Positions 1 through 64,000 of a DNA stretch of 64,000 nucleotides are shown piece after piece; the stretch's first letter is position 1; each line of letters starts with the position of its first letter. Origin of the DNA: Bacteroides coprosuis DSM 18011. GTDB taxonomy: Bacteria; Bacteroidota; Bacteroidia; Bacteroidales; Bacteroidaceae. Under the pieces are notes generated by a model, which saw nothing but the letters and a program-made list of their open reading frames with translations, was not told where the DNA came from and did not search any database. The stretch spans positions 2,720,780 through 2,784,779 of the forward strand of contig CM001167.1 in the NCBI GenBank assembly GCA_000212915.1, given 5' to 3'. The position numbers and the translations under genes were made by a program.

Positions 1-8
1 CAAAAACA

Positions 9-1082
9 ATGATGAAACGACTACTCACAGCAAGCCTGAGTCTACTATTTTGTTTAGGTGCTTCTGCTCAAGTAAACTTTGGAGAAGTGGTAAACACTCT
101 TGGAGAAAGATTAACATTCTCTGGATATGCCCAAGCTGGTTATACTTACGAGCACCAGTATAATAACCAAAATACGTTCGACATGAAACGTGTATCTCTA
201 ACCATCAATGGACAAATAACAGATCGTTGGAGTGCTAGTGTTACACTAGATCCAAAAAATGGAACTGCACTAGAATACTACACGGATTATGTTTTCTGCC
301 CTTACTTCAAAGCAAAGTTTGGACAGTTTAAGACTCCCTATACCTTTGAGAACCAACTATCTTCTGCCGCAATAGACCTTATAAATGGAGGTTCACAAGC
401 AATGCGCTACCTAGTAGGTACAGACGGTAGTGACGTAATGAACTATAAAAATACAGGCCGCGATCTAGGATTTATGGTATATGGCGACTTCTTATATGGA
501 TTATTCGATTACACTCTAGCCATAATGAATGGACAAGGATATAATAAATCCGACAGAAACAGCCAAAAAGATTTCGTAGGAAGATTAAACTTCAATCTTG
601 GTGACAACTTTAAATTAGGTGGTTCTTTCATCTTAGGAAGAGGTAATGCCATAGCAGACTACACTCCTCTAGGAATTACAGAAGGAGAGAACTACAAACG
701 TAACCGTTGGGCAATCAGTGCTAAATATAAATCTGACCTACTAGACCTTACATCAGAATACTTAGCAGGTAACGATAATGGAGCGAAAAGCAAAGGATGT
801 TATGCTACAGCCATCTTTCACCTAAATAATAAATTTGATATTGTAACCTCATACGACTACTTCAATACTAGACAGTTTGATGGAGTTTCCGATAAAGAAA
901 AAATGGATGATTTAACAAGCTTCAAAGGCATAGCGCCCGGAGAAATACAAAATAATTATATTGCAGGATTTCAATATTGGTTCTATCCAAAATGTAGAAT
1001 TCAAGTACAATATGTGTACAACGACTGTCATGTACAAAAGAATACATCTTCAATATTGACTCAATTACAGGTTGCTTTTTAA
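9..1082 (+). CDS. outer-membrane porin, OprO/OprP (phosphate-selective porin) type
   Basis: A 357-residue protein starting at tandem ATG codons (9 or 12), with a clear signal peptide ending near residue 20 at ASAQ. The mature part is rich in Tyr, Asn, Gly and alternating polar/hydrophobic stretches, and it ends in the aromatic C-terminus QLQVAF, as expected for a beta-barrel exported to the outer membrane. The pattern of GYAQAGYTYE near the start and GQFKTPYTFENQ around residue 110 fits the OprO/OprP porin family of Bacteroidetes. Substrate cannot be told from sequence. It lies 22 bp ahead of the glutaminase gene on the same strand, so the two may be co-transcribed; the porin might admit glutamine or another solute, which is inference only. 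Upstream control is outside the window. Confidence 0.8.
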   Translation: MMKRLLTASLSLLFCLGASAQVNFGEVVNTLGERLTFSGYAQAGYTYEHQYNNQNTFDMKRVSLTINGQITDRWSASVTLDPKNGTALEYYTDYVFCPYFKAKFGQFKTPYTFENQLSSAAIDLINGGSQAMRYLVGTDGSDVMNYKNTGRDLGFMVYGDFLYGLFDYTLAIMNGQGYNKSDRNSQKDFVGRLNFNLGDNFKLGGSFILGRGNAIADYTPLGITEGENYKRNRWAISAKYKSDLLDLTSEYLAGNDNGAKSKGCYATAIFHLNNKFDIVTSYDYFNTRQFDGVSDKEKMDDLTSFKGIAPGEIQNNYIAGFQYWFYPKCRIQVQYVYNDCHVQKNTSSILTQLQVAF

Positions 1083-1104
1083 ACCTTAAACTATATAAAA
1101 AATC

Positions 1105-2019
1105 ATGGGGTATCAACAGATTCTTGAAGAGATTTATCAAGAGACGCAGCAATTTTCCCACATTGGTGAGCCTGCCTCATACATACCTGAACTAACCAAA
1201 GTAGATCCGAACCAGTATGGTATCTGCTTAAAGACGATGGAAGGTGAAACCTTCCATATTGGAGATAGCAATACACCATTTGCTATTCAAAGTATAGCAA
1301 AAGTTTTTTCTTTAGCAATGGCCTTTCATCTTAGAGGAGAAAAGCTATGGAAAAGAGTAGGTGTAGAACCATCAGGTAGTGCATTCAACTCTGTCATTCA
1401 ATTAGAATTGGAAAGAGGAATTCCTCGCAATCCTCTCATTAATGCAGGGGCACTTGTTGTAGCAGATATTCTACTCACAGAGCTAGAGTACCCCGAAGAA
1501 CAATTCCTAAAATTTGTTCAAGCACTATGCCACACAAAAGACATTACATACAATGAAAGTATGGCTGTATCAGAAAGAGAAAACGGATTCTTAAATGCAG
1601 CGATTGCAAATATGCTAAAGTACTATGGCAATATAGAGAACGACATAGAACGCGTCCTTCGCTTTTACTTTAGGCAATGTTCGCTAACTATGAATTGCGA
1701 ACAGCTAGCAACAGCATTCCTTCCCTTCTCAGACCATACACAGCCTTTTCAGTTTGAAGAGACAAAGCTCACAAGCTCTCAAGTAAAACGTATCAATGCT
1801 ATTATGCAAACTTGTGGCTTTTACGACGAAGCTGGAGAATTCTCTTTCACTGTTGGGCTACCAGGTAAAAGTGGTGTAGGTGGAGGCATAGCAGCCATTT
1901 GCCCTAGAAGATATTCTGTAGCCGTATGGAGTCCAAGATTGAATAAAAAAGGGAACTCTGTTATGGGAATGAAAGCCTTAGAAATGCTCACTACTAAAAC
2001 AGAAGTCAGTATATTCTAA
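1105..2019 (+). CDS. glsA: glutaminase A
   Basis: A 304-residue cytosolic glutaminase, which hydrolyses L-glutamine to glutamate and ammonia. It has the serine-dependent beta-lactamase-like glutaminase fold; the catalytic Ser-x-x-Lys motif is visible as S63-I-A-K66 within FAIQSIAKVF. Other family blocks are NPLINAGALV near residue 115, SERENGFLNAAIA near 155 and the Gly-rich GLPGKSGVGGGIAA near 255. The length matches the bacterial family (about 300 residues). It starts 22 bp after the porin stop and ends 15 bp before a strong hairpin, so it is probably the last gene of that transcript. No signal peptide is seen. Confidence 0.95.
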   Translation: MGYQQILEEIYQETQQFSHIGEPASYIPELTKVDPNQYGICLKTMEGETFHIGDSNTPFAIQSIAKVFSLAMAFHLRGEKLWKRVGVEPSGSAFNSVIQLELERGIPRNPLINAGALVVADILLTELEYPEEQFLKFVQALCHTKDITYNESMAVSERENGFLNAAIANMLKYYGNIENDIERVLRFYFRQCSLTMNCEQLATAFLPFSDHTQPFQFEETKLTSSQVKRINAIMQTCGFYDEAGEFSFTVGLPGKSGVGGGIAAICPRRYSVAVWSPRLNKKGNSVMGMKALEMLTTKTEVSIF

Positions 2020-2034
2020 ACTCTTTAAAAAACA

Positions 2035-2066
2035 CAATAAAAGCTGGCTCAAACCAGCTTTTATTG
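2035..2066 (+). terminator. rho-independent terminator after glsA
   Basis: A perfect 13-bp stem, 2035-2047 (CAATAAAAGCTGG) pairing with 2054-2066, closed by a six-base loop. The A-rich left arm and T-rich right arm make it able to act on both strands, but only glsA reads into it here. Confidence 0.85.
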
Positions 2067-2205
2067 TATCAAGCCACTTCACAGTCTGTTTTTTTTATTT
2101 ATTTAGAAAAGTAAAAAATAAAAATATGGGCAGTCCTCTCCTTTTTTAATTACATTTATGCACACTATCTAATACTTAATAAAAATAGATTCTTATTTTT
2201 GGCAT

Positions 2206-2213
2206 TATTTTTG
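2206..2213 (+). promoter_or_regulatory. possible -7 promoter box upstream of the TPR gene
   Basis: TATTTTTG fits the Bacteroidetes -7 consensus TAnnTTTG and lies 77 bp before the TPR start codon. No TTTG is found at the usual 19-21 bp further upstream, so support is partial. Confidence 0.4.
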
Positions 2214-2289
2214 CAGTTTAGATAGTAGTATAAATACAGAAGATGAAAACAACCTCTTAATATTTTCCCTAAACAAAGGAAGTAAAATA

Positions 2290-4473
2290 ATGGATGAGAA
2301 ATTTTTAAATAAGCAATACACCTATATCAATACTCTTTTACAACAAAAGAGGCTAAAAGATGCTATTTCTGAACTAGAGTCCACCTTTTGGGAGGCACCA
2401 AAAGATGAACTTAACAATATAAAGATGCCCTACCAATACATGTTGCAATATATGTTGGAAGGGGCACAAGACCCACAACGCTATACACTTTATAATAAGC
2501 TAGTTAAAGACACCCTTGAATATACAGACAAAGTATTCTGTAAAGAATTAGATAAGGTTTCTTCCAATACTTACCACAGAAAAAGAAGAGAAGAATCTGA
2601 TAAAATAAACAGCTCTACCTATTTGGGGTTATTGAAAACTCTAGAAGGATTTAAGGATGAACTAGCAGTGGGCGACTTAATTAATGATGAGGAAAAGCTG
2701 AATACAGTTTTAGCAAGACATGAAAAAGCACTTTCTGATTTATTTTTGAAAGCTTGGCTCTCTGACACATGGTCAGTTGCCGACAAAGAAGAAGCATCGA
2801 GTTTCTTAGAGTCAAATTTGCTTATAGAATCAGATCTATCCTTATTTATAAGTGCAGTCACTCTAGCCTCTATCCAATACTTTGATGCCAAAAAAGTTTC
2901 TTGGCTAATTGATGCTTACAATAAGCAATCTATTTTTGCTAGTCCACGAGCATTAGTTGGATTGGTTATGATTATTCATCTTCAAAACGAAAGACTCTCC
3001 TACTACCCAGAGCTCAATGCTAAAATATCATTTTTACTTGAAGACCCTAAGGTAGAAAATCTAATCAACTCTATTTATCTTCAGCTGTTACAAGCACAAG
3101 AAACAGAAAAGATAGATAAAAGAATGCGTGAAGAAATTATTCCTGGAATGATAAAAAATGCATCTTCTCTAAAAGATTTAAAATTTGGATTTGAAGAAGG
3201 AGAAGATGAGTTAAACGATCATAATCCAGACTGGGCTAACTCTTTTGAAAACTCTGAAGCAGATAAGATGATGAAAGAGATGGCTAATCTACAGATGGAA
3301 GGAGCCGATATCTATATGAGTTCATTCTCCATGCTAAAAGGTTATCCATTCTTTTATTCTATTCAAAATTGGTTCTACCCCTTTGAAAAGAATCATTCAT
3401 CAGTATATAATGAATTTGGAGGCAAAGATTATAAAGGATCTATTGTTGACCTCATTCTCAATTCGGGTATGTTCTGTAATAGTGATAAATACTCACTATG
3501 TTTCACCTTTTTACATTTCCCAAAAATGCAAAGAGACTTAATGTTATCACAACTTACCGAACAACAAATGGGAGGATTGGAAGATGAACAAAAATCAATG
3601 CACCTAAAAGAGTTATCTAAAAAACCACAAATTATTTCAAATCAATATATTCACGATTTATATCGCTTTTACAAATTATATAGAGATCATAGAGATTTTA
3701 AAAGTATTTTTAGTGAAACCCTAAAGTTTCAAGAGCTACCTCAGTTTAATTTTCTAAAGAAAAACTCTACCTATTTATTCCAAATAGCAGATTTTTTCTT
3801 GAAGAACGAGCATTATGATAGAGCTATAGAAATATATGAAGTCTTAAAAGAGACGAATGATTTCTCTTTTGACTTATTCCAAAAAAAGGGTTATTGCCAC
3901 CAAAAATTAAAGCAATACGACCAAGCTATTACTGCATATATTAAAGCAGATATGATTAAAGCAGATAATATATGGACTAATAGCCATTTGGCTATTTGCT
4001 ATAGAGCAACAGAGCAGTATGACAAAGCCCTCTATTATTATCAAGCAGTAGAAAAAGTGCAACCCGAGAATCTCTCTACTCTATTTTATATCGGTATGTG
4101 TTATACCTCCATGGAGCAATATGATAAGGCTCTACAATATTTCTTTAAAATGGATTTTATAAAGAACAATAATAAAAAAGCATGGAGAGCAATTGGCTGG
4201 TGTTCATTTATATCAGGAAAGGGCAAACAGGCACAACGTTATTATCAGAAAATATTAAATAATAAACCATTAGCAATAGACTACTTAAACGCAGGACACG
4301 TAGAATGGGCACTAGGCAACCTTAAAAAAACAGTAGAATGCTATAAGCAGGCAATCAAAGGATATGGAAGTAAAAATGAATTTATACAATTCATTGAAAA
4401 AGACAAACCCTCATTAATAAAACAAGGAATACCCGAAGCGGATATTCCTTTGCTAATAGATCTTCTTGATTAA
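2290..4473 (+). CDS. large TPR-repeat protein of unknown function
   Basis: A 727-residue protein without a signal peptide, so probably cytoplasmic. The first 480 residues or so are mostly helical by composition and I recognise no domain there. The C-terminal third (about residues 505-710) contains tandem tetratricopeptide repeats, for example YDRAIEIYEVLKE, YDQAITAYIKAD, YDKALYYYQAVEK and YDKALQYFFKMDF, spaced about 34 residues apart. TPR arrays mediate protein-protein contacts. It stands alone, after the glsA terminator and convergent with maf (6-bp gap between stop codons). Function not assignable from sequence. Confidence 0.8.
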   Translation: MDEKFLNKQYTYINTLLQQKRLKDAISELESTFWEAPKDELNNIKMPYQYMLQYMLEGAQDPQRYTLYNKLVKDTLEYTDKVFCKELDKVSSNTYHRKRREESDKINSSTYLGLLKTLEGFKDELAVGDLINDEEKLNTVLARHEKALSDLFLKAWLSDTWSVADKEEASSFLESNLLIESDLSLFISAVTLASIQYFDAKKVSWLIDAYNKQSIFASPRALVGLVMIIHLQNERLSYYPELNAKISFLLEDPKVENLINSIYLQLLQAQETEKIDKRMREEIIPGMIKNASSLKDLKFGFEEGEDELNDHNPDWANSFENSEADKMMKEMANLQMEGADIYMSSFSMLKGYPFFYSIQNWFYPFEKNHSSVYNEFGGKDYKGSIVDLILNSGMFCNSDKYSLCFTFLHFPKMQRDLMLSQLTEQQMGGLEDEQKSMHLKELSKKPQIISNQYIHDLYRFYKLYRDHRDFKSIFSETLKFQELPQFNFLKKNSTYLFQIADFFLKNEHYDRAIEIYEVLKETNDFSFDLFQKKGYCHQKLKQYDQAITAYIKADMIKADNIWTNSHLAICYRATEQYDKALYYYQAVEKVQPENLSTLFYIGMCYTSMEQYDKALQYFFKMDFIKNNNKKAWRAIGWCSFISGKGKQAQRYYQKILNNKPLAIDYLNAGHVEWALGNLKKTVECYKQAIKGYGSKNEFIQFIEKDKPSLIKQGIPEADIPLLIDLLD

Positions 4474-4479
4474 ACAAAT

Positions 4480-5064
4480 TTAATCTATATTTTTCAACTC
4501 CCTGTACAGTTTCTGTATGGGGAGTCCCATTACATTGAAGTAACTTCCTTCAATCTTTTCTACACCAATATAGCCAATCCACTCTTGCACCCCATAAGCA
4601 CCTGCTTTATCAAATGGTGCAAAATTATCGACATAATAAATAATCTCATCTTCTGTTAAATTCGCAAATTGCACAGAAGTAATGGAGTCAAAAACTTTAC
4701 GTCCATGGTTCGTAAGCAAGCATACACCAGTAACAACATGATGAACCTTTCCAGATAAAGAATGAAGCATACAAATAGCATGCTCTCTCGACTGAGGTTT
4801 TCCGAGCACTTTGTCTCCTACTACAACTACAGTATCAGCAGTAATAATTAATTCATCAGGAGCAATAATATCTTCATACGCATTTGCCTTACGCTGGGCA
4901 ATAAATTGGGCTACATCATCAGCATCCAAATCTTCAGGGAATGACTCGTCAATATCTTTCAATGTTTTCACTTCAAAAGATATCCCCAACCCCTTTAATA
5001 ACTCATGTCTACGAGGAGAGTTAGAAGCTAAAATAACACGATATTTATCTAAATTTTCAAGCAT
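4480..5064 (-). CDS. maf: Maf-type nucleoside triphosphate pyrophosphatase
   Basis: A 194-residue protein of the Maf/HAM1-like family, which hydrolyses non-canonical or modified nucleoside triphosphates to monophosphates and can inhibit septum formation when overproduced. The signature N-terminus ILASNSPRRHELL occurs at residues 11-23. The metal/catalytic block ITADTVV is near residue 74 and GKPQSREHAICML follows. A KIEGSYFNVMGLPIQ C-terminal block is also typical. Length is normal for the family. It is the last gene of a four-gene minus-strand operon, 12 bp after the kdsC-like gene. Whether it prefers dTTP/UTP or m7GTP cannot be judged here. Confidence 0.93.
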   Translation of the reverse strand: MLENLDKYRVILASNSPRRHELLKGLGISFEVKTLKDIDESFPEDLDADDVAQFIAQRKANAYEDIIAPDELIITADTVVVVGDKVLGKPQSREHAICMLHSLSGKVHHVVTGVCLLTNHGRKVFDSITSVQFANLTEDEIIYYVDNFAPFDKAGAYGVQEWIGYIGVEKIEGSYFNVMGLPIQKLYRELKNID

Positions 5065-5076
5065 AACTTAAATCCT

Positions 5077-5598
5077 TTACCAGCCAAAAGCCTCATCAGC
5101 CATCCATGTTCCCTGAGCTTTAAGCACCTGCTCAATAACGTCACGAACACAACCATAGCCTCCATTTTTATGAGAAATATATTTGGATATTTCTTTCACT
5201 TCAGGAACAGCATCTTTAGGACAACAAGGTAATCCACAAGTACGCATAACTTCTAAATCGGGCACATCATCACCCATATATAGAATTTCTTCGTCTTTTA
5301 AATTATACTTGTTTTTGAAGTGTTCGTAGTCGTGAATTTTCACAGAAGATCCCAAATAAACATCCTTAGATCCAAGTCCTTCATAACGTATTCTTACAGC
5401 TACAGTTTTACCTCCAGTAATAATAGCAACATGTAAACCCTGTTTTACAGCAAGCTGCATGGCATAACCATCTTTGGTATTGACTGTTCTCATTGGTTCT
5501 CCTGAGGGATGAAGAGGAATCATCTCACTACTTAACACACCATCCACATCAAAAGCTAATGCTTTTATATTCTTTAAATCGTAATTAATTGTACTCAC
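5077..5598 (-). CDS. kdsC: HAD-family phosphatase, KdsC-like (3-deoxy-D-manno-octulosonate 8-phosphate phosphatase)
   Basis: A 173-residue HAD phosphatase. The catalytic Asp pair is at D17 and D19 in FDVDGVL, the second motif is IITGG near residue 60, and the [19 protein letters not shown] block near 109-127 supplies the metal-binding acidic residues and the typical KdsC-family tail. The family removes phosphate from Kdo-8-phosphate, a step in making the inner core sugar of lipopolysaccharide, in the cytoplasm as a tetramer. Its start overlaps the DUF2520 stop by one base, indicating translational coupling. KdsC and other C0-type HAD phosphatases look alike, so the substrate is a family-based assignment. 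Confidence 0.88.
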
Positions 5599-6386
5599 TA
5601 TTTATCTGATTTATGATTTAATATACTTGAGCTTAACAACTTATAAATAGCCTGAATATCAGGCATATCCTTCAGCATATTAAGATGCTCATTCATAACA
5701 TCTTGATCATTTCTAATAGCAGGTCCGGTTTGGGCTTTATGGGGTTGTACTTGATGAACTTTTCGAGTAGTTTCATCAATCAGCGAAAGCATAGATTCAA
5801 AAGGCAATCCATACTTTTGAAGTATCTCTGCAGAGAGAGAATACATATGATTGGCAAAATTAGAAGCAAACACAGCTGCTAGATGGAGCTTTTTACGCTG
5901 TGCTGAATCTGCTTCAAATATTTTTGAAGAAAGTTCAGAAGCAATAGAAATCAATAAGTCCTTATCTTCTTCATTGTTTGCCTCAATAAAAAAAGGAATC
6001 GTATCAAACTCTACAGCTCTACTTTTACTAAATGTCTGCATAGGATATAACACTCCACACCTCTGAGTATATGGCTTTAGTACATCCATAGGAATGCTGC
6101 CAGCAGTATGAACAACTAAAGCATCACTCTTTTGCTCCATAATTTGGGGTATAAGTTCTAAAAAAGCACCATCTCTCAACGATATAATATATAAATCTTT
6201 ATGAAGTAAGACATCCTCTAAATGAGTAGTGTACTCAGCTCCAACAGCATTGGCAAGCAACTTAGCAGAATCTTCAGTTCTACTATATACTTGATCAATT
6301 TTAAAATGATGCTGATGCAAGGACTTAGCCAGATTTGTAGCTAAATTACCTGCACCTATAAATACGATATGTAAATTGTGATGCAC
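5598..6386 (-). CDS. Rossmann-fold protein with DUF2520 domain (F420/NADP oxidoreductase-like)
   Basis: A 262-residue protein. The N-terminus has a dinucleotide-binding Rossmann motif, [16 protein letters not shown] at residues 8-23, followed by a region resembling ketopantoate/pyrroline-carboxylate reductases, with [11 protein letters not shown] near 93 and the block [11 protein letters not shown] at about 110-120. The C-terminal half, with [20 protein letters not shown], matches the DUF2520 domain. The family is widespread in Bacteroidetes with no proven substrate. It sits in an operon with one-base overlaps to both neighbours (nitroreductase upstream, KdsC downstream). The enzymatic role is unknown. 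Confidence 0.85.
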
Positions 6387-6925
6387 TATTCTTGTATTTT
6401 ATAACCATTGATATGAACCTTCTCCCATTTTAGTTTAGATTCATCAAAAGGAGCTTTTTCTTCATCTTTGTGTCCTATAGCAATCACACTCAACACTTGT
6501 AACTGCAATGGAATATCTAATATATCTCTAATATTTTCTTCTGCTGGAACATCCATTTCATCTAAACGTCCACGCATTTGAACCCAACAGCTACCTAAAC
6601 CTAAGTCTTCAGCTTGAAGTTGAATTAAAGTACAAGCGATAGATGTGTCTTCGATCCACACATCAGAAGTCAAAGGATCTCCTAAAACTACTATTGCAAG
6701 AGGTGCACCTTCAATCAATTTAGCACCATGCTTCTTGACACGAGCAAGCTTAGCAAGTTTTTCGGCCTCATCAACTATGACAAACTGCCAAGGAGTAGAC
6801 CGTTTAGATGAGGGAGCCATAAGGGCAGCCTTCATCAGGGTTACCACATCATCCTGATCTATTTTTTCACTCGTAAATTTACGAGTACTTCGACGACTTT
6901 TAAGTAATTCCGAAAAATTTCCCAT
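6386..6925 (-). CDS. nitroreductase family protein
   Basis: A 179-residue FMN-dependent nitroreductase-like enzyme, first gene of the minus-strand operon. Family features are the N-terminal SRRSTRKF (FMN phosphate-binding Arg/Ser cluster), LMKAALMAPSSKRSTPWQFVIV around residues 34-55 and EDLGLGSCWVQMRGR. I chose the ATG at 6925 (MGNFSELL) rather than an upstream start at 7021: the extra 32 residues are unlike the family and a -7 promoter box (6960-6967) lies inside them. Such enzymes reduce nitro compounds, quinones or flavins with NAD(P)H; the natural substrate is unknown. Confidence 0.88.
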   Translation of the reverse strand: MGNFSELLKSRRSTRKFTSEKIDQDDVVTLMKAALMAPSSKRSTPWQFVIVDEAEKLAKLARVKKHGAKLIEGAPLAIVVLGDPLTSDVWIEDTSIACTLIQLQAEDLGLGSCWVQMRGRLDEMDVPAEENIRDILDIPLQLQVLSVIAIGHKDEEKAPFDESKLKWEKVHINGYKIQE

Positions 6926-6959
6926 ACTAATATGTATTGTTTTTAGATTTAGATTTGCA

Positions 6960-6967
6960 CAAAGATA
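6960..6967 (-). promoter_or_regulatory. -7 promoter box for the nitroreductase-DUF2520-kdsC-maf operon
   Basis: Read on the minus strand, TATCTTTG matches TAnnTTTG exactly and lies 34 bp upstream of the chosen nitroreductase ATG. No clear -33 TTTG was found. Confidence 0.6.
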
Positions 6968-7167
6968 ACAAAAACTATACTTGAACGTCTTCTTGTTAAC
7001 ACTACTTTTTATCAAAAGCATAAAGAATCAAGTCTCAGATACTAAGTCCTATTACCCCTAGCTAGGGTACAGACAATTAAAAACTTCACACTATAAACAG
7101 GCATAGTACTATCAATTTGTTAGAAAACATTTAAGACAAAGAACTAACAATTATGAAATAAAAAATG

Positions 7168-7175
7168 TAAATTTG
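7168..7175 (+). promoter_or_regulatory. -7 promoter box abutting the GNAT-like gene start
   Basis: TAAATTTG matches TAnnTTTG. The last G is only six bases before the ATG at 7182, so transcription should begin at or just before the start codon, giving a leaderless or nearly leaderless mRNA. Confidence 0.55.
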
Positions 7176-7181
7176 TATAGC

Positions 7182-8177
7182 ATGGCTATAAAATTAACAA
7201 CATATTATCGTTCTAAAGACATACCAGATCTTCCAGGACAAAACACTTTTCATTCGAAAGATCTATTTGTCGTATACGAAAACACAAAAGGATATACACC
7301 CTTGTTAATTGTTGCTACTGACGGTGATAAAGTAATGGGTAAGATTTTAGCAGCCATACGAAAAAAAACAACTTCCTTCATCATACCTACCGTTTTCAAA
7401 AAATGCGAAGTTTATGGATGTGGAGAGTATTTTTGTGAGAAAGAAGAATCTGAAATTCTTTTTGGGGAGTTATTAAAACACTTAACAAGAGAAGCTTTAC
7501 GGAAATGCTTCCTTATCGAATTTAGAAATTTAGGAAACCCATTAGTCGGATACAAGCACTTTAAAGACAATCTTTTCTTTGCAGTAAACTGGCTGAGAGT
7601 TAGAAATAAGCTACAAACAGAAGGTCCCATTGAAAAAGAATTCAGTCAGTCTCGCATTCGACAAATTCGAAAAGCACTAAAAAATGGAGCCGAAGTTTTA
7701 GAAGCTAAAACACAAGAAGAAGTAGAGAAATTTGCGGTTATGCTCCGTAAGATATATTCGACACATATTCGCAAACACTACCCCAGTATTGAATTCTTTC
7801 ACCATCTCAAAGATATCCCTCAAAACAAAGAGGGCAAGAGAATTACTTCTATATATATAGTCAAATATAAAAATAAAATTATTGGTGGATCTGCTTGTGC
7901 CTATTCAGCAGAAAACGCCTATTTATGGTTCTCGGGAGGTATGCGGCAAACTTATTCATCCGTTTACCCAGGAGTGCTAGCTGTTTGGATGGCACTAAAA
8001 ACCGCAAAAGAACAAGGCTATGAGCATTTAGAGTTTATGGACGTAGGCTTACCTTTTAAACGACACAGCTACAGAGAGTTTATTTTACGCTTTGGCGGTC
8101 AACAAAGTAGTACAAGAAGATGGTTTAGATTTAAATGGAGTTGGCTAAACAAACTCTTTAGAAAATTATATGAATAA
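7182..8177 (+). CDS. GNAT/FemAB-like acyltransferase-fold protein
   Basis: A 331-residue cytosolic protein. The C-terminal half resembles the GNAT/FemAB acyltransferase fold: YIVKYKNKIIGGSACAY (about residues 226-242), ENAYLWFSGGMRQ, VYPGVLAVWMALKTAKEQG and HLEFMDVGLPF; the order 'transport/aminoacyl acceptor strand, then ALK helix, then FMDVG' is typical. The N-terminal half has no motif I can name. I prefer the ATG at 7182 over an in-frame TTG at 7173, because that TTG lies within the -7 promoter box. The gene is divergent from the nitroreductase operon and appears monocistronic. Acyl donor and acceptor are unknown. Confidence 0.7.
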   Translation: MAIKLTTYYRSKDIPDLPGQNTFHSKDLFVVYENTKGYTPLLIVATDGDKVMGKILAAIRKKTTSFIIPTVFKKCEVYGCGEYFCEKEESEILFGELLKHLTREALRKCFLIEFRNLGNPLVGYKHFKDNLFFAVNWLRVRNKLQTEGPIEKEFSQSRIRQIRKALKNGAEVLEAKTQEEVEKFAVMLRKIYSTHIRKHYPSIEFFHHLKDIPQNKEGKRITSIYIVKYKNKIIGGSACAYSAENAYLWFSGGMRQTYSSVYPGVLAVWMALKTAKEQGYEHLEFMDVGLPFKRHSYREFILRFGGQQSSTRRWFRFKWSWLNKLFRKLYE

Positions 8178-8369
8178 TAAAAAATAAAATACTAACTTGA
8201 CAATTAATTAAAATGGCATATAAAAAAGGGTTTCACGATATCTTGAGGGTAAAATTTATATTTACTTTTTATTGATGAAATATTTCCATATTAAAATGAA
8301 TTTATATTTCTTTGCTATTGGAATTAACCTTATAATAAGGCATTTGTCATACTTAAAAAAATAATTATT

Positions 8370-8774
8370 ATGAAAATTTCGCACATTGAGCATCTAGGTA
8401 TTGCTGTTAAAAGCATCGAGGAGTCACTTCCTTATTTTGAGAATGTACTAGGTCTTAAATGCTACAACATTGAAACTGTTGAAGATCAGAAAGTAAAAAC
8501 TGCTTTCTTAAAAGTAGGTGAAGTAAAATTAGAACTTCTTGAACCAACAGCTCCTGATAGTCCAATCGCTAAATTCCTTGAAAAAAGAGGTCCTGGCATT
8601 CACCATTTAGCTTTTGCAGTAGAAGATGGTGTACAAAAAGCATTAACCGAAATAGAAGCTAAAGGCATTCGCCTAATTGATAAAGCTCCTCGTAAAGGTG
8701 CAGAAGGTTTAAATATTGCCTTCCTTCATCCAAAGTCAACAGAAGGTATCCTAACTGAACTTTGTGAAAAATAA
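8370..8774 (+). CDS. mce: methylmalonyl-CoA epimerase
   Basis: A 134-residue glyoxalase/VOC-fold protein that interconverts (S)- and (R)-methylmalonyl-CoA. The metal-binding pattern is visible: H8 in HIEHLGIAV, the Glu block KLELLEP near residue 65, H76-78 in GPGIHHLAF and the final Glu in the C-terminal block GILTELCEK. Length is the family norm. It is the first gene of a five-gene cluster whose other products form a biotin- and sodium-dependent methylmalonyl-CoA decarboxylase. Together they convert the methylmalonyl-CoA made from succinyl-CoA to propionyl-CoA, the propionate-forming branch of Bacteroidales fermentation. No convincing -7 box was found in the preceding 190 bp. Confidence 0.95.
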   Translation: MKISHIEHLGIAVKSIEESLPYFENVLGLKCYNIETVEDQKVKTAFLKVGEVKLELLEPTAPDSPIAKFLEKRGPGIHHLAFAVEDGVQKALTEIEAKGIRLIDKAPRKGAEGLNIAFLHPKSTEGILTELCEK

Positions 8775-8813
8775 TATCTATCTATACAAATACTAATTTC
8801 TAAACATAAAATT

Positions 8814-10367
8814 ATGAGTAACCAGCTTGGAAAAATAAAAGAGCTTGTAGAATTACGTGCTCAAGCTCGCTTAGGTGGTGGCGAAAAAGCTATAGAAAAA
8901 CAACATAATAGAGGAAAATACACAGCTCGCGAACGTATCGCTATGCTTCTTGATGAAGGTAGCTTTGAAGAAATGGATATGTTCGTAAAACACAGATGCA
9001 CAAACTTCGGACAAGACAAAAAACATTATCTAGGTGACGGTGTAGTTACTGGATATGGTACAGTTGAAGGAAGACTTGTATATATATTTGCTCAAGACTT
9101 CACAGTTTGGGGCGGTTCTCTTTCAGAAACTATGGCTCAAAAGATCTGTAAAGTAATGGACCTTGCAATGAGAATGGGTGCACCAGTTATTGGAATCAAT
9201 GATTCGGGTGGCGCACGTATTCAAGAAGGTATCAACGCTCTTGCAGGTTATGCAGAAATTTTCCAACGTAACATTATGGCATCTGGCGTTATCCCTCAGA
9301 TTTCAGGAATCTTTGGTCCTTGTGCAGGTGGTGCCGTTTATTCTCCTGCTTTAACAGACTTTACTTTAATGACAGAAGGAACTTCTTATATGTTCTTAAC
9401 TGGACCTAAAGTAGTAAAAACTGTTACTGGTGAAGATGTAACACAAGAAGAACTAGGTGGTGCAAGTGTACACTCAACTAAATCTGGTGTAACTCACTTC
9501 ACTTCTCAAACAGAAGAAGAAGGTATCAAAACCATTCGTAAATTATTAAGCTTCATTCCTCAAAATAATCTTGAAGAAGCTCCATTTATTGAATGTAAAG
9601 ATCCTATCGACAGAATGGAAGAATCTCTAAACGAAATTATCCCTGATAACCCAAATAAACCTTACGATATGTATGGCGTTATTGGAGCATTAGTAGATAA
9701 CGGAGAATTCTTAGAAGTACAAAGAGATTTTGCTAAAAATATTATTATAGGTTTTGCTCGTTTTAATGGCCGCTCAGTAGGTGTTGTAGCAAATCAACCT
9801 AAATATCTTGCAGGTGTTCTAGACAGTAATGCTTCTCGTAAAGCTGCACGTTTCGTTCGCTTCTGCGATGCATTTAATATTCCTTTAGTAACGCTAGTAG
9901 ACGTTCCAGGTTTCTTACCAGGTACAGGTCAAGAGTATAACGCAGTTATCCACCATGGTGCTAAACTACTTTATGCTTATGGTGAAGCTACAGTGCCTAA
10001 AGTTACTGTTACATTAAGAAAATCATACGGAGGTTCACATATTGTAATGAGTTGTAAGCAACTTCGTGGTGACATCAATTATGCATGGCCTACTGCAGAA
10101 ATCGCAGTTATGGGTGGTGCTGGTGCTGTTGCTGTTCTTTACGGAAAAGAAGCTCGTAGTCAAGAAAATCCTACAGCTTTCCTTGCTGAAAAAGAAGAAG
10201 AATATACTAACTTATTTGCTAACCCATACAATGCAGCTAGATATGGCTACATCGATGATGTAATTGAACCACGTAATACTCGTTTCCGTGTAATCAAAGC
10301 GTTAGAACAATTAAAGACTAAACGTCAAACTAACCCTGCAAAGAAACACGGTAACATTCCATTATAA
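8814..10367 (+). CDS. mmdA: methylmalonyl-CoA decarboxylase alpha subunit / acyl-CoA carboxylase carboxyltransferase subunit
   Basis: A 517-residue cytosolic carboxyltransferase of the acyl-CoA carboxylase beta family. Two crotonase-type halves are evident: the N half with [12 protein letters not shown] and [16 protein letters not shown] (first oxyanion hole), and the C half with [14 protein letters not shown] and [15 protein letters not shown]. It moves the carboxyl group from methylmalonyl-CoA to the biotin of the carrier protein. The neighbouring OadG-like, BCCP and Na+-pump beta genes support the decarboxylase role rather than propionyl-CoA carboxylase, as no biotin carboxylase gene is present here. 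It starts 39 bp after mce. Confidence 0.93.
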
Positions 10368-10385
10368 TGTTCAAACTTTGTATTT

Positions 10386-11306
10386 ATGAATAAAAAACAT
10401 ATTGGTTTACTTCTAGTGTTTGCCTTCTACTTTGTGCTCAATATAAGTGCACAAAGTAGAACTAGCCTAAAAATCAATGAAATATTGGTAACTAATGAAA
10501 CCAATTTCGTTGATGATTATGGTGAAAATAATGCATGGATCGAAATATGGAATAGTTCCTATGCATCGGTAGACATAGAAGGATGCTATTTAACCAATGA
10601 CAAAAATAACCCAAGAAAGTACATGATACCAAAATCAGATGTGCTTACTCTGATTAAACCCAGACAGCACGTCCTATTTTGGGCAGATAATAAACCTGCA
10701 AGAGGTACTTTTCATATTAATTTTACCTTAGATCCTACAAAGGAAAACTACATTGCTTTGTATGACTCTAATGGTAAAACATTAATAGACGAGGTTATTG
10801 TGCCTGCCAATATTCTTCCTGATCAATCATATGCTAGAGATAAGGATGGAGCAGAAAAATGGGTTTTAAAAGGAGGCAGTGATGGTAGTCATGTGACACC
10901 CAGCACAAACAATACAGTTGAAGTAAGCAATATTAAAATAGAGAACTTCGAAAAGCATGACCCTGTGGGTATCGGGATGTCTATCATTGCTATGTCAGCA
11001 GTATTCTGTGGATTAATCCTCCTTTATCTCTCATTCAAGATTACAGGTAAAATAGCCGTATCAATGAGTAAAAGAAAAAATATGAATAAAACTGAAAACA
11101 AAGCAGCAGAAAGTACACCTACTCAAAGTGTAAGTTCTACTCCACTAGGCAAAGGTGCTAATGAAGATATAGTGGCAATTACTATGGCTCTTCACGAACA
11201 CTTAGGCGGAGTACATGACGTTGAGAATATGGTGCTTACGTTCAATGAAGTAGGACCAAGCCATTCTCCATGGAGCTTGAAAATATTTGGTCTACGTAAA
11301 AGATAA
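10386..11306 (+). CDS. lamin-tail domain fused to OadG-type sodium-pump gamma subunit
   Basis: A 306-residue membrane protein with two unlike parts. After a signal-like segment (about residues 5-22, ending NISAQ), residues 25-175 resemble a lamin-tail domain: LKINEILVTN, NNAWIEIWNSS, IEGCYLTNDKNNPRKYMIP, and FTLDPTKENYIALYD. A single transmembrane segment follows (about 197-218, GMSIIAMSAVFCGLILLYLSF). The C-terminal part is charged and ends as OadG gamma subunits of decarboxylase pumps do in this group. In this topology the lamin-tail domain would lie in the periplasm. Gamma subunits assemble the complex and anchor alpha to the membrane. It is 18 bp after mmdA and 32 bp before the biotin carrier gene. 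Confidence 0.8.
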   Translation: MNKKHIGLLLVFAFYFVLNISAQSRTSLKINEILVTNETNFVDDYGENNAWIEIWNSSYASVDIEGCYLTNDKNNPRKYMIPKSDVLTLIKPRQHVLFWADNKPARGTFHINFTLDPTKENYIALYDSNGKTLIDEVIVPANILPDQSYARDKDGAEKWVLKGGSDGSHVTPSTNNTVEVSNIKIENFEKHDPVGIGMSIIAMSAVFCGLILLYLSFKITGKIAVSMSKRKNMNKTENKAAESTPTQSVSSTPLGKGANEDIVAITMALHEHLGGVHDVENMVLTFNEVGPSHSPWSLKIFGLRKR

Positions 11307-11338
11307 CTTATTGTATTACAAGTTTAAGAACAAAAACA

Positions 11339-11770
11339 ATGAAAGAATATAAATATAAAATCAACGGCAAAGATTACAATGTTGTTGTAAATGAGATCGA
11401 AGACAATATTGCAAAAGTTGAAGTAAATGGCAAAGCCTACGAGGTAGAAATGGAAAAAGAAGTTGCTCCAACAATTGCTCCAGTAGCTAAGCCAGCAGCG
11501 CCTGCTCCTACAGCAGCACCTGCAGCTCAAGCTTCTACTCCTTCGACTGGGGGTAAAAAATCAGGAGTTCAATCACCTCTTCCTGGTGTTATCATTGACA
11601 TTAAAGTATCTGTTGGTGATGTTGTTAAACGCGGACAAACTATTCTTATCCTAGAAGCAATGAAGATGGAGAATAATATTAACGCGACAAAAGATGGTAA
11701 AGTTGTTGAAATAAAAGTAAATAAAGGAGACTCAGTACTTGAAGGAACTGATTTGATAATCTTAGAATAA
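11339..11770 (+). CDS. biotin carboxyl carrier protein of the decarboxylase complex
   Basis: A 143-residue biotinyl protein. A short N-terminal domain (to about residue 45) is joined by an Ala/Pro-rich flexible linker (about 45-72) to the lipoyl/biotinyl domain. The biotin-attachment sequence EAMKMEN is at 106-112, with K109 the modified lysine. It carries the carboxyl group from the alpha subunit to the membrane beta subunit. It ends one base before the start of the beta subunit gene, so the two are tightly coupled. It is the MmdC-like partner of this operon. Confidence 0.95.
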
Positions 11771-11771
11771 C

Positions 11772-12932
11772 ATGGGTGATTTCTTGACTTTTCTAGGGAA
11801 TAACCTTATAGATTTCTGGAGCTATACTGGCTTGGCAAATGCTACACCTGGACACCTAATAATGCTGGTCATAGGTTTACTTTTCATCTATTTAGCTATT
11901 GCTAAAGAATATGAACCTATGCTGCTTATTCCTATTGGCTTTGGTATTCTTATAGGTAACATCCCTTTCAATCTAGAAGCTGGGCTACAGGTCGGTATTT
12001 ACGAAGAAGGATCTGTACTCAATATCCTTTATCAAGGGGTAACCTCTGGTTGGTATCCCCCTTTGATATTCCTAGGTATTGGTGCTATGACAGACTTCTC
12101 TGCATTGATTTCTAACCCAAAACTTCTACTTATCGGTGCAGCTGCACAATTTGGTATCTTTGGAGCTTATATTATTGCTCTGTGGATGGATTTTGATCCA
12201 AGCCAAGCAGGTGCTATTGGTATTATTGGTGGAGCCGATGGACCAACTGCCATATTCTTGTCGTCAAAGCTTGCCCCTAACTTGTTGGGAGCGATTGCTG
12301 TAGCGGCATATTCATATATGGCTTTAGTTCCTGTAATTCAGCCACCTATTATGCGTGCTCTTACTACTAAGAAAGAACGCGTAATCCGTATGAGACCTCC
12401 AAGAAAGGTATCTCATACAGAAAAAGTAATCTTCCCTATTATCGGATTATTACTTACAACATTCTTAGTACCCTCTGGACTTCCTCTTCTAGGTATGCTC
12501 TTCTTTGGAAACTTACTGAAAGAAAGTGGAGTAACTAAACGTCTAGCTAATACTGCAAGTGGACCACTAATTGATACAATTACTATCTTATTGGGACTAA
12601 CTGTGGGAGCTTCTACACAAGCATCTGAGTTCTTAACTTTTGACTCTATTAAAATATTTGTATTAGGAGCTATCTCATTTATTATTGCAACAACAGCTGG
12701 TGTTTTATTTGTTAAATTCTTCAATTTATTCTTGAAGGGTGATAACAAGATTAACCCACTTATAGGAAATGCAGGAGTATCAGCGGTGCCCGATTCTGCG
12801 CGTATATCACAAGTTGTAGGATTAGAATATGATCCAACTAACTATTTATTGATGCATGCAATGGGACCAAATGTTGCCGGAGTGATTGGCTCAGCAGTAG
12901 CAGCTGGTATATTGTTAGGTTTCTTATCTTAA
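11772..12932 (+). CDS. oadB: sodium-translocating decarboxylase beta subunit
   Basis: A 386-residue integral membrane protein of the OadB/MmdB/GcdB family, with about nine to ten hydrophobic segments. Family hallmarks are the conserved [21 protein letters not shown] block at about residues 149-169, whose Asp binds Na+, and the closing block [14 protein letters not shown] near 333-346. It decarboxylates carboxybiotin and couples this to Na+ export, so fermentation to propionate contributes to the sodium gradient. It is last in the operon and is followed by a strong terminator. Symbol is given by family; the substrate context is methylmalonyl-CoA. Confidence 0.93.
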
Positions 12933-12952
12933 GAGAAAAAGATATAGAATTG

Positions 12953-12983
12953 AGTAGGAGAAAACAAATCGTTTTCTCCTACT
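12953..12983 (+). terminator. terminator of the methylmalonyl-CoA decarboxylase operon
   Basis: A 13-bp stem (12953-12965 with 12971-12983, AGTAGGAGAAAAC and its complement), five-base loop, followed by a T-rich tract. It lies 20 bp after the beta subunit stop codon. Confidence 0.9.
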
Positions 12984-12989
12984 TTTATT

Positions 12990-13310
12990 TTAGACCTCTC
13001 ATACCCATCGTATATACTATTCCGCATACGCAATTCTTAGTTACGAAAACAATCCATTAAAAATGGATAATTGCCTCTTTTCAAATTATCTTTATTCAAG
13101 GATAAAGCTAGTAACTATACACCAATAACTCTTTTCTGGTAATTGACCATGCCTAGCCTTTATCTAAGGCTACATTTAAATCAATTATTCAAAGGTATCT
13201 ACACTTCCTTTCACCTTTTCCATATACACATTCTAAGCCTACATCTATACCATTCATCCAATATTTGAAGATGTTTCTTCACCTCCAAAAGTTTGACGTA
13301 TCTAAGTTAG
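12990..13310 (-). pseudogene. remnant of a group II intron reverse transcriptase/maturase (C-terminal end and intron 3' end)
   Basis: On the minus strand, broken pieces match the maturase C-terminus of bacterial group II introns. They are LDEWYRCRLRMCIWKR (around 13254-13208), a frame-shifted TRK/SYWCI block (around 13140) and KRGNYPFLMDCF (around 13080). These correspond to the family's RRRLRMCIWKQWK, TRKGYWRI and KRGY-FLDYY motifs. Beyond the last piece, 12990-13035 still resembles the intron 3' end (a TATGCGGAA / ACGATGGGTATGAGAGGTC-type hairpin). Stops and frame changes make it non-functional. No reverse transcriptase domain or intron 5' end is recognisable. Confidence 0.65.
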
Positions 13311-13896
13311 CCCCGGATAAACAAACGAAGAGCAGTTTTACAGTTTTCATATTCTATATTATTGCTACGACCTATTAACCTATTATTTATAGCTAGATCG
13401 TAAGTATGAACTTGTTTTAAGACATCAGACCAGCTACGCTTAGAGCAGAAGCCATAATTGGTATCTTTAAATTCTCACTCACAGAGAGGAGAAAGTATTT
13501 GTGAACTGGACTGTCTTACGTAAAAGCCACTTCCGTGAGGTTATTTTCTGTTATCCCAACAACAGTCTGCACTCCACAATAGCCACCAAATTCAATCTTA
13601 TTCTTCTTGTGGTAGCTGTCAAACTTAATGTTTCGACCTATTAAAATAAAACCATACTGGCAAACAACAAAGAAGACTCATCTCTTGATACAGGGGGCCT
13701 TCATTATTTTTATACAAAACAAAGAAAAAGCAAAACAAGTGTAACCTTTTTAGAGTTAATACATCATATCATTAAAATACAATAGATTACCTTTTATTAC
13801 TAAAAGAGAAAGAATGATAATTTATTATTAATAAATATTTCAAATGAATAACTATTGTAGTACATTGCTTTACAATTAACAAATAGATAAATACCT
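13311..13896. other. gene-poor stretch with a second, unidentified coding remnant
   Basis: No intact gene. On the minus strand around 13395-13560 and 13340-13480 there are short open pieces with protein-like composition (for example KNKIEFGGYCGVQTVVGI and SWSDVLKQVHTYDLAINN) separated by stops, suggesting a decayed gene in the same orientation as the maturase remnant. I could not assign it. From 13700 to 13896 the DNA is AT-rich leader sequence of the exporter operon. Confidence 0.4.
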
Positions 13897-14613
13897 GTGA
13901 TACACTTAGAAAACGTTCATAAAACCTACCCTGGTCTTGTACCTTTACATGTGCTTAAAGGTATAGACTTACACATAAATAAAGGTGAATTTGTATCCAT
14001 AATGGGTGCCTCTGGTTCAGGTAAATCCACTCTCTTAAATATATTGGGAATTCTTGACACTTATGATGAGGGAAAATACTTTCTCAATGATGTCTTAATT
14101 AAAAATCTTAGCGAAAAAAGAGCTGCTGAATTTAGAAATAAGATGATTGGCTTTATCTTTCAATCCTTTAATCTAATTACTTTTAAAAATGCAGTAGAAA
14201 ATGTAGCTCTCCCCCTATTCTACCAAGGCATAAGTAGAAAAAAGAGAAATGCTTTAGCACTAGAATATTTAGATCGACTAGGGTTAAAAGGCTGGGCACA
14301 TCATATGCCCAATGAGATGAGTGGTGGACAAAAGCAACGCGTAGCTATAGCAAGAGCCTTAATAACACAACCACAAATCCTTTTAGCTGACGAACCAACA
14401 GGGGCCTTAGACAGTAAAACCTCTATTGAAGTAATGGAAATTTTAAAAGAGCTCCATGAACAAGGACAAACTATTGTAGTAGTAACACACGAAAGTGGAG
14501 TAGCCCACCAAACGGAAAAGATCATTCACATCCAAGATGGTCTCATCAAGAATATAGAAGAAAATACACTCCAATCTAACTCGCCATTTAGTATGGACGG
14601 ATATATCAAATAA
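13897..14613 (+). CDS. ABC transporter ATP-binding protein, MacB/LolD type
   Basis: A 238-residue ATPase. Walker A GASGSGKST is at residues 37-45, a Q-loop FIFQSFNLI near 89, the ABC signature MSGGQKQR at about 140-147, Walker B ILLADEP near 160 and the H-loop VVTHES near 195. The start is GTG at 13897, since no ATG lies upstream in frame before a stop. It energises the two permeases that follow (4-bp gap to the first). The set of ATPase, two FtsX-type permeases, adaptor and TolC-like protein forms a MacAB-TolC-like tripartite exporter across both membranes. Its substrate (drug, peptide or lipid) is unknown. Confidence 0.93.
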   Translation: MIHLENVHKTYPGLVPLHVLKGIDLHINKGEFVSIMGASGSGKSTLLNILGILDTYDEGKYFLNDVLIKNLSEKRAAEFRNKMIGFIFQSFNLITFKNAVENVALPLFYQGISRKKRNALALEYLDRLGLKGWAHHMPNEMSGGQKQRVAIARALITQPQILLADEPTGALDSKTSIEVMEILKELHEQGQTIVVVTHESGVAHQTEKIIHIQDGLIKNIEENTLQSNSPFSMDGYIK

Positions 14614-14617
14614 AAAT

Positions 14618-15868
14618 ATGATTGATCTCTTTCAAGAAATATATGCATCTATTAAGAAAAACAAACTGAGAACCTTTCTCACAGGGTTTGCGGTAGCATG
14701 GGGTATATTTATTCTCATTGTTTTATTAGGTGCAGGTAATGGTCTATTAAATGCCTTTGAAAAGAATATACAAAGATTTAATACAAGTTCGATCTCTATC
14801 AGAGGAGGAAGAACAAGTGAGGCTTTTCAAGGATATCAAAGGGATAGAAGAATCACTTTTAAGGAAGCAGATATTCAGACTCTAATTGATAAATTAGGAG
14901 AACACCTCGAAAATGGAGGAGGAGAAATATCTATTCAAAACAACATATCAACCTCTAAAGATTTTATTCTATCTCGTATAGCGGGCGTATATCCTAGTTA
15001 TCAAATAACAGAGGCTCTAGAAATCATTCAAGGAAGATTTATTAATGAAATAGATACAAAAGAAAATAGAAAGAGCATAGTTATTCATGAAGAAGCTGTA
15101 CCCATCTTATTCGATACAAAAGATCCTTTAGGACAAATAGTCACTTTAGACAGTCTCTCTTATCAAGTTGTGGGAGTTTACAAAGGTGGCGGCTTTAGAG
15201 ACAATTCCAACGTATATGTTCCTCTACAAACTCTAAAACTTATTTATAATAAAGATGAACTTAGCAATTGCTCATTTATTCTAAATAAAAACATCCAATC
15301 AGAGAAGGACAATGAAATATTAGAAGAGAAGATAAGATCTGTTTTAGCTCAAGAACATCACTTCAATCCCCAGGATAAAAGAGCGGTATGGATATGGAAT
15401 AGACTCTCTAATTTTTTACAGCAACAAAATGCTAGTAAATATTTGAGCATAGCTATCTGGGTTATCGGAATATTTACACTTTTAAGTGGAGTTGTAGGAG
15501 TTAGCAATATCATGCTTATCACTGTAAAAGAACGGACTAAAGAGTTTGGAATACGAAAAGCTATTGGGGCAAAGCCATCCTCTATCTTAAAACTAGTACT
15601 CACAGAAAGTATCGTCATTACTACTTTTTTTGGATATTTTGGAATGTTGGCTGGTATCGGAGCAACAGAATGGATGAATCATGTGGCGGGGACTAAAGTA
15701 ATGGACGCTGGAGCTTTCTCTCAAACTGTATTTTTAAATCCGACTGTAGATATTAGTATAGCCATTCAAGCAACATTGACACTAATTATAGCTGGAACTA
15801 TTGCAGGCTACGTTCCTGCACGCAGAGCAGTAAAAATAAAACCTGTGGATGCATTAAATGCTAGATAA
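14618..15868 (+). CDS. ABC transporter permease, MacB/FtsX family (first of two)
   Basis: A 416-residue membrane protein with the MacB layout: one transmembrane helix near the N-terminus (about residues 21-43), a large periplasmic MacB_PCD-like domain (45-285), then three C-terminal helices forming the FtsX domain. The hallmark cytoplasmic stretch VKERTKEFGIRKAIGA is near residue 302, and the ending ARRAVKIKPVDALN is typical. It starts 4 bp after the ATPase gene. It is similar in plan but not identical to the next gene, so the pair probably forms a heterodimer. Confidence 0.92.
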   Translation: MIDLFQEIYASIKKNKLRTFLTGFAVAWGIFILIVLLGAGNGLLNAFEKNIQRFNTSSISIRGGRTSEAFQGYQRDRRITFKEADIQTLIDKLGEHLENGGGEISIQNNISTSKDFILSRIAGVYPSYQITEALEIIQGRFINEIDTKENRKSIVIHEEAVPILFDTKDPLGQIVTLDSLSYQVVGVYKGGGFRDNSNVYVPLQTLKLIYNKDELSNCSFILNKNIQSEKDNEILEEKIRSVLAQEHHFNPQDKRAVWIWNRLSNFLQQQNASKYLSIAIWVIGIFTLLSGVVGVSNIMLITVKERTKEFGIRKAIGAKPSSILKLVLTESIVITTFFGYFGMLAGIGATEWMNHVAGTKVMDAGAFSQTVFLNPTVDISIAIQATLTLIIAGTIAGYVPARRAVKIKPVDALNAR

Positions 15869-15878
15869 CACTTAGACT

Positions 15879-17123
15879 ATGAAATTTGACTTAAATAGTT
15901 GGGAAGAAATATTTATCACACTGGCTAGGAATAAATCCCGTAGCCTTTTAACCGCTTTCGGAGTATTCTGGGGGATTTTTATGCTCATTGTCCTTATAGG
16001 TTTAGGGCAAGGACTGAGAACCTTTATGTCTAAAAACTTTGAAGGATCAAACCAAAACACAAGTTTTATAATGACTAGAAGAACCTCCGAAGCCTATAAA
16101 GGTTTCCAAAAAGGAAGGAACTGGAAATTAGAGTATAAAGACATTGAACGCCTCAAAAAAATAGAAGGCATAGATATAGTCTGTCCAGCCTATATTACAT
16201 GGGGAGGTACAACAACTTATAATGAATTTAAAAGTACAGGGTCACTACTTGGAACAGAACCCACCTTTAATATCATACAGAAGCAAAATTTAAGTTATGG
16301 ACGCTTTATAAACAATATTGACTTAGCCGAATCTAGAAAAGTCTGTGTATTGGGTTCGCAAGTTTACGTAGATTTATTTCCAAGAGGAGAAGACCCTACT
16401 GGCTCTTTTATCAGCATACAAGGTGTCTATTATCAAGTTATAGGAGTCATTAAAGCAGGAGATTCTTCTATGAACTTTGGCGGTGATCCCGAACAGCAGA
16501 TTATACTTCCTTTAACCACATTACAAGCCCTTTATAATAAAGGTGATGAGATTGATTTTATTGCACTAAGTGGAAACAAAGATAAATCTATGAGTGATTT
16601 ACAAGGAGAAATAGAATCTACTCTAAAGACAGCTCATATGATAGCACCCAACGATAAACAAGCTATCTTCTTTCTAAATACGGAGGCTATGTTTAATATG
16701 GTAAACAGCCTTATGCTAGGAATTAATTTACTAATATGGCTAGTAGGTGCAGGGACCCTTATGGCTGGAATTATAGGTGTCAGTAACATTATGATGGTAA
16801 CAGTTAAAGAAAGGACTACCGAGTTTGGAATCCGAAGAGCTATTGGAGCTCTACCTCAAGATATATTAGGACAAATCATATTGGAGAGTATAGTAATAAC
16901 CATTCTATCAGGTACAGCAGGACTAGTTATTGGGGTATTATCTTTATCTGGAGTAGAGTCTATAGTGAATGCAATGAATGCCTCAAATGTTAGTTTTCAA
17001 GTATCTTTTGGACTAAGTATGGGCATATTCATTTCACTGATACTACTTGGAATTTTGGCTGGTATGGCTCCCGCATACAGAGCCCTAGCTATAAAGCCGA
17101 TTGATGCAATACGAGAAGAATAA
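15879..17123 (+). CDS. ABC transporter permease, MacB/FtsX family (second of two)
   Basis: A 414-residue paralogue of the preceding permease, 10 bp downstream. It has the same plan: N-terminal helix (about 24-45), periplasmic domain, and three C-terminal helices with VKERTTEFGIRRAIGALP near residue 303 and the ending YRALAIKPIDAIREE. Two permeases with a single separate ATPase fit a heterodimeric mechanotransmission-type exporter that pulls substrate from the periplasm into the adaptor/TolC channel. Family knowledge gives the role; the cargo is not evident. Confidence 0.92.
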   Translation: MKFDLNSWEEIFITLARNKSRSLLTAFGVFWGIFMLIVLIGLGQGLRTFMSKNFEGSNQNTSFIMTRRTSEAYKGFQKGRNWKLEYKDIERLKKIEGIDIVCPAYITWGGTTTYNEFKSTGSLLGTEPTFNIIQKQNLSYGRFINNIDLAESRKVCVLGSQVYVDLFPRGEDPTGSFISIQGVYYQVIGVIKAGDSSMNFGGDPEQQIILPLTTLQALYNKGDEIDFIALSGNKDKSMSDLQGEIESTLKTAHMIAPNDKQAIFFLNTEAMFNMVNSLMLGINLLIWLVGAGTLMAGIIGVSNIMMVTVKERTTEFGIRRAIGALPQDILGQIILESIVITILSGTAGLVIGVLSLSGVESIVNAMNASNVSFQVSFGLSMGIFISLILLGILAGMAPAYRALAIKPIDAIREE

Positions 17124-17147
17124 TAAAATTAAAATCTATAATAGAGT

Positions 17148-18242
17148 ATGAAAAAGTATATTAAGTATGCCGTCTTTATAATCATTGGACTGCTTTTTAT
17201 TCAGACTTTTGTTTTCTTATATAAAAAGTCGCAACCTAAAAAGGTAATGTACGAAACGGTACAACCTCAAGTTAAAGATATAGAAAAATCTACTGTAGCT
17301 ACTGGCACAGTAGAACCTAGAGATGAGGTATTAATCAAACCTCAAATATCAGGTATTATAGATAAGCTATATAAAGAAGCAGGTCAAACAGTAAAAAAAG
17401 ATGAGATTATAGCTAGAGTAAAAGTAATACCAGAACTTGGACAATTAAGCTCTACAGAAAGCAGAGTAAATACTGCAAGGGTGAATTTAAGGCAAGCAGA
17501 AAAAGATCATGAACGTATGACAGCTCTTTTTGAAAAAGGCTTAATCAGTAAAGAGGAATACGAAAAAGATAAGGTTACAATCGATAATGCTCGCATAGAG
17601 TATCAAGCAGCAAAAGACTCTTATGATATCGTAAAAGAAGGATTTTCAAAAAGTCAAGCAGATTTAAGTAACACTCTAATCCGATCAACAATTGATGGAT
17701 TAATCCTTGATATTCCTATTAAAGAAGGAAACTCTGTAATTTTAAGTAATAACTTCAATGATGGTACAACAATAGCTACTGTAGCCAATATGGATGATCT
17801 TATATTCAAAGGTTACATTGATGAAACAGAAGTTGGTAAAGTTCATGAAGGTATGAATGTAAAACTAAGCATTGGGGCTCTCCAAAACTTTGTTTTTGAC
17901 GCGACTCTAGAATATATTTCACCTAAAGCAAAACTAGAGAATGGAGCTAATCTCTTTGAAATTAAAGCAGCTGTAGAAAGACCCGACTCTGTATTTATTC
18001 GTTCTGGATATTCAGCTAATGCAACCATTGTTTTAAATGCTGCAACACAAATACTCACCGTACCCGAAAGAGTGGTTGAGATGTCTAATGATAGTGCTTT
18101 TGTGTGGGTAGAAGTACAAGCAGGAGAAAATCAGAAATTCGAAAAGAAATCAATACTAGTAGGATTAAGTAATGGTATTGATATTGAAGTTAAAAACGGA
18201 TTAACTACAGAAGAAAAATTAAGAGGATTACCTATAAATTAA
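17148..18242 (+). CDS. HlyD/MacA-family periplasmic adaptor
   Basis: A 364-residue membrane-fusion protein. A single N-terminal helix (about residues 6-25) anchors it in the inner membrane. It has the biotinyl-lipoyl half motif VLIKPQISGIIDKLYKEAGQ (about 64-83), a coiled-coil hairpin of about 105-170 (TARVNLRQAEKDHERM, with ALFEKGLISKEEYEKDK) and beta-barrel regions to the end. It bridges the permease pair and the outer-membrane channel. It is 24 bp after the second permease and 6 bp ahead of the TolC-like gene. Confidence 0.92.
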   Translation: MKKYIKYAVFIIIGLLFIQTFVFLYKKSQPKKVMYETVQPQVKDIEKSTVATGTVEPRDEVLIKPQISGIIDKLYKEAGQTVKKDEIIARVKVIPELGQLSSTESRVNTARVNLRQAEKDHERMTALFEKGLISKEEYEKDKVTIDNARIEYQAAKDSYDIVKEGFSKSQADLSNTLIRSTIDGLILDIPIKEGNSVILSNNFNDGTTIATVANMDDLIFKGYIDETEVGKVHEGMNVKLSIGALQNFVFDATLEYISPKAKLENGANLFEIKAAVERPDSVFIRSGYSANATIVLNAATQILTVPERVVEMSNDSAFVWVEVQAGENQKFEKKSILVGLSNGIDIEVKNGLTTEEKLRGLPIN

Positions 18243-18248
18243 TAAGCT

Positions 18249-19577
18249 ATGATACTTTCTAAGCAAAATATAATAATAGCTGCTTTTCTATTTCTATTCA
18301 CTGCAACATTTGCTCAAGAACCTATTTCATGGAATTTGAAAGAATGTATTGATTATGCTATAGAAAATAATCTGACTATCAAGCAAGCGGACAATGCTAT
18401 TGAAGAAAATAAACTAACTAAAGAGACGAACAAGTGGGCGCGCTTACCCAATTTAAATGGGAATGTCAGTCAAGGCTGGAATTGGGGACGTTCAGCTTCT
18501 CCCGTAGATAATAGTTATACGGATATAAAAACTTCAAATGCAAACTTTGGGTTATCCACTAGCGTACCACTCTTTACTGGGTTAGAAATTCCAAACCAAT
18601 ATGCTCTAGCAAAACTCAATTTAAAAGCAGCAATAGCAGACTTGAAAAAGGCTAAAGAAGATTTATCTATTAATGTAACATCAAAGTATATTCAAGTCCT
18701 TTTTAATCAAGAAATAACTAAAGTTGCTGAAAACCAAATTACTCTAAGCCAAGAACAATTGGATCGAGGCACCGAACAATATAACTTAGGCAAACTATCC
18801 AAAGCAGAACTTGCAGAGTTAAAATCAAGACTTAAACAAGATGAAATGCAGTTTGTTGAAGCTCAAAATAATTATAAAATTGCACTATTAGATTTAACAC
18901 AACTTTTAGAACTTCCTTCGCCTGATTTTTTTGGAATACAACCCTTAGATGGGGATCTTGGCTTTGATAACCTTACTGCACCAACAGAAATCTATGAAAG
19001 TGCATTGCTCTTTAAACCTCAAATTGAGGCTGCTCAATTAAGAAGTGAAAGTGCAAAAAGGAGTATTAAGTTGGCTCAAAGTGGTTTTATGCCCAAACTT
19101 TCATTTAGTGCTAATATAGGTTCTGGATATTTCACTATTCAAGGCCAAGACTCTGAAGCCTTCAGAAGACAGTTATCCAACAATCTAAATAAGTATGTAG
19201 GTTTCTCACTGAGCATCCCTATATTCAACCGCTTTGCCACACGCAATCAAGTTAGAGCTGCAAAGCTTAGTCTCAATAACCAATTGATACAACTAGAAGA
19301 TCAGAAAAAAACACTGTACAAAGAGATCCAACAAGCTTGGTATAGCGCAACAGCTGCTGAAGCTAAATTCCAAGCTAGCAAATCAGCTCAAGAAGCAAAT
19401 AATGAAAGCTTTACACTTATGAAGGAAAAATATGAAGTAGGAAAAGCTAATAATATTGAATTCAATGAGGCTAAAATAAACTTAATGAAAGCAGAATCCG
19501 ATTTAATACAAGCTAAATATGAGTATTTATTTAGAACTAAGATTCTAAACTTTTATAAAGGAGAACCAATAGAATAA
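18249..19577 (+). CDS. TolC-family outer-membrane efflux protein
   Basis: A 442-residue protein with a signal peptide (cleavage after about residue 22, ATFAQ). Two repeats of long amphipathic helices rich in Ala, Glu, Lys and Gln, with WNLKECIDYAIENNLTIKQA at the start, match the outer-membrane efflux protein family, whose trimer forms a channel-tunnel. It is the last gene of the exporter operon, 6 bp after the adaptor, and is followed by a terminator. Confidence 0.92.
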   Translation: MILSKQNIIIAAFLFLFTATFAQEPISWNLKECIDYAIENNLTIKQADNAIEENKLTKETNKWARLPNLNGNVSQGWNWGRSASPVDNSYTDIKTSNANFGLSTSVPLFTGLEIPNQYALAKLNLKAAIADLKKAKEDLSINVTSKYIQVLFNQEITKVAENQITLSQEQLDRGTEQYNLGKLSKAELAELKSRLKQDEMQFVEAQNNYKIALLDLTQLLELPSPDFFGIQPLDGDLGFDNLTAPTEIYESALLFKPQIEAAQLRSESAKRSIKLAQSGFMPKLSFSANIGSGYFTIQGQDSEAFRRQLSNNLNKYVGFSLSIPIFNRFATRNQVRAAKLSLNNQLIQLEDQKKTLYKEIQQAWYSATAAEAKFQASKSAQEANNESFTLMKEKYEVGKANNIEFNEAKINLMKAESDLIQAKYEYLFRTKILNFYKGEPIE

Positions 19578-19601
19578 AGTCTTTTCAAGCAACTTTATAT
19601 C

Positions 19602-19633
19602 AAATAGGATTACCAAAAATGGCAATCCTATTT
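19602..19633 (+). terminator. terminator of the exporter operon
   Basis: A 13-bp stem with one A-C mismatch near the loop (19602-19614 with 19621-19633), six-base loop, then TTTTTGTTTT. It lies 25 bp after the TolC-like stop codon. Confidence 0.8.
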
Positions 19634-19928
19634 TTGTTTTCTACCCTATCTAACTTATTGTGTTAAAAGTTATTTTAGAAAAAACAAGGACTATTTTCTT
19701 ACAACCTACTTCTTATCTGTGGGTACTACTCATCCAAATAGATGTACAAAGCAAACGCTTGACGAAATAGTAATAATACCAATGAATAGTCAGAGCTAAA
19801 TACTAGACTATAGATTAGCTAATACAGACTAATTACAACTATTCTTTAATCCCTATAGATCATAAGGACACAATATTTGCAGTTTTAATGATAGATTTAG
19901 AGTTTAATAAAGTACACTGATATAAAAA
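19634..19928. other. intergenic stretch with no recognisable feature
   Basis: AT-rich DNA between two convergent transcription units. I see no open frame of useful length, RNA gene or repeat. Confidence 0.5.
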
Positions 19929-19954
19929 AAGAGGCTATCACAAGACAGCCTCTT
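19929..19954 (-). terminator. terminator of the DUF3575/OmpA pair
   Basis: Stem 19929-19939 with 19944-19954 around a four-base loop. Read on the minus strand the single non-Watson-Crick pair is a G-U wobble, and the stem is followed by a run of seven T, so it serves the minus-strand OmpA-type gene ending at 19981. Confidence 0.8.
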
Positions 19955-19980
19955 CCATTTATTAAATAAGAGTAAACTTT

Positions 19981-21444
19981 TTATCTCTTCATCAATTGAA
20001 TCTCTTCTACTTTTGCTTTTAAAATATCTAAATTTTCTTTTGCATTAGCAGATTCTAGAGCTATAGCCTTATTAAAATTATCTTCAGCCTGAGTATATTG
20101 TTCAGTAAGTAAATAATATACACCTAGATTATTATAATAAACTCCATCTTTCTTAGCATCAGATAAACGATCTAGATATAACTTAGCTTTATCTGTATCT
20201 TTCACCAATAAAGCATTTGTAGATGCATTTAAATTAGCAATAACATCTGTAGGGTACATACGTACAGCTATTTCAAATAGCTCACCATATTCCTTACTAT
20301 CAGAAGGGTAAAGCTTAGTTACTGAGTATATTTCTTCCAATGAAAGTTTTTGTGGTTTAGACCATACAATTTCTTTAGCTTCTTCTGGAGTAAAATCTCT
20401 AACGATATATTTCACTTCATAGTTTGTATTTCTCAAAGCAGGGAAGAAATCGCTCAATAGTGTTTTAAATGCTTTTCCACCATCAAGAGCTCTAATCTTG
20501 CGTTCACGAGAATCTAAATCAGTTGTGCTGTTAATTATATTCATCACATCTTCTTTATAAGAGAATGAAGTTGATTCATTTAACATCTTCACCAAACCAT
20601 CCCAGTTTTCAGCAACATAATCAGCAGCAAAAATACCTGGTTGTACCTTAGGGAATACAGATATTAAATATTTTCTTAATGCATCTGTTCTCAAACGAGC
20701 CAATCTTTCATTTCCAGCATAAGAACCTTCTGGTGAAGCATGACCTGTTAATTTAATAGAAGAAACGTTGATATCACCATCTTCAATAATACGATTAATA
20801 GATTCTTTAATCTTAGAAAGCTCAGCATTATTATTTCTATATTCAGGACGTATTGTATATTGATTAATAGGGAAATCTAAATATGCAGAAGCTTCAATAG
20901 ATCTATTTTTTTGTTTTTCTACAGCGGGTTCAACATAACTCAATAATGGTTTTAATACCACTGGAGGTAATAAAAAACGATCTAATTTATGTTCATTACT
21001 AGTTAATAATGTAGTTGAACAACCACAAGCATTTTCTACTAACTCTAAATCAGCTCCATTCATCCAAGGTTCAAAATCGGTATAAGTTACATAATTAATA
21101 ACTTGAGGATTTTTCTTGTCTTTCCTAACTACTAACTGATTATTTTCTTCTTGAAAGTATTGAGGATTTCTCTCTCTATAAATCATACTTTTACGACCAG
21201 CAACTATAATTGTAGGAAGATCTTTATGAGTATTTACACCTGTCAACCTTGGCGTAAGTTGTAATTCTTCATTTGATTTTAGTACAGCAGGAGTGGCATT
21301 TACATCCATACTAATTTTTAACTGCTTGCCATCTCGATTAATTTCGACATTAGATACTTCAGCCTTGCCATCTAAGACTGTCTGGGCATTACTAAATCCT
21401 GCAACTCCCAATAAAAGCAGTGTTATATATAAAAACTTTTTCAT
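19981..21444 (-). CDS. DUF3868 / OmpA-like domain cell-envelope protein
   Basis: A 487-residue exported protein with a signal peptide ending near residue 20 (GFSNAQ). Residues about 25-150 match the DUF3868 domain by pattern. An OmpA-type peptidoglycan-associating region follows at about 195-330: YLDFPINQYTIRPEYRNN, KLTGHASPEGSYAGN and ERLARLRTDALRKYL. A TPR-like C-terminus (YYNNLGVYYLLTEQYTQAE) closes it. It presumably tethers an envelope assembly to the cell wall. In other Bacteroidales such DUF3575 and DUF3868 pairs sit next to fimbrillin genes; here no fimbrillin is adjacent (the nearest is near 51 kb). It follows the DUF3575 gene by 18 bp. Confidence 0.82.
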   Translation of the reverse strand: MKKFLYITLLLLGVAGFSNAQTVLDGKAEVSNVEINRDGKQLKISMDVNATPAVLKSNEELQLTPRLTGVNTHKDLPTIIVAGRKSMIYRERNPQYFQEENNQLVVRKDKKNPQVINYVTYTDFEPWMNGADLELVENACGCSTTLLTSNEHKLDRFLLPPVVLKPLLSYVEPAVEKQKNRSIEASAYLDFPINQYTIRPEYRNNNAELSKIKESINRIIEDGDINVSSIKLTGHASPEGSYAGNERLARLRTDALRKYLISVFPKVQPGIFAADYVAENWDGLVKMLNESTSFSYKEDVMNIINSTTDLDSRERKIRALDGGKAFKTLLSDFFPALRNTNYEVKYIVRDFTPEEAKEIVWSKPQKLSLEEIYSVTKLYPSDSKEYGELFEIAVRMYPTDVIANLNASTNALLVKDTDKAKLYLDRLSDAKKDGVYYNNLGVYYLLTEQYTQAEDNFNKAIALESANAKENLDILKAKVEEIQLMKR

Positions 21445-21462
21445 TCTTGTTATTTTTCTAAT

Positions 21463-22062
21463 TTAAAATACATAAACTAACGATAAAGCAGCTTTTGTAG
21501 GACCTACATAATTATGTACACCTTTACCTACTTTGCTACCACAAGTTCCACACTTGTACTTATCATATCTTATGTATGCATAACCCAAAGCTATTTCAGC
21601 TTCAATATTCCAATGTTTACCTAACACCCAAGAGTATCCATAACCAATACCTGCTCCCACAAACCATCCTTCAAATCGATGATCTTTAAGTGCTTCAAAA
21701 TCATTTCCTAAAAATTTAAATGATGTATCAATATGACCTACATTATATTGTCCTCCATGAAGATGGAAGCCAAAGAAATGACCATTAAATTTTTCACATA
21801 GCCAATAACGAGCTTCAGGCTGAACAAACCAATGTTTCCACTTTTTATTATCATTAAATGTCCATGGATTGTAGTTTGCAGAAACATCCAAAGTCCATTT
21901 AGGTGACAAGCCAAATTCAGCTCCTAAGTTAAATGTTGTTGTAGCATCGTACAACAAGTTAGTTTTTAAAGCAGCCTTTTGTGCATGGGCTGTAAATGTA
22001 GAGGCTAGAATTATTACTAATCCTAAAAATAGCCTATGCATTTTGTGCGATTTGTGCATCAT
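21463..22062 (-). CDS. DUF3575 outer-membrane protein
   Basis: A 199-residue predicted beta-barrel protein. A signal peptide ends near residue 27 (FTAHAQ), followed by KAALKTNLLYDATTTFNLGAE and the aromatic-rich strands (YWLCEKFNGHFFG, GWFVGAGIGYGYSWVLGKHWN), ending in the hydrophobic aromatic LVYVF typical of outer-membrane barrels. This matches the DUF3575 family of Bacteroidetes. Two later in-frame Met codons (2 and 8) could also start it. It is the first gene of a pair with the DUF3868-OmpA protein; both may act in assembly of a surface structure, which is inference from how the families occur elsewhere. Confidence 0.82.
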   Translation of the reverse strand: MMHKSHKMHRLFLGLVIILASTFTAHAQKAALKTNLLYDATTTFNLGAEFGLSPKWTLDVSANYNPWTFNDNKKWKHWFVQPEARYWLCEKFNGHFFGFHLHGGQYNVGHIDTSFKFLGNDFEALKDHRFEGWFVGAGIGYGYSWVLGKHWNIEAEIALGYAYIRYDKYKCGTCGSKVGKGVHNYVGPTKAALSLVYVF

Positions 22063-22809
22063 GATTAATTCTTTATTTATTTAACATTATATTTTACTCT
22101 CATATTTGAGTGGTACTCCTATAGCAATTACATATTTAAAATTACACTAATATGCTATCATTATTTACAAAAATAGCCATAATTTTACAATTATCATTAT
22201 TTTTAGTCATAAAATGTTACTAATACATTCTTAATAACCAACAACAAACTCACTTATAAAATCCTAACAACTAATTAGATAAGCTTAAAGGAGCAAAATA
22301 CTTCTTTGAAACAGCAAAGGCTATATTTAATAAACGCCAAAAAGAGTAAACCTTATATGCTTATAAATAAGAACATTAGCTACTATAAGAATCATTAATA
22401 TAAAATCAAGACTTAAACTTAAAACATTCTAAATATAAAAATGTTTAACAGCCAATTTATATTCTTCTTTAGAATCTATGTTTTTTTTAATAAAAGGCAA
22501 GTGAAAGCTCAACAATTGTTACAATTTAGTATTTATATGAGCTTAATTAATTATTTATCAGCTATAGTATAGAAAGAACAAAACTAAATGTTCTTTTTAT
22601 TCTAAAATAGATATAGGTGCACTACATCTATTCTAGCCTTAGCAATTACTTATCAGTTTTAGTATCAAAACACCAAACAGATGCTATAGTAACAGATTAT
22701 AGAAGTAAAAAAGAGGATAAAAGAGATTTACTGAGAATGAATATATGCGTTTTTATCGCTAAAAATCTCCATAAATCAGTACTACTTCAAGAAGTAAAAA
22801 ACTCACTCT
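22063..22809. other. AT-rich intergenic stretch
   Basis: Nearly 750 bp with no convincing gene. An open frame at 22617-22811 starts with GTG, has no visible ribosome binding site and an unstructured composition, so I do not call it. Its end touches the first 22-bp repeat site. Confidence 0.5.
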
Positions 22810-22862
22810 GACACCGACATGAAGATATCATGTCGGTGTCATCGCATCATCATGTCGGTGTC
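22810..22862. repeat. 22-bp-period repeat family, site 1 (three copies, first one inverted)
   Basis: Three copies of the 13-bp core TCATGTCGGTGTC or its complement GACACCGACATGA: 22810-22822 inverted, 22828-22840 direct and 22850-22862 direct. The first two form a perfect 13-bp inverted repeat around the five bases AGATA, and the last two are exactly 22 bp apart. The same core recurs near 48.7 and 62.6 kb. Confidence 0.9.
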
Positions 22863-23096
22863 ATGATAAGAACATAAAAGTCACCTAATCTATATCAAGA
22901 GACTTTTTTTGTCATAAAAGCCTCTTAATTAGACTGAAACTTACTGCATGAGATCTAAAAGAATAAAAAGAGAATAAAGAACCCATAATAGCTCTTCCTT
23001 TCACTTTTAGATTCCCAAAAAGTATTCTGCCGAAATGGGTAAATTGAATATTTATAAATTAACACCCATTTTCTGTTCGCGAAATGTTTAAATAAA

Positions 23097-23130
23097 AAAA
23101 GCTCCAATTTCACGTGAAATTGGAGCTTTT
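23097..23130 (-). terminator. terminator of the tRNA-Cys pair
   Basis: A perfect palindrome (23097-23113 with 23114-23130, core AGCTCCAATTTCAC and its complement). On the minus strand it is followed by TTTTTTTATTT, right after the second tRNA-Cys. Confidence 0.85.
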
Positions 23131-23134
23131 ACTG

Positions 23135-23205
23135 AGGTACCTGGCAGATTCGAACTGCCGTGGATGGTTTTGCAGACCACTGCCTAGCCACTCGGCCAAG
23201 GTACC
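23135..23205 (-). tRNA. tRNA-Cys (anticodon GCA), copy 2
   Basis: A 71-nt cloverleaf on the minus strand: acceptor stem GGTACCT/AGGTACC with discriminator U, D-stem GCC/GGC, anticodon stem GTGGT/ACCAT with loop CTGCAAA (anticodon GCA), and T-arm GGCAG-TTCGAAT-CTGCC. It is identical in sequence to the copy at 23255-23325 and shares its transcript, with a 49-bp spacer between them. Confidence 0.97.
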
Positions 23206-23254
23206 GATAACAAAAGTTTACCTTAAAAAGAGCTTATACCTTGCTCTAAAAACG

Positions 23255-23325
23255 AGGTACCTGGCAGATTCGAACTGCCGTGGATGGTTTTGCAGACCAC
23301 TGCCTAGCCACTCGGCCAAGGTACC
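23255..23325 (-). tRNA. tRNA-Cys (anticodon GCA), copy 1
   Basis: Same 71-nt sequence and folding as the copy at 23135-23205, with U discriminator and GCA anticodon. Transcribed first of the pair from a -7 box at 23344-23351. Confidence 0.97.
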
Positions 23326-23343
23326 TTTTTGCTTTTGCGATTG

Positions 23344-23374
23344 CAAAGATAGAAAAGCTATTTCTTTTTATCAA
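23344..23374 (-). promoter_or_regulatory. promoter of the tRNA-Cys pair
   Basis: Minus-strand TATCTTTG (23344-23351) with TTG (23372-23374) 20 bp upstream fits the Bacteroidetes TTTG/TAnnTTTG promoter. The -33 part lies inside the 3' end of the FeoB-associated gene. Confidence 0.7.
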
Positions 23375-23591
23375 CTTTTTTCAATTTTATTTTTGGCTGA
23401 ACAGAAGAACAGCACTTATTTCCATCCATCTTATCTTTTATAGTATCTCTTAAAGCACAACCTGTAGCGCAACTATCACAAGGGTTTTCATTCCTCTTAG
23501 TTCGCATAATAAATTTATATGTTTTATAGGCTACATACCCAAAACAAAGTATAAGTATGATAATTACAGCCCAATCTTGCCAGTTACTCAT
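23358..23591 (-). CDS. FeoB-associated Cys-rich membrane protein
   Basis: A 77-residue protein: one transmembrane helix at about residues 7-27 (DWAVIIILILCFGYVAYK) followed by a basic region and a cysteine cluster, CDSCATGCALRD, then KCCSS. This matches the small FeoB-associated Cys-rich membrane proteins found after feoB in Bacteroidetes. Its start overlaps the feoB stop by four bases (ATGA), so translation is coupled. It probably assists FeoB, perhaps by handling ferrous iron or as a FeoC-like partner; this is family-level inference. Confidence 0.88.
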   Translation of the reverse strand: MSNWQDWAVIIILILCFGYVAYKTYKFIMRTKRNENPCDSCATGCALRDTIKDKMDGNKCCSSVQPKIKLKKVDKKK

Positions 23592-26062
23592 AAAAATAAT
23601 CCTCCAATTTTATAAATCAAGAAAGACATTAACCATGCTAAAGCTGTGGTATAAGCTATGGTAAACAATGCCCATTTCCAACCACCTGCTTCTTGTTTCA
23701 CGGCCACAATAGCTGCCACACAGGGGAAATACAATAAACAGAATATCATATAAGCATAAGCTACTAGAGGCGTAATACCCATACGTTCACCTAAATTTAT
23801 ACCCTCATCTTCTGCTCCATATAATACAGAAAGTGTACTTACTACAAGCTCTTTTGCTCCTGCTCCAGAAAGTAAACCTACACCCATTTTCCAATCAAAC
23901 CCAAGAGGCTCCATTACTGGTTCAATAGCTTTTCCTATATAACTGATATAAGATTGTTCTTGCTGCTCTTGTACCGTATCAAAATCTCCTTTTGGATATG
24001 CACCCAAGAACCAAACTATTACAGAAGCTATAAGAATAATTGAACCCATCTTCTTTAAATACTGAGATCCTTTATCCCATGTATGGCGAAGAATTGCTTT
24101 CATGGTAGGCATTCTATAAGGAGGTAATTCCATTACAAATGGGGTATTATCTCCTTTTACTAAGAATTTCGTAAATAACTTTGCCATTATTATAGCCAAA
24201 ACAATACCTATCAAATAAATAGAAAGTAACACCAATCCTCTATTACTTGGAAAAAATGCTCCGATTAAAACTAAATAGATCGGTAGACGAGCTCCACAAG
24301 ACATTAAAGGATTCACTAAGATGGTAACAAGCCTATTTTTTCTATTTTCTATCGTTCTTGAGGCCATTATAGCTGGGACATTACATCCAAATCCCATTAG
24401 CAATGGAATAAAAGATTTACCATGTAAGCCCATTTTATTCATCAATTTATCCATTATAAATGCAGCTCTAGCCATATAGCCAGACTCTTCCATTAAGGAT
24501 ATAAAGAAATAAAGAATTAAGATATTTGGTAAAAAGACAATAACTCCTCCTACCCCAGCTATTATTCCGTCGATGAGCATATCTTTAAACACGCCTTCAG
24601 ACATATTTTCTCCAACAAGCACACCTAGCTGTTCTACTAACCATTCTATTCCTTCCATCGGGTATTCTCCCAATATAAACGTACAACTAAACATGATGTA
24701 CATAAAGAGAATAAAAATAGGATAACCCCAGATTTTATGAGTAACCATAGAGTCGATCCATTCGGTAATTTTACGTGAAGGCTTAGCACCTGTTTGCAAG
24801 GTTTGTTTTAGTAAACCTGATATAAAGTGGTACTTTGCATCAGTTATAGCCGACTCCGCATCCTCATCATATGCTTTTTCTATTTTGGCAGCTGCAACAT
24901 TCCTTTTAGACAGAATTTCGTTTCCATTAGGAAGCTCTCGTACCATTTCCTCAAATTCAGGATCCGATTCAAGTAGCTTTATAGAAAGAAATCGAGTAGA
25001 ATATTTGTGCCGAATAGATTCATTCTCAGAAATTTCTCGCTTCACGGCATCAATACCATGCTCTATAATAGAACCATGATTAATGTGAATATGCTTAAAT
25101 ACTTTTTTCTGAAGTTTATGAGAGTCTGTGTAGTCTTCAATATGTTTTTCATGGGTAGACTCATCCACATATTTCTGGTGCCAATCAGATAATTGTTTTT
25201 GTACTTCTGGATAGATATTACCATGCCTATCCATAAAATCAGCTCCTTCATACAAATTAATAATAATATGAAAAAGATTATTTATACCCTTATTCTGACG
25301 ACAAATAGTAGGTATCATAGGTACCCCTAACATTTTACTTAGTTTGAGATAGTCTAGTTTATCTCCTCTAGCTTCCAACTCGTCATAAATATTAAGAGCT
25401 ACGACCATTCGAACATTCATATCTATTAATTGGGTGGTTAGATATAAATTGCGTTCTAAATTGGATGCATCTACAACGTTTACAATAATGTCGGGAGTTT
25501 CTTCAACTAAATGTTGACGGACATACTTTTCTTCTGGTGTGTATGCCGAAAGCGAATAAGTTCCTGGTAAATCAACTAATTTAAATCGATAGCCTTCAAA
25601 TTCGAAGTATCCTTCATGTGCATCTACAGTTACGCCACCATAGTTTCCTACCTTAGCATGAGCACCTGATGCTATATTAAACAATGAGGTTTTACCACAG
25701 TTGGGATTACCTACTAATGCTACTTTAATTGTTCGGCGTTTACCTAAAGCTATTCTTTTAAGTTGTTCTTCAGACAGTTTAATATCTTCATGAAGACCAT
25801 CTAAAAACTCTTCATCTCCTAAGATTTTAATTGCTTCTTTCTCATTAACAACCTCGATCATCTCTGCTTCACTGCGTCTAAGTGAAACTTCATAGCCTAG
25901 AATACGATATTTGATTGGGTCTTTTAAAGGAGCATTTAAGATAACTTCTACTGTTTTACCCTTTATAAAACCCATCTCAACTATACGTTTTCTAAATCCC
26001 CCATGACCTAATACCTTTACGATGACGCCCTTCTCGCCTGTTTGTAAATCGGATAAACGCAT
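23588..26062 (-). CDS. feoB: ferrous iron transporter FeoB with fused FeoA domain
   Basis: An 824-residue inner-membrane Fe(II) transporter. Residues 1-75 are a FeoA (SH3-like) domain fused to the N-terminus. A G-protein domain follows, with G1 GNPNCGKTS at 118-126, G3 DLPGTYSLS near 164-172 and G4 NIYD near 223. The Gate-type membrane domain occupies about 440-820, with ESGYMARAAFIMD, LMGFGCNVPAIMASRTIE and SCGARLPIYLV. The FeoA-FeoB fusion is usual in Bacteroidetes. It is transcribed from a strong promoter at 26084-26114 together with the small Cys-rich partner. Confidence 0.97.
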   Translation of the reverse strand: MRLSDLQTGEKGVIVKVLGHGGFRKRIVEMGFIKGKTVEVILNAPLKDPIKYRILGYEVSLRRSEAEMIEVVNEKEAIKILGDEEFLDGLHEDIKLSEEQLKRIALGKRRTIKVALVGNPNCGKTSLFNIASGAHAKVGNYGGVTVDAHEGYFEFEGYRFKLVDLPGTYSLSAYTPEEKYVRQHLVEETPDIIVNVVDASNLERNLYLTTQLIDMNVRMVVALNIYDELEARGDKLDYLKLSKMLGVPMIPTICRQNKGINNLFHIIINLYEGADFMDRHGNIYPEVQKQLSDWHQKYVDESTHEKHIEDYTDSHKLQKKVFKHIHINHGSIIEHGIDAVKREISENESIRHKYSTRFLSIKLLESDPEFEEMVRELPNGNEILSKRNVAAAKIEKAYDEDAESAITDAKYHFISGLLKQTLQTGAKPSRKITEWIDSMVTHKIWGYPIFILFMYIMFSCTFILGEYPMEGIEWLVEQLGVLVGENMSEGVFKDMLIDGIIAGVGGVIVFLPNILILYFFISLMEESGYMARAAFIMDKLMNKMGLHGKSFIPLLMGFGCNVPAIMASRTIENRKNRLVTILVNPLMSCGARLPIYLVLIGAFFPSNRGLVLLSIYLIGIVLAIIMAKLFTKFLVKGDNTPFVMELPPYRMPTMKAILRHTWDKGSQYLKKMGSIILIASVIVWFLGAYPKGDFDTVQEQQEQSYISYIGKAIEPVMEPLGFDWKMGVGLLSGAGAKELVVSTLSVLYGAEDEGINLGERMGITPLVAYAYMIFCLLYFPCVAAIVAVKQEAGGWKWALFTIAYTTALAWLMSFLIYKIGGLFL

Positions 26063-26083
26063 ATATTAAATTTCTTTAGAGTG

Positions 26084-26114
26084 CAAATATAGGCTATTCT
26101 AACAGAGTAGCAAA
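26084..26114 (-). promoter_or_regulatory. feoB promoter
   Basis: Minus-strand TTTG (26111-26114), 19 bp spacer, TATATTTG (26084-26091): a full match to the Bacteroides -33/-7 consensus, 21 bp before the feoB ATG. I saw no obvious Fur-box palindrome. Confidence 0.8.
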
Positions 26115-26196
26115 CTATTTAGACTGTTTTTAAATAGCAAAACAAAAGTTAAGTATTTCTATCAAAAGAAGTATCCAATTATTACCACCAAAAGTG

Positions 26197-26204
26197 TATA
26201 TTTG
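26197..26204 (+). promoter_or_regulatory. -7 promoter box abutting tilS
   Basis: TATATTTG matches TAnnTTTG; its last G is only five bases before the tilS ATG at 26210, predicting an mRNA with almost no leader. Confidence 0.6.
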
Positions 26205-26209
26205 CATAT

Positions 26210-27505
26210 ATGATAGAAGAGATTGTAACAAAGTATATTAAGGATAAAAACCTATTTACTAAAGCAGATAAGATCATCGTAGGACTAAGTGGCGGAGCTG
26301 ATTCTGTAGCACTATTAATCTTACTCAAAGACTTGGGTTACTCGTGTATTGCAGCACATTGTAATTTTCACCTCAGAGGAGAAGAAGCAGATCGAGATGA
26401 AGACTTTGTAGTGCAACTTTGCAAAAAGCTAGATATAAAACTTCGTTCAACTCATTTTGACACGTATAAATATGCTGCCGATCATAAACTTTCTATCGAA
26501 ATGGCTGCTAGAGAGCTTAGATATAATTGGTTTGAGAGATTATGCAAGGAAGAGAATGCAACAAAAGTGGCTATAGCTCATCATAGGGATGATAATGTTG
26601 AAACTCTTTTATTAAACCTCATCCGTGGGGCTGGACTAAAAGGACTGACAGGGATTCAACCTAAAAATGGTAATATTGTTCGTCCATTACTCACGATATC
26701 GAGAAAAGAAATAGTGTTTTTTTTACAAAGCAGACAGCAAGATTTCGTAACAGATAGTACAAATTTAGAAGATGAATTCGCAAGAAATAAAGTGCGACTA
26801 AATATTATTCCTACAATGGAGCAAATAAACTCCGCCTGCCTCAATAATATTCAAAACACAATTGAATATTTAAACCAGGTTCAATTAATCTATACTCAAT
26901 CTATCTCAAACTCTATCAACCGTGTTAAATCCGAAAACATTATAGATGGTGGGAAATTACTAAAGGAAGTCTCTCCTGAAACGATCTTATATGAAATCTG
27001 CTATCCACTCGGTTTTAACAGCAAACAAATTCAAGATATTTTTGAATCTATCTCAAGCAATGAAAGTAAAGAGTTCCATAGTGAACAATATTATCTAATC
27101 AAAAACAGAGATCGAATAATAATTTATTCTAAAGAAACAGACCATAAAGAATGTATTAAGCCTCAACTTCAATATACTATAAAAGTAATAGATAAAGATT
27201 TCAAGATACCAAGAACTAAAGAGTATGCTGTTTTTGATGCCGATCTTATCAATATAGAGTCTCTAAGTATAAGGAAATGGGAACAAGGAGACTCATTTAT
27301 TCCTTTTGGGATGACAGGGCGAAAAAACCTCAGCGATTTCTTTACAGACAATAAATTCACACTTGAAGAAAAGGAGAACCAATGGCTATTAATCCACAAT
27401 CAGGATATTATTTGGATCATTGGTCAAAGAACTGATAACCGATATCGAGTAACAAAAGAGAGTAAAAGAGCATTAATCATAAGCCAGAAAGCTAAAAAAG
27501 GTTAA
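26210..27505 (+). CDS. tilS: tRNA(Ile)-lysidine synthase
   Basis: A 431-residue enzyme that ATP-dependently adds lysine to C34 of the tRNA-Ile CAU anticodon, so that it reads AUA. The PP-loop SGGADS is at residues 27-32, followed by the family block AAHCNFHLRGEEADRDE, then HHRDDNVET near 124 and RNKVRLNIIP near 200. A C-terminal TilS domain with WEQGDSFIPFGM and GRKNLSDFFTD is present. Length is normal. It is essential in most bacteria. The gene is divergent from feoB (147 bp between starts) and has its own promoter close to the start codon. Confidence 0.96.
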   Translation: MIEEIVTKYIKDKNLFTKADKIIVGLSGGADSVALLILLKDLGYSCIAAHCNFHLRGEEADRDEDFVVQLCKKLDIKLRSTHFDTYKYAADHKLSIEMAARELRYNWFERLCKEENATKVAIAHHRDDNVETLLLNLIRGAGLKGLTGIQPKNGNIVRPLLTISRKEIVFFLQSRQQDFVTDSTNLEDEFARNKVRLNIIPTMEQINSACLNNIQNTIEYLNQVQLIYTQSISNSINRVKSENIIDGGKLLKEVSPETILYEICYPLGFNSKQIQDIFESISSNESKEFHSEQYYLIKNRDRIIIYSKETDHKECIKPQLQYTIKVIDKDFKIPRTKEYAVFDADLINIESLSIRKWEQGDSFIPFGMTGRKNLSDFFTDNKFTLEEKENQWLLIHNQDIIWIIGQRTDNRYRVTKESKRALIISQKAKKG

Positions 27506-27595
27506 ATAGGCAGGTTTTATTGATATAAAACCCTTATTTAGAAGAAGACAACGTGTTTTTTTCTTCTAAATATCGGGTTACCTAAATTATTTAAC

Positions 27596-27603
27596 TATCT
27601 TTG
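27596..27603 (+). promoter_or_regulatory. -7 promoter box for rho (distal)
   Basis: TATCTTTG matches TAnnTTTG and would give a leader of about 180 nt before rho. A second match, TAACTTTG at 27708-27715, would give a leader of about 70 nt. No -33 element is clear for either. Confidence 0.45.
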
Positions 27604-27789
27604 TACTATTGAATAGCCAATCAAAGGCTTACCACATCAAAGGAAGCACTTTATATTGGTTTCCACTTCAATATAACATACCCCAACACATTTTTAATCT
27701 AGTAGCTTAACTTTGGTGCAAAATTAGGCGATGATATATCCCTATGGCACTATTGCAAAAGCCCAAATATTAACCACTTACTATATTAT

Positions 27790-29847
27790 ATGTATAATAT
27801 AATCCAATTGAACGACAAAAACTTGTCAGAACTCAAAGAAATAGCTAAAGAACTTGGAATTAAAAGAACTGATTCTTTCAAAAAAGAAGAGTTGGTTTAT
27901 AGAATTCTTGACGAACAAGCAATTGCTGGTGCTTCAAAAAAAGTAGAGGCCGAAAAGCAAAAAGATGATCGTAACGACGACAAAAAGAAACGTACAAGAA
28001 TCACTGTAAAAAAAGAGAATAAAGACAAGGTTATTTCTGCCAACAAAAACGGTGAAACTTCTAGACCAGAAGGAGAAGATTCTACTGTAAACAAACCTAC
28101 ATCTACTCCAAAAGAAAAAAACACAGCTACTGCCGAAAAGAAAGCAGAAGTTAAGAAAGGTGCTGAAGCCCCTAAAAAGGAAACTGAAGCTCCTAAAAAA
28201 CGTAAGCCTGGGCGCCCTCGTAAAACTGCAGCAGAAAAAGCTAAAGAAGCCGAAGCAAAAGCAAAAAAAGCAGCACCTGCAAGTGCAAATAAAGATAAAG
28301 TAGAAACAAAAGAAACTACTCCATCTAAGAAGCAAGAAGAAAAGAAAGAGGTTAAAGAGGTAAAACCTGTAACTGCTCCCGAAAAGAAAGAGGTTAAAAA
28401 GATAGAACCAGCTTCTAAAAAAGAAGAAAAGAAAGAGGAAAAAGTAGAAACAAAGAAAACAGAGGTAGATCCTAATGAAGACTTTATTCCTATCGAAGAT
28501 ATTGCTAGAAAACCAGCCTCAAAAATGGAAACAATTATTTCAACTCCTGAAATAACACCTCCTGCTACAAATCAAAAAAATACTCCTAAGCAAAAGTCTA
28601 ATCCTTCAGATAATAAGCAACGTCAATCCAATAAAGATAATCGTAACGATAAAAGAAACGATAATAGGAATGACAATAGAAACGACAACCGTAATGATAA
28701 TCGCAATGATAATAAACCATACGAGTTTGACGATATTTTAAAGGGTTCTGGAGTGTTAGAAACCATGCAGGATGGATATGGGTTCCTTCGTTCATCAGAT
28801 TACAACTACCTATCCTCACCTGATGATATTTATGTATCGCAGTCGCAGATCAAACTATTTGGACTACGCACAGGAGATGTGGTTGAAGGAGTTATTCGTC
28901 CACCCAAAGAAGGTGAAAAATATTTTCCACTTGTGAAAGTAGAGATGATTAATGGAAGAGAACCAGCTTTTGTACGCGATCGTATCAGCTTTGATCATCT
29001 GACTCCATTATTCCCTGATGAAAAATTCCAACTTTGCAAAGGAGACTCTTCAGATTCAATGTCTGCTCGTGTAGTAGACTTATTCTCTCCTATCGGAAAA
29101 GGACAACGTGCCTTAATTGTGGCACAACCTAAGACTGGTAAAACCATTTTACTTAAAAATATAGCTAATGCTATAGCTGCAAATCATCCCGAAGCTTATA
29201 TGATTATGCTTCTTATTGACGAACGTCCAGAAGAGGTAACAGATATGGCTCGAAGTGTAAATGCAGAAGTTATTGCTTCTACTTTTGATGAACCAGCAGA
29301 CCGCCATGTTAAAATTGCAGGTATCGTTTTAGAAAAAGCAAAACGCATGGTAGAATGTGGTCACGATGTAATAATCTTCTTAGACTCAATTACAAGACTA
29401 GCTAGAGCATACAACACTGTAGCTCCTGCTTCAGGAAAAGTATTATCTGGAGGTGTAGATGCCAATGCGCTACACAAACCTAAACGCTTCTTTGGTGCAG
29501 CTCGTAATATTGAAAATGGAGGTTCTTTAACTATTATAGCAACAGCTCTTATTGATACAGGTTCAAAAATGGATGAAGTCATTTTTGAAGAATTTAAAGG
29601 TACTGGTAATATGGAACTTCAATTAGATAGAAATTTATCTAACAAACGTATTTATCCAGCCGTTAATATTGTTGCTTCAAGTACTCGTAGAGAAGATCTT
29701 CTTCAAGACAAAACAACTCTTGATCGTATGTGGATTTTACGTAAGTATTTATCGGATATGAATCCTCTTGAAGCAATAGAATTTGTTAAAAAGCAAATGG
29801 AAAACACTAGAAGTAATGAAGAGTTTTTAATGAGCATGAATAGCTAA
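27790..29847 (+). CDS. rho: transcription termination factor Rho with large Lys-rich insertion
   Basis: A 685-residue hexameric RNA helicase that ends transcription. Residues 1-45 are the Rho N-terminal helical domain ([13 protein letters not shown]). About residues 46-308 are a low-complexity, Lys/Glu/Ala/Pro-rich insertion ending with six RNDN/RNDK tandem repeats (285-308). The cold-shock-type RNA-binding domain ([15 protein letters not shown]) starts near 315. The ATPase core has Walker A PKTGKT near 447-452, [12 protein letters not shown] and the Q/R-loop region [11 protein letters not shown]. coli Rho is 419 residues, so the insertion accounts for the extra length; such insertions are known in Bacteroidetes. 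A long leader suggests autoregulation. Confidence 0.96.
28642..28713 (+). repeat. in-frame 12-bp repeat (six units) inside rho
   Basis: Six consecutive units encode RNDK then RNDN five times. Arg, Asn and Asp codons vary between units (CGT, AGA, AGG, CGC), so the array is conserved as protein more than as DNA. Confidence 0.85.
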
Positions 29848-29876
29848 AACAAAAACATCTCTAAAATAGTTATTGT

Positions 29877-29909
29877 AAGGTAGTATAGGATTGAGTTCTA
29901 TACTACCTT
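29877..29909 (+). terminator. terminator after rho
   Basis: A perfect 12-bp stem, 29877-29888 with 29898-29909 (AAGGTAGTATAG and its complement), nine-base loop, then TTTTTCATTT. Confidence 0.88.
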
Positions 29910-29972
29910 TTTTCATTTCTTAAATCTGTCTTAAAGAGAATTAAAAACGAATATTCTATGAATAAATAATAG

Positions 29973-29980
29973 TATCTTTG
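29973..29980 (+). promoter_or_regulatory. -7 promoter box for the MATE gene
   Basis: TATCTTTG, 24 bp upstream of the ATG at 30005; exact match to TAnnTTTG. Confidence 0.6.
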
Positions 29981-30004
29981 CGCATTCTTTAAAATTGCAC
30001 TAAT

Positions 30005-31333
30005 ATGTTATACACTAATCGAGACATTTGGAAGGTCAGTTATCCAATCCTACTAAGCCTTTTTGCACAGAATATTATAAATGTTACAGACACAGCTTTT
30101 CTAGGAAGAGTTAGTGAGGTAGCTATTGGTGCTTCAGCAATGGGGGGTCTATTTTATATCTGCATATTTACCATTGCTTTCGGTTTTAGCACTGGATCTC
30201 AGATAGTAATAGCCAGAAGAAACGGAGAAGGTAGATTCTTCGAAGTAGGTCCGGTGATGATTCAAGGTATTATATTCCTTTTAGGAATGGCATTACTACT
30301 GTTTGGACTAACCAAAGCTTTTGGTGGTGACATCATGCATATACTGGTAAAATCCCCAGATGTCTATAGTGCTACTATGGAATTTTTGGATTGGCGTATT
30401 TATGGATTCTTCTTTTCCTTTATAAATGTCATGTTCAGAGCTTTCTATGTAGGCATAACAAGAACAAAAGTAATGACTTTGAATGCTATATTTATGGCCC
30501 TTACTAATGTTTTACTAGACTATGGATTGATCTTTGGCAATTTCGGATTGCCTGCATTGGGTATTAAAGGCGCAGCTATAGCATCTGTTTTGGCAGAAGC
30601 AACTTCAATTTTATTCTTTATCATTTATACCTATGCTACAGTTAATTTCAAAAAATATGGTCTTACCAATTTACGCCATTCTTTTAACCCCAAGCTCTTA
30701 GGCAGAATTCTAGAAATCTCATCATTTACAATGTTACAATACTTCTTGTCTATGTCTACTTGGTTTGTCTTCTTCGTAGCTGTAGAGAGATTAGGAGAAC
30801 ACCAACTAGCCATAGCAAATATTGTAAGGAGTATTTATGTAGTACTATTAATACCCGTCAATGCCCTATCTACCACAGCCAATAGTTTGGTGAGTAATCT
30901 AATTGGAGCAGGAGGTATAAAAGATGTGCCAAGACTAGTATGGAAAATAGCCAGGGTCTCATTTCTGATAATGGCTGTACTCACGACATTAGCCTTTTTG
31001 TTCCCAAAAGCCATATTATCTATCTACACAGATAGTACATCTATTATAGATGGTTCTGTACATTCCATTTATGTGATAATAATAGCTATGCTTATTGGGT
31101 CTGTTGCCAACATTATATTTAGTGCCATTTCTGGAACAGGGAATACTCGTTCTGCATTATGGCTAGAAATAATAACGATCACTGTATATACACTATACAT
31201 TGGTACTGTAGGACTTGGATTTAAAGCTCCTGTAGAAATTTGCTTCACAACAGAAATCGTATATTACGGAATGATATTTATTGTAAGTTACCTTTATTTC
31301 AAAAAAGGAAATTGGCAAAACAAAAAGATATAA
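30005..31333 (+). CDS. MATE family efflux transporter
   Basis: A 442-residue inner-membrane protein with about twelve hydrophobic segments arranged in two halves, as in the multidrug and toxin extrusion family (DinF-like branch). Recognisable blocks are WKVSYPILLSLFAQNIINVTDTAFLGR near the N-terminus and GIKGAAIASVLAE near residue 188. MATE proteins export organic cations or other compounds using Na+ or H+ gradients; the substrate here is unknown. It lies alone between the rho terminator and ffh. Confidence 0.92.
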   Translation: MLYTNRDIWKVSYPILLSLFAQNIINVTDTAFLGRVSEVAIGASAMGGLFYICIFTIAFGFSTGSQIVIARRNGEGRFFEVGPVMIQGIIFLLGMALLLFGLTKAFGGDIMHILVKSPDVYSATMEFLDWRIYGFFFSFINVMFRAFYVGITRTKVMTLNAIFMALTNVLLDYGLIFGNFGLPALGIKGAAIASVLAEATSILFFIIYTYATVNFKKYGLTNLRHSFNPKLLGRILEISSFTMLQYFLSMSTWFVFFVAVERLGEHQLAIANIVRSIYVVLLIPVNALSTTANSLVSNLIGAGGIKDVPRLVWKIARVSFLIMAVLTTLAFLFPKAILSIYTDSTSIIDGSVHSIYVIIIAMLIGSVANIIFSAISGTGNTRSALWLEIITITVYTLYIGTVGLGFKAPVEICFTTEIVYYGMIFIVSYLYFKKGNWQNKKI

Positions 31334-31349
31334 ATACAAGAGTTTTTCG

Positions 31350-31357
31350 TACATTTG
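31350..31357 (+). promoter_or_regulatory. -7 promoter box for ffh
   Basis: TACATTTG, 58 bp before the ffh ATG; matches TAnnTTTG exactly. Confidence 0.55.
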
Positions 31358-31415
31358 TAACATTAGTACAGAGAGTTGTGAAATCATAAACAAAAACTGA
31401 AATACAAGATCATAT

Positions 31416-32741
31416 ATGTTCGATAATTTAAGTGAAAGACTAGAAAGGTCGTTCAAATTGCTTAAAGGTGAAGGAACCATCACCGAAATTAATGTTGCAG
31501 AAACATTAAAGGATGTACGTAGAGCATTATTAGACGCCGACGTAAACTACAAAGTCGCTAAGAAATTTACAGATACTGTTAAAGAAAAAGCTTTAGGACA
31601 AGATGTTCTAACAGCAGTTAAACCAAGCCAATTAATGGTTAAAATCGTCCATGACGAGTTAACTCAATTAATGGGTGGAGAAACAGCAGACTTTGATGTT
31701 CAAGGTAAACCAGCTGTTATATTAATGTCTGGACTACAAGGTTCTGGTAAAACCACTTTTTCTGGTAAACTTGCTAAGTTATTAAAAACTAAAAAGCATA
31801 AATCTCCTCTTCTTGTAGCTTGTGACGTTTATCGTCCTGCTGCAATAGATCAGTTAAAAGTTTTGGGAGAACAAATTAATGTTCCTGTTTATGCAGAACC
31901 AGATAGTAAAGATCCTGTAAAGATTGCTCAAAATGCAATACAAGAGGCTAAAGCCAAAGGCAACGATATTGTAATCATTGATACCGCGGGTCGTCTTGCT
32001 ATTGACGAACAAATGATGAACGAAATTGAATCAATTAAAAAGGCCATTAATCCAAATGAGGTTCTTTTTGTTGTTGACTCAATGACTGGTCAAGACGCAG
32101 TAAATACAGCAAAAGAGTTTAATGAAAGATTAAACTTTGATGGAGTTGTCTTAACTAAACTTGATGGTGACACACGTGGTGGTGCTGCTTTATCGATTCG
32201 TACTGTAGTAAACAAACCAATTAAGTTTGTAGGGACAGGAGAAAAGCTAGAGGCAATTGATCAATTCCACCCTTCTCGTATGGCTGATAGAATCTTAGGA
32301 ATGGGTGACATTGTTTCACTTGTTGAAAGAGCTCAAGAACAATACGACGAAGATGAAGCAAAAAAACTTCAAAAGAAGATTCAAAAGAATCAATTCGACT
32401 TTAACGACTTCCTATCTCAAATACATCAAATTAAAAAGATGGGGAATCTTAAAGAGCTTGCTGCTATGATCCCAGGTGTAGGAAAAGCGATTAAGGACAT
32501 TGATATTGATGATAATGCATTCAAAAGTATTGAGGCCATTATATTCTCTATGACACCTGCAGAAAGAACAGACCCAGCTCTTATCAACGGCACACGCCGT
32601 AAAAGGATTGCTGATGGTAGTGGTACCACTATTCAAGAAGTGAACAGACTACTTAAACAATTTGACCAAACTCGTAAAATGATGAAAATGGTTACTGGTG
32701 GTCCTAGTAAGTTTGCTCGCTTTATGCCTAAAATGAAATAA
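31416..32741 (+). CDS. ffh: signal recognition particle protein Ffh
   Basis: A 441-residue SRP54 GTPase that binds SRP RNA and signal sequences to target nascent membrane proteins. The N domain (MFDNLSERLERSFKLLKGEG) leads to the G domain with G1 GLQGSGKTT at 106-114, DVYRPAAIDQLKVL, DTAGRL near 190 and TKLDGD near 246. The Met-rich M domain spans about 328-441, with the RNA-binding RTDPALINGTRRKRIADGSG. The SRP RNA gene lies in the same window at 38.1-38.2 kb. It is followed after 33 bp by folD on the same strand. Confidence 0.97.
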   Translation: MFDNLSERLERSFKLLKGEGTITEINVAETLKDVRRALLDADVNYKVAKKFTDTVKEKALGQDVLTAVKPSQLMVKIVHDELTQLMGGETADFDVQGKPAVILMSGLQGSGKTTFSGKLAKLLKTKKHKSPLLVACDVYRPAAIDQLKVLGEQINVPVYAEPDSKDPVKIAQNAIQEAKAKGNDIVIIDTAGRLAIDEQMMNEIESIKKAINPNEVLFVVDSMTGQDAVNTAKEFNERLNFDGVVLTKLDGDTRGGAALSIRTVVNKPIKFVGTGEKLEAIDQFHPSRMADRILGMGDIVSLVERAQEQYDEDEAKKLQKKIQKNQFDFNDFLSQIHQIKKMGNLKELAAMIPGVGKAIKDIDIDDNAFKSIEAIIFSMTPAERTDPALINGTRRKRIADGSGTTIQEVNRLLKQFDQTRKMMKMVTGGPSKFARFMPKMK

Positions 32742-32774
32742 AAACAAGTAGAACTTATTACTAAACTATATACT

Positions 32775-33656
32775 ATGACACTTATTGATGGAAAAGCAGT
32801 TTCTACACAAATAAAAAAAGAAATTGCTGAGGAAGTAAAAGAAATAGTTGCAAAGGGTGGTAAACGCCCTCATCTTGCTGCAATTCTTGTAGGACATGAT
32901 GGAGGTAGTGAAACTTATGTTGCATCTAAAGTAAAAGCTTGTGAAGCCTGTGGCTTTAAATCATCACTGATTCGATATGAAGAAGACGTTACAGAAAAAG
33001 AACTTCTTCAAAAGGTAGAAGATTTAAATAAAGATGCTGATGTAGATGGATTCATCGTTCAGCTACCTTTACCAAAACATATCTCTGAACAAAAAGTGAT
33101 TGAAGCTATTGATTACCGGAAAGATGTAGATGGCTTCCACCCCATCAATGTAGGTCGATTATCTATTGGATTACCTTGCTATATATCTGCAACTCCCAAT
33201 GGGATCTTAGAGTTACTCAGAAGATATAAAATTGAAACTTCGGGTAAAAAATGCGTCGTTTTGGGAAGAAGCAATATTGTAGGTAAACCTATGGCTGCTC
33301 TCATGATGCAAAAAGCATATCCTGGCAATGCTACAGTAACTGTATGCCACAGTCGTACAGCAAACATTGCAGAAGAATGTAAAACAGCAGATATCATTAT
33401 TGCAGCTCTTGGACAACCAGAGTTTGTAAAAGCAGAAATGGTTAAAGAAGGAGCAGTAGTTATTGATGTAGGTACAACAAGATTACCTTCTACTAAAACT
33501 AAATCTGGATTCAAACTTCATGGAGATGTCGATTTCGAGAATGTTGCACCCAAATGCTCATTTATAACTCCAGTTCCGGGAGGGGTTGGTCCGATGACAA
33601 TTGTTTCACTAATGCGAAACACGCTCCTTGCAGGGAAAAAAGAGATATACAAATAA
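32775..33656 (+). CDS. folD: bifunctional methylene-tetrahydrofolate dehydrogenase / cyclohydrolase
   Basis: A 293-residue cytosolic enzyme that oxidises 5,10-methylene-THF to methenyl-THF with NADP+ and hydrolyses it to 10-formyl-THF. Family motifs are [14 protein letters not shown] (with the catalytic Lys in the Y-x3-K pattern), [13 protein letters not shown] near 94, [12 protein letters not shown] near 118, [14 protein letters not shown] near 160 and the C-terminal [11 protein letters not shown]. Length is typical. It is probably co-transcribed with ffh, and ends 8 bp before a terminator. Confidence 0.97.
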
Positions 33657-33664
33657 ATTAATAA

Positions 33665-33691
33665 AAGAGGGAGACGTTAAGCCTCCCTCTT
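33665..33691 (+). terminator. terminator after folD
   Basis: Stem AAGAGGGAG (33665-33673) with CTCCCTCTT (33683-33691) and a nine-base loop, then T-rich sequence. Confidence 0.8.
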
Positions 33692-33706
33692 TCAATTTAC
33701 ACCTAT

Positions 33707-34840
33707 ATGCGAAAAGCATCTCTATACCTTAGCTTATTCTTTATCTTCTTTTCAAGTTGCCAGCTTAAAAAGCAGAATAACCCAACTTCAACCGTAATAC
33801 CTGCTGATTCAATAATAACGCATATCAATGATACAATTACTTTATTGTTTGTAGGCGATGTTATGCAACATAAAGCCCAATTAGAAGCTGCTCAGACTAA
33901 AAAAGGATTTGATTATTCTTCATATTACCAATATGTCAAGAAAGAAATTCAATCATCAGATATTTCAACATGTAATTTAGAAACACCGATAGGTGCTCCA
34001 CCATACGCAGGGTATCCGATGTTCTCTGCACCATCAGAGTTCGCCCAAGAAATAAAAAGCACAGGCTTTAATCTAATTCTAACCGCCAACAATCATTGTG
34101 TCGATAGACACGCCAAAGGACTAAGACGCACTATTGAGGTTCTTGATAGTTTGGATTTAAAACATTTAGGTACTTATATAAATAAAGACGAGCAAGAAAA
34201 AAATCATCCCTACTACATTTCTATCAAAAATAAGAAAATAGCTTTTCTTAACTATACTTATGGAACAAATGGCATTGGCATACCTAATCCTTTTGCAGTT
34301 AATTTAATTGACACTATTCAGATTAAGCAAGATCTAGAAAAGGCTAAGATTAATCAATCAAATGCCATTATTGTATGCATCCATTGGGGAGAAGAATATA
34401 TAACCTCGCCCAACAAACAACAAAAGAAGTTAGCTAATTGGATGATAAAAAATGGAGCAGATCATATTATTGGTGCACATCCCCATGTCATCCAACCTAT
34501 CAAAATATATAAAGATAGCGTCAATCAAAAACAGCACATAGTAGCATACTCCTTGGGTAATTTCATTTCTAATATGTCACAAATAGACACTGATGGTGGA
34601 ATGATTTTAAAACTAAAATTATTCGGAAATCAAAAACAAATGGATAGCGAAGTATCTTATTCATTGGTATGGACAGGCAGACCTTCTATTACTGGAGAAA
34701 AAAACTATATTCTTTTTCCTATTTCTCACGAAAAAGATTCTTTGAACTCATTTAGCTATAACAAACTGAGTATCTTCAAACAAAGGGCTCAGAAGGTGAT
34801 GCAAGCGAATAGTCCTCAAGTAAAATATTACGATTTTTAG
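33707..34840 (+). CDS. CapA-family metallophosphatase-like lipoprotein
   Basis: A 377-residue exported protein: an N-terminal signal ending in a lipobox-like FFSSC (Cys at about residue 18) suggests a lipoprotein. The CapA (poly-gamma-glutamate synthesis, PGA_cap) fold is shown by LLFVGDVMQHKAQ near 47, STCNLETPIG, LTANNHCVDRHAKG near 128, IVCIHWGEEY and HIIGAHPHVIQP near 262: the usual metallophosphatase Asp, Asn-His, His and His-x-His ligands. In Bacteroidetes such proteins occur without capBC genes, and the true substrate is unknown. Alone between the folD terminator and tRNA-His. Confidence 0.87.
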   Translation: MRKASLYLSLFFIFFSSCQLKKQNNPTSTVIPADSIITHINDTITLLFVGDVMQHKAQLEAAQTKKGFDYSSYYQYVKKEIQSSDISTCNLETPIGAPPYAGYPMFSAPSEFAQEIKSTGFNLILTANNHCVDRHAKGLRRTIEVLDSLDLKHLGTYINKDEQEKNHPYYISIKNKKIAFLNYTYGTNGIGIPNPFAVNLIDTIQIKQDLEKAKINQSNAIIVCIHWGEEYITSPNKQQKKLANWMIKNGADHIIGAHPHVIQPIKIYKDSVNQKQHIVAYSLGNFISNMSQIDTDGGMILKLKLFGNQKQMDSEVSYSLVWTGRPSITGEKNYILFPISHEKDSLNSFSYNKLSIFKQRAQKVMQANSPQVKYYDF

Positions 34841-34860
34841 TAAAATAAATCTATTAATTA

Positions 34861-34891
34861 TTTGCAGATTAAAACTAAAGCCTTATCTTTG
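34861..34891 (+). promoter_or_regulatory. tRNA-His promoter
   Basis: TTTG (34861-34864), 19-bp spacer, TATCTTTG (34884-34891): a complete -33/-7 consensus pair, about 48 bp upstream of the tRNA. Confidence 0.8.
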
Positions 34892-34939
34892 CAACGCATT
34901 TGAGAAACAAACATACTCAATGCAAACAAAGTCAAAATG

Positions 34940-35013
34940 GTGACTATAGTTCAGTCGGTTAGAGCGTCAGATTGTGGTTCTGGATGTCGTGGGTTCGAAT
35001 CCCACTAGTCACC
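34940..35013 (+). tRNA. tRNA-His (anticodon GTG)
   Basis: Acceptor GTGACTA pairs with TAGTCAC; a further G at 34939 and C at 35013 give the G-1:C73 pair that marks tRNA-His. Anticodon arm CAGAT-TGTGGTT with GTG anticodon, T-arm GTGGG-TTCGAAT-CCCAC. A CCC run follows, though no encoded CCA. Confidence 0.96.
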
Positions 35014-35015
35014 CC

Positions 35016-35043
35016 AAAAGAGAGATAAATTTATCTCTCTTTT
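35016..35043 (+). terminator. terminator after tRNA-His
   Basis: A perfect palindrome AAAAGAGAGATAAA (35016-35029) with its complement (35030-35043), ending in a run of nine T. Confidence 0.88.
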
Positions 35044-35093
35044 TTTATGCTCAAATTATACATCCTCCCGATTAAGGGATCACGGGTCAGTCC

Positions 35094-35101
35094 GTAAAGT
35101 T
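35094..35101 (+). repeat. 8-bp target-site duplication, left copy
   Basis: GTAAAGTT directly before the inner IS. The identical 8 bp follow it at 36533-36540. The sequence is part of the left terminal repeat of the outer IS. Confidence 0.9.
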
Positions 35102-35165
35102 GGATCACCTGCAAAAGCAGGGGGGGAACATCAAAAAGATTATCTTTGTAGAAAAAACAAAAGCT

Positions 35166-35552
35166 ATGCAAGATTCTCAAATGTTACTCGAAGTAGTTCG
35201 CTTAATTTTACCAGAAGAGTTCCTTACTTATTTCAAGATTACCAAAGTGACTAAAGTAAAAGATGTTATTACCATTTTTATGGATGAGTTTGACTCTTTA
35301 CCAGCTGATCGTAAAGGTCATAAAGTAGAATCTAAAGGCTTTCTAGACCCCATAACTATCCAAGACTTTCCTGTTCGTTTTAAGAAGGTTACTCTCAAAG
35401 TACGTCGTCGTAAGTGGTATGATTCTACAACGAAAGAATACTTGACTAACAAATATGACTTACTAGCAAAAGGAACGCATTACTCGAAGGAGTTTGCGGC
35501 TTTTTTAAAAGAACTACCTAGAGACATACCCCGTATCGGCCCGCTCTCTTGA
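35166..35552 (+). CDS. inner IS: ISAon1-family transposase N-terminal region (OrfA)
   Basis: A 128-residue protein from the ATG at 35166 (MQDSQMLLEVV). The block GFLDPITIQDFPVRFKKVTL followed by KVRRRKWYD matches the conserved N-terminal, probably DNA-binding, region of ISAon1-type transposases. It stops at TGA 35550-35552, where the transposase homology continues directly in the +1 frame. An ORF start at 35100 is earlier but lies across the IS tip and is not credible. Confidence 0.85.
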   Translation: MQDSQMLLEVVRLILPEEFLTYFKITKVTKVKDVITIFMDEFDSLPADRKGHKVESKGFLDPITIQDFPVRFKKVTLKVRRRKWYDSTTKEYLTNKYDLLAKGTHYSKEFAAFLKELPRDIPRIGPLS

Positions 35553-36500
35553 GCCTATTTGCCATATTAATGGAGATTCTTTAGAGCGACATTATAAAGA
35601 GCACTTGAGTTCATATAAGAATTGGCAAATGAAAGATCATGCTATAGAGTGGCTTTTGTTTCCAGAGAACATTTCTCCACGGCTCTGTATCGATGAAACC
35701 TCTATGACCAATGGAGACTTATATACTATATTAAGTAATCCCAATAATAAAGGGAAACAGGGCACCATAGTCGCTATTATTGCTGGTGTTCAATCAGATA
35801 AAATTATCCAGGTATTAATGAAGATGCCTGAGAGTTTAAGACAGCAAGTCAAGGAGATCACATTAGATATGGCTAATAGTATGAATAAAATAGCTCGAGT
35901 GTGTTTTCCTAAAGCCTGTCGAGTAATTGACCGATTCCATCTGCAGAAATTAGCCAATGAAGCGGTGCAAGAGGTACGAGTAAAACACAGATGGGAAGCC
36001 ATAGAAGAAGAAAATCAAGCGATTAAACAAGCTAAATGGAAGGTAAGACCTATAAACCTCTAACTTTTAGTAATGGAGACACAAAGAAACAATTACTAGC
36101 AAGAGGACGATATCTTCTTTTTAAATCTGCAGACAAATGGTCTGATAAGCAAAAAGAAAGAGCTAAGATTCTTTTCGCACAATACCCTTCATTAAAAGAA
36201 GCCTATAGCCTATCACTAGGGCTTCGCTCTATTTTTAATCGTAAAACAATTAAAGATGCAGCAAGACTTTCTCTTGCCAAATGGTATAATAGAGTAGAGC
36301 AAACTGCTTTTCAATCCTTTAAGAGTATTGCAGGAACCATCTATTCACATTATGATGAAATATTAAACTTCTTCAACAATCGATCAACAAATGCTTTTGC
36401 AGAGAGTTTTAACGCTAAACTAAAAGCCTTTAGGACTCAACTAAGAGGGGTTACAGATATTAGTTTCTTTCTATTTAGGGTTACTAAATTATTTGCTTAA
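35551..36500 (+). pseudogene. inner IS: transposase catalytic region, frameshifted
   Basis: Homology starts in frame +1 at 35551 (EPICHINGD) and includes LCIDETSMTNGDLYT (first Asp of the DDE triad), EITLDMANSMNKIA and RVIDRFHLQKLANEAVQE (second Asp), as in ISL3-like DDE transposases. Around 36030 the frame changes: the product would end at 36063, while homology continues in another frame from 36036 (GKTYKPLTFSNGDTKKQ) to 36500. Comparison with the outer copy suggests a single-base deletion in an A run. No functional transposase can be made without it. Confidence 0.85.
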
Positions 36501-36532
36501 TAAGTTATCCCCCCTAGTTTTGCAGGTGATCC

Positions 36533-36540
36533 GTAAAGTT
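36533..36540 (+). repeat. 8-bp target-site duplication, right copy
   Basis: GTAAAGTT directly after the inner IS, identical to 35094-35101. Confidence 0.9.
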
Positions 36541-36595
36541 GGGGATTTAACAATTAGTCCATTCTACTTCCCTTATAAAATATTACTTTTGATCC

Positions 36596-36956
36596 ATGAA
36601 AAAGAAAGCAATCGATTATAAGGATATATTGTCCATGTTCCTTCCTAAAGGCATGCTTGACTATTTTTGATTTTACCGACTATTCAGACATGGGTGATTA
36701 TTATATATTCTCTCTTGAAGAGAAAAATAGTATACCAGACGAGCATTCAAGTCTTCCACTAGTTTCCAAAGGTTTTTATCCAACAATAACAGTTACAGAT
36801 TTTCCTGTTCGCGACCGCACTGTATACTTGAAAGTTAGACGTCGCAGATGGGAGGATAAGCAAACTGGTAAGACATACAGCAGAGACTGGAAATTGGTTG
36901 CAGACGGGACTAGGATAACAGCCGAGTTTGGTTCTTTTTTAAAAGAGTTACATTGA
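36596..36956 (+). pseudogene. outer IS: transposase N-terminal region (OrfA), frameshifted
   Basis: Begins ATG at 36596 (MKKKAIDYKDILSMF). Near 36662 a five-T run (TATTTTTGAT) puts the frame into a stop; with four T it would read continuously as LDYFDFTDYSDMGDYY. Homology goes on in the other frame to TGA at 36954-36956, including KGFYPTITVTDFPVRD and KVRRRRWED. So it is inactivated by a one-base insertion. Confidence 0.82.
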
Positions 36957-37935
36957 CAATCATGAAGTTAGCATAAAAGTAGTAGCTGACTTCTGCCATC
37001 TGAAGTCGAAGACACTTAACGATTACTACAAGGAACATCTAAGTGGTTATCGTTCTTGGAATCAGCTCTCTCATGCTGATCAGTACATGTATTTTAAAGA
37101 CAATTTAGGTGAGAACATATCTATTGACGAAACAGCCCTAAGCAACGGAGAGTTATACACCATTGTAACGGGTAAGGCTGGTCATGGTAAGCATGGTACG
37201 ATTATAGCTATGATAAAGGGAACAAAGGCTGACGATGTATGTAGATATCTGATGAAGTTACCAGAAGGAAAACGTAGGATGGTCAAGAACGTGACTCTTG
37301 ACATGGCCGGAAGTATGAGGCAGATAGCCAAGAGATGCTTTCCTTACGCTACACAGATCATAGACCGTTTTCATGTACAAAAGTTGATGCAGGATGCATT
37401 GCAGGAGCTGCGCGTGCAATACCGCTGGCAAGCTATTGAGCAGGAGAACTCAAACATAAAAAGAGCAAGGAAAGAAAATAGAAAATATATACCTCCATGT
37501 TTTGATAACGGGGATACCATAAGACAGCTTCTTGTACGCAGCAGATATCTACTATTCAAAAGTCCTGATAAATGGACAGACTCCCAAAGAATAAGGGCTG
37601 AGATACTCTTTAAGCAGTTTGACGACATAAAACAATTCTATTATTTGACTTTACAACTTGGACAGATATACTCACATAACTACGATAAAAATGTTGCCAG
37701 GGTAAAGCTTGCACTGTGGTTTAATAAGGTAGAGCAGTGGAATTACCCTCAGTTCAATACGGTAATAGAAACCTTTAAAAATCACAATGATAGGATATTA
37801 AATTTCTTTGAAAACAGACTTACCAATACTTCAGCTGAATCTTTCAATGCCAAACTTAAATCTTTCAGAGCTACATTCAGAGGAGTAGATGATGTAAAAT
37901 TCTATCTGTATAGAGTGATGATGCTATACGCCTAA
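36952..37935 (+). CDS. outer IS: ISAon1-family transposase catalytic region (OrfB)
   Basis: Homology is open from about 36943 in the +1 frame relative to OrfA and reads NHEVSIKVVADFCHL, then YYKEHLSGYRSW. The first ATG is at 37087 (MYFKDNLGENISIDE), which would miss about 45 conserved residues, so synthesis by +1 frameshifting from OrfA is likely. DDE-type blocks are ISIDETALSNGELYT, NVTLDMAGSMRQIAKR and QIIDRFHVQKLMQDALQE; the third acidic residue should be the Glu in TSAESFNAKLKSFR near the end. The reading frame is intact to TAA at 37935, which lies in the right terminal repeat. Confidence 0.85.
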   Translation: MDNHEVSIKVVADFCHLKSKTLNDYYKEHLSGYRSWNQLSHADQYMYFKDNLGENISIDETALSNGELYTIVTGKAGHGKHGTIIAMIKGTKADDVCRYLMKLPEGKRRMVKNVTLDMAGSMRQIAKRCFPYATQIIDRFHVQKLMQDALQELRVQYRWQAIEQENSNIKRARKENRKYIPPCFDNGDTIRQLLVRSRYLLFKSPDKWTDSQRIRAEILFKQFDDIKQFYYLTLQLGQIYSHNYDKNVARVKLALWFNKVEQWNYPQFNTVIETFKNHNDRILNFFENRLTNTSAESFNAKLKSFRATFRGVDDVKFYLYRVMMLYA

Positions 37936-38000
37936 TTGTTAAATCCCCAAGAATACGGACTGACCCCTTAATAGTCAAAACCTAAAAAAAGGCATAAAAA

Positions 38001-38026
38001 AAAAGACTATCAATTGATAGTCTTTT
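38001..38026 (-). terminator. terminator after tRNA-Thr
   Basis: Palindrome AAAAGACTATCAA (38001-38013) with its complement (38014-38026). On the minus strand it runs into nine T. Confidence 0.85.
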
Positions 38027-38027
38027 G

Positions 38028-38101
38028 AGCCTCTTGTCGGATTCGAACCAACGACCCCGAGATTACAAATCACGTGCTCTGGCCAACTGAGCTAAAGAGG
38101 C
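38028..38101 (-). tRNA. tRNA-Thr (anticodon TGT)
   Basis: A 74-nt cloverleaf on the minus strand: acceptor GCCTCTT/AAGAGGC, D-arm AGCTCAGTTGGCCAGAGC, anticodon loop TTTGTAA (anticodon TGT), T-arm with GTTCGAATC. It follows the SRP RNA by four bases, so both probably come from one transcript. Confidence 0.95.
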
Positions 38102-38105
38102 GGGT

Positions 38106-38201
38106 GGGTAAGCTTACTATATCGCGCCGCTACAACCTATTACCTTTGCTGCGATCAAGCCCTGGAGGATTCACAGGGAGCTGGCCGTATAGGACTTACC
38201 C
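38106..38201 (-). ncRNA. ffs: signal recognition particle RNA (4.5S type)
   Basis: About 96 nt on the minus strand. The ends pair (GGGTAAG with CTTACCC), giving a single long hairpin. The internal sequences TCCTCCAGGGC and CGCAGCAAAGGTA, facing each other across the apical loop, resemble the conserved domain IV that binds Ffh. A promoter lies just upstream (38214-38243) and tRNA-Thr follows. The loop sequence (TTGAT) is not a standard GGAA tetraloop, so a covariance-model check is desirable. Confidence 0.75.
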
Positions 38202-38213
38202 GTAATTGCATTG

Positions 38214-38243
38214 CAAAGGTACTTCTTTTTATTTAAATTGCAA
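38214..38243 (-). promoter_or_regulatory. promoter of SRP RNA and tRNA-Thr
   Basis: Minus-strand TTG (38241-38243), 19-bp spacer, TACCTTTG (38214-38221), 12 bp ahead of the SRP RNA 5' end. Confidence 0.75.
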
Positions 38244-38389
38244 GTCTAGCTATAATAAATTTTTACACTAATAGGCTAAGACATTGTATTTCAAAAGATT
38301 ATTTTTAAAATATTTTTATTCTTTTTTTCAGAGGCTAGTATTATACGAAGTTTTGAGTCTCTAATTCATTATATAAAGGCTTTTATTTA

Positions 38390-38397
38390 TACCTTTG
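38390..38397 (+). promoter_or_regulatory. -7 promoter box for the DUF4199-glycosyltransferase cluster
   Basis: TACCTTTG, 23 bp before the ATG at 38421; exact TAnnTTTG match. Confidence 0.6.
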
Positions 38398-38420
38398 TCT
38401 TTATATCACTGAAAAACTAT

Positions 38421-38963
38421 ATGAAACAACGAAATACGAGTATACAACATCATGCCATGTACTTTGGTACATATATGGGAGTTTATTGGATTCTAAAATT
38501 TATACTATTCCCCCTATCCTTCACTATACCATTTCTTACATTTCTTTTTATAGGACTTACTTTAGGTGTACCTTTTATGGGATATTATTATCTAAAGATT
38601 TATCGAAACAAAGTATGTGGAGGAGTGATAACCTTTAGTCAGGCATTTGTATTTACAGCTTTAGTCTATTTATTTGCATCAATGCTTACAGCTGTAGCTC
38701 ATTTCATTTATTTCCAATTTATTGACCAAGGTCTCGTATTGGGGCATATGCAAGAACAAGTTAATATGCTACTAGAAGCAAATATTGATAACCCTCAATA
38801 TGATTTTTATGATAAAACATTTAATGAAGCTATATCATATCTTTCAAGCTTAACTGCAACAGATATAACTCTAGATAATTTATCTCGAAACACTTTTTTA
38901 GGTGTATTATTAGCAATACCTACAGCTTTAATTGGTCGTAGAAAACCCAAAACAGATTACTAA
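38421..38963 (+). CDS. DUF4199 family membrane protein
   Basis: A 180-residue protein with four hydrophobic segments (about 15-34, 38-58, 73-97 and 155-173). The pattern MYFGTYMGVYWILKF near the start and VITFSQAFVFTALVYLFASM in the third helix match the DUF4199 family of Bacteroidetes. It is commonly just upstream of a GT2 glycosyltransferase, as here (15-bp gap). It may act with that enzyme in lipid-linked sugar metabolism, but this is only association. Confidence 0.82.
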   Translation: MKQRNTSIQHHAMYFGTYMGVYWILKFILFPLSFTIPFLTFLFIGLTLGVPFMGYYYLKIYRNKVCGGVITFSQAFVFTALVYLFASMLTAVAHFIYFQFIDQGLVLGHMQEQVNMLLEANIDNPQYDFYDKTFNEAISYLSSLTATDITLDNLSRNTFLGVLLAIPTALIGRRKPKTDY

Positions 38964-38978
38964 AAGATAAGAAAACCC

Positions 38979-39929
38979 ATGGATATATCCGTAGTTATAC
39001 CATTATTGAATGAAGAAGAATCTCTTCCAGAGCTTTATGCTTGGATAAAACAAGTCATGGATTCTCACAACTTCTCTTACGAAGTTGTTTTTATAGACGA
39101 TGGTAGTACAGACAACTCTTGGAAAATAATAGAAAATCTTCACAAAGAAAACCCTGAGGTAAAAGGGCTAAAATTTAGAAGAAATTATGGAAAGTCACCT
39201 GCTCTTTATTGCGGATTCAAAAAAGTAGAGGGTGATGTTGTCATTACTATGGATGCTGATTTACAAGATAGCCCAGAAGAGATCCCCGAACTCTACCGCA
39301 TGATTACAGAAGAGGATTATGATTTAGTTTCTGGGTGGAAGAAAAAAAGATATGATCCGCTATCAAAGACTATCCCTACAAAGCTATTCAATGCCACCGC
39401 TAGAAAGGTATCTGGAATAAAAAATTTACATGACTTTAATTGTGGATTAAAAGCTTATAAAAAAGAGGTTGTTAAAAATATAGAGGTATATGGCGAAATG
39501 CATCGTTATATCCCATATCTAGCTAAAAATGCGGGTTTTCATAATATAGGAGAGAAAGTTGTCCATCATCAGGCTCGTAAGTATGGAAAGACTAAATTTG
39601 GACTAAGTAGGTTCGTAAATGGATACTTGGACTTAATCACCCTATGGTTTCTATCTAAATTTGGAATCAGACCCATGCATTTCTTCGGATTATTAGGCTC
39701 TTTAATGTTCTTTTTAGGCTTTATCGCAATCATAATCGTGGGAGCTACAAAACTTTATCAGATGAAAAATGGCTATCCGTATAGACTTGTAACAGATTCT
39801 CCTTATTTTTATATCTCATTGACAACAATGATTATAGGCTGTCAGCTTTTTGTTGCTGGCTTCTTAGGAGAAATTATAGCTAGAAGCTCAACTGAAAGAA
39901 ACAATTATCAAATTCAGAAAAAAATTTAA
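38979..39929 (+). CDS. family 2 glycosyltransferase, membrane-anchored (GtrB/DPM1-like)
   Basis: A 316-residue protein. The GT-A domain shows VVIPLLNEEESLPEL near the start, VFIDDGSTDNSW at 36-47 and the nucleotide-sugar/metal motif TMDADLQDSPEEIPEL near 90-105, with a HDFNCGLKAYKKEV acceptor block. Two C-terminal transmembrane helices (about 232-256 and 268-295) are those of GtrB/ArnC-type enzymes, which transfer sugars from nucleotide donors to polyprenyl phosphate on the cytoplasmic face. Donor and acceptor are not known. Confidence 0.92.
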   Translation: MDISVVIPLLNEEESLPELYAWIKQVMDSHNFSYEVVFIDDGSTDNSWKIIENLHKENPEVKGLKFRRNYGKSPALYCGFKKVEGDVVITMDADLQDSPEEIPELYRMITEEDYDLVSGWKKKRYDPLSKTIPTKLFNATARKVSGIKNLHDFNCGLKAYKKEVVKNIEVYGEMHRYIPYLAKNAGFHNIGEKVVHHQARKYGKTKFGLSRFVNGYLDLITLWFLSKFGIRPMHFFGLLGSLMFFLGFIAIIIVGATKLYQMKNGYPYRLVTDSPYFYISLTTMIIGCQLFVAGFLGEIIARSSTERNNYQIQKKI

Positions 39930-39938
39930 TTATTAACC

Positions 39939-40436
39939 ATGAATAAAAGATATACATTTATATTGTCTGTAGCCCTTTGCTTTATAAGTATTACAGGACT
40001 ACTCATAAGTTGTTCCGAAGATAGCGACTGCTCTATGACAGCTCGCCCTTTTATGGTTAGCTATATTTACAAGTATGGAGCGAATAAAAACATATTACTA
40101 CCCGACACATTAAAATCGCTTACTGTTAAAGCTCTAGAAACAGATTCTATATTACTAAACAAAGGAGAATTAGTACATACATTTGATTCTCCATTAAGAT
40201 ATACCAAAGACACAACAGCTCTAGTACTAGAATACAGCGACGAAGCTAAAAACAATGATACCATTTGGATATCACACAAAAATACATCTTTCTTTGTGTC
40301 TATTGAGTGTGGCTACCAGATGCGACAATCAATAGAAAAAGTCATTGGCTACACCCAACACACATTAGACTCTGTTTCTTTAAGAAATAACGAGGCAAAT
40401 AATTATGGAAGAGAAAACATCAAAATCATATATTAA
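39939..40436 (+). CDS. DUF6452 family lipoprotein
   Basis: A 165-residue exported protein with an N-terminal signal and lipobox-like LLISC at residues 22-26, so probably lipid-anchored. SDCSMTARPFMVSYIYKYG and the later PLRYTKDTTALVLEYSD match the DUF6452 family, which typically precedes a DUF6048 protein in Bacteroidales. The last 32 bases overlap the start of the next gene. Function unknown. Confidence 0.78.
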   Translation: MNKRYTFILSVALCFISITGLLISCSEDSDCSMTARPFMVSYIYKYGANKNILLPDTLKSLTVKALETDSILLNKGELVHTFDSPLRYTKDTTALVLEYSDEAKNNDTIWISHKNTSFFVSIECGYQMRQSIEKVIGYTQHTLDSVSLRNNEANNYGRENIKIIY

Positions 40437-41187
40437 GCTATTTCTTTTTAGCCTTATGCTATTCATGAGCTTACCATTATCGGCTCAAGAAAAACAAGAG
40501 ATTAAAGAGGATAACAAGGACGAAATCGAAAGACCTATTCTTATCGATCAATCTACTGTGCCTTTCTTCAATGGCATTTATATTGGATACGATTTGATGG
40601 GACCTATTTATAAAGCTTATTCTGATGACTATCTTACTAATGAGATTAATATTGACATCAATCTCAAGAATCGCTTTTTCCCAACCATCGAACTAGGTTA
40701 TGCTAATACAGATAAGTGGAGCGAACACGGTACTCAGTATAAAACAAAAGCTCCATATTTTAGAATCGGGGCAGATTATAATTTCTTATATAAGAAACAC
40801 AAGAACAACCACCTTACTGTAGGTTTACGATATGGCTTTACTAAGTTCGATTTTGATCTTGATAATTTAGCATTAAAAGATGGTGCTTGGGGTGATCAAA
40901 TAGAAAACCCTAGCATTTATGACGAAATATGGAAAGATCCTGTAACTCTACAAAAACAAAATATCTCTAGTTCTATGCATTGGATAGAGTTTGTTATTGG
41001 TGTTAGAACTGCTATTTATAAAAACTTCTATATGGGATGGTCGCTAAGATTAAAATATCGCCTATCTGCTGAAGAAAATGAATATGGAAACCCTTGGTAT
41101 GTTCCTGGTTATGGAATATATAAAAGTTCAAGAGTAGGACTCCATTATTCTATCATTTATAGAATTCCAGGAAAGAAAAAGAAATAA
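40405..41187 (+). CDS. DUF6048 family outer-membrane protein
   Basis: A 260-residue protein with a signal peptide ending near LPLSAQ (about residue 28). The body is rich in alternating aromatic strands (IYIGYDLMGPIYKAYSD, FPTIELGYANTDKW, HLTVGLRYGFTKFDFDL) ending in a YSIIYRIPGKKKK tail, consistent with a beta-barrel. It matches the DUF6048 family, partner of DUF6452. The 32-bp overlap with the preceding gene implies translational coupling. A later Met (residue 18) would weaken the signal peptide, so I keep the first ATG. Confidence 0.78.
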   Translation: MEEKTSKSYIKLFLFSLMLFMSLPLSAQEKQEIKEDNKDEIERPILIDQSTVPFFNGIYIGYDLMGPIYKAYSDDYLTNEINIDINLKNRFFPTIELGYANTDKWSEHGTQYKTKAPYFRIGADYNFLYKKHKNNHLTVGLRYGFTKFDFDLDNLALKDGAWGDQIENPSIYDEIWKDPVTLQKQNISSSMHWIEFVIGVRTAIYKNFYMGWSLRLKYRLSAEENEYGNPWYVPGYGIYKSSRVGLHYSIIYRIPGKKKK

Positions 41188-41202
41188 TTATCTGTACAAG
41201 AA

Positions 41203-42222
41203 ATGACGAACAAAATTAAAAAAAATATATTTTGGCTTATCCTACTTGTTGCTGGATCTGCATGGATTTTATCCAATAATCTTGATAAGCAAAAGTATCA
41301 CAAAATACAAGGTTCTATATTTGGTACTATCTATGCTATTACCTATCAATATGATAAAGATATTCAACCAGATGTAACCAAAGAATTAGACAGAATAGAC
41401 CTCTCACTCTCTCCCTTTAAAGAACAGTCTATTATTTCTAAAGTGAATAGAAATGAAGAAGTAGAGTTGGATACTCTATTCACCAATGTATTTAAGAGAG
41501 CTCAAGAAATATCAAAAATAAGTGATGGAGCATTTGATATTACCGTTGCTCCCCTCGTTAATGCTTGGGGCTTTGGTTTTAAAAAAGGAGAATTTCCCGA
41601 CTCCCTCATAGTAGATAGCCTTCTGCAATATATCGGCTATGAAAAAATAGCACTAGAAAAAGGTAAAATTATAAAAGAGAACCCCGAAATAATACTCGAC
41701 TGTAGTGCTATCGCTAAAGGCTATGCTGTCGATGTTATAGGCGACCTATTAGAGAGTAAAGGTATCAAAAACTATATGATCGACATAGGTGGAGAGATTT
41801 TAACTAAAGGGAAAAATAGCAAGGGAGATTCTTGGAGAATCGGGATCAACAAGCCATCTGACGATCCACTTTCAAACAATCAAGAACTAGAGCTTATTGT
41901 AAAAATCGAAAATAAAGCTTTGGCAACATCGGGTAATTACAGAAATTATTATGTGAAAGATGGCAAAAAATATGCACATACCATTAGCCCTAAAACGGGG
42001 TATCCTGTACAGCATAGTATTCTATCATCAACTGTTTTGGCCAACGATTGTATGACAGCTGATGCACTTGCTACAGCATTTATGGTTGTAGGTCTAGATG
42101 AAGCTAAAGCCATCTTACAGAAAGTGCCCCATGTAGAAGCATGCTTTATCTATACAGAAGAGACTTCGGGAGAATATAAAACATTCCTTACTGAAGGATT
42201 TAAAACTTTTGTTGCAAATTAG
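41203..42222 (+). CDS. apbE: FAD:protein FMN transferase
   Basis: A 339-residue ApbE protein, which attaches FMN through a phosphoester to Thr/Ser of partner proteins such as the Na+-translocating NADH:quinone reductase and Rnf subunits. It has an N-terminal membrane anchor (about 7-23). Family blocks are GSIFGTIYAITY, GAFDITVAPLVNAWGFG at about 105-121, DCSAIAKGYAVDVI near 165, YMIDIGGEILTKG and the C-terminal HTISPKTGYPV near 264 with the metal-binding Asp/Ala tail DCMTADALATAF. It faces the periplasm. It converges with the TtcA-like gene with only 3 bp between. Confidence 0.95.
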   Translation: MTNKIKKNIFWLILLVAGSAWILSNNLDKQKYHKIQGSIFGTIYAITYQYDKDIQPDVTKELDRIDLSLSPFKEQSIISKVNRNEEVELDTLFTNVFKRAQEISKISDGAFDITVAPLVNAWGFGFKKGEFPDSLIVDSLLQYIGYEKIALEKGKIIKENPEIILDCSAIAKGYAVDVIGDLLESKGIKNYMIDIGGEILTKGKNSKGDSWRIGINKPSDDPLSNNQELELIVKIENKALATSGNYRNYYVKDGKKYAHTISPKTGYPVQHSILSSTVLANDCMTADALATAFMVVGLDEAKAILQKVPHVEACFIYTEETSGEYKTFLTEGFKTFVAN

Positions 42223-42225
42223 CAA

Positions 42226-42975
42226 CTATTCATCTATTTTTCTTGGTAATAAACTCTCGTTAATATTTGACATACTAACCCATAAGCTATATCTAGCTTC
42301 TGGGCTTATTTTTTCTAACGTTTTTAAGACCTCTCCCATTACTTTACGATTTGTTTCTGATTCGTATGGGCAGTTTTTTATCTGTTTCTTATATGCTCTC
42401 AATGCAGAAAGAGCTATTAAGTCTTTCTCTTCAATCAGACACATTGGACGAATGATGGTCATATCAAACTTACTCATCTTCAGCATAGGAGGCATAGTAC
42501 TAAAACTTCCTTGAAAAGTCATATTCATCAATAAAGTTGCGAGGATATCATCCATATGATGCCCCAATGCTATTTTATTACAACCAAGAGTTTTTGCTAG
42601 TTCAAAAAGCTGTTTTCGGCGATTCCAAGAGCAAAGAAAACATGGAGATTTTCTTTTATCAGCAGATGGATCAAAAGAGGTTTCAAGCAAGTAAAAAGGA
42701 ATACCCAAATCCTCTATAAAATGTTGAATATAGGAATGGTCGGACTCATAGCTAACATTAGTCATCACTACATGAGCTGCAGAAAGTTTAAACTTCGGTT
42801 TGAGTATTTTTACACGCTCAGCCATAAGTTCTGCAAGTGCCAGGGAGTCCTTTCCACCTGAGATAGCAATTAAAATATGATCTCCATCTTCAATTAGTCG
42901 ATAATCTCTTATTCCTTGAATCAATCTTCTGTTAATTCTCTGTAAAAGCTTGAACTCTCCTTTGTTATCCTCCAT
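42226..42975 (-). CDS. ttcA: TtcA-family tRNA 2-thiolation PP-loop ATPase
   Basis: A 249-residue enzyme of the PP-loop superfamily. The ATP-binding motif SGGKDS is at residues 35-40, and PCFLCSWNRRKQLFE near 112 has the paired Cys found in TtcA/TtuA proteins, where an Fe-S cluster handles sulphur. GHHMDDILATLLMN follows. TtcA makes 2-thiocytidine at position 32 of tRNAs. It is somewhat shorter than E. coli TtcA (311), as are many Bacteroidetes homologues, so another thiolation target is possible. A -7 box lies 26 bp upstream. Confidence 0.82.
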   Translation of the reverse strand: MEDNKGEFKLLQRINRRLIQGIRDYRLIEDGDHILIAISGGKDSLALAELMAERVKILKPKFKLSAAHVVMTNVSYESDHSYIQHFIEDLGIPFYLLETSFDPSADKRKSPCFLCSWNRRKQLFELAKTLGCNKIALGHHMDDILATLLMNMTFQGSFSTMPPMLKMSKFDMTIIRPMCLIEEKDLIALSALRAYKKQIKNCPYESETNRKVMGEVLKTLEKISPEARYSLWVSMSNINESLLPRKIDE

Positions 42976-43001
42976 AAAAAAATCTAATATTTATTTTTGC
43001 G

Positions 43002-43009
43002 CAAAGATA
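43002..43009 (-). promoter_or_regulatory. -7 promoter box for the TtcA-like gene
   Basis: Minus-strand TATCTTTG, 26 bp before the start codon; exact TAnnTTTG match. Confidence 0.6.
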
Positions 43010-43100
43010 ATACATCCAAAGCTAAACAAGAATGTCTGAAAGGTGTTTTCATTATAACGTAAAAGACTTGTAATTGTCGAACTTATTCCAAAATTATTAC

Positions 43101-43108
43101 TATTTTTG
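43101..43108 (+). promoter_or_regulatory. -7 promoter box for the TPR envelope protein
   Basis: TATTTTTG matches TAnnTTTG. Its position argues against starts at or before 43115 having a normal leader and favours the ATG at 43139. Confidence 0.5.
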
Positions 43109-43138
43109 AATATTATGAATATCCGTTATTTAGGAAAA

Positions 43139-44554
43139 ATGACTAGAAATAAAATCTTATTCTCATTACTATCTTTATTATTCATAGTGCCTTTACAGGC
43201 ACAAACCATTGACGAGGCTCGTGCTCTTTATGCCCATAATAAGTATGAAGAAGCAAAACCTATGTTTGAAAAATTCTTGAAATCATATCCCAATAATCCT
43301 AATTATAATTTCTGGTATGGTGTAAGTGCACTTAAAACTGGAGAAAGTGATAAAGCGATAAAGCCTCTTGAGTTGGCAAATAAAAGAAGAGTGCCTGATG
43401 CTGCATATTATCTAGGGCAAGCTTACTTAGCTAATTATCAATTTGATGAAGCCGTAGATGTACTCGAAAGCTATATAAAAACTCAACAAAGAAGGAAAAA
43501 AGACACTTCAGATTTAGAGGATTTATTGCAGCAAACCAAATTAAATCAACGTATGCTTAAAGGCGTTGAGCAAGTAATAGTTATTGATAGTATTGTAGTA
43601 GATAAAGCCGATTTTTTACAAACCTACAAGCTCAGTGAAGAATCAGGTTCTTTAACTTATATCACGAATCAAGAAGTCGATTCTACAGGACAAAAACCTA
43701 TATTGTATCAAACAGAAAGAGGTAATAAAAGATATCTAAGCCAAAAGAATGCAAGTGGTTTTTATCAACTCTTTGCCCAAACTAAATTAGGAGAAGAATG
43801 GACGGAAGAAAAAGCTCTTTCAGATTTAAATAAAGATTCAATCAACATTAGTTATCCTTTTGTACTGAATGATGGTATAACACTTTTTTATGCTTCAGAC
43901 AGTCAAGATTTAATGGGAGGTTATGATATATTAGTTACTAGATACAACACCAATACAGATGGATATTTAGTACCTGAAAATGTAGGAATGCCTTTCAACT
44001 CCTTCTACAATGATTATATGTATGTCATTGATGAATTTAACAATCTAGGATGGTTTGCATCTGATAGATTCCAACCGAAAGACAAAGTGTGCATTTATAT
44101 TTTTATTCCTAATAAAGTAAAACGCACCTATGACTTTGAAACTACTCCTATAGAAGAACTAAGAAATCTGGCTGCATTAAAAGATATAAAACTCACATGG
44201 AAAGATAAAAAAGCAGTTGAAGATGGCTTACAAAGATTGAAATTCGCAATAAACTATCAGCCTAAGCAAACTAATAATGCTGATTTTAATTTTATAGTCA
44301 ATGATCAGTTTGTTTATACTTCACTAAGAGACTTTAAATCAAATAAAGCACGTGAAGAGTTCATAAAATACCAAGTCATGGAAAAAGACTTAACCTCTCA
44401 AAAAGACAAACTAAAAAATCTAAGAATTCAGTTTGAAAAGAACCCCGACAAACAAAAAGCACCAGCTATTCTAGATTTAGAAAAGAGAGTAAGCATAATG
44501 CATCATGAAATGCAACAACAAGCTAAATTAATCCGCTCATTAGAGCTACAATAA
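43139..44554 (+). CDS. exported TPR / PD40-like repeat protein
   Basis: A 471-residue protein from ATG 43139, giving a clean signal peptide (KILFSLLSLLFIVPLQAQ). Earlier in-frame starts (43106, 43115) overlap or abut the promoter box. After the signal come TPR-like helices (residues 22-130; YEEAKPMFEKFLKSYPNNPNY, then FDEAVDVLESYIKTQ), then a beta-propeller-like part with DGITLFYASDSQDLMGGYDIL as in PD40/WD40-like repeats of OmpA-associated proteins, and a coiled-coil C-terminus. It probably acts in the envelope, but its role is unknown. Confidence 0.78.
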   Translation: MTRNKILFSLLSLLFIVPLQAQTIDEARALYAHNKYEEAKPMFEKFLKSYPNNPNYNFWYGVSALKTGESDKAIKPLELANKRRVPDAAYYLGQAYLANYQFDEAVDVLESYIKTQQRRKKDTSDLEDLLQQTKLNQRMLKGVEQVIVIDSIVVDKADFLQTYKLSEESGSLTYITNQEVDSTGQKPILYQTERGNKRYLSQKNASGFYQLFAQTKLGEEWTEEKALSDLNKDSINISYPFVLNDGITLFYASDSQDLMGGYDILVTRYNTNTDGYLVPENVGMPFNSFYNDYMYVIDEFNNLGWFASDRFQPKDKVCIYIFIPNKVKRTYDFETTPIEELRNLAALKDIKLTWKDKKAVEDGLQRLKFAINYQPKQTNNADFNFIVNDQFVYTSLRDFKSNKAREEFIKYQVMEKDLTSQKDKLKNLRIQFEKNPDKQKAPAILDLEKRVSIMHHEMQQQAKLIRSLELQ

Positions 44555-44564
44555 TACAACAACT

Positions 44565-45035
44565 ATGGACATATTATTAATTATTGCACTTAATGTTGCA
44601 GCGATAGTGTTCTTTATCTTAGAGCTATTTATTTTCCCAGGGATGACATTATCTGCTATTGCTGGATTGGGCTGTATGGGTTATTCTATCTATTATGCCT
44701 TTGTACACCTCGGAACAACTGCTGGATATATTACAACAATATCTTCGGGAATAATAGCCTTAATTGCTATTTATTATTTTATACGATGGAAAAAAATTGA
44801 TAAGTATTCCTTAAAGGAAAACATTGATTCCACAATAGATAGATCTGCAGAAAGAAGTATAAAGGTGGGTGATAAAGGTATATCAACAACACGATTAGCT
44901 CTTTATGGCAGAGCAATGATTAATGGTCAAGATATAGAAGTAAAGTCTGCGAATGGCTTTATTGATGAAAAAATACCTATTGAAGTTGTTGCTGTTAAAA
45001 CAGCAGAAGTTTCAGTAAGAAAAGCTACAGTTTAA
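44565..45035 (+). CDS. NfeD-like membrane protein
   Basis: A 156-residue protein: three N-terminal transmembrane helices (about 4-25, 28-47 and 50-70, containing ELFIFPGMTLSAIAGLGCMGYSIYYAF) followed by a soluble beta-rich OB-like domain of about 100-150 (GDKGISTTRLALYGRAMINGQ). This is the short NfeD layout. NfeD and flotillin genes are regularly paired, as here with floA 33 bp downstream; together they organise membrane microdomains. It follows the TPR gene by 10 bp. Confidence 0.9.
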   Translation: MDILLIIALNVAAIVFFILELFIFPGMTLSAIAGLGCMGYSIYYAFVHLGTTAGYITTISSGIIALIAIYYFIRWKKIDKYSLKENIDSTIDRSAERSIKVGDKGISTTRLALYGRAMINGQDIEVKSANGFIDEKIPIEVVAVKTAEVSVRKATV

Positions 45036-45068
45036 ATCATTTATTAATTAATAATATCCTACAAGACT

Positions 45069-46064
45069 ATGATTTTATTACAAACACCATTGGAATTATC
45101 ACTTGTACCCTTTATTATCTCATTCGTGATAATATTAGTCGTATTAGCTATATTCTTCCATTACGTTCCCTTCTTTCTTTGGTTCTCGGCCAAAGTTTCA
45201 GGAGTTAAAATCTCTCTGTTACAACTAGCATTGATGCGCATTCGTAAAGTGCCACCTTATGTTATTGTGCGTGCACTAATCGAAGCCCACAAAGCAGGTA
45301 TTCAAGATGTAACGAGAAATGGATTAGAAGCCCACTACTTAGCTGGTGGTCATGTGGAACAAGTAGTTCATGCCCTTGTATCTGCATCAAAAGCTGAAAT
45401 GGATCTATCATTCCAAATGGCTACAGCCATTGACTTGGCAGGTCGTGATGTCTTTGAAGCAGTACAAATGTCGGTTAACCCTAAAGTTATTGATACATCA
45501 AGAGTTACAGCTGTAGCTAAAGATGGTATTCAGTTGATAGTAAAAGCACGTGTTACTGTTCGTGCAAGTATTCGTCAACTAGTTGGGGGTGCTGGCGAAG
45601 ATACTATTCTTGCCCGTGTAGGCGAAGGTATTGTTTCCTCCATTGGTTCATCAGTAAACCACAAATCAGTATTAGAAAATCCTGATTCTATTTCAAAACT
45701 AGTGCTTAAAAAAGGGCTAGATGCAGGTACAGCCTTTGAAATTCTATCTATTGATATCGCGGATATTGATATAGGTGAAAACATTGGAGCTAGACTTCAG
45801 ATGGATCAAGCAAATGCTGATAAAAACATTGCACAAGCTAAAGCGGAAGAACGTCGTGCTATGGCTGTAGCAAATGAACAAGAAATGAAAGCAAAAGCAC
45901 AAGAAGCTCGAGCTAAAGTTATTGAGGCTGAAGCTGAAGTACCTAAAGCTCTTGCAGAAGCATTCCGTTCTGGTAATTTAGGTATTATGGACTATTACCG
46001 AATGGAAAACATTCAAGCAGACACATCTATGCGCAACACCATTGGTGGTGAAGAAAAGAAATAA
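45069..46064 (+). CDS. floA: flotillin-like protein FloA
   Basis: A 331-residue membrane-scaffold protein. A hydrophobic N-terminal region (about 10-35) anchors it, followed by the family block [19 protein letters not shown] and a central SPFH-like part with [19 protein letters not shown] near 150-170. The C-terminus is rich in Ala and Glu ([20 protein letters not shown]...), a coiled coil for oligomerisation. It matches the FloA/YqfA family closely and has the expected NfeD neighbour. Confidence 0.95.
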
Positions 46065-46112
46065 GCATAGACATAAAATAAATCAATTTATCAATCTAAA
46101 AAAACACACAAT

Positions 46113-46991
46113 ATGAAAAAGACATTTCCCTCTTCTCAATTAATCATTAATGAAGATGGTTCTATCTTCCATTTACACATTAAACCAGAACATGTAGCGG
46201 ATAAAGTAATTCTTGTTGGTGATCCTGGTCGTGTTGCTCTTGTAGCATCACACTTTGAAACTACAGAGTGCAATATTTCAAGCCGTGAATTTAACACAAT
46301 AACTGGGACATATAAGGGAAAGCGAATCACTGTAGTATCTACAGGTATTGGTTGTGACAATATTGACATCGTTGTGAATGAGCTAGATGCTTTGGCTAAT
46401 ATAGATTTCCAAACAAGAACTGAACATGAAAATTTCCGTCAATTGGAGATGGTTCGTTTAGGCACTTGTGGTGGTCTTCAACCTTTTACTCCTGTAGGAA
46501 CATTTGTATGTTCTCAAAAATCTATGGGATTTGATGGATTACTTAATTTCTATGCAGGCAGAGATGAAGCGTGTGATCTAGAATTTGAAGAAGCATTCAT
46601 TAAGCATATGGGTTGGACAGGAAGTATGTGCCAGCCTCATCCTTACGTAGTTGATGCTAGTGCAGAACTTATTGACCGTATCGGTAAAGATGATATGGTG
46701 CGCGGTGTCACTATCGCTTGTGGTGGTTTTTACGGTCCACAAGGACGTCAATTGCGTGTTCCATTACGTGATCCAGAACAAAACCATAAAATAGTTGAAT
46801 TCAAGCATAATAATATGCAAATTACCAACTTTGAGATGGAAAGTTCTGCATTAGCTGGTCTAGCAAAATTAATGGGACATAAAGCGATGACTGTTTGTAT
46901 GGTAATAGCCAATCGTTTAAAAGAAGAAGCGAATACAGGTTATAAAAACACTATTGATGTACTGATCAAAACAGTATTAGATCGTATCTAA
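46113..46991 (+). CDS. nucleoside (uridine) phosphorylase
   Basis: A 292-residue enzyme of the nucleoside phosphorylase superfamily. ADKVILVGDPGRVALVASHF (about 29-48) carries the phosphate-binding Gly-Asp-Pro-x-Arg motif, VVSTGIGCDNIDIVVNEL forms the next loop, MVRLGTCGGLQPF is near 118 and NFEMESSALAGLAKLMGHK near 240 has the ribose-binding Glu-Met-Glu. These fit uridine phosphorylases. It cleaves pyrimidine nucleosides to base and ribose-1-phosphate for salvage. It is 48 bp after floA, and ends before a terminator. Confidence 0.9.
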   Translation: MKKTFPSSQLIINEDGSIFHLHIKPEHVADKVILVGDPGRVALVASHFETTECNISSREFNTITGTYKGKRITVVSTGIGCDNIDIVVNELDALANIDFQTRTEHENFRQLEMVRLGTCGGLQPFTPVGTFVCSQKSMGFDGLLNFYAGRDEACDLEFEEAFIKHMGWTGSMCQPHPYVVDASAELIDRIGKDDMVRGVTIACGGFYGPQGRQLRVPLRDPEQNHKIVEFKHNNMQITNFEMESSALAGLAKLMGHKAMTVCMVIANRLKEEANTGYKNTIDVLIKTVLDRI

Positions 46992-47013
46992 TTAACCTAC
47001 ATTAATGATATAT

Positions 47014-47045
47014 AACGGGATATAGCCAATCTGCTATATCCCGTT
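47014..47045 (+). terminator. terminator after the nucleoside phosphorylase
   Basis: A perfect 13-bp stem AACGGGATATAGC (47014-47026) with 47033-47045, six-base loop, then TTTATTTTTATT. Confidence 0.9.
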
Positions 47046-47080
47046 TTTATTTTTATTCAACACATTCATAAAAAAACACG

Positions 47081-47088
47081 TATCTTTG
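47081..47088 (+). promoter_or_regulatory. -7 promoter box for mnmE
   Basis: TATCTTTG, 20 bp upstream of the mnmE ATG; exact TAnnTTTG match. Confidence 0.65.
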
Positions 47089-47108
47089 CCCTATTAATAA
47101 GTACTAGT

Positions 47109-48506
47109 ATGATAAATCAAGATACAATATGCGCAATAGCGACAGCACAAGGTGGAGCCATAGGTACCATCCGAGTGTCTGGAAAGGATGCTATTACAAT
47201 TACAGAAAAAATATTTCGTCCATTTAAAAAGGATAAAATATTGCATGAGCAACCTGCATATACTCTAACTTTCGGAAAAATAATAGACCATGAAGAAGTT
47301 ATAGATGAAGTACTCATCAGCCTTTTTAAAGCTCCTCATTCTTTTACAGGAGAAAACTCTGTTGAGATAACATGTCATGGATCAACCTATATTTTACAAA
47401 AGGTAATGGAGTTACTTATTAAAAATGGTTGTCGAACAGCCCAACCTGGAGAGTACACGCAAAGAGCCTTCCTTAATGGAAAGATGGACTTAAGCCAAGC
47501 TGAAGCTGTAGCAGACCTTATAGCTTCTACTTCGGCTGCAACCCACCGACTAGCGATGAGCCAAATGCGTGGGGGTTTTAGTAAGGAACTAGCAGAGCTT
47601 CGCAACCAATTGCTTCATATCACTTCAATGATTGAATTAGAACTAGACTTTAGTGAAGAGGATGTAGAGTTTGCGAATAGAGATCAACTAAAAGCTTTGG
47701 CAGATAAAATAGAACAAGTAATCTCTAAATTAACCAACTCCTTTAGTGTAGGTAATGCCATAAAGAATGGTGTTCCTGTAGCTATTATTGGGGAAACCAA
47801 TGCTGGGAAATCTACACTTCTGAATGCTCTACTCAATGAAGATAAAGCTATTGTTAGTAATATCCACGGCACAACCAGAGATGTCATAGAAGATACTATG
47901 AATATTGGAGGAATAACATTCCGCTTCATTGATACAGCAGGTATAAGAGAGACTCATGACACTATTGAGAGTCTAGGAATCGAAAGAACTTTCCAAAAAC
48001 TAGATCAAGCAGAAATTGTATTATGGGTAATTGATGCTCCTACTGCTACAGAACAAATACAACAACTAGCAGAAAAGATAGTTCCTAGAGCACAAAGCAA
48101 ACAATTAATACTTGTATTCAACAAATCTGAGTTAATCAACGAAAGTGAAAGAAAAGGCTTAGAAGCTCTAGCTCAAACCCACTACCCTAGCCTAACTTCT
48201 ATATTTATTTCTGCAAAAGAGAAAGAAGGAGTTGAACAATTAGAAAAGTTGCTTACAAATTCAGCTAACTTACCTACTGTAACACAAAATGACGTGATAG
48301 TAACTAATATGCGTCACTACGAAGCTCTAACAAAGGCTCTAGAAGCGATACACCGTGTTCAAGACGGCTTAGAGATGCAAATCAGTGGAGACTTCCTTTC
48401 ACAAGACATTCGTGAATGTATATTCCACCTCAATGACATAGCAGGTGAAGTAACCAACGACATGGTACTTCAAAATATCTTTAAGAATTTTTGCATTGGG
48501 AAGTAA
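47109..48506 (+). CDS. mnmE: tRNA modification GTPase MnmE
   Basis: A 465-residue GTPase that, with MnmG, makes the 5-carboxymethylaminomethyl modification of U34 in several tRNAs. The N-terminal folate-binding domain has TICAIATAQGGAIGTIRVSG and GEYTQRAFLNGKMDLSQAEAVADLI near 117. The G domain has G1 GETNAGKSTLLNALL at about 226-240, GTTRDVIED (G2) and DTAGIRET (G3). The C-terminal Cys motif CIGK closes the protein. Length is normal. It has its own promoter, and a hairpin lies 78 bp downstream. Confidence 0.97.
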   Translation: MINQDTICAIATAQGGAIGTIRVSGKDAITITEKIFRPFKKDKILHEQPAYTLTFGKIIDHEEVIDEVLISLFKAPHSFTGENSVEITCHGSTYILQKVMELLIKNGCRTAQPGEYTQRAFLNGKMDLSQAEAVADLIASTSAATHRLAMSQMRGGFSKELAELRNQLLHITSMIELELDFSEEDVEFANRDQLKALADKIEQVISKLTNSFSVGNAIKNGVPVAIIGETNAGKSTLLNALLNEDKAIVSNIHGTTRDVIEDTMNIGGITFRFIDTAGIRETHDTIESLGIERTFQKLDQAEIVLWVIDAPTATEQIQQLAEKIVPRAQSKQLILVFNKSELINESERKGLEALAQTHYPSLTSIFISAKEKEGVEQLEKLLTNSANLPTVTQNDVIVTNMRHYEALTKALEAIHRVQDGLEMQISGDFLSQDIRECIFHLNDIAGEVTNDMVLQNIFKNFCIGK

Positions 48507-48583
48507 CAAACAAACATTACGCAAATAATAAGACAAAAAATAGCTTAAGTATTCATAATACCTAAAGCTAGGTAAACAAAAGG

Positions 48584-48619
48584 AAGGAGAAATATTCAGA
48601 TAACTGATTGTTTCTCCTT
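48584..48619 (+). terminator. terminator after mnmE
   Basis: Stem AAGGAGAAA (48584-48592) with TTTCTCCTT (48611-48619), 18-base loop, then TTTTT. Confidence 0.7.
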
Positions 48620-48689
48620 TTTTTATGAGAAAAGAGTTTTTAGTTTTAAAACTCTCCTTATTCAATAAATTTTACAGAAGAGTACACAA

Positions 48690-48790
48690 ATAGATCGGTG
48701 TCATCGTATCATCATGTCGGTGTCATCGTATCGTCATGTCGGTGTCATCGCATCATCATGTCGGTGTCATCGCATCATCATGTTGGTGTC
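48690..48790. repeat. 22-bp tandem repeat family, site 2 (five units)
   Basis: Five cores of the type TCATGTCGGTGTC end at 48702, 48724, 48746, 48768 and 48790, an exact 22-bp period. The first core is degenerate (ATCGGTGTC) and the last has one change (TGTTGGTGTC). The nine bases between cores are also similar here (ATCGTATCA, ATCGTATCG, ATCGCATCA). No reading frame makes a sensible protein. Confidence 0.93.
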
Positions 48791-49034
48791 AAAACGTATC
48801 TGTAAAACCTCGAATTGAGTATTATAGAGGTAGTAAATGACGAGTTTACCTCACTTGTAAAGATAGTTTGTAGCTCTATTTCTTGTTCTCAGCTAAAAGA
48901 ATAGATTGAATTAAAAAAATTAATATAAGAGAGCTCTTTTAAAGATGAATTGTTGATTGTAAATTTACCAATTGAATGACATAAAGTGTTCTGTAAAATG
49001 CTTTTGTTATATCCAGATAGTAAAATACTAAATT
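48791..49034. other. intergenic DNA after the repeat array
   Basis: AT-rich; no gene or RNA recognised before the 48-aa reading frame. Confidence 0.4.
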
Positions 49035-49181
49035 ATGGCAGATAATTATTTAGAAAAGCAATATGCTGACTATGAAGCTCGAAAAGCAGCTTGGGAAAGA
49101 ACTCGTAAGTATGGTAAATCAAAACCAACAGCCAAAAAGTCTAAAACAAAGAATCACATTGACGATCAGAAAGAAAAATAA
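49035..49181 (+). CDS. small basic protein (48 aa), conserved-looking
   Basis: An open frame of 48 codons from ATG 49035 to TAA 49181. The sequence begins MADNYLEKQYADYEARKAAW, then a Lys-rich tail, with charge-patterned helix in the first 27 residues and a disordered basic end. I recall similar very short proteins in many Bacteroides genomes, sometimes mislabelled as dehydrogenase; this is from memory and not checked. The normal codon choice and a clear start support it being real. Function unknown; the high Lys content could mean nucleic-acid or ribosome contact. Confidence 0.65.
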   Translation: MADNYLEKQYADYEARKAAWERTRKYGKSKPTAKKSKTKNHIDDQKEK

Positions 49182-49308
49182 GAGGAAGGTGTAAACGGAT
49201 TGCAACGAAGTGAGTATTTATCCCTCTTTGTTGTTGCAACATCTGAGTGGAACCTCTATCGATCCCTACTTCAATTCGTTTAATCAGGGAAATACAATTT
49301 TTTCTTAA

Positions 49309-49316
49309 TACCTTTG
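49309..49316 (+). promoter_or_regulatory. -7 promoter box for the ThrE pair
   Basis: TACCTTTG, 24 bp before the ATG at 49341; exact TAnnTTTG match. Confidence 0.6.
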
Positions 49317-49340
49317 TACTTCAATATTGATCAATAAATC

Positions 49341-50129
49341 ATGGCTTATAACAGTATGATTACTATTCCAGCACAGCGCATAGCAAATCTTGTTCTTGAT
49401 ATTGCTACTTATCTTATTGCATCTGGAGCCCACTGCGGACGTGTAAATAGAAATATTAACCGCATGGCGAATGTATGGAACTTTGAAGTGCATCTTCACC
49501 TTACTTTTAAAGGTGTACTTACCACTGTAATAGATAAAAGCAACCCTACTAATGTAGTAACAAGATATAGGGAAACGCCAACACATAATATCCACCTAGA
49601 TATTTTATCTAAAATTTCAGCTTTATCTTGGCGAGTACATGACGAAAAGCTCGACATCAAAAAAGTAGAAAATCTATTTCAAGATATTACTACATTAAAA
49701 GCTTATAATACGTTTACGGTTGCCATAGCTATTGCTACTTCTTGTGCTGGCTTATGCCTATTTTCTTTCGGAGATTACCTCAATGCTCTAGTGGCTTTTG
49801 GAGCTGCTTTTCTGGGGTATTTAGTTCGATCCTTTATGGCTAAGAAGAAGTACAATACGATTATACATATTACAGCGGCAGCATTTGTAACCACCCTCGT
49901 TACAGGTCTTGCGGCAAAGTTTAATGTAGGAAGATCTCCTGAAGCTGCTATAGCGACAGCTGTATTATATTTGATACCTGGTGTACCACTCATCAATTCA
50001 GTTATAGACCTTATAGAGGGATACATTTCATCTTCTATAAATAGAATGCTGTTTAGTGGGTTTATACTTCTGTGCATTGCTGCAGGAATGACCCTCTGCA
50101 TTACTCTTATCGGTATTCAGAACTTCTAA
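49341..50129 (+). CDS. threonine/serine exporter, ThrE N-terminal half
   Basis: A 262-residue protein with a soluble N-terminal part (about 1-110) and five hydrophobic segments after it. GAHCGRVNRNINRMANVWNFEV near 30-51 matches the conserved cytoplasmic/periplasmic hydrolase-like block of ThrE-1 proteins, and FNVGRSPEAAIATAVLYLIPGVPLINSV near 190-217 is the membrane signature. With the next gene it forms a split version of Corynebacterium ThrE, exporting threonine/serine or other small solutes. It has its own promoter box; 12 bp separate it from the second half. Confidence 0.9.
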   Translation: MAYNSMITIPAQRIANLVLDIATYLIASGAHCGRVNRNINRMANVWNFEVHLHLTFKGVLTTVIDKSNPTNVVTRYRETPTHNIHLDILSKISALSWRVHDEKLDIKKVENLFQDITTLKAYNTFTVAIAIATSCAGLCLFSFGDYLNALVAFGAAFLGYLVRSFMAKKKYNTIIHITAAAFVTTLVTGLAAKFNVGRSPEAAIATAVLYLIPGVPLINSVIDLIEGYISSSINRMLFSGFILLCIAAGMTLCITLIGIQNF

Positions 50130-50141
50130 AATAACAAAATA

Positions 50142-50651
50142 ATGGAACTCACTATTCTTGATATATTACGTGATTTTGGAATTGCCTTTACAGTAGGTTT
50201 TTGTTGGGCTATTCTATTTGGAACGTCTCGAAAAGTACTTTATGTGGCAGGGCTACTAGGCGGAATGGGGCATGCATTACGTTTTATTCTAATACAACTT
50301 CAGTTTGGGTTAATCTCATCTACCCTAGCAGCCTCGGTACTTATTGGCTTTATAGGTATATTTGCAGCACGTTGTGTTGATCATCCTCCTGTCGTATTTA
50401 CGATGCCAGCATGTATCACTATGATTCCTGGAATGTACGCTTATCGCACTATGATTGCTGGCATTAAGAGTACTGATTATAATTATCTTCTCAACGATTC
50501 GACTATTCTCCCCGAGATGGTTCACAATTTTATGCTTACTGTTTCTCTGCTTTTTACTCTTGCTATAGGCATAAGTATTAGTGTTTTATTATTCAGAAAA
50601 GAGAGTTCTAGAGATGTATTTAGAAATATTATAAGCAATAAAAAGAAGTAA
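50142..50651 (+). CDS. threonine/serine exporter, ThrE C-terminal half
   Basis: A 169-residue membrane protein with four to five helices. FTVGFCWAILFGTSRKVLYVAGLLGGMGHALRF (13-45) and the block PPVVFTMPACITMIPGMYAYRTM near 86-108 match the ThrE-2 (DUF3815) family. It is the partner of the preceding gene, in the common two-gene arrangement of this exporter. Confidence 0.9.
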   Translation: MELTILDILRDFGIAFTVGFCWAILFGTSRKVLYVAGLLGGMGHALRFILIQLQFGLISSTLAASVLIGFIGIFAARCVDHPPVVFTMPACITMIPGMYAYRTMIAGIKSTDYNYLLNDSTILPEMVHNFMLTVSLLFTLAIGISISVLLFRKESSRDVFRNIISNKKK

Positions 50652-50757
50652 TACTATTAGTATTTAATTTTGTCCACACATCCCATCCAGCATAGCTTTC
50701 GGCAACTAAACGTGTGTTTTACATACTTAGAGAGTAAAACACTTACAATACAAAATC

Positions 50758-51201
50758 ATGAGATCCAATTCTAAGAATAAACAACTCGACTTGTTTCAAG
50801 ATTCGGAATTCATTTCATCCGAAGAAAAACATCCTGAAGCATTAATTACCCAATATAATCACGCTGCTTTATTTAATAAGTTAGCTAAGTCCACTTTTAG
50901 AAGTAAATTTCACCTCACTGCAAAGGATAAAATTTATATTCACGATAAAGGTTTAGTGACCATACAGAAACATGCAAGCGACTTTATTGCAAAAAGACTA
51001 GCTCCAGCTATAATACCTAATGATGGAAAACAAACCCCCATGCATGGACACCCCGTTTTTATGGCACAGCATGCCACTGGATGCTGCTGCCGAGGATGTC
51101 TTTATAAATGGCATCAGATTCCATCGGGTAGAATTCTATCTGCTCAAGAGCAAGAATACATCGTAAGTGTTATTATAACTTGGATTAAACGCAATAGCTA
51201 A
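50758..51201 (+). CDS. DUF4186 family protein
   Basis: A 147-residue cytosolic protein. The C-terminal part matches the DUF4186 pattern: HPVFMAQHATGCCCRGCLYKWHQIPSGRILSAQEQEYIV, with a conserved His and a Cys cluster (CCCRGC) that may bind a metal. The N-terminal 40 residues are variable. Function unknown. It lies 106 bp after the ThrE pair and converges with the fimbrillin gene. Confidence 0.85.
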   Translation: MRSNSKNKQLDLFQDSEFISSEEKHPEALITQYNHAALFNKLAKSTFRSKFHLTAKDKIYIHDKGLVTIQKHASDFIAKRLAPAIIPNDGKQTPMHGHPVFMAQHATGCCCRGCLYKWHQIPSGRILSAQEQEYIVSVIITWIKRNS

Positions 51202-51301
51202 CTCTTTTCATCTAGACAAAACCTGGTATAAAAAGACTCGTTTAACATCTCCTTTACAAAACTACTTATCCATACATTCCAACAAGAAATTTGAATACGA
51301 C

Positions 51302-52777
51302 TCATTCTTCAGTAGTAATTATGATCTCTTGAGATTCTGAGCTACCCAGATCTCCTTCAAATCTTGCATTATTCACACTCTCTAATTCATTGAAAACATT
51401 ATAGCTTCTATCAACAGCTTTTCTTAAATTTAGTCCAGGAGCATTTGTACCTATCTTATGTAGTTTAGGCATATTAATTGTATAATTTGTATTTCTAAAG
51501 ATGGCAGGAAAACTCTGCACTCTTCCATTTTTCATACTTACTTTATAATTTGGGTCCACTATATAATAGTAGTAGTACATATATCCATTATATTCATAAA
51601 GAATCTTATCTTTCTTTTTTATCAAATTTTGATCAGACCAGTTAGGTTTAGCTTTGCTATGTACTAAATAGTTATAATATGTATTACCCGCTTCTTGGAA
51701 GGATACAAAATCAGACAACCCTCTTTCTCTCACTCTTATTATTATAGCAGTAACACACCCTCGATATGCTTCATAGTCATTCGAGTTCTCGTTATATACA
51801 GTTCCTATATTTTCAGGTAAATAATAAGAGTATTTTTCAAAGTTCTCTCCTATATGTCTATGTGTACCCCCTATAGTTGTCTCATTATTTTGAAAATACA
51901 CATAATCACTTAAGGTTTTATTCCAGTAGTTTTTTGATTCTGAAATATTTTTTATGTAGGCACCTTTATGAGGACTAATAGGAAATAATTTATTATTAGT
52001 CATTTGAATATAATTGGGCCATAAGTACAATTTCTTAGGAATATTTACAAGTCCTAAATTAGCAGTTTGGAAAGAAACAACGGGTATTTGTCTATGTTCG
52101 CTGTCACTTAATATAGGCCTTATCACTACTTTCTTAGGGTAATTTGGTGGCACAAGTGGATTAACATTTTGAAAACTTATTTTAGATAATATTCTGCCTA
52201 AGGGTATAACTACAGTCTCTTCAGCCCCTACTTCTATGGTAGGATAAAGATTTTCTAAGGTCACTGATTTACCTTTTGGTATGATATTGGTCAATACTTT
52301 CTTCAAACCACCTGGATGTTTTAGGTATTCTTCCTTGAACTCAAGTGTTTCCAACCATGGAGTTTCAGACTTTTCAATTATTTGTTTTATATCATCAGTT
52401 GGATTTGCAAGAACTAAAGCTAAATATTTACCTTCCTTTGCTTTCAGATTTATTTTTAAATATCTGATGGTTACGCCTCCAATAGTAGCTAATTCTGAAT
52501 CTATATTACTTTCATCAAAATAAACTCGTTCTACAAGCTTCATATTCCACGCATCATCTCTACTTACCAAAAAAAAGAATCCATCTTTTATAGATGCTGA
52601 ACTTCTAGTAGAAATAGGCAAAGGCGAAATATCCAACACAATATGAACAAAATGAGAAGTAACTCCAGGCTTAATCACCTCTGGTTTATTAGGCACAAAG
52701 TAAGGTCTGGTATCCCCACAAGACACAACAAATAATAAAGATAAAATAAGTGATAAATAGGATGTTACTGTTTTCAT
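51302..52777 (-). CDS. fimbrillin-like (FimA/Mfa1-type) lipoprotein
   Basis: A 491-residue exported protein with a signal peptide and a lipobox ending in VVSC (Cys about residue 20). Residue pattern fits Bacteroidales type V fimbrial subunits: a first beta-sandwich domain (TSHFVHIVLDISPLP to about 190) with the conserved VVIPLGRILSKISF near 193, and a second domain containing AIFRNTNYTINMPKLHKIG and the C-terminal strand SQEIIITTEE, the donor-type strand of these pilins. It forms or caps surface fimbriae after proteolytic processing. It lies 160 bp downstream of the related gene at 52938-54293. Confidence 0.72.
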   Translation of the reverse strand: MKTVTSYLSLILSLLFVVSCGDTRPYFVPNKPEVIKPGVTSHFVHIVLDISPLPISTRSSASIKDGFFFLVSRDDAWNMKLVERVYFDESNIDSELATIGGVTIRYLKINLKAKEGKYLALVLANPTDDIKQIIEKSETPWLETLEFKEEYLKHPGGLKKVLTNIIPKGKSVTLENLYPTIEVGAEETVVIPLGRILSKISFQNVNPLVPPNYPKKVVIRPILSDSEHRQIPVVSFQTANLGLVNIPKKLYLWPNYIQMTNNKLFPISPHKGAYIKNISESKNYWNKTLSDYVYFQNNETTIGGTHRHIGENFEKYSYYLPENIGTVYNENSNDYEAYRGCVTAIIIRVRERGLSDFVSFQEAGNTYYNYLVHSKAKPNWSDQNLIKKKDKILYEYNGYMYYYYYIVDPNYKVSMKNGRVQSFPAIFRNTNYTINMPKLHKIGTNAPGLNLRKAVDRSYNVFNELESVNNARFEGDLGSSESQEIIITTEE

Positions 52778-52937
52778 AATTTCAAGCTTTAGCTATAGTT
52801 TTTATTACTACTGGATCTATAATAAGTTGTAAATCACTATTTTTGATATAAAATCTATTAATAAGACAAACGAAGTATTAATAAAATTCTTATTGTTTTC
52901 AGAATGTACTTGTATGACACTCAACGTTAAAACAGTA

Positions 52938-54293
52938 TCATTCAAAATTAATAATCACATTTACCCAAGGCTGTATATGGACTTCTATATTTGTGATAGC
53001 TTCACGAATATCAGAATCTTCATCTGGTGTAGGTAAATCCTCAAAGGGTTTTATTCCACCTAAGTTATCAATAGTCTTAATGGTTAGTATATAAGCTGTA
53101 TTTCTCACCACTCCATAATGTGGTTGACCACTGCTTAAAGGCAAATTAGGTTCTCGAAGATAGAATGTATAAAACATACCCTGAGGATATTGAATAATAT
53201 CTTCTGAATTCTTTTCTACATCAGAGGGTATTCCTCCGTATAACTTATAAGAATCTCCTTCCTTTTTAGCATATAGAGAAACGTCATTGCCACCTTTTTT
53301 ACCCAAAACTCGAATCAAAACACCTGTAGCTTCTCCTTGTGTCGGTTTTCCAATTGAAGATTGGTAATAAGGACTGTTTTCGGGTATGATTTTAACCCTA
53401 TCATTAAATAATCTCATTATATTACTCCATTCTTCATCGTAATAAACGTCCCATCCATTTCTCTTTTTAATAAAAGAAGAGTTTAGTTTTTTGATAACTA
53501 CATCACTTTCATCTGTGTACTTTAAATGTTTGAAAACATAATCACCTATGTATAAATTGAATGTGGCAAAATCTTTATAGACTAAGGATAGTCCCTCTTC
53601 TAACTCTAAAGAAGTAGGCAAATAATGTTCATTATCAATATGAACACAAGCCATCAACCGATCCAAACCAACCTCCAACTCAATGTTTTTAGCCTTTGAA
53701 TCTTCTGTTATAACAAAACTATATTGATCTAAAAAGCCCTCTATATCCTTACTAATATAAGTAGAAGAATTACTCATAGGGAACTGACCCGATTGCGGAT
53801 AGCTATCCATATAATCGGATTCATAAAGATAGAAATGGCTGACATTAAACTTTCCTGACGCATCAAACAAGGTAGAGAATTGCTCTTTTATATCATGATT
53901 TAAATAGCTTCTATTAGCAAATGTTACTACGTAATAAGTCCCAACTGCCAACAAGTCTGCATCTAAATACAAAAGGACATCACTCATGGGCTTATCATAA
54001 GTTTTAGAAAAATAAGGCATATTATCTTCACGACAATTCACATAGACTCCATTTTCCTTTTTTAATAAATAAACTTCTATCTCTGATATTTTATCATCTC
54101 CGTCTATAATTGGCTTTTCCAAGATCCGTTGGATATCTGAATTTATTCCCAAAGTGGTACCTATATGCAGTCTTATATAGGCAGATTTTTCTTTATCAGA
54201 AGGGTGTCTCTCCTCTACAATATGGCGTGAGCAAGCTACTGCTCCTATTAATATTAATCCAAGGGTAAAGAAATACTGTAAATTCTTCATCAT
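52938..54293 (-). CDS. fimbrillin-like (Mfa1/FimA-type) lipoprotein
   Basis: A 451-residue exported protein with signal peptide and lipobox GAVAC (Cys about 21). YIRLHIGTTLGINSD, EIEVYLLKKENGVYVN and AVGTYYVVTFANRSYL are typical of the first domain of Mfa-like fimbrial proteins. PHYGVVRNTAYILTIKTIDNLG and the C-terminal IEVHIQPWVNVIINFE are typical of the second domain and last strand. It is probably a fimbrial subunit or accessory component exported through the lipoprotein route. It is transcribed first of the two fimbrillin genes. Confidence 0.75.
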   Translation of the reverse strand: MMKNLQYFFTLGLILIGAVACSRHIVEERHPSDKEKSAYIRLHIGTTLGINSDIQRILEKPIIDGDDKISEIEVYLLKKENGVYVNCREDNMPYFSKTYDKPMSDVLLYLDADLLAVGTYYVVTFANRSYLNHDIKEQFSTLFDASGKFNVSHFYLYESDYMDSYPQSGQFPMSNSSTYISKDIEGFLDQYSFVITEDSKAKNIELEVGLDRLMACVHIDNEHYLPTSLELEEGLSLVYKDFATFNLYIGDYVFKHLKYTDESDVVIKKLNSSFIKKRNGWDVYYDEEWSNIMRLFNDRVKIIPENSPYYQSSIGKPTQGEATGVLIRVLGKKGGNDVSLYAKKEGDSYKLYGGIPSDVEKNSEDIIQYPQGMFYTFYLREPNLPLSSGQPHYGVVRNTAYILTIKTIDNLGGIKPFEDLPTPDEDSDIREAITNIEVHIQPWVNVIINFE

Positions 54294-54835
54294 ACTCTTT
54301 TCTTCTTTGCCCGGATGTCAGCTACTACTGTATCCGAATGTTATTACTCCTTAAAATCATACATACTGTTTAATGTCTAGTTTAAAGAAATCTATTCAAA
54401 TTCTCTTATTTGCTTCTTGCTACACTACTTATTAAAGCATAGCCTATTTTATTGATTGATTCATTAGACCTCATTCACAAACTTTTATTTTAAACTATGA
54501 TTGTACAGAAATATAAATATAGATTTTTTAAAAGATGAGTAGTTTATCTGTATTTTCTTAAAAGAAAGAATCAGTCTCTATTGAAGAAATTCAACAAGAG
54601 ATCAACTCTTAAAAGCTGACATCCTTTATTATAAAGGAACTAGAGCGTTCTTTTTATTCTTTGACTATTAAAAACAAGAACAACAAATAAGATATTTTAT
54701 TTAATCTATTTATTACAAGTAGATTACATAGTTATGAAGATTTTCAATGATTTCTTATCCACTCATTGTGTAGTTTACGTGTATCTAGTTCCTTTTTCAA
54801 CTTCTTAGGAGAGTACGCTTCACCCCCCTACAATA
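54294..54835. other. gene-free intergenic stretch
   Basis: About 540 bp between the fimbrillin genes and the membrane protein gene. No frame, repeat or RNA gene recognised; it probably holds the fimbrillin promoter, but no TAnnTTTG box was convincing. Confidence 0.4.
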
Positions 54836-54872
54836 AAAGTAGGCTATCTAAGAATAATAGACAGCCTACTTT
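54836..54872 (-). terminator. terminator after the sigma/membrane-protein pair
   Basis: A 15-bp stem (54836-54850 with 54858-54872), seven-base loop. The single irregular pair is a G-U wobble on the minus strand. The following T tract is short. Confidence 0.6.
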
Positions 54873-54944
54873 ATTTCTCCAGAAGTTTTTAGAAATGTTT
54901 TTATGTATTAAAAAGAAATCAAAGACTTAGTTGGTTCAATATTC

Positions 54945-55523
54945 TCACTCTTTTAACTCTTTTATGTCTTCCAGTACTTCATCAATTCGCCTCAAGTTTG
55001 CTTTTTCTATTAAAAAACCTCGGATAACGGCTCCGATCATAAGAGTAGAAGAAAGAAGTATAATAGGAATATTCCAACTATAGCCACTTGCTATTAAAAT
55101 AGTCCACACAATTAACGCTATCGCTGGAGCAATTAAAATATTGGTTCTCAATGTATGAGCTTTCTTATACTTCGCTACCTTTTCAATAGCACTAGTCATA
55201 CTCAAGTTAGGCAAATTACGTGGATCTAATATTCTATAGCATAGGGTATCTAAGCCCAATTGTACAAGAGCTATGATGCCCATCAAAAGAACAAACCCCC
55301 AATGAAAATGGAGCTTAAAAAATAGAATGGCTAATAGAGGAACAACAAGAATGGTAATTCCAAGCTGTATTCGGTATCTCTTTTCAACATACGACAACTT
55401 TTCATGCATAGACTCTCTGAGAATCTTTTCATTAATAATTTTTTGCTTATTGAGTTTTTCTCTTATTAGATTAAACTGTTCTTTCAGTTTTTGCAAGTCT
55501 AGTGATTCTACATTATGTGTCAT
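54945..55523 (-). CDS. four-helix membrane protein paired with an ECF sigma factor
   Basis: A 192-residue protein: a charged, coiled-coil-like N-terminus (residues 1-50, KLKEQFNLIREKLNKQKI) followed by four transmembrane segments (about 55-73, 75-95, 125-147 and 150-170) and a charged tail. It begins 10 bp after the sigma factor gene, so it could be the sigma factor's partner or anti-sigma factor. It has no zinc-type anti-sigma motif that I can see, so this role is inferred from position only. Confidence 0.6.
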   Translation of the reverse strand: MTHNVESLDLQKLKEQFNLIREKLNKQKIINEKILRESMHEKLSYVEKRYRIQLGITILVVPLLAILFFKLHFHWGFVLLMGIIALVQLGLDTLCYRILDPRNLPNLSMTSAIEKVAKYKKAHTLRTNILIAPAIALIVWTILIASGYSWNIPIILLSSTLMIGAVIRGFLIEKANLRRIDEVLEDIKELKE

Positions 55524-55533
55524 AATAAAGATT

Positions 55534-56016
55534 TTAATGGTTGGACATAGATTTTAATTGCTCTTTTATTCGAAACAAACGGGAGGTAACATTGGAAAGA
55601 GATATACCGACAATATTCGCGATCTCTTGATAAGTCATATTCTCCAGCCAAAGAAGAACTATTGCTCTATCAAAGACATCTAAGCGGCTAATCCTATCAT
55701 AAAGTAATTGAATCTGTTTACTTTCAACATCAGTATCTTTGTATAAATCGATATTGACTGAAAGAGGAATTGTCTGTACACTACGCTTCTTCTTTCGTTC
55801 TTGATTGTAACAAGAGTTTAAGCTAACACGCCAAACCCAAGTTTTCAAACTACTTTCGCCACGGAATTTTTCAAAACCTCTCCATAAGTTTATAAGAACC
55901 TCTTGGTAAAGATCATTGATTTCATCCGTATTTTTAGAGAAAAAATAGCATACTGTATATATCGTCTGCTTATATTCTCTAACCATTTTGGTAAATTCCA
56001 ATTCAATATTATCCAT
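55534..56016 (-). CDS. ECF-type RNA polymerase sigma factor
   Basis: A 160-residue sigma-70 family protein of the extracytoplasmic-function group. Region 2 is visible at about 27-75: DEINDLYQEVLINLWRGFEKFRGES and SLKTWVWRVSLNSCYNQ. Region 4 with the helix-turn-helix is near 115-155: LWLENMTYQEIANIVGISLSNVTSRLFRIKEQL. Length is typical. The downstream gene for a four-helix membrane protein and then two fimbrillin genes on the same strand hint that it may control surface structures; this is inference. Confidence 0.9.
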   Translation of the reverse strand: MDNIELEFTKMVREYKQTIYTVCYFFSKNTDEINDLYQEVLINLWRGFEKFRGESSLKTWVWRVSLNSCYNQERKKKRSVQTIPLSVNIDLYKDTDVESKQIQLLYDRISRLDVFDRAIVLLWLENMTYQEIANIVGISLSNVTSRLFRIKEQLKSMSNH

Positions 56017-56206
56017 CCTTATTCATTCTGTTATCTACTTTATTAGACACGGAGTTTCTGAAATCCTTTCAGATTACCTCATTTATTTACATACATTAAC
56101 AAATATAGACGAAAAGGGAATGCTATTCACTCAATATCATCTCAAAAGAATCAATTAGCATTATGTCACAAATAGGTTAGCTTACTCTAAGCTATTCCTT
56201 AAAAGA

Positions 56207-56248
56207 ATAATCCGAGATAACTTCACTAAAAGCTATCTCGGATTATTT
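56207..56248 (-). terminator. terminator of the corrinoid-uptake operon
   Basis: A 14-bp stem (56207-56220, AATAATCCGAGATA, with 56235-56248), 14-base loop. It lies just past the last gene of the btu operon (stop at 56272). Confidence 0.75.
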
Positions 56249-56271
56249 ATTTCAATTCTTTCTTAGCACAT

Positions 56272-57252
56272 TCAATTTGCAATTGCCGAAACCATCCATT
56301 GAGGTAGGGGTAATGTATTTACCATTCCTGAATTTATAGAAGAGAAAGACCATGAATCCCAACTGTTTGGTGTAAGATATCGACCCTCTGCCATAACACC
56401 AGAATAATCGAATTTTTCTGGAACACTCTCTCCATCATCTCCCAAATAATAAGAACAATAACCTTCATACCAACCTCCAAACCAATAATCGGCTGGATCT
56501 ACAGAAGCATATCCATCTCCAGTATCGGGGTTATCTATAAAAATAACTCCATCTTTAAAATCGGATGCTGTATAGACTTTAGCTGTTTTTGAGTTTTTTA
56601 TTGAAAACTGCCCATCTCCATTGGCATCATAACCAAAACCTCTAATAGAATGACCATCTATACCTCCAAAACCAGCTCCTAGAAATACAAAAAGGCGAGG
56701 ATCAGCCTTAGCTATTTCCAATATCATCTGCTGACCTGTTGGCTCATTTTTTTCATCCCAACGGTATCCCCAACTTAAGAAATGCACATTATCTTGTTCT
56801 GGATCTTCCCATTCATCACCACTAATCCATTGAACAGATAAAACTGATTTATTTTTCCCTTCACCAGTCCAAAATTGTATATCATCAATACTTTTTACTG
56901 GATCAAAAGCAACATACACATTGATCACTACAGACGCAGTAGCCTCATCTTTAGTTGTATATGCAGTAAATTGCACATTATAACTTCTTGTTTTCTGAGG
57001 TACAAAAGTATAAGTCAGCTCTTTGGATACATCTTCTCCATTGAGTGTCCACTCATAACGAGCGTCTAAACCATTTTCAACTTTTGCTTCCAGTGCAAGT
57101 TCTTTACCTAACACTAAATCTTGTTTATCACCATTTACAATCGACACTGATAAAGGCAATATCTCTTCTTTACTAGAGTCACTATCACTACAAGAAGTTA
57201 AACTTGCCATGAAAATAATACATGACAATAAATAAAAGATTCTCTTTTTCAT
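56272..57252 (-). CDS. PKD-domain surface lipoprotein of the corrinoid operon
   Basis: A 326-residue exported lipoprotein: signal peptide with lipobox SLTSC (Cys about 21), then an Asp/Ser-rich linker typical of surface-exported Bacteroides lipoproteins (SDSDSSKEE). Residues about 32-112 form a PKD-like Ig domain (LALEAKVENGLDARYEWTLNGE). The remainder, rich in Trp, Tyr and Gly (FGGWYEGYCSYYLGDDG), is a separate domain I cannot name. It is the last gene of the riboswitch-controlled operon, 15 bp after btuB, which suggests an accessory corrinoid-binding surface protein, perhaps like BtuH proteins. This role is inferred from context. Confidence 0.65.
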   Translation of the reverse strand: MKKRIFYLLSCIIFMASLTSCSDSDSSKEEILPLSVSIVNGDKQDLVLGKELALEAKVENGLDARYEWTLNGEDVSKELTYTFVPQKTRSYNVQFTAYTTKDEATASVVINVYVAFDPVKSIDDIQFWTGEGKNKSVLSVQWISGDEWEDPEQDNVHFLSWGYRWDEKNEPTGQQMILEIAKADPRLFVFLGAGFGGIDGHSIRGFGYDANGDGQFSIKNSKTAKVYTASDFKDGVIFIDNPDTGDGYASVDPADYWFGGWYEGYCSYYLGDDGESVPEKFDYSGVMAEGRYLTPNSWDSWSFSSINSGMVNTLPLPQWMVSAIAN

Positions 57253-57267
57253 TGTTTTTATTTTAAA

Positions 57268-59277
57268 TTAAAATTCAATCATAATAGAGCATAATACATT
57301 ACGAAGCGGCATCGGGTAATATTGAGTCGATTCATAATAGGTATCTAAAATATTATCAATACGAATTTGAGGACTGAGCTGTACTCCACCTTTTAAATTC
57401 CATTGATAGCCGAATAATAAATTATGAATAGTATATGGACGAGTAGAATACGATTCATCCGTCGTTACAAACCGTTTACCAATATAAGTCGTTTGCCAAG
57501 AACAAAAAGCCCGTTTATAATCAAAAGCCAAACGAGAATTCCACTTAAACTCAGGCACGTAAGGAATCTGTTTCATATAGGAATTATCATCTATATGCTG
57601 CCTTTTACGAGTTCGAGAGCGTGCCCAACTAAAGTTTCCCGATAAACTCGTCTTTAATTCTCCAAATTTCAATTCTAACTTACCCGCAAACTCTGCTCCT
57701 GTTGAAAGTACATTCCGTTTATTTTGAGGTGTCCATATCCATTGATTTCCATCTTTAGGTAACCAGAGAATCCAGTTATCTATGTACATTATATATCCTG
57801 AAGCTTCTGCATTGAGTGTTATCCAGGATGCTAGCTTCTTTTTATACCCTATTGAGGCATCATAAGAATATCCATCTTCTGGCTTTACATCTGGATTTCC
57901 TCCAGGTCGCCAATATAGATCATTCATACTAGGAAATCGGTAATTATAGGATATACTCCCTTTTATATAAAATGACTTATCAAAGAAATTAGTAGCAAAA
58001 CCTGCTGTCCAAGTAGAAACATTCTTTCTATTATTCTGCTCAAACATATATTGTCCATGCAGTTGAAGCCACCTTAAAGGACTCCACCTTGCAGACATTT
58101 GCCAAGACAATACATTGCGATAATGCCGCAATGGAGGATCGGGTTCTGGAATATGATAATAGGTGTTGTCAATTATGTATTTGGCAGAGTCAACATCAAT
58201 ATAGCTACTCACATTTATTTGATCATGTGTATAAGTAAGTGTAGTGTTTAAAACAAGTTCATCGATGGGAGCACAAGAATAATCAGCTACTCCCTGCCAA
58301 GTTTTCGAGGAGTTAATATTTCCTTCTGGATCAAATAATCCACCATCAAACCATTTATCATATTTCAATCGATAATAAAGCCATGCCCCCTTCAGATGAA
58401 ACTCGTGAATGCCCCTTACATAATCAAAGCCAAAGTACCCTCTTACGTTTTTTTCATGTTGTTGTTCATGAGTTTTCCCGACTATCCCCAAAGGCTGTGG
58501 CAACATCCTTTTACCTTGTTGCAACCAGCCAATAACTGTAAGTTGGGTATATCTAGTTGGTTTAAAGTAGCCTTCTTGTATTACTCCAAATTGTGAATAT
58601 TCAGCATCCTCTCTTTTTTCTCTAAATTGATCACTTGTCAGTACCTTATTAATATAGGTGTAATCATTATCTGAATGCTGATAAAACAATCTTGTTTTTG
58701 TTGCAATTTGACTTCCTCCAAAATTAACTTGGCCTCCTCCTGTATATGTATTATATGAACCATATTCACCAAAGGCTTTACCTGTTACTCCTTTATTCCA
58801 ATCGGGATCATTGAAGATATTAACACTTCCTCCTACTGCTCCTGTTCCACTCTTCACATGACTACTTCCATAGTATAGATTTACGTTATCTGCGAAAAAT
58901 ACTGGAAATTGAGAAAAATCAAAGACTCCTGACATAGGTGGTGTTATATTGATTCCATTCCAATTTACACGAGTTTGTGCTGCACTTCCACCTCGAAAAG
59001 ACGCAGTAGATAATGCACCAGTACCCAGACTCTTTATATAAGTTGCAGAATTATCGGTTAACAATTCTGAGAAAGAGCGGGTTTTATTAATTTGTAATAA
59101 TTGAGGTTCAATATGAGATACCTTTGCCCCTGCATTAGCCTCATTGGCATGTTGAATTCTACGAGCTACTATTTGCACTTCATCTAGGTTCAATCCATAA
59201 GCAACTGAATCTTTTTTCTGCGCGAAACCATTCAGCACTAAAACAGAGAAGAAAGCTATAAATACTATTTGTTTCAT
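57268..59277 (-). CDS. btuB: TonB-dependent cobalamin receptor, BtuB type
   Basis: A 669-residue outer-membrane receptor with a signal peptide (to about residue 19, NGFAQ). A plug domain follows at about 30-160: DEVQIVARRI, SFSELLTDNSATYIKSLGTGALSTASFRGGSAAQTRVNWNG and VNLYYGSSHVKSGTGAVGGSVNIF. A 22-strand barrel ends in MIEF with terminal Phe. Identification as the corrinoid receptor rests on the upstream cobalamin riboswitch and the BtuG-like gene 12 bp before it. BtuB imports vitamin B12-type corrinoids using TonB energy. Confidence 0.9.
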   Translation of the reverse strand: MKQIVFIAFFSVLVLNGFAQKKDSVAYGLNLDEVQIVARRIQHANEANAGAKVSHIEPQLLQINKTRSFSELLTDNSATYIKSLGTGALSTASFRGGSAAQTRVNWNGINITPPMSGVFDFSQFPVFFADNVNLYYGSSHVKSGTGAVGGSVNIFNDPDWNKGVTGKAFGEYGSYNTYTGGGQVNFGGSQIATKTRLFYQHSDNDYTYINKVLTSDQFREKREDAEYSQFGVIQEGYFKPTRYTQLTVIGWLQQGKRMLPQPLGIVGKTHEQQHEKNVRGYFGFDYVRGIHEFHLKGAWLYYRLKYDKWFDGGLFDPEGNINSSKTWQGVADYSCAPIDELVLNTTLTYTHDQINVSSYIDVDSAKYIIDNTYYHIPEPDPPLRHYRNVLSWQMSARWSPLRWLQLHGQYMFEQNNRKNVSTWTAGFATNFFDKSFYIKGSISYNYRFPSMNDLYWRPGGNPDVKPEDGYSYDASIGYKKKLASWITLNAEASGYIMYIDNWILWLPKDGNQWIWTPQNKRNVLSTGAEFAGKLELKFGELKTSLSGNFSWARSRTRKRQHIDDNSYMKQIPYVPEFKWNSRLAFDYKRAFCSWQTTYIGKRFVTTDESYSTRPYTIHNLLFGYQWNLKGGVQLSPQIRIDNILDTYYESTQYYPMPLRNVLCSIMIEF

Positions 59278-59289
59278 CTTTTACTGTGC

Positions 59290-60456
59290 TTAATTTGATT
59301 CAGGGAAATAGACTTGACTAGGGTAAACTCCTACCCTATAACTTTTTATATTTCCACTTTCTTTGTAATGACGTATATAACCTCGCTGAGCTGAATAATC
59401 TAAGCAATCACAGATATAAACTTCTCCTTCTGGACTTACTCCACAGCCATACATCATATCTATACCAGACAAGTGGCGATGTAATTCAAAAGTACCATCA
59501 ACAGTATTCAATACATAAATACTTTGCTGAGAATCATTTTTACTTCCTGGCTTATAGGTACGGACACTAAAATAAATCTTGGTTTTACTTGCATCTATAT
59601 CAGTGCGATTATAACTTATTGCTCCAATCACATCACCCTCTTGTGCTTCCTTTTTTTTAACAAAAGGCAATTGAAAAGTTTGAACGACTTGCTCTGTTTT
59701 AGGATCAACACACTTCAATAAGACACCCGACAACTTATTATTTTGATAATCATTCATTAGTGCCCAAATTCTATTATTTCTATCTTTTAATAACTTACAG
59801 GTTTTTGTTATCTCATCATTATGAACCTCTTCAATCATGCGGCTACCTTCTTCGGTAATATCATCTAAATCAAAAACATAAAGTCCTCTTGATGTCATAC
59901 CAAATAATTTATTCTCGGCTACTTCCATATATTCAACCCATCTTCTTATCACTATATATTCTAAGGGAGTGCCATAAGGAGGTACCGTACGAATTTTCAC
60001 TAATTGACTGGGTAAGTCGGCACCAGCTACATTATTGCTCAATAAATCAGATACAATAGCCGTTGTATCTGAAATAGCAACAATCTGACGAGGCAAACCT
60101 GCTTGGGTATAAAGTATAGTTCCTTCTGATTTAAAAGTTGTGGGATGGACTATCTCTATTTTTTTGGAATTGTTTAAAGTTATAAAGTACTTACCATTTA
60201 TCAGTTCAATAGCTTGTGCTACGTCACCTAATGGGCGATTGTTGACAACTCGAAAGACATCTGGGCTAACCATACCATTTCGATAGAGCACTGATATAGC
60301 TCCCATATTGGTAAATATCCGACCCTCATTTAATATGATTGCCTCAATATTTCCCTTGCCTACACCAGCAGGAAAGTCTTCCTCATATTCACAAGAAGAA
60401 AATACTGATAATAAAAATAGGATATAGAATAGCTTTAAAACAGATTTAAATTGCAT
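59290..60456 (-). CDS. btuG: BtuG-like beta-propeller surface lipoprotein (DUF5074)
   Basis: A 388-residue lipoprotein with lipobox VFSSC (Cys about 22). The repeating pattern of short propeller blades (NIEAIILNEG, AISVLYRNGMVSPDVFRVVNNRPLGDVAQAIELINGKYFITLNN, SKKIEIVHPTTF) matches the YncE-like/DUF5074 family to which Bacteroides BtuG belongs. BtuG proteins sit over BtuB on the cell surface and bind corrinoids very tightly, passing them to the receptor. Here it is the first gene after the cobalamin riboswitch, directly ahead of btuB. Name is given on family plus context. Confidence 0.85.
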   Translation of the reverse strand: MQFKSVLKLFYILFLLSVFSSCEYEEDFPAGVGKGNIEAIILNEGRIFTNMGAISVLYRNGMVSPDVFRVVNNRPLGDVAQAIELINGKYFITLNNSKKIEIVHPTTFKSEGTILYTQAGLPRQIVAISDTTAIVSDLLSNNVAGADLPSQLVKIRTVPPYGTPLEYIVIRRWVEYMEVAENKLFGMTSRGLYVFDLDDITEEGSRMIEEVHNDEITKTCKLLKDRNNRIWALMNDYQNNKLSGVLLKCVDPKTEQVVQTFQLPFVKKKEAQEGDVIGAISYNRTDIDASKTKIYFSVRTYKPGSKNDSQQSIYVLNTVDGTFELHRHLSGIDMMYGCGVSPEGEVYICDCLDYSAQRGYIRHYKESGNIKSYRVGVYPSQVYFPESN

Positions 60457-60583
60457 ATATCATTTGGTTTTAATCCTCTCAGGGAGCCATAAGATACAAG
60501 CATCTAATCCAGATTGATAAGCTAAATAGACAAGAATTATATCCCGTTTCTTAAATCCCCCGAAACAGTAGATTGTATTTTTA
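60457..60583. other. expression platform and leader of the corrinoid operon
   Basis: Sequence between the riboswitch aptamer and the btuG start codon. No separate gene. It should contain the part that hides or exposes the ribosome-binding site, but I cannot define its pairing by eye. Confidence 0.4.
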
Positions 60584-60756
60584 GGCAGGTCTTCTGACTC
60601 GCTTCCTTTCTAACTGCCCTTCCCATCATCTACCGACAGTGGATATTGTAGTATTTATTAGAAAGTTATAAAAGCTTACAGCAGTGGGTCTGTTCAGGAT
60701 TTTCACCTGATTCCCTTTTCACTTCTTTGGATAAAGTACTATCCTAGAAGCACCTA
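60584..60756 (-). promoter_or_regulatory. cobalamin riboswitch
   Basis: On the minus strand this leader has the class hallmarks in order: GGTGCTT at the start, AAAAGGGAATCAGGTGAA with AATCCTGA, ACAGACCCACTGCTGTAA, the CACTG / GGGAAGG core, and the final AGCGAGTCAGAAGACCTGCC box. It lies about 125 bp before btuG, where it should reduce expression of btuG-btuB and the PKD lipoprotein when cobalamin is plentiful. A weak -7-like box (TATCTTCA) is at 60782-60789. Confidence 0.96.
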
Positions 60757-60928
60757 AAAACTAGATTATTTATTTTGAATGTGAAGATAATAATTTTTTA
60801 ATAACCTCTATAAATTTATCGCGTTAAAATTTAATTTTAATTAATATTTTAAAATTATTCTATACTTCATATTATAAGAACTAAAGATTTATAGAGTGAA
60901 TCTCTTTCTCGCAAATATCTTAAACCCC

Positions 60929-60954
60929 AAAAAAGGCTCACAGGAGCCTTTTTT
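60929..60954 (-). terminator. terminator of mgtE
   Basis: A perfect 11-bp stem AAAAAAGGCTC (60929-60939) with 60944-60954, four-base loop, A/T tails on both sides, so it can act in both directions; it lies just past the mgtE stop at 60975. Confidence 0.85.
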
Positions 60955-60974
60955 TCTATTCTAGATCTATCTAC

Positions 60975-62336
60975 TTAAACATGAATGATATCTGTTAACA
61001 ATTGAACTGACAGCCAGAAGTACACCATAAGTGCACATGCGTCAACAACAGTTGTAATCAGTGGTCCAGCCATTACAGCAGGATCTAATTTTAGCCACTT
61101 AGCTGCCATAGGTAAAATACTACCAACTACTTTGGCCAAGATTACTGTCACGTATAAACTAATACAAATGACAAAAATAACATTCAAAGGAACGGAGTCG
61201 AAAAAGTAAACTCGAGCAAAGTTTAAAGCAGCCAGCAATAGACCAACGATCAAACTCACACGAAACTCTTTCCAAATAACTTTCCAAAAATCCCTGCTCG
61301 ATATTTCTCCCAAAGCCATACCTCGAATAACGAGTGTAGATGATTGTGCACCTGCGTTGCCTCCTGTATCCATCAACATAGGGATAAAAGCAGCAAGCAT
61401 TACAGCAGACTCTAATACCTCTTCGTATTTATGAATAATCATACCCGTAAAAGTAGCTGAGATCATCAAAACCACTAACCATGTTATTCTATGCTTAGAA
61501 TGTGACCACACAGACTCTTTTAAATATTCAACTTTAGAAGGATCAATAGCGGCCATCTTGTGAATATCTTCGGTACTTTCTGCCACAATAACATCCATGA
61601 TATCATCTACCGTAATAATACCCACCAAACGATTTTCTTTATCGGTTACAGGCATAGAGTTTAAGTCATACTTTCTAAATAAATCGGCTACAACTTCTTG
61701 ATCTTCTGTTGCTAAAACAGACACAACATTCTTTTCCATAACGTCAACAATAGCAGCCTTAGGATCAGATAAGACCATCGTTTTGAGAGAAATAACTCCT
61801 TCTAACTTCCTTGTTTCACCTATTATAAAACAAATATCATTGTTGTTATTAATATTAGCTAAATTCTTATACTTCGCCAGAGCCTCATCTATGGTCATAT
61901 AACTTCGTAGAGCTACATACTCCACAGTCATAACACTACCCGCACTATCTTCGGGATATTTTAAGAAAATATTAATTTGAGTACGAATATCAGGAGAGGC
62001 TTGTTCTAATATCCTTTTCACCAAGTTGGCTGGAAGCTCTTCAATAAAATCGACCGTATCATCGAGCTGCATCTCGGTTATAATAGCCTGAATTTCTTTA
62101 TCTGAAATATGTTCTACAACTGATTTTTGGATATCTGAAGGTAAATTACTGAAAACTTCTGCAGATAAATCTTTCGGTAGTATTCTAAATAAAACTAAAC
62201 ATTTATCATTAGGTAAATCATCAAATAAATCGGCTATATCAATAGGGTTCATATCGGCGAGCATTTCTCTTGCAGGCTCAAACTGATGAGTTCTGATTTT
62301 TTCAGCCAATTCATCCAGTATTCCTTTTTTATCCAT
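60975..62336 (-). CDS. mgtE: magnesium transporter MgtE
   Basis: A 453-residue Mg2+ channel. The N domain (residues about 1-130, with NPIDIADLFDDLPNDK and repeats of the MgtE_N type) is followed by two CBS domains (about 135-255; SAGSVMTVEYVALRS and NSMPVTDKENRLVGIITVDDIMDVI) that sense Mg2+. The five-helix pore domain occupies about 280-450, with MDTGGNAGAQSSTLVIRGMALGEI, the family hallmark, near 330-353. A normal-length family member in the inner membrane. It is transcribed away from the 22-bp repeat site at 62.55 kb. Confidence 0.96.
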   Translation of the reverse strand: MDKKGILDELAEKIRTHQFEPAREMLADMNPIDIADLFDDLPNDKCLVLFRILPKDLSAEVFSNLPSDIQKSVVEHISDKEIQAIITEMQLDDTVDFIEELPANLVKRILEQASPDIRTQINIFLKYPEDSAGSVMTVEYVALRSYMTIDEALAKYKNLANINNNNDICFIIGETRKLEGVISLKTMVLSDPKAAIVDVMEKNVVSVLATEDQEVVADLFRKYDLNSMPVTDKENRLVGIITVDDIMDVIVAESTEDIHKMAAIDPSKVEYLKESVWSHSKHRITWLVVLMISATFTGMIIHKYEEVLESAVMLAAFIPMLMDTGGNAGAQSSTLVIRGMALGEISSRDFWKVIWKEFRVSLIVGLLLAALNFARVYFFDSVPLNVIFVICISLYVTVILAKVVGSILPMAAKWLKLDPAVMAGPLITTVVDACALMVYFWLSVQLLTDIIHV

Positions 62337-62703
62337 AATTTCAGTGTTAATCTGTCAATAATTTGAGTTGGGGTAAAATAATCTCATCTAATAAAAGACG
62401 AAATCACTTCGTTTTATAAGTAATAATGAATGGTAATCTTAATTTGTTTAATAATAAAACTTTTTAATCAAAATATTAGACAAATTCTAAAATCAATGCG
62501 TAAACCACAGCATTTACCAGTAAAATTCCTATACAGAAGAGAAACTTCTGACACCGACATGACAATGCGATGACACCGACATGATGATTGCATGACACCG
62601 ACATGTCATTCCTTTGCTCTTGAGCAAATAATACCTTTTATTATATATATAGCTAATTATCAAATACTTTTAAGCCCTATTATTCCAACTAAAGTACATT
62701 TAG
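62337..62703. other. intergenic stretch holding repeat site 3
   Basis: No gene; AT-rich leader of mgtE (62337-62549), the repeat array (62550-62607) and about 95 bp of plain AT-rich DNA to the thrC terminator. Confidence 0.5.
62550..62607. repeat. 22-bp tandem repeat family, site 3 (three units)
   Basis: Core GACACCGACATG starts at 62550, 62572 and 62594, an exact 22-bp period. The nine-base spacers differ (CAATGCGAT after the first core, TGATTGCAT after the second), unlike the more uniform spacers of site 2. The strand of the core is opposite to sites 1 (last two copies) and 2. Confidence 0.92.
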
Positions 62704-62743
62704 AATAAAGGCTATCTAAACAGGAAGAAAGACAGCCTTTATT
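62704..62743 (-). terminator. terminator of thrC
   Basis: Stem 62704-62716 (AATAAAGGCTATC) with 62731-62743, 14-base loop. It begins just after the thrC stop (62745-62747). As in the terminators near 19.9 and 54.8 kb, the odd pair is a G-U wobble on the minus strand. Confidence 0.7.
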
Positions 62744-62744
62744 G

Positions 62745-64000
62745 CTATTTATATAGTAAAAAGTCTTTTAGATTTTTATAGCTTTCAATTTCGTAAGAAT
62801 GCTTCGGTTTATCCAAAATGGGTTGTAAACTCTGAGGTATGGGTATGTGGATTCCTAAGTATTTTTCAATACTTTCAGGGAATTTTACGGGATGAGCAGT
62901 TTCTAAAAACACACCAAGCGTATCGGGGTATTGCTCGCGATAGGCTGCCAACCCCAAATATCCAACAGCACCATGAGGATCAGCTAAATATTGAGTTTCA
63001 GCATAAAGTTTTTGAATGAGTTGTACCGTTTCTTCATCAGAAAAAGAATAAGAAGACAGTTTTTCTTCTAGCAGATTAGTCTTCTGCTGAAACAACTCTA
63101 ATATACGAATGAAGTTACTAGGGTTACTGACATCCATCGCATTCGATATCGTTTCTATTGTTGGGTGTGGCTCATACTTTTGAGTACTCATAAAACGAGG
63201 TATAGTATCGTTCACATTGGTAGAAGCAATAAAATGATTAATAGGTAGCCCCATCTGCATAGCCAGCATTCCTGCACATATATTACCAAAGTTTCCACTA
63301 GGAACAGAGACAAGAATAGGCTTATTTTTTGATTTTAATTTTTGATAGATTAAAAAGTAATAAAACATCTGGGGTAACCACCTAGCAATATTAATAGAAT
63401 TGGCAGAGGTGAGGTTTTTGGTTTGTAATTCAGGATCTAAAAAGGCTCTTTTCACCATATCTTGACAATCATCAAAAGTTCCTTTTACTTCAATTGCTGA
63501 AATATTTTTGCCTAGAGTTGTCAGTTGTTTTTCTTGAATGGTACTTACTTTTCCCGATGGATACAAAATAACCACCTCCACTCCTTCTACTCCATAAAAG
63601 CCATTGGCTACAGCTCCACCTGTGTCACCCGATGTAGCTACAAGAATCGTAATTTTATCTTTCCGTCCTTGGGTAAAATAGCGTAAACAACGAGACATAA
63701 ATCGAGCACCTACATCTTTAAATGCCATAGTAGGACCATGGTATAACTCTAAAGCAAAGATACTTTCCTGAACCTCAACGATAGGAAAGTCAAAATTCAA
63801 TGTTTCAGAAATAATATTACGCAATACCGATTCGGGAATCTCGTCTCCGATAAAGGGATGAATAGCTTGATAGGCTATCTCTTCTTTTGTATATTTTTCT
63901 ATGTTTTCAAAAAAGGAACGATTGAGCTGAGGTAAGCTTTCAGGAAAATAGAGTCCCTTATCTGGTGCAATACCTGTAATTGCAGCTTCTTTGAAACTAA
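62745..64000 (-). CDS. thrC: threonine synthase (5' end beyond the window)
   Basis: The last step of threonine synthesis: PLP-dependent conversion of O-phosphohomoserine to threonine. The frame stays open to the window edge, and the residues there (SFKEAAITGIAPDKGLYFPE) match the N-terminus of the family, so only about ten residues are missing. A start at 63824 is therefore not real. Further blocks are YHGPTMAFKDVGARFM (PLP-binding Lys in the AFKD part), VATSGDTGGAVA, NSINIARWLPQMFYYF and SGNFGN, plus the C-terminal LETAHPVKFPE. Normal overall length about 430. Confidence 0.96.
   Translation of the reverse strand, partial: SFKEAAITGIAPDKGLYFPESLPQLNRSFFENIEKYTKEEIAYQAIHPFIGDEIPESVLRNIISETLNFDFPIVEVQESIFALELYHGPTMAFKDVGARFMSRCLRYFTQGRKDKITILVATSGDTGGAVANGFYGVEGVEVVILYPSGKVSTIQEKQLTTLGKNISAIEVKGTFDDCQDMVKRAFLDPELQTKNLTSANSINIARWLPQMFYYFLIYQKLKSKNKPILVSVPSGNFGNICAGMLAMQMGLPINHFIASTNVNDTIPRFMSTQKYEPHPTIETISNAMDVSNPSNFIRILELFQQKTNLLEEKLSSYSFSDEETVQLIQKLYAETQYLADPHGAVGYLGLAAYREQYPDTLGVFLETAHPVKFPESIEKYLGIHIPIPQSLQPILDKPKHSYEIESYKNLKDFLLYK

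Follow-up and report, generated by a model that had tools for sequence, protein, structure and literature searches.

Bacteroidetes are a major component of the gut flora, and to our knowledge no sequence-specific, genome-wide chromosome organiser is known from them. Several dispersed sites and repeats described elsewhere invite comparison. matS occurs as single sites, SlmA belongs to the TetR family, DNA uptake sequences (DUS) are single short words, and a 22-bp period is typical of plasmid iterons. The matS consensus, GTGAC(A/G)N(T/C)GTCAC, is repeated 23 times and only in Ter, and SlmA sites have their outer four bases in common with matS and are absent from Ter (PMC3116907). REPs are palindromes of 20-40 bp tagged GTAG or CGTC, which are intergenic, prefer gene 3' ends and favour convergent and tandem gene pairs; some REP-bearing genomes are without RAYT (PMC3733652). 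BrickBuilt of Porphyromonas gingivalis is an intergenic element of 23-nt tandem repeats, with 19 copies, 1 to 22.8 repeats, and leader and tail segments (PMC4596501), and it carries IS5-like terminal repeats. Lastly, the DUS dialects of the Neisseriaceae are a case in which related species use one plan in different spellings (PMC3630211).

The DNA analysed here, called the window, is a stretch of 64,000 nucleotides (positions 2720780-2784779) of the genome of Bacteroides coprosuis PC139T (DSM 18011), which is a single contig of 2,991,798 bases. An initial annotation of the window had described a 22-bp tandem array of a repeated 13-bp core, with further sites near 22810 and 62550 and no copy inside a gene. 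Indeed, we found five units sharing one 22-bp register at 48693-48791 (array 1) and two more arrays at 22809-22863 (array 2) and 62549-62603 (array 3), all three of them intergenic. Array 1 consists of three exact cores, one core with a single mismatch (TCATGTTGGTGTC) and one partial unit (GATCGGTGTCA, 48693-48703). At up to two mismatches the window holds 10 copies of the core, where shuffles lead one to expect 0.41 and the largest shuffle gave 3; together with the partial unit, these account for the total of 11 counted originally. The repeated core and its period were borne out, but copies also occur inverted (array 2 reads -++), and the actual unit is not the 13-bp core but an 11-bp imperfect dyad, TGTC-GGT-GTCA, with the 22-bp spacing kept between centres. 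The arrays and the neighbourhood of array 1 are laid out as follows:

47109..48506, + strand: mnmE, upstream neighbour of array 1 (ORF call, relatives)
48584..48626, + strand: mnmE hairpin resembling a terminator (AAGGAGAAA ... TTTCTCCTT, with a T-run), located between this gene and array 1 (read from the sequence)
48693..48703, + strand: array 1, unit 1, partial GATCGGTGTCA (sequence; in register)
48715..48725, + strand: array 1, unit 2, dyad TGTCGGTGTCA, centre 48720 (sequence, copy count)
48737..48747, + strand: array 1, unit 3, centre 48742 (sequence, copy count)
48759..48769, + strand: array 1, unit 4, centre 48764 (sequence, copy count)
48781..48791, + strand: array 1, unit 5 (TGTTGGTGTCA), centre 48786 (sequence, copy count)
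22809..22819, - strand: array 2, unit 1, inverted, centre 22814
22831..22841, + strand: array 2, unit 2, centre 22836
22853..22863, + strand: array 2, unit 3, centre 22858
62549..62559, - strand: array 3, unit 1, centre 62554
62571..62581, - strand: array 3, unit 2, centre 62576
62593..62603, - strand: array 3, unit 3, centre 62598

The mnmE hairpin has a long loop and was therefore missed by our simple terminator scan, and it fits the general pattern of a hairpin before the array that is described below. Array 2 is found on the 3' side of a pair of tRNA genes (23135-23325, - strand).

Counting the core over the complete genome had been named beforehand as a test, and it gave 349 copies of the 13-mer CATGTCGGTGTCA at up to one mismatch, versus 2 for the reversed control, and not three sites only. 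The window carries 3 of about 150 arrays in the chromosome, and array 1, initially taken for the main site, is just one of these, the largest seen (11 units) lying elsewhere. Start offsets between neighbouring copies are 22 bp (++ and --), 19 bp (-+) or 25 bp (+-), with a centre-to-centre distance of 22 bp in each case; the unequal offsets of opposite copies are resolved because the unit is an imperfect dyad with constant 22-bp centres. Core units less than 60 bp apart are separated by 22 bp (114 pairs) or 44 bp (5 pairs) and by no other distance in any orientation, as counted over 1.664 Mb (56% of the genome) with the 11-unit array left out. At 22 bp, the neighbour orientations were -+ in 38 pairs, -- in 37, ++ in 35 and +- in 4, giving 72 same-orientation versus 42 inverted neighbours, and as a rule the direction switches no more than once within an array, the units facing outward from there. 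Variant dyads (TGACTAAGTCA, TGACCTAGTCA, TATCAGGGTTA) prolong the arrays at just two offsets, +22 (on 69 of 196 array sides) and +44 (on 18), over a mean baseline of 1.3 per offset. Arrays have three units (29 arrays) or four (51), with few exceptions, one of them the array with 11. Twelve isolated single matches, mostly single-mismatch words within genes, are due to chance. Information content is about 1.5-2.4 bits at dyad positions and mostly below 0.5 in the spacers: the sites are kept, the intervening sequence is not.

The largest array seen, at chromosome positions 2251896-2252116, has 11 same-orientation units with uniform spacers; it is flanked by an XRE-like gene and a WYL_2 gene and adjoins a polysaccharide locus. 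The XRE-like gene was considered as the binder and rejected, as its homologue in B. propionicifaciens has no array beside it and no homologue was found in the sister species G001. Two arrays, at 2391676-2391750 and 1887144-1887190, are built of variant (TGACTAGGTCA-type) units only, the latter with one 21-bp step; they are possibly relics of an older spelling.

With respect to genes, 84 arrays were placed in 1.6 Mb by simple ORF calls: an array is present in 34 of the 102 convergent gaps, in 43 of the 347 tandem ones and in 7 of the 166 divergent ones. In tandem gaps the array is closer to the upstream stop in 37 of 43 cases, and by our likewise simple scan a terminator-like hairpin precedes the array 38 times in 82 but follows it only 8 times in 82. 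Arrays tend toward silent gaps between transcription units, which speaks against their being promoter operators or RNA elements. An operator array had been among the readings offered at the outset; arrays avoid divergent promoters and sit past terminators, which leaves ordinary promoter operators unsupported. Structured RNAs fit no better, as no Rfam family matched at the arrays, and arrays tend to sit past terminator-like hairpins. The broader proposal of a phased, intergenic, genome-wide family resembling binding sites is supported by genome count, phase and location.

Along the chromosome, the distance between arrays is about 16-22 kb and more even than gene layout explains. The spacing CV was 0.453 for 0-0.8 Mb and 0.653 for 1.5-2.3 Mb, compared with 0.889 and 0.948 in a simple control in which equal numbers of arrays were placed in real gaps matched for class and length (P<0.0002 and P=0.0016, respectively). 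Distances of less than 6 kb between arrays were found once against 7.6 expected in one segment, and 4 times against 14.6 expected in the other. Without the arrays in small predicted ORFs, the effect was weaker (P values of 0.016 and 0.2), and the even-spacing result covers B. coprosuis only, over 1.6 Mb. Forward copies are present in each 250-kb bin of the genome, by a hand count from the listing, and the GC skew switches sign near 0.4 and 1.9 Mb, both regions containing arrays.

We also turned to relatives, a check that the initial annotation had proposed, and two sister species have 22-bp arrays in spellings of their own. Those of G001, detected via a loose pattern of two phased dyads, generally consist of exactly three units that bear the core TGACTAGGNCA and have different spacers, and are intergenic without convergent bias (6 divergent, 5 convergent). 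In B. propionicifaciens DSM 19291, whose contig 1 carries the mnmE locus of NZ_AQWS01000001.1, three-unit arrays with the core CGAGTAAGTCG/CGACTAGGTCG occur at the 22-bp step only: a matrix scan gave 22 sequence windows above threshold at this step versus 0-2 at steps of 20, 21, 23 and 24, using a matrix trained on some of its own matches, eight arrays being new. The first 145 kb of its contig 1 held no convincing array. Judged by their sequences, the three species follow one common plan in three spellings inside one genus-level group. In the wider search, the B. coprosuis core was not found as a repeat in 40 relatives, one exact two-unit word had no match in genome contigs, and a literature search by sequence returned unrelated papers only. 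Among 250 family genomes, the three-unit pattern was not seen as a dispersed family outside the three-species group, in a scan that would overlook arrays built of very dissimilar half-sites. In its loose form, the three-unit pattern had hits in five family genomes; outside B. coprosuis and G001, these amounted to 8 places across G166, G167 and G273, those in G167 and G273 resembling unrelated tandem repeats, and a few genomes also gave hits with the controls.

Only 1 of 13 syntenic gaps retains an array between species, about the chance level for occupied gaps. This sole kept gap lies upstream of recJ, where all three species have an array (144741-145358 in B. coprosuis), with the same preceding thioesterase gene in B. 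coprosuis and B. propionicifaciens. In B. propionicifaciens (segment L255:9425-10325), an integrase-like frame is found directly downstream of mnmE, the place of array 1 in B. coprosuis.

Like matS, the units are dispersed chromosomal palindromes of similar shape (here TGAC-NNN-GTCA) with a spacing of tens of kb. They differ in being imperfect 11-bp dyads instead of a single 13-bp palindromic site, in forming phased clusters of three to four over the whole chromosome and in having species dialects; moreover, MatP (PF06303) was found in none of three genomes, while the control was positive in E. coli. SlmA and Noc sites are likewise palindromes dispersed across much of the chromosome, but here arrays are not excluded around 1.9 Mb, where the skew switches, and the units are phased in clusters. 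As with DUS, the B. coprosuis group spells a common plan differently by species, although its units occur only in phased groups.

The best explanation would be that the arrays are clustered sites of one putative sequence-specific, dimeric DNA-binding protein, whose likeliest role would lie in chromosome architecture, and we give this reading about an even chance. A register independent of orientation is expected for a symmetric binder, and together with the fixed small unit number, the near two-turn spacing and the weak spacers it points to side-by-side dimers of one protein. Each 11-bp dyad (some 14 bp if the preferred flank is included, CATGTCGGTGTCAt) would bind one dimer; three or four dimers, 22 bp or about two turns apart, would share nearly one helix face, and adjacent dimers may build one cooperative nucleoprotein cluster. 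About 150 such clusters would mark gaps between transcription units, roughly each 16-22 kb, and could anchor or bridge the DNA or bound its loops, in the manner of matS/MatP or SlmA/Noc sites but on the scale of the whole chromosome. The even distribution and the silent location suggest a structural role over control of particular genes. Because positions turn over between species, the position of a cluster would be dispensable; its internal phase and unit number would be kept, and the recognised sequence would shift by species into "dialects". We are more tentative about a whole-chromosome organiser of a Bacteroides lineage, that is, a protein which on phased clusters of three to four dyads, spaced almost regularly by about 20 kb in gaps free of transcription, would set loop or domain boundaries and co-evolve with its approximately 150 sites. 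Several observations count against the architectural reading, namely the low retention of arrays in syntenic gaps, the respelling of some 150 sites together, which would be hard for an essential host protein, and the lack of convergent bias in G001 and of a convincing array in the first 145 kb of B. propionicifaciens. It is also weakened by the fact that REP repeats prefer gene 3' ends too, and by the failure of the candidate binders (MatP being absent, and the HTH homologue being without an array).

Turnover and dialects are accounted for more easily by a mobile repeat resembling REPs, REPINs or MITEs. A transposase would copy such short elements, the 3' ends of genes would be the main places where they are tolerated, each species would have a family of its own, and even spacing would arise through target immunity or through selection against recombination between neighbours. 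Like REPs, BIMEs and REPINs, the arrays are species-specific, high in copy number, intergenic, of mixed orientation and inclined to gene 3' ends (PMC3733652); the preference for convergent and tandem gaps is shared by B. coprosuis, though not by G001. Besides the loss of position in all but 1 of 13 syntenic gaps, such a repeat would suit the finding that some unit orders turn up again at unrelated loci (B-C-A-A, and A- A+ A+ in 13 cases). Yet every mark of mobility that we sought was lacking. The flanks hold no conserved sequence outside the units and no terminal inverted repeats or target duplications, the flank comparison equalling the permuted control, and we therefore rejected the tips of a transposon or MITE, an origin that the initial annotation had itself raised. 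RAYT (Y1 transposase, PF01797) was found in 0 of three genomes, with the control positive in 5 of 14. Nor do nearly invariant dyads with weakly conserved spacers, a unit number fixed at three to four and an exact phase independent of orientation sit well with mobility, and the units are not hairpin units or pairs, same-orientation neighbours outnumbering inverted ones (72 versus 42). BrickBuilt is also a Bacteroidales intergenic element built of short tandem repeats, but its leader, tail, terminal repeats and range of 1-22.8 repeats were not seen in the B. coprosuis arrays. On balance, we consider a mobile repeat, the chief rival reading, unlikely.

A protein on three or four sites might instead insulate convergent units from each other, or act as a roadblock from both directions, and thereby back up terminators. 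The excess in convergent (34 of 102) over divergent gaps (7 of 166), the position just past terminator-like hairpins (38 of 82 versus 8 of 82) and the symmetric organisation would all suit a two-way block, and such a role at convergent genes need not conflict with the architectural reading. As an explanation in its own right it seems to us unlikely, given that two thirds of the convergent gaps are without an array, that the spacing is more even than gene layout predicts, that G001 arrays have no convergent bias and that terminators are often present already. It is scarcely credible that the arrays are iterons, or what is left of the replication or partition sites of a plasmid that integrated many times over. 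The period is typical of iterons, a likeness remarked on initially, and one array has its 11 same-orientation units by small HTH genes; however, the arrays are chromosome-wide, mixed in orientation and of three to four units, exact-pattern searches gave no array match in plasmid or phage records and no real viral match, viral contigs included, and the homologous HTH/WYL_2 locus of B. propionicifaciens is without one. It is also very improbable that the units are uptake sequences, i.e., species marks for a competence receptor: their density is far below that of DUS in Neisseria, isolated units are not beyond chance, and the locking of units in phased groups of three to four would be needless for uptake. 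What speaks for such marks is chromosome-wide dispersal and the resemblance of dialects on a conserved plan to those of the Neisseriaceae (PMC3630211).

With sites so regularly spaced and phased, domain organisation in bacterial chromosomes becomes directly testable, and the dialects pose an evolutionary puzzle, the respelling of about 150 sites within one genus. If the arrays are a mobile repeat instead, that repeat would be new as well, given its constant unit number, its lack of ends and of a known transposase, and its even spacing. Elsewhere in the window, we observed a degenerate 12/24/36-bp tandem repeat (GATAATAGAAAC) at 28636-28714, a tRNA gene directly abutting a Bacteroidales small SRP RNA gene at 38028-38208 (- strand) and, by Rfam, a cobalamin riboswitch at 60567-60772 (- strand).
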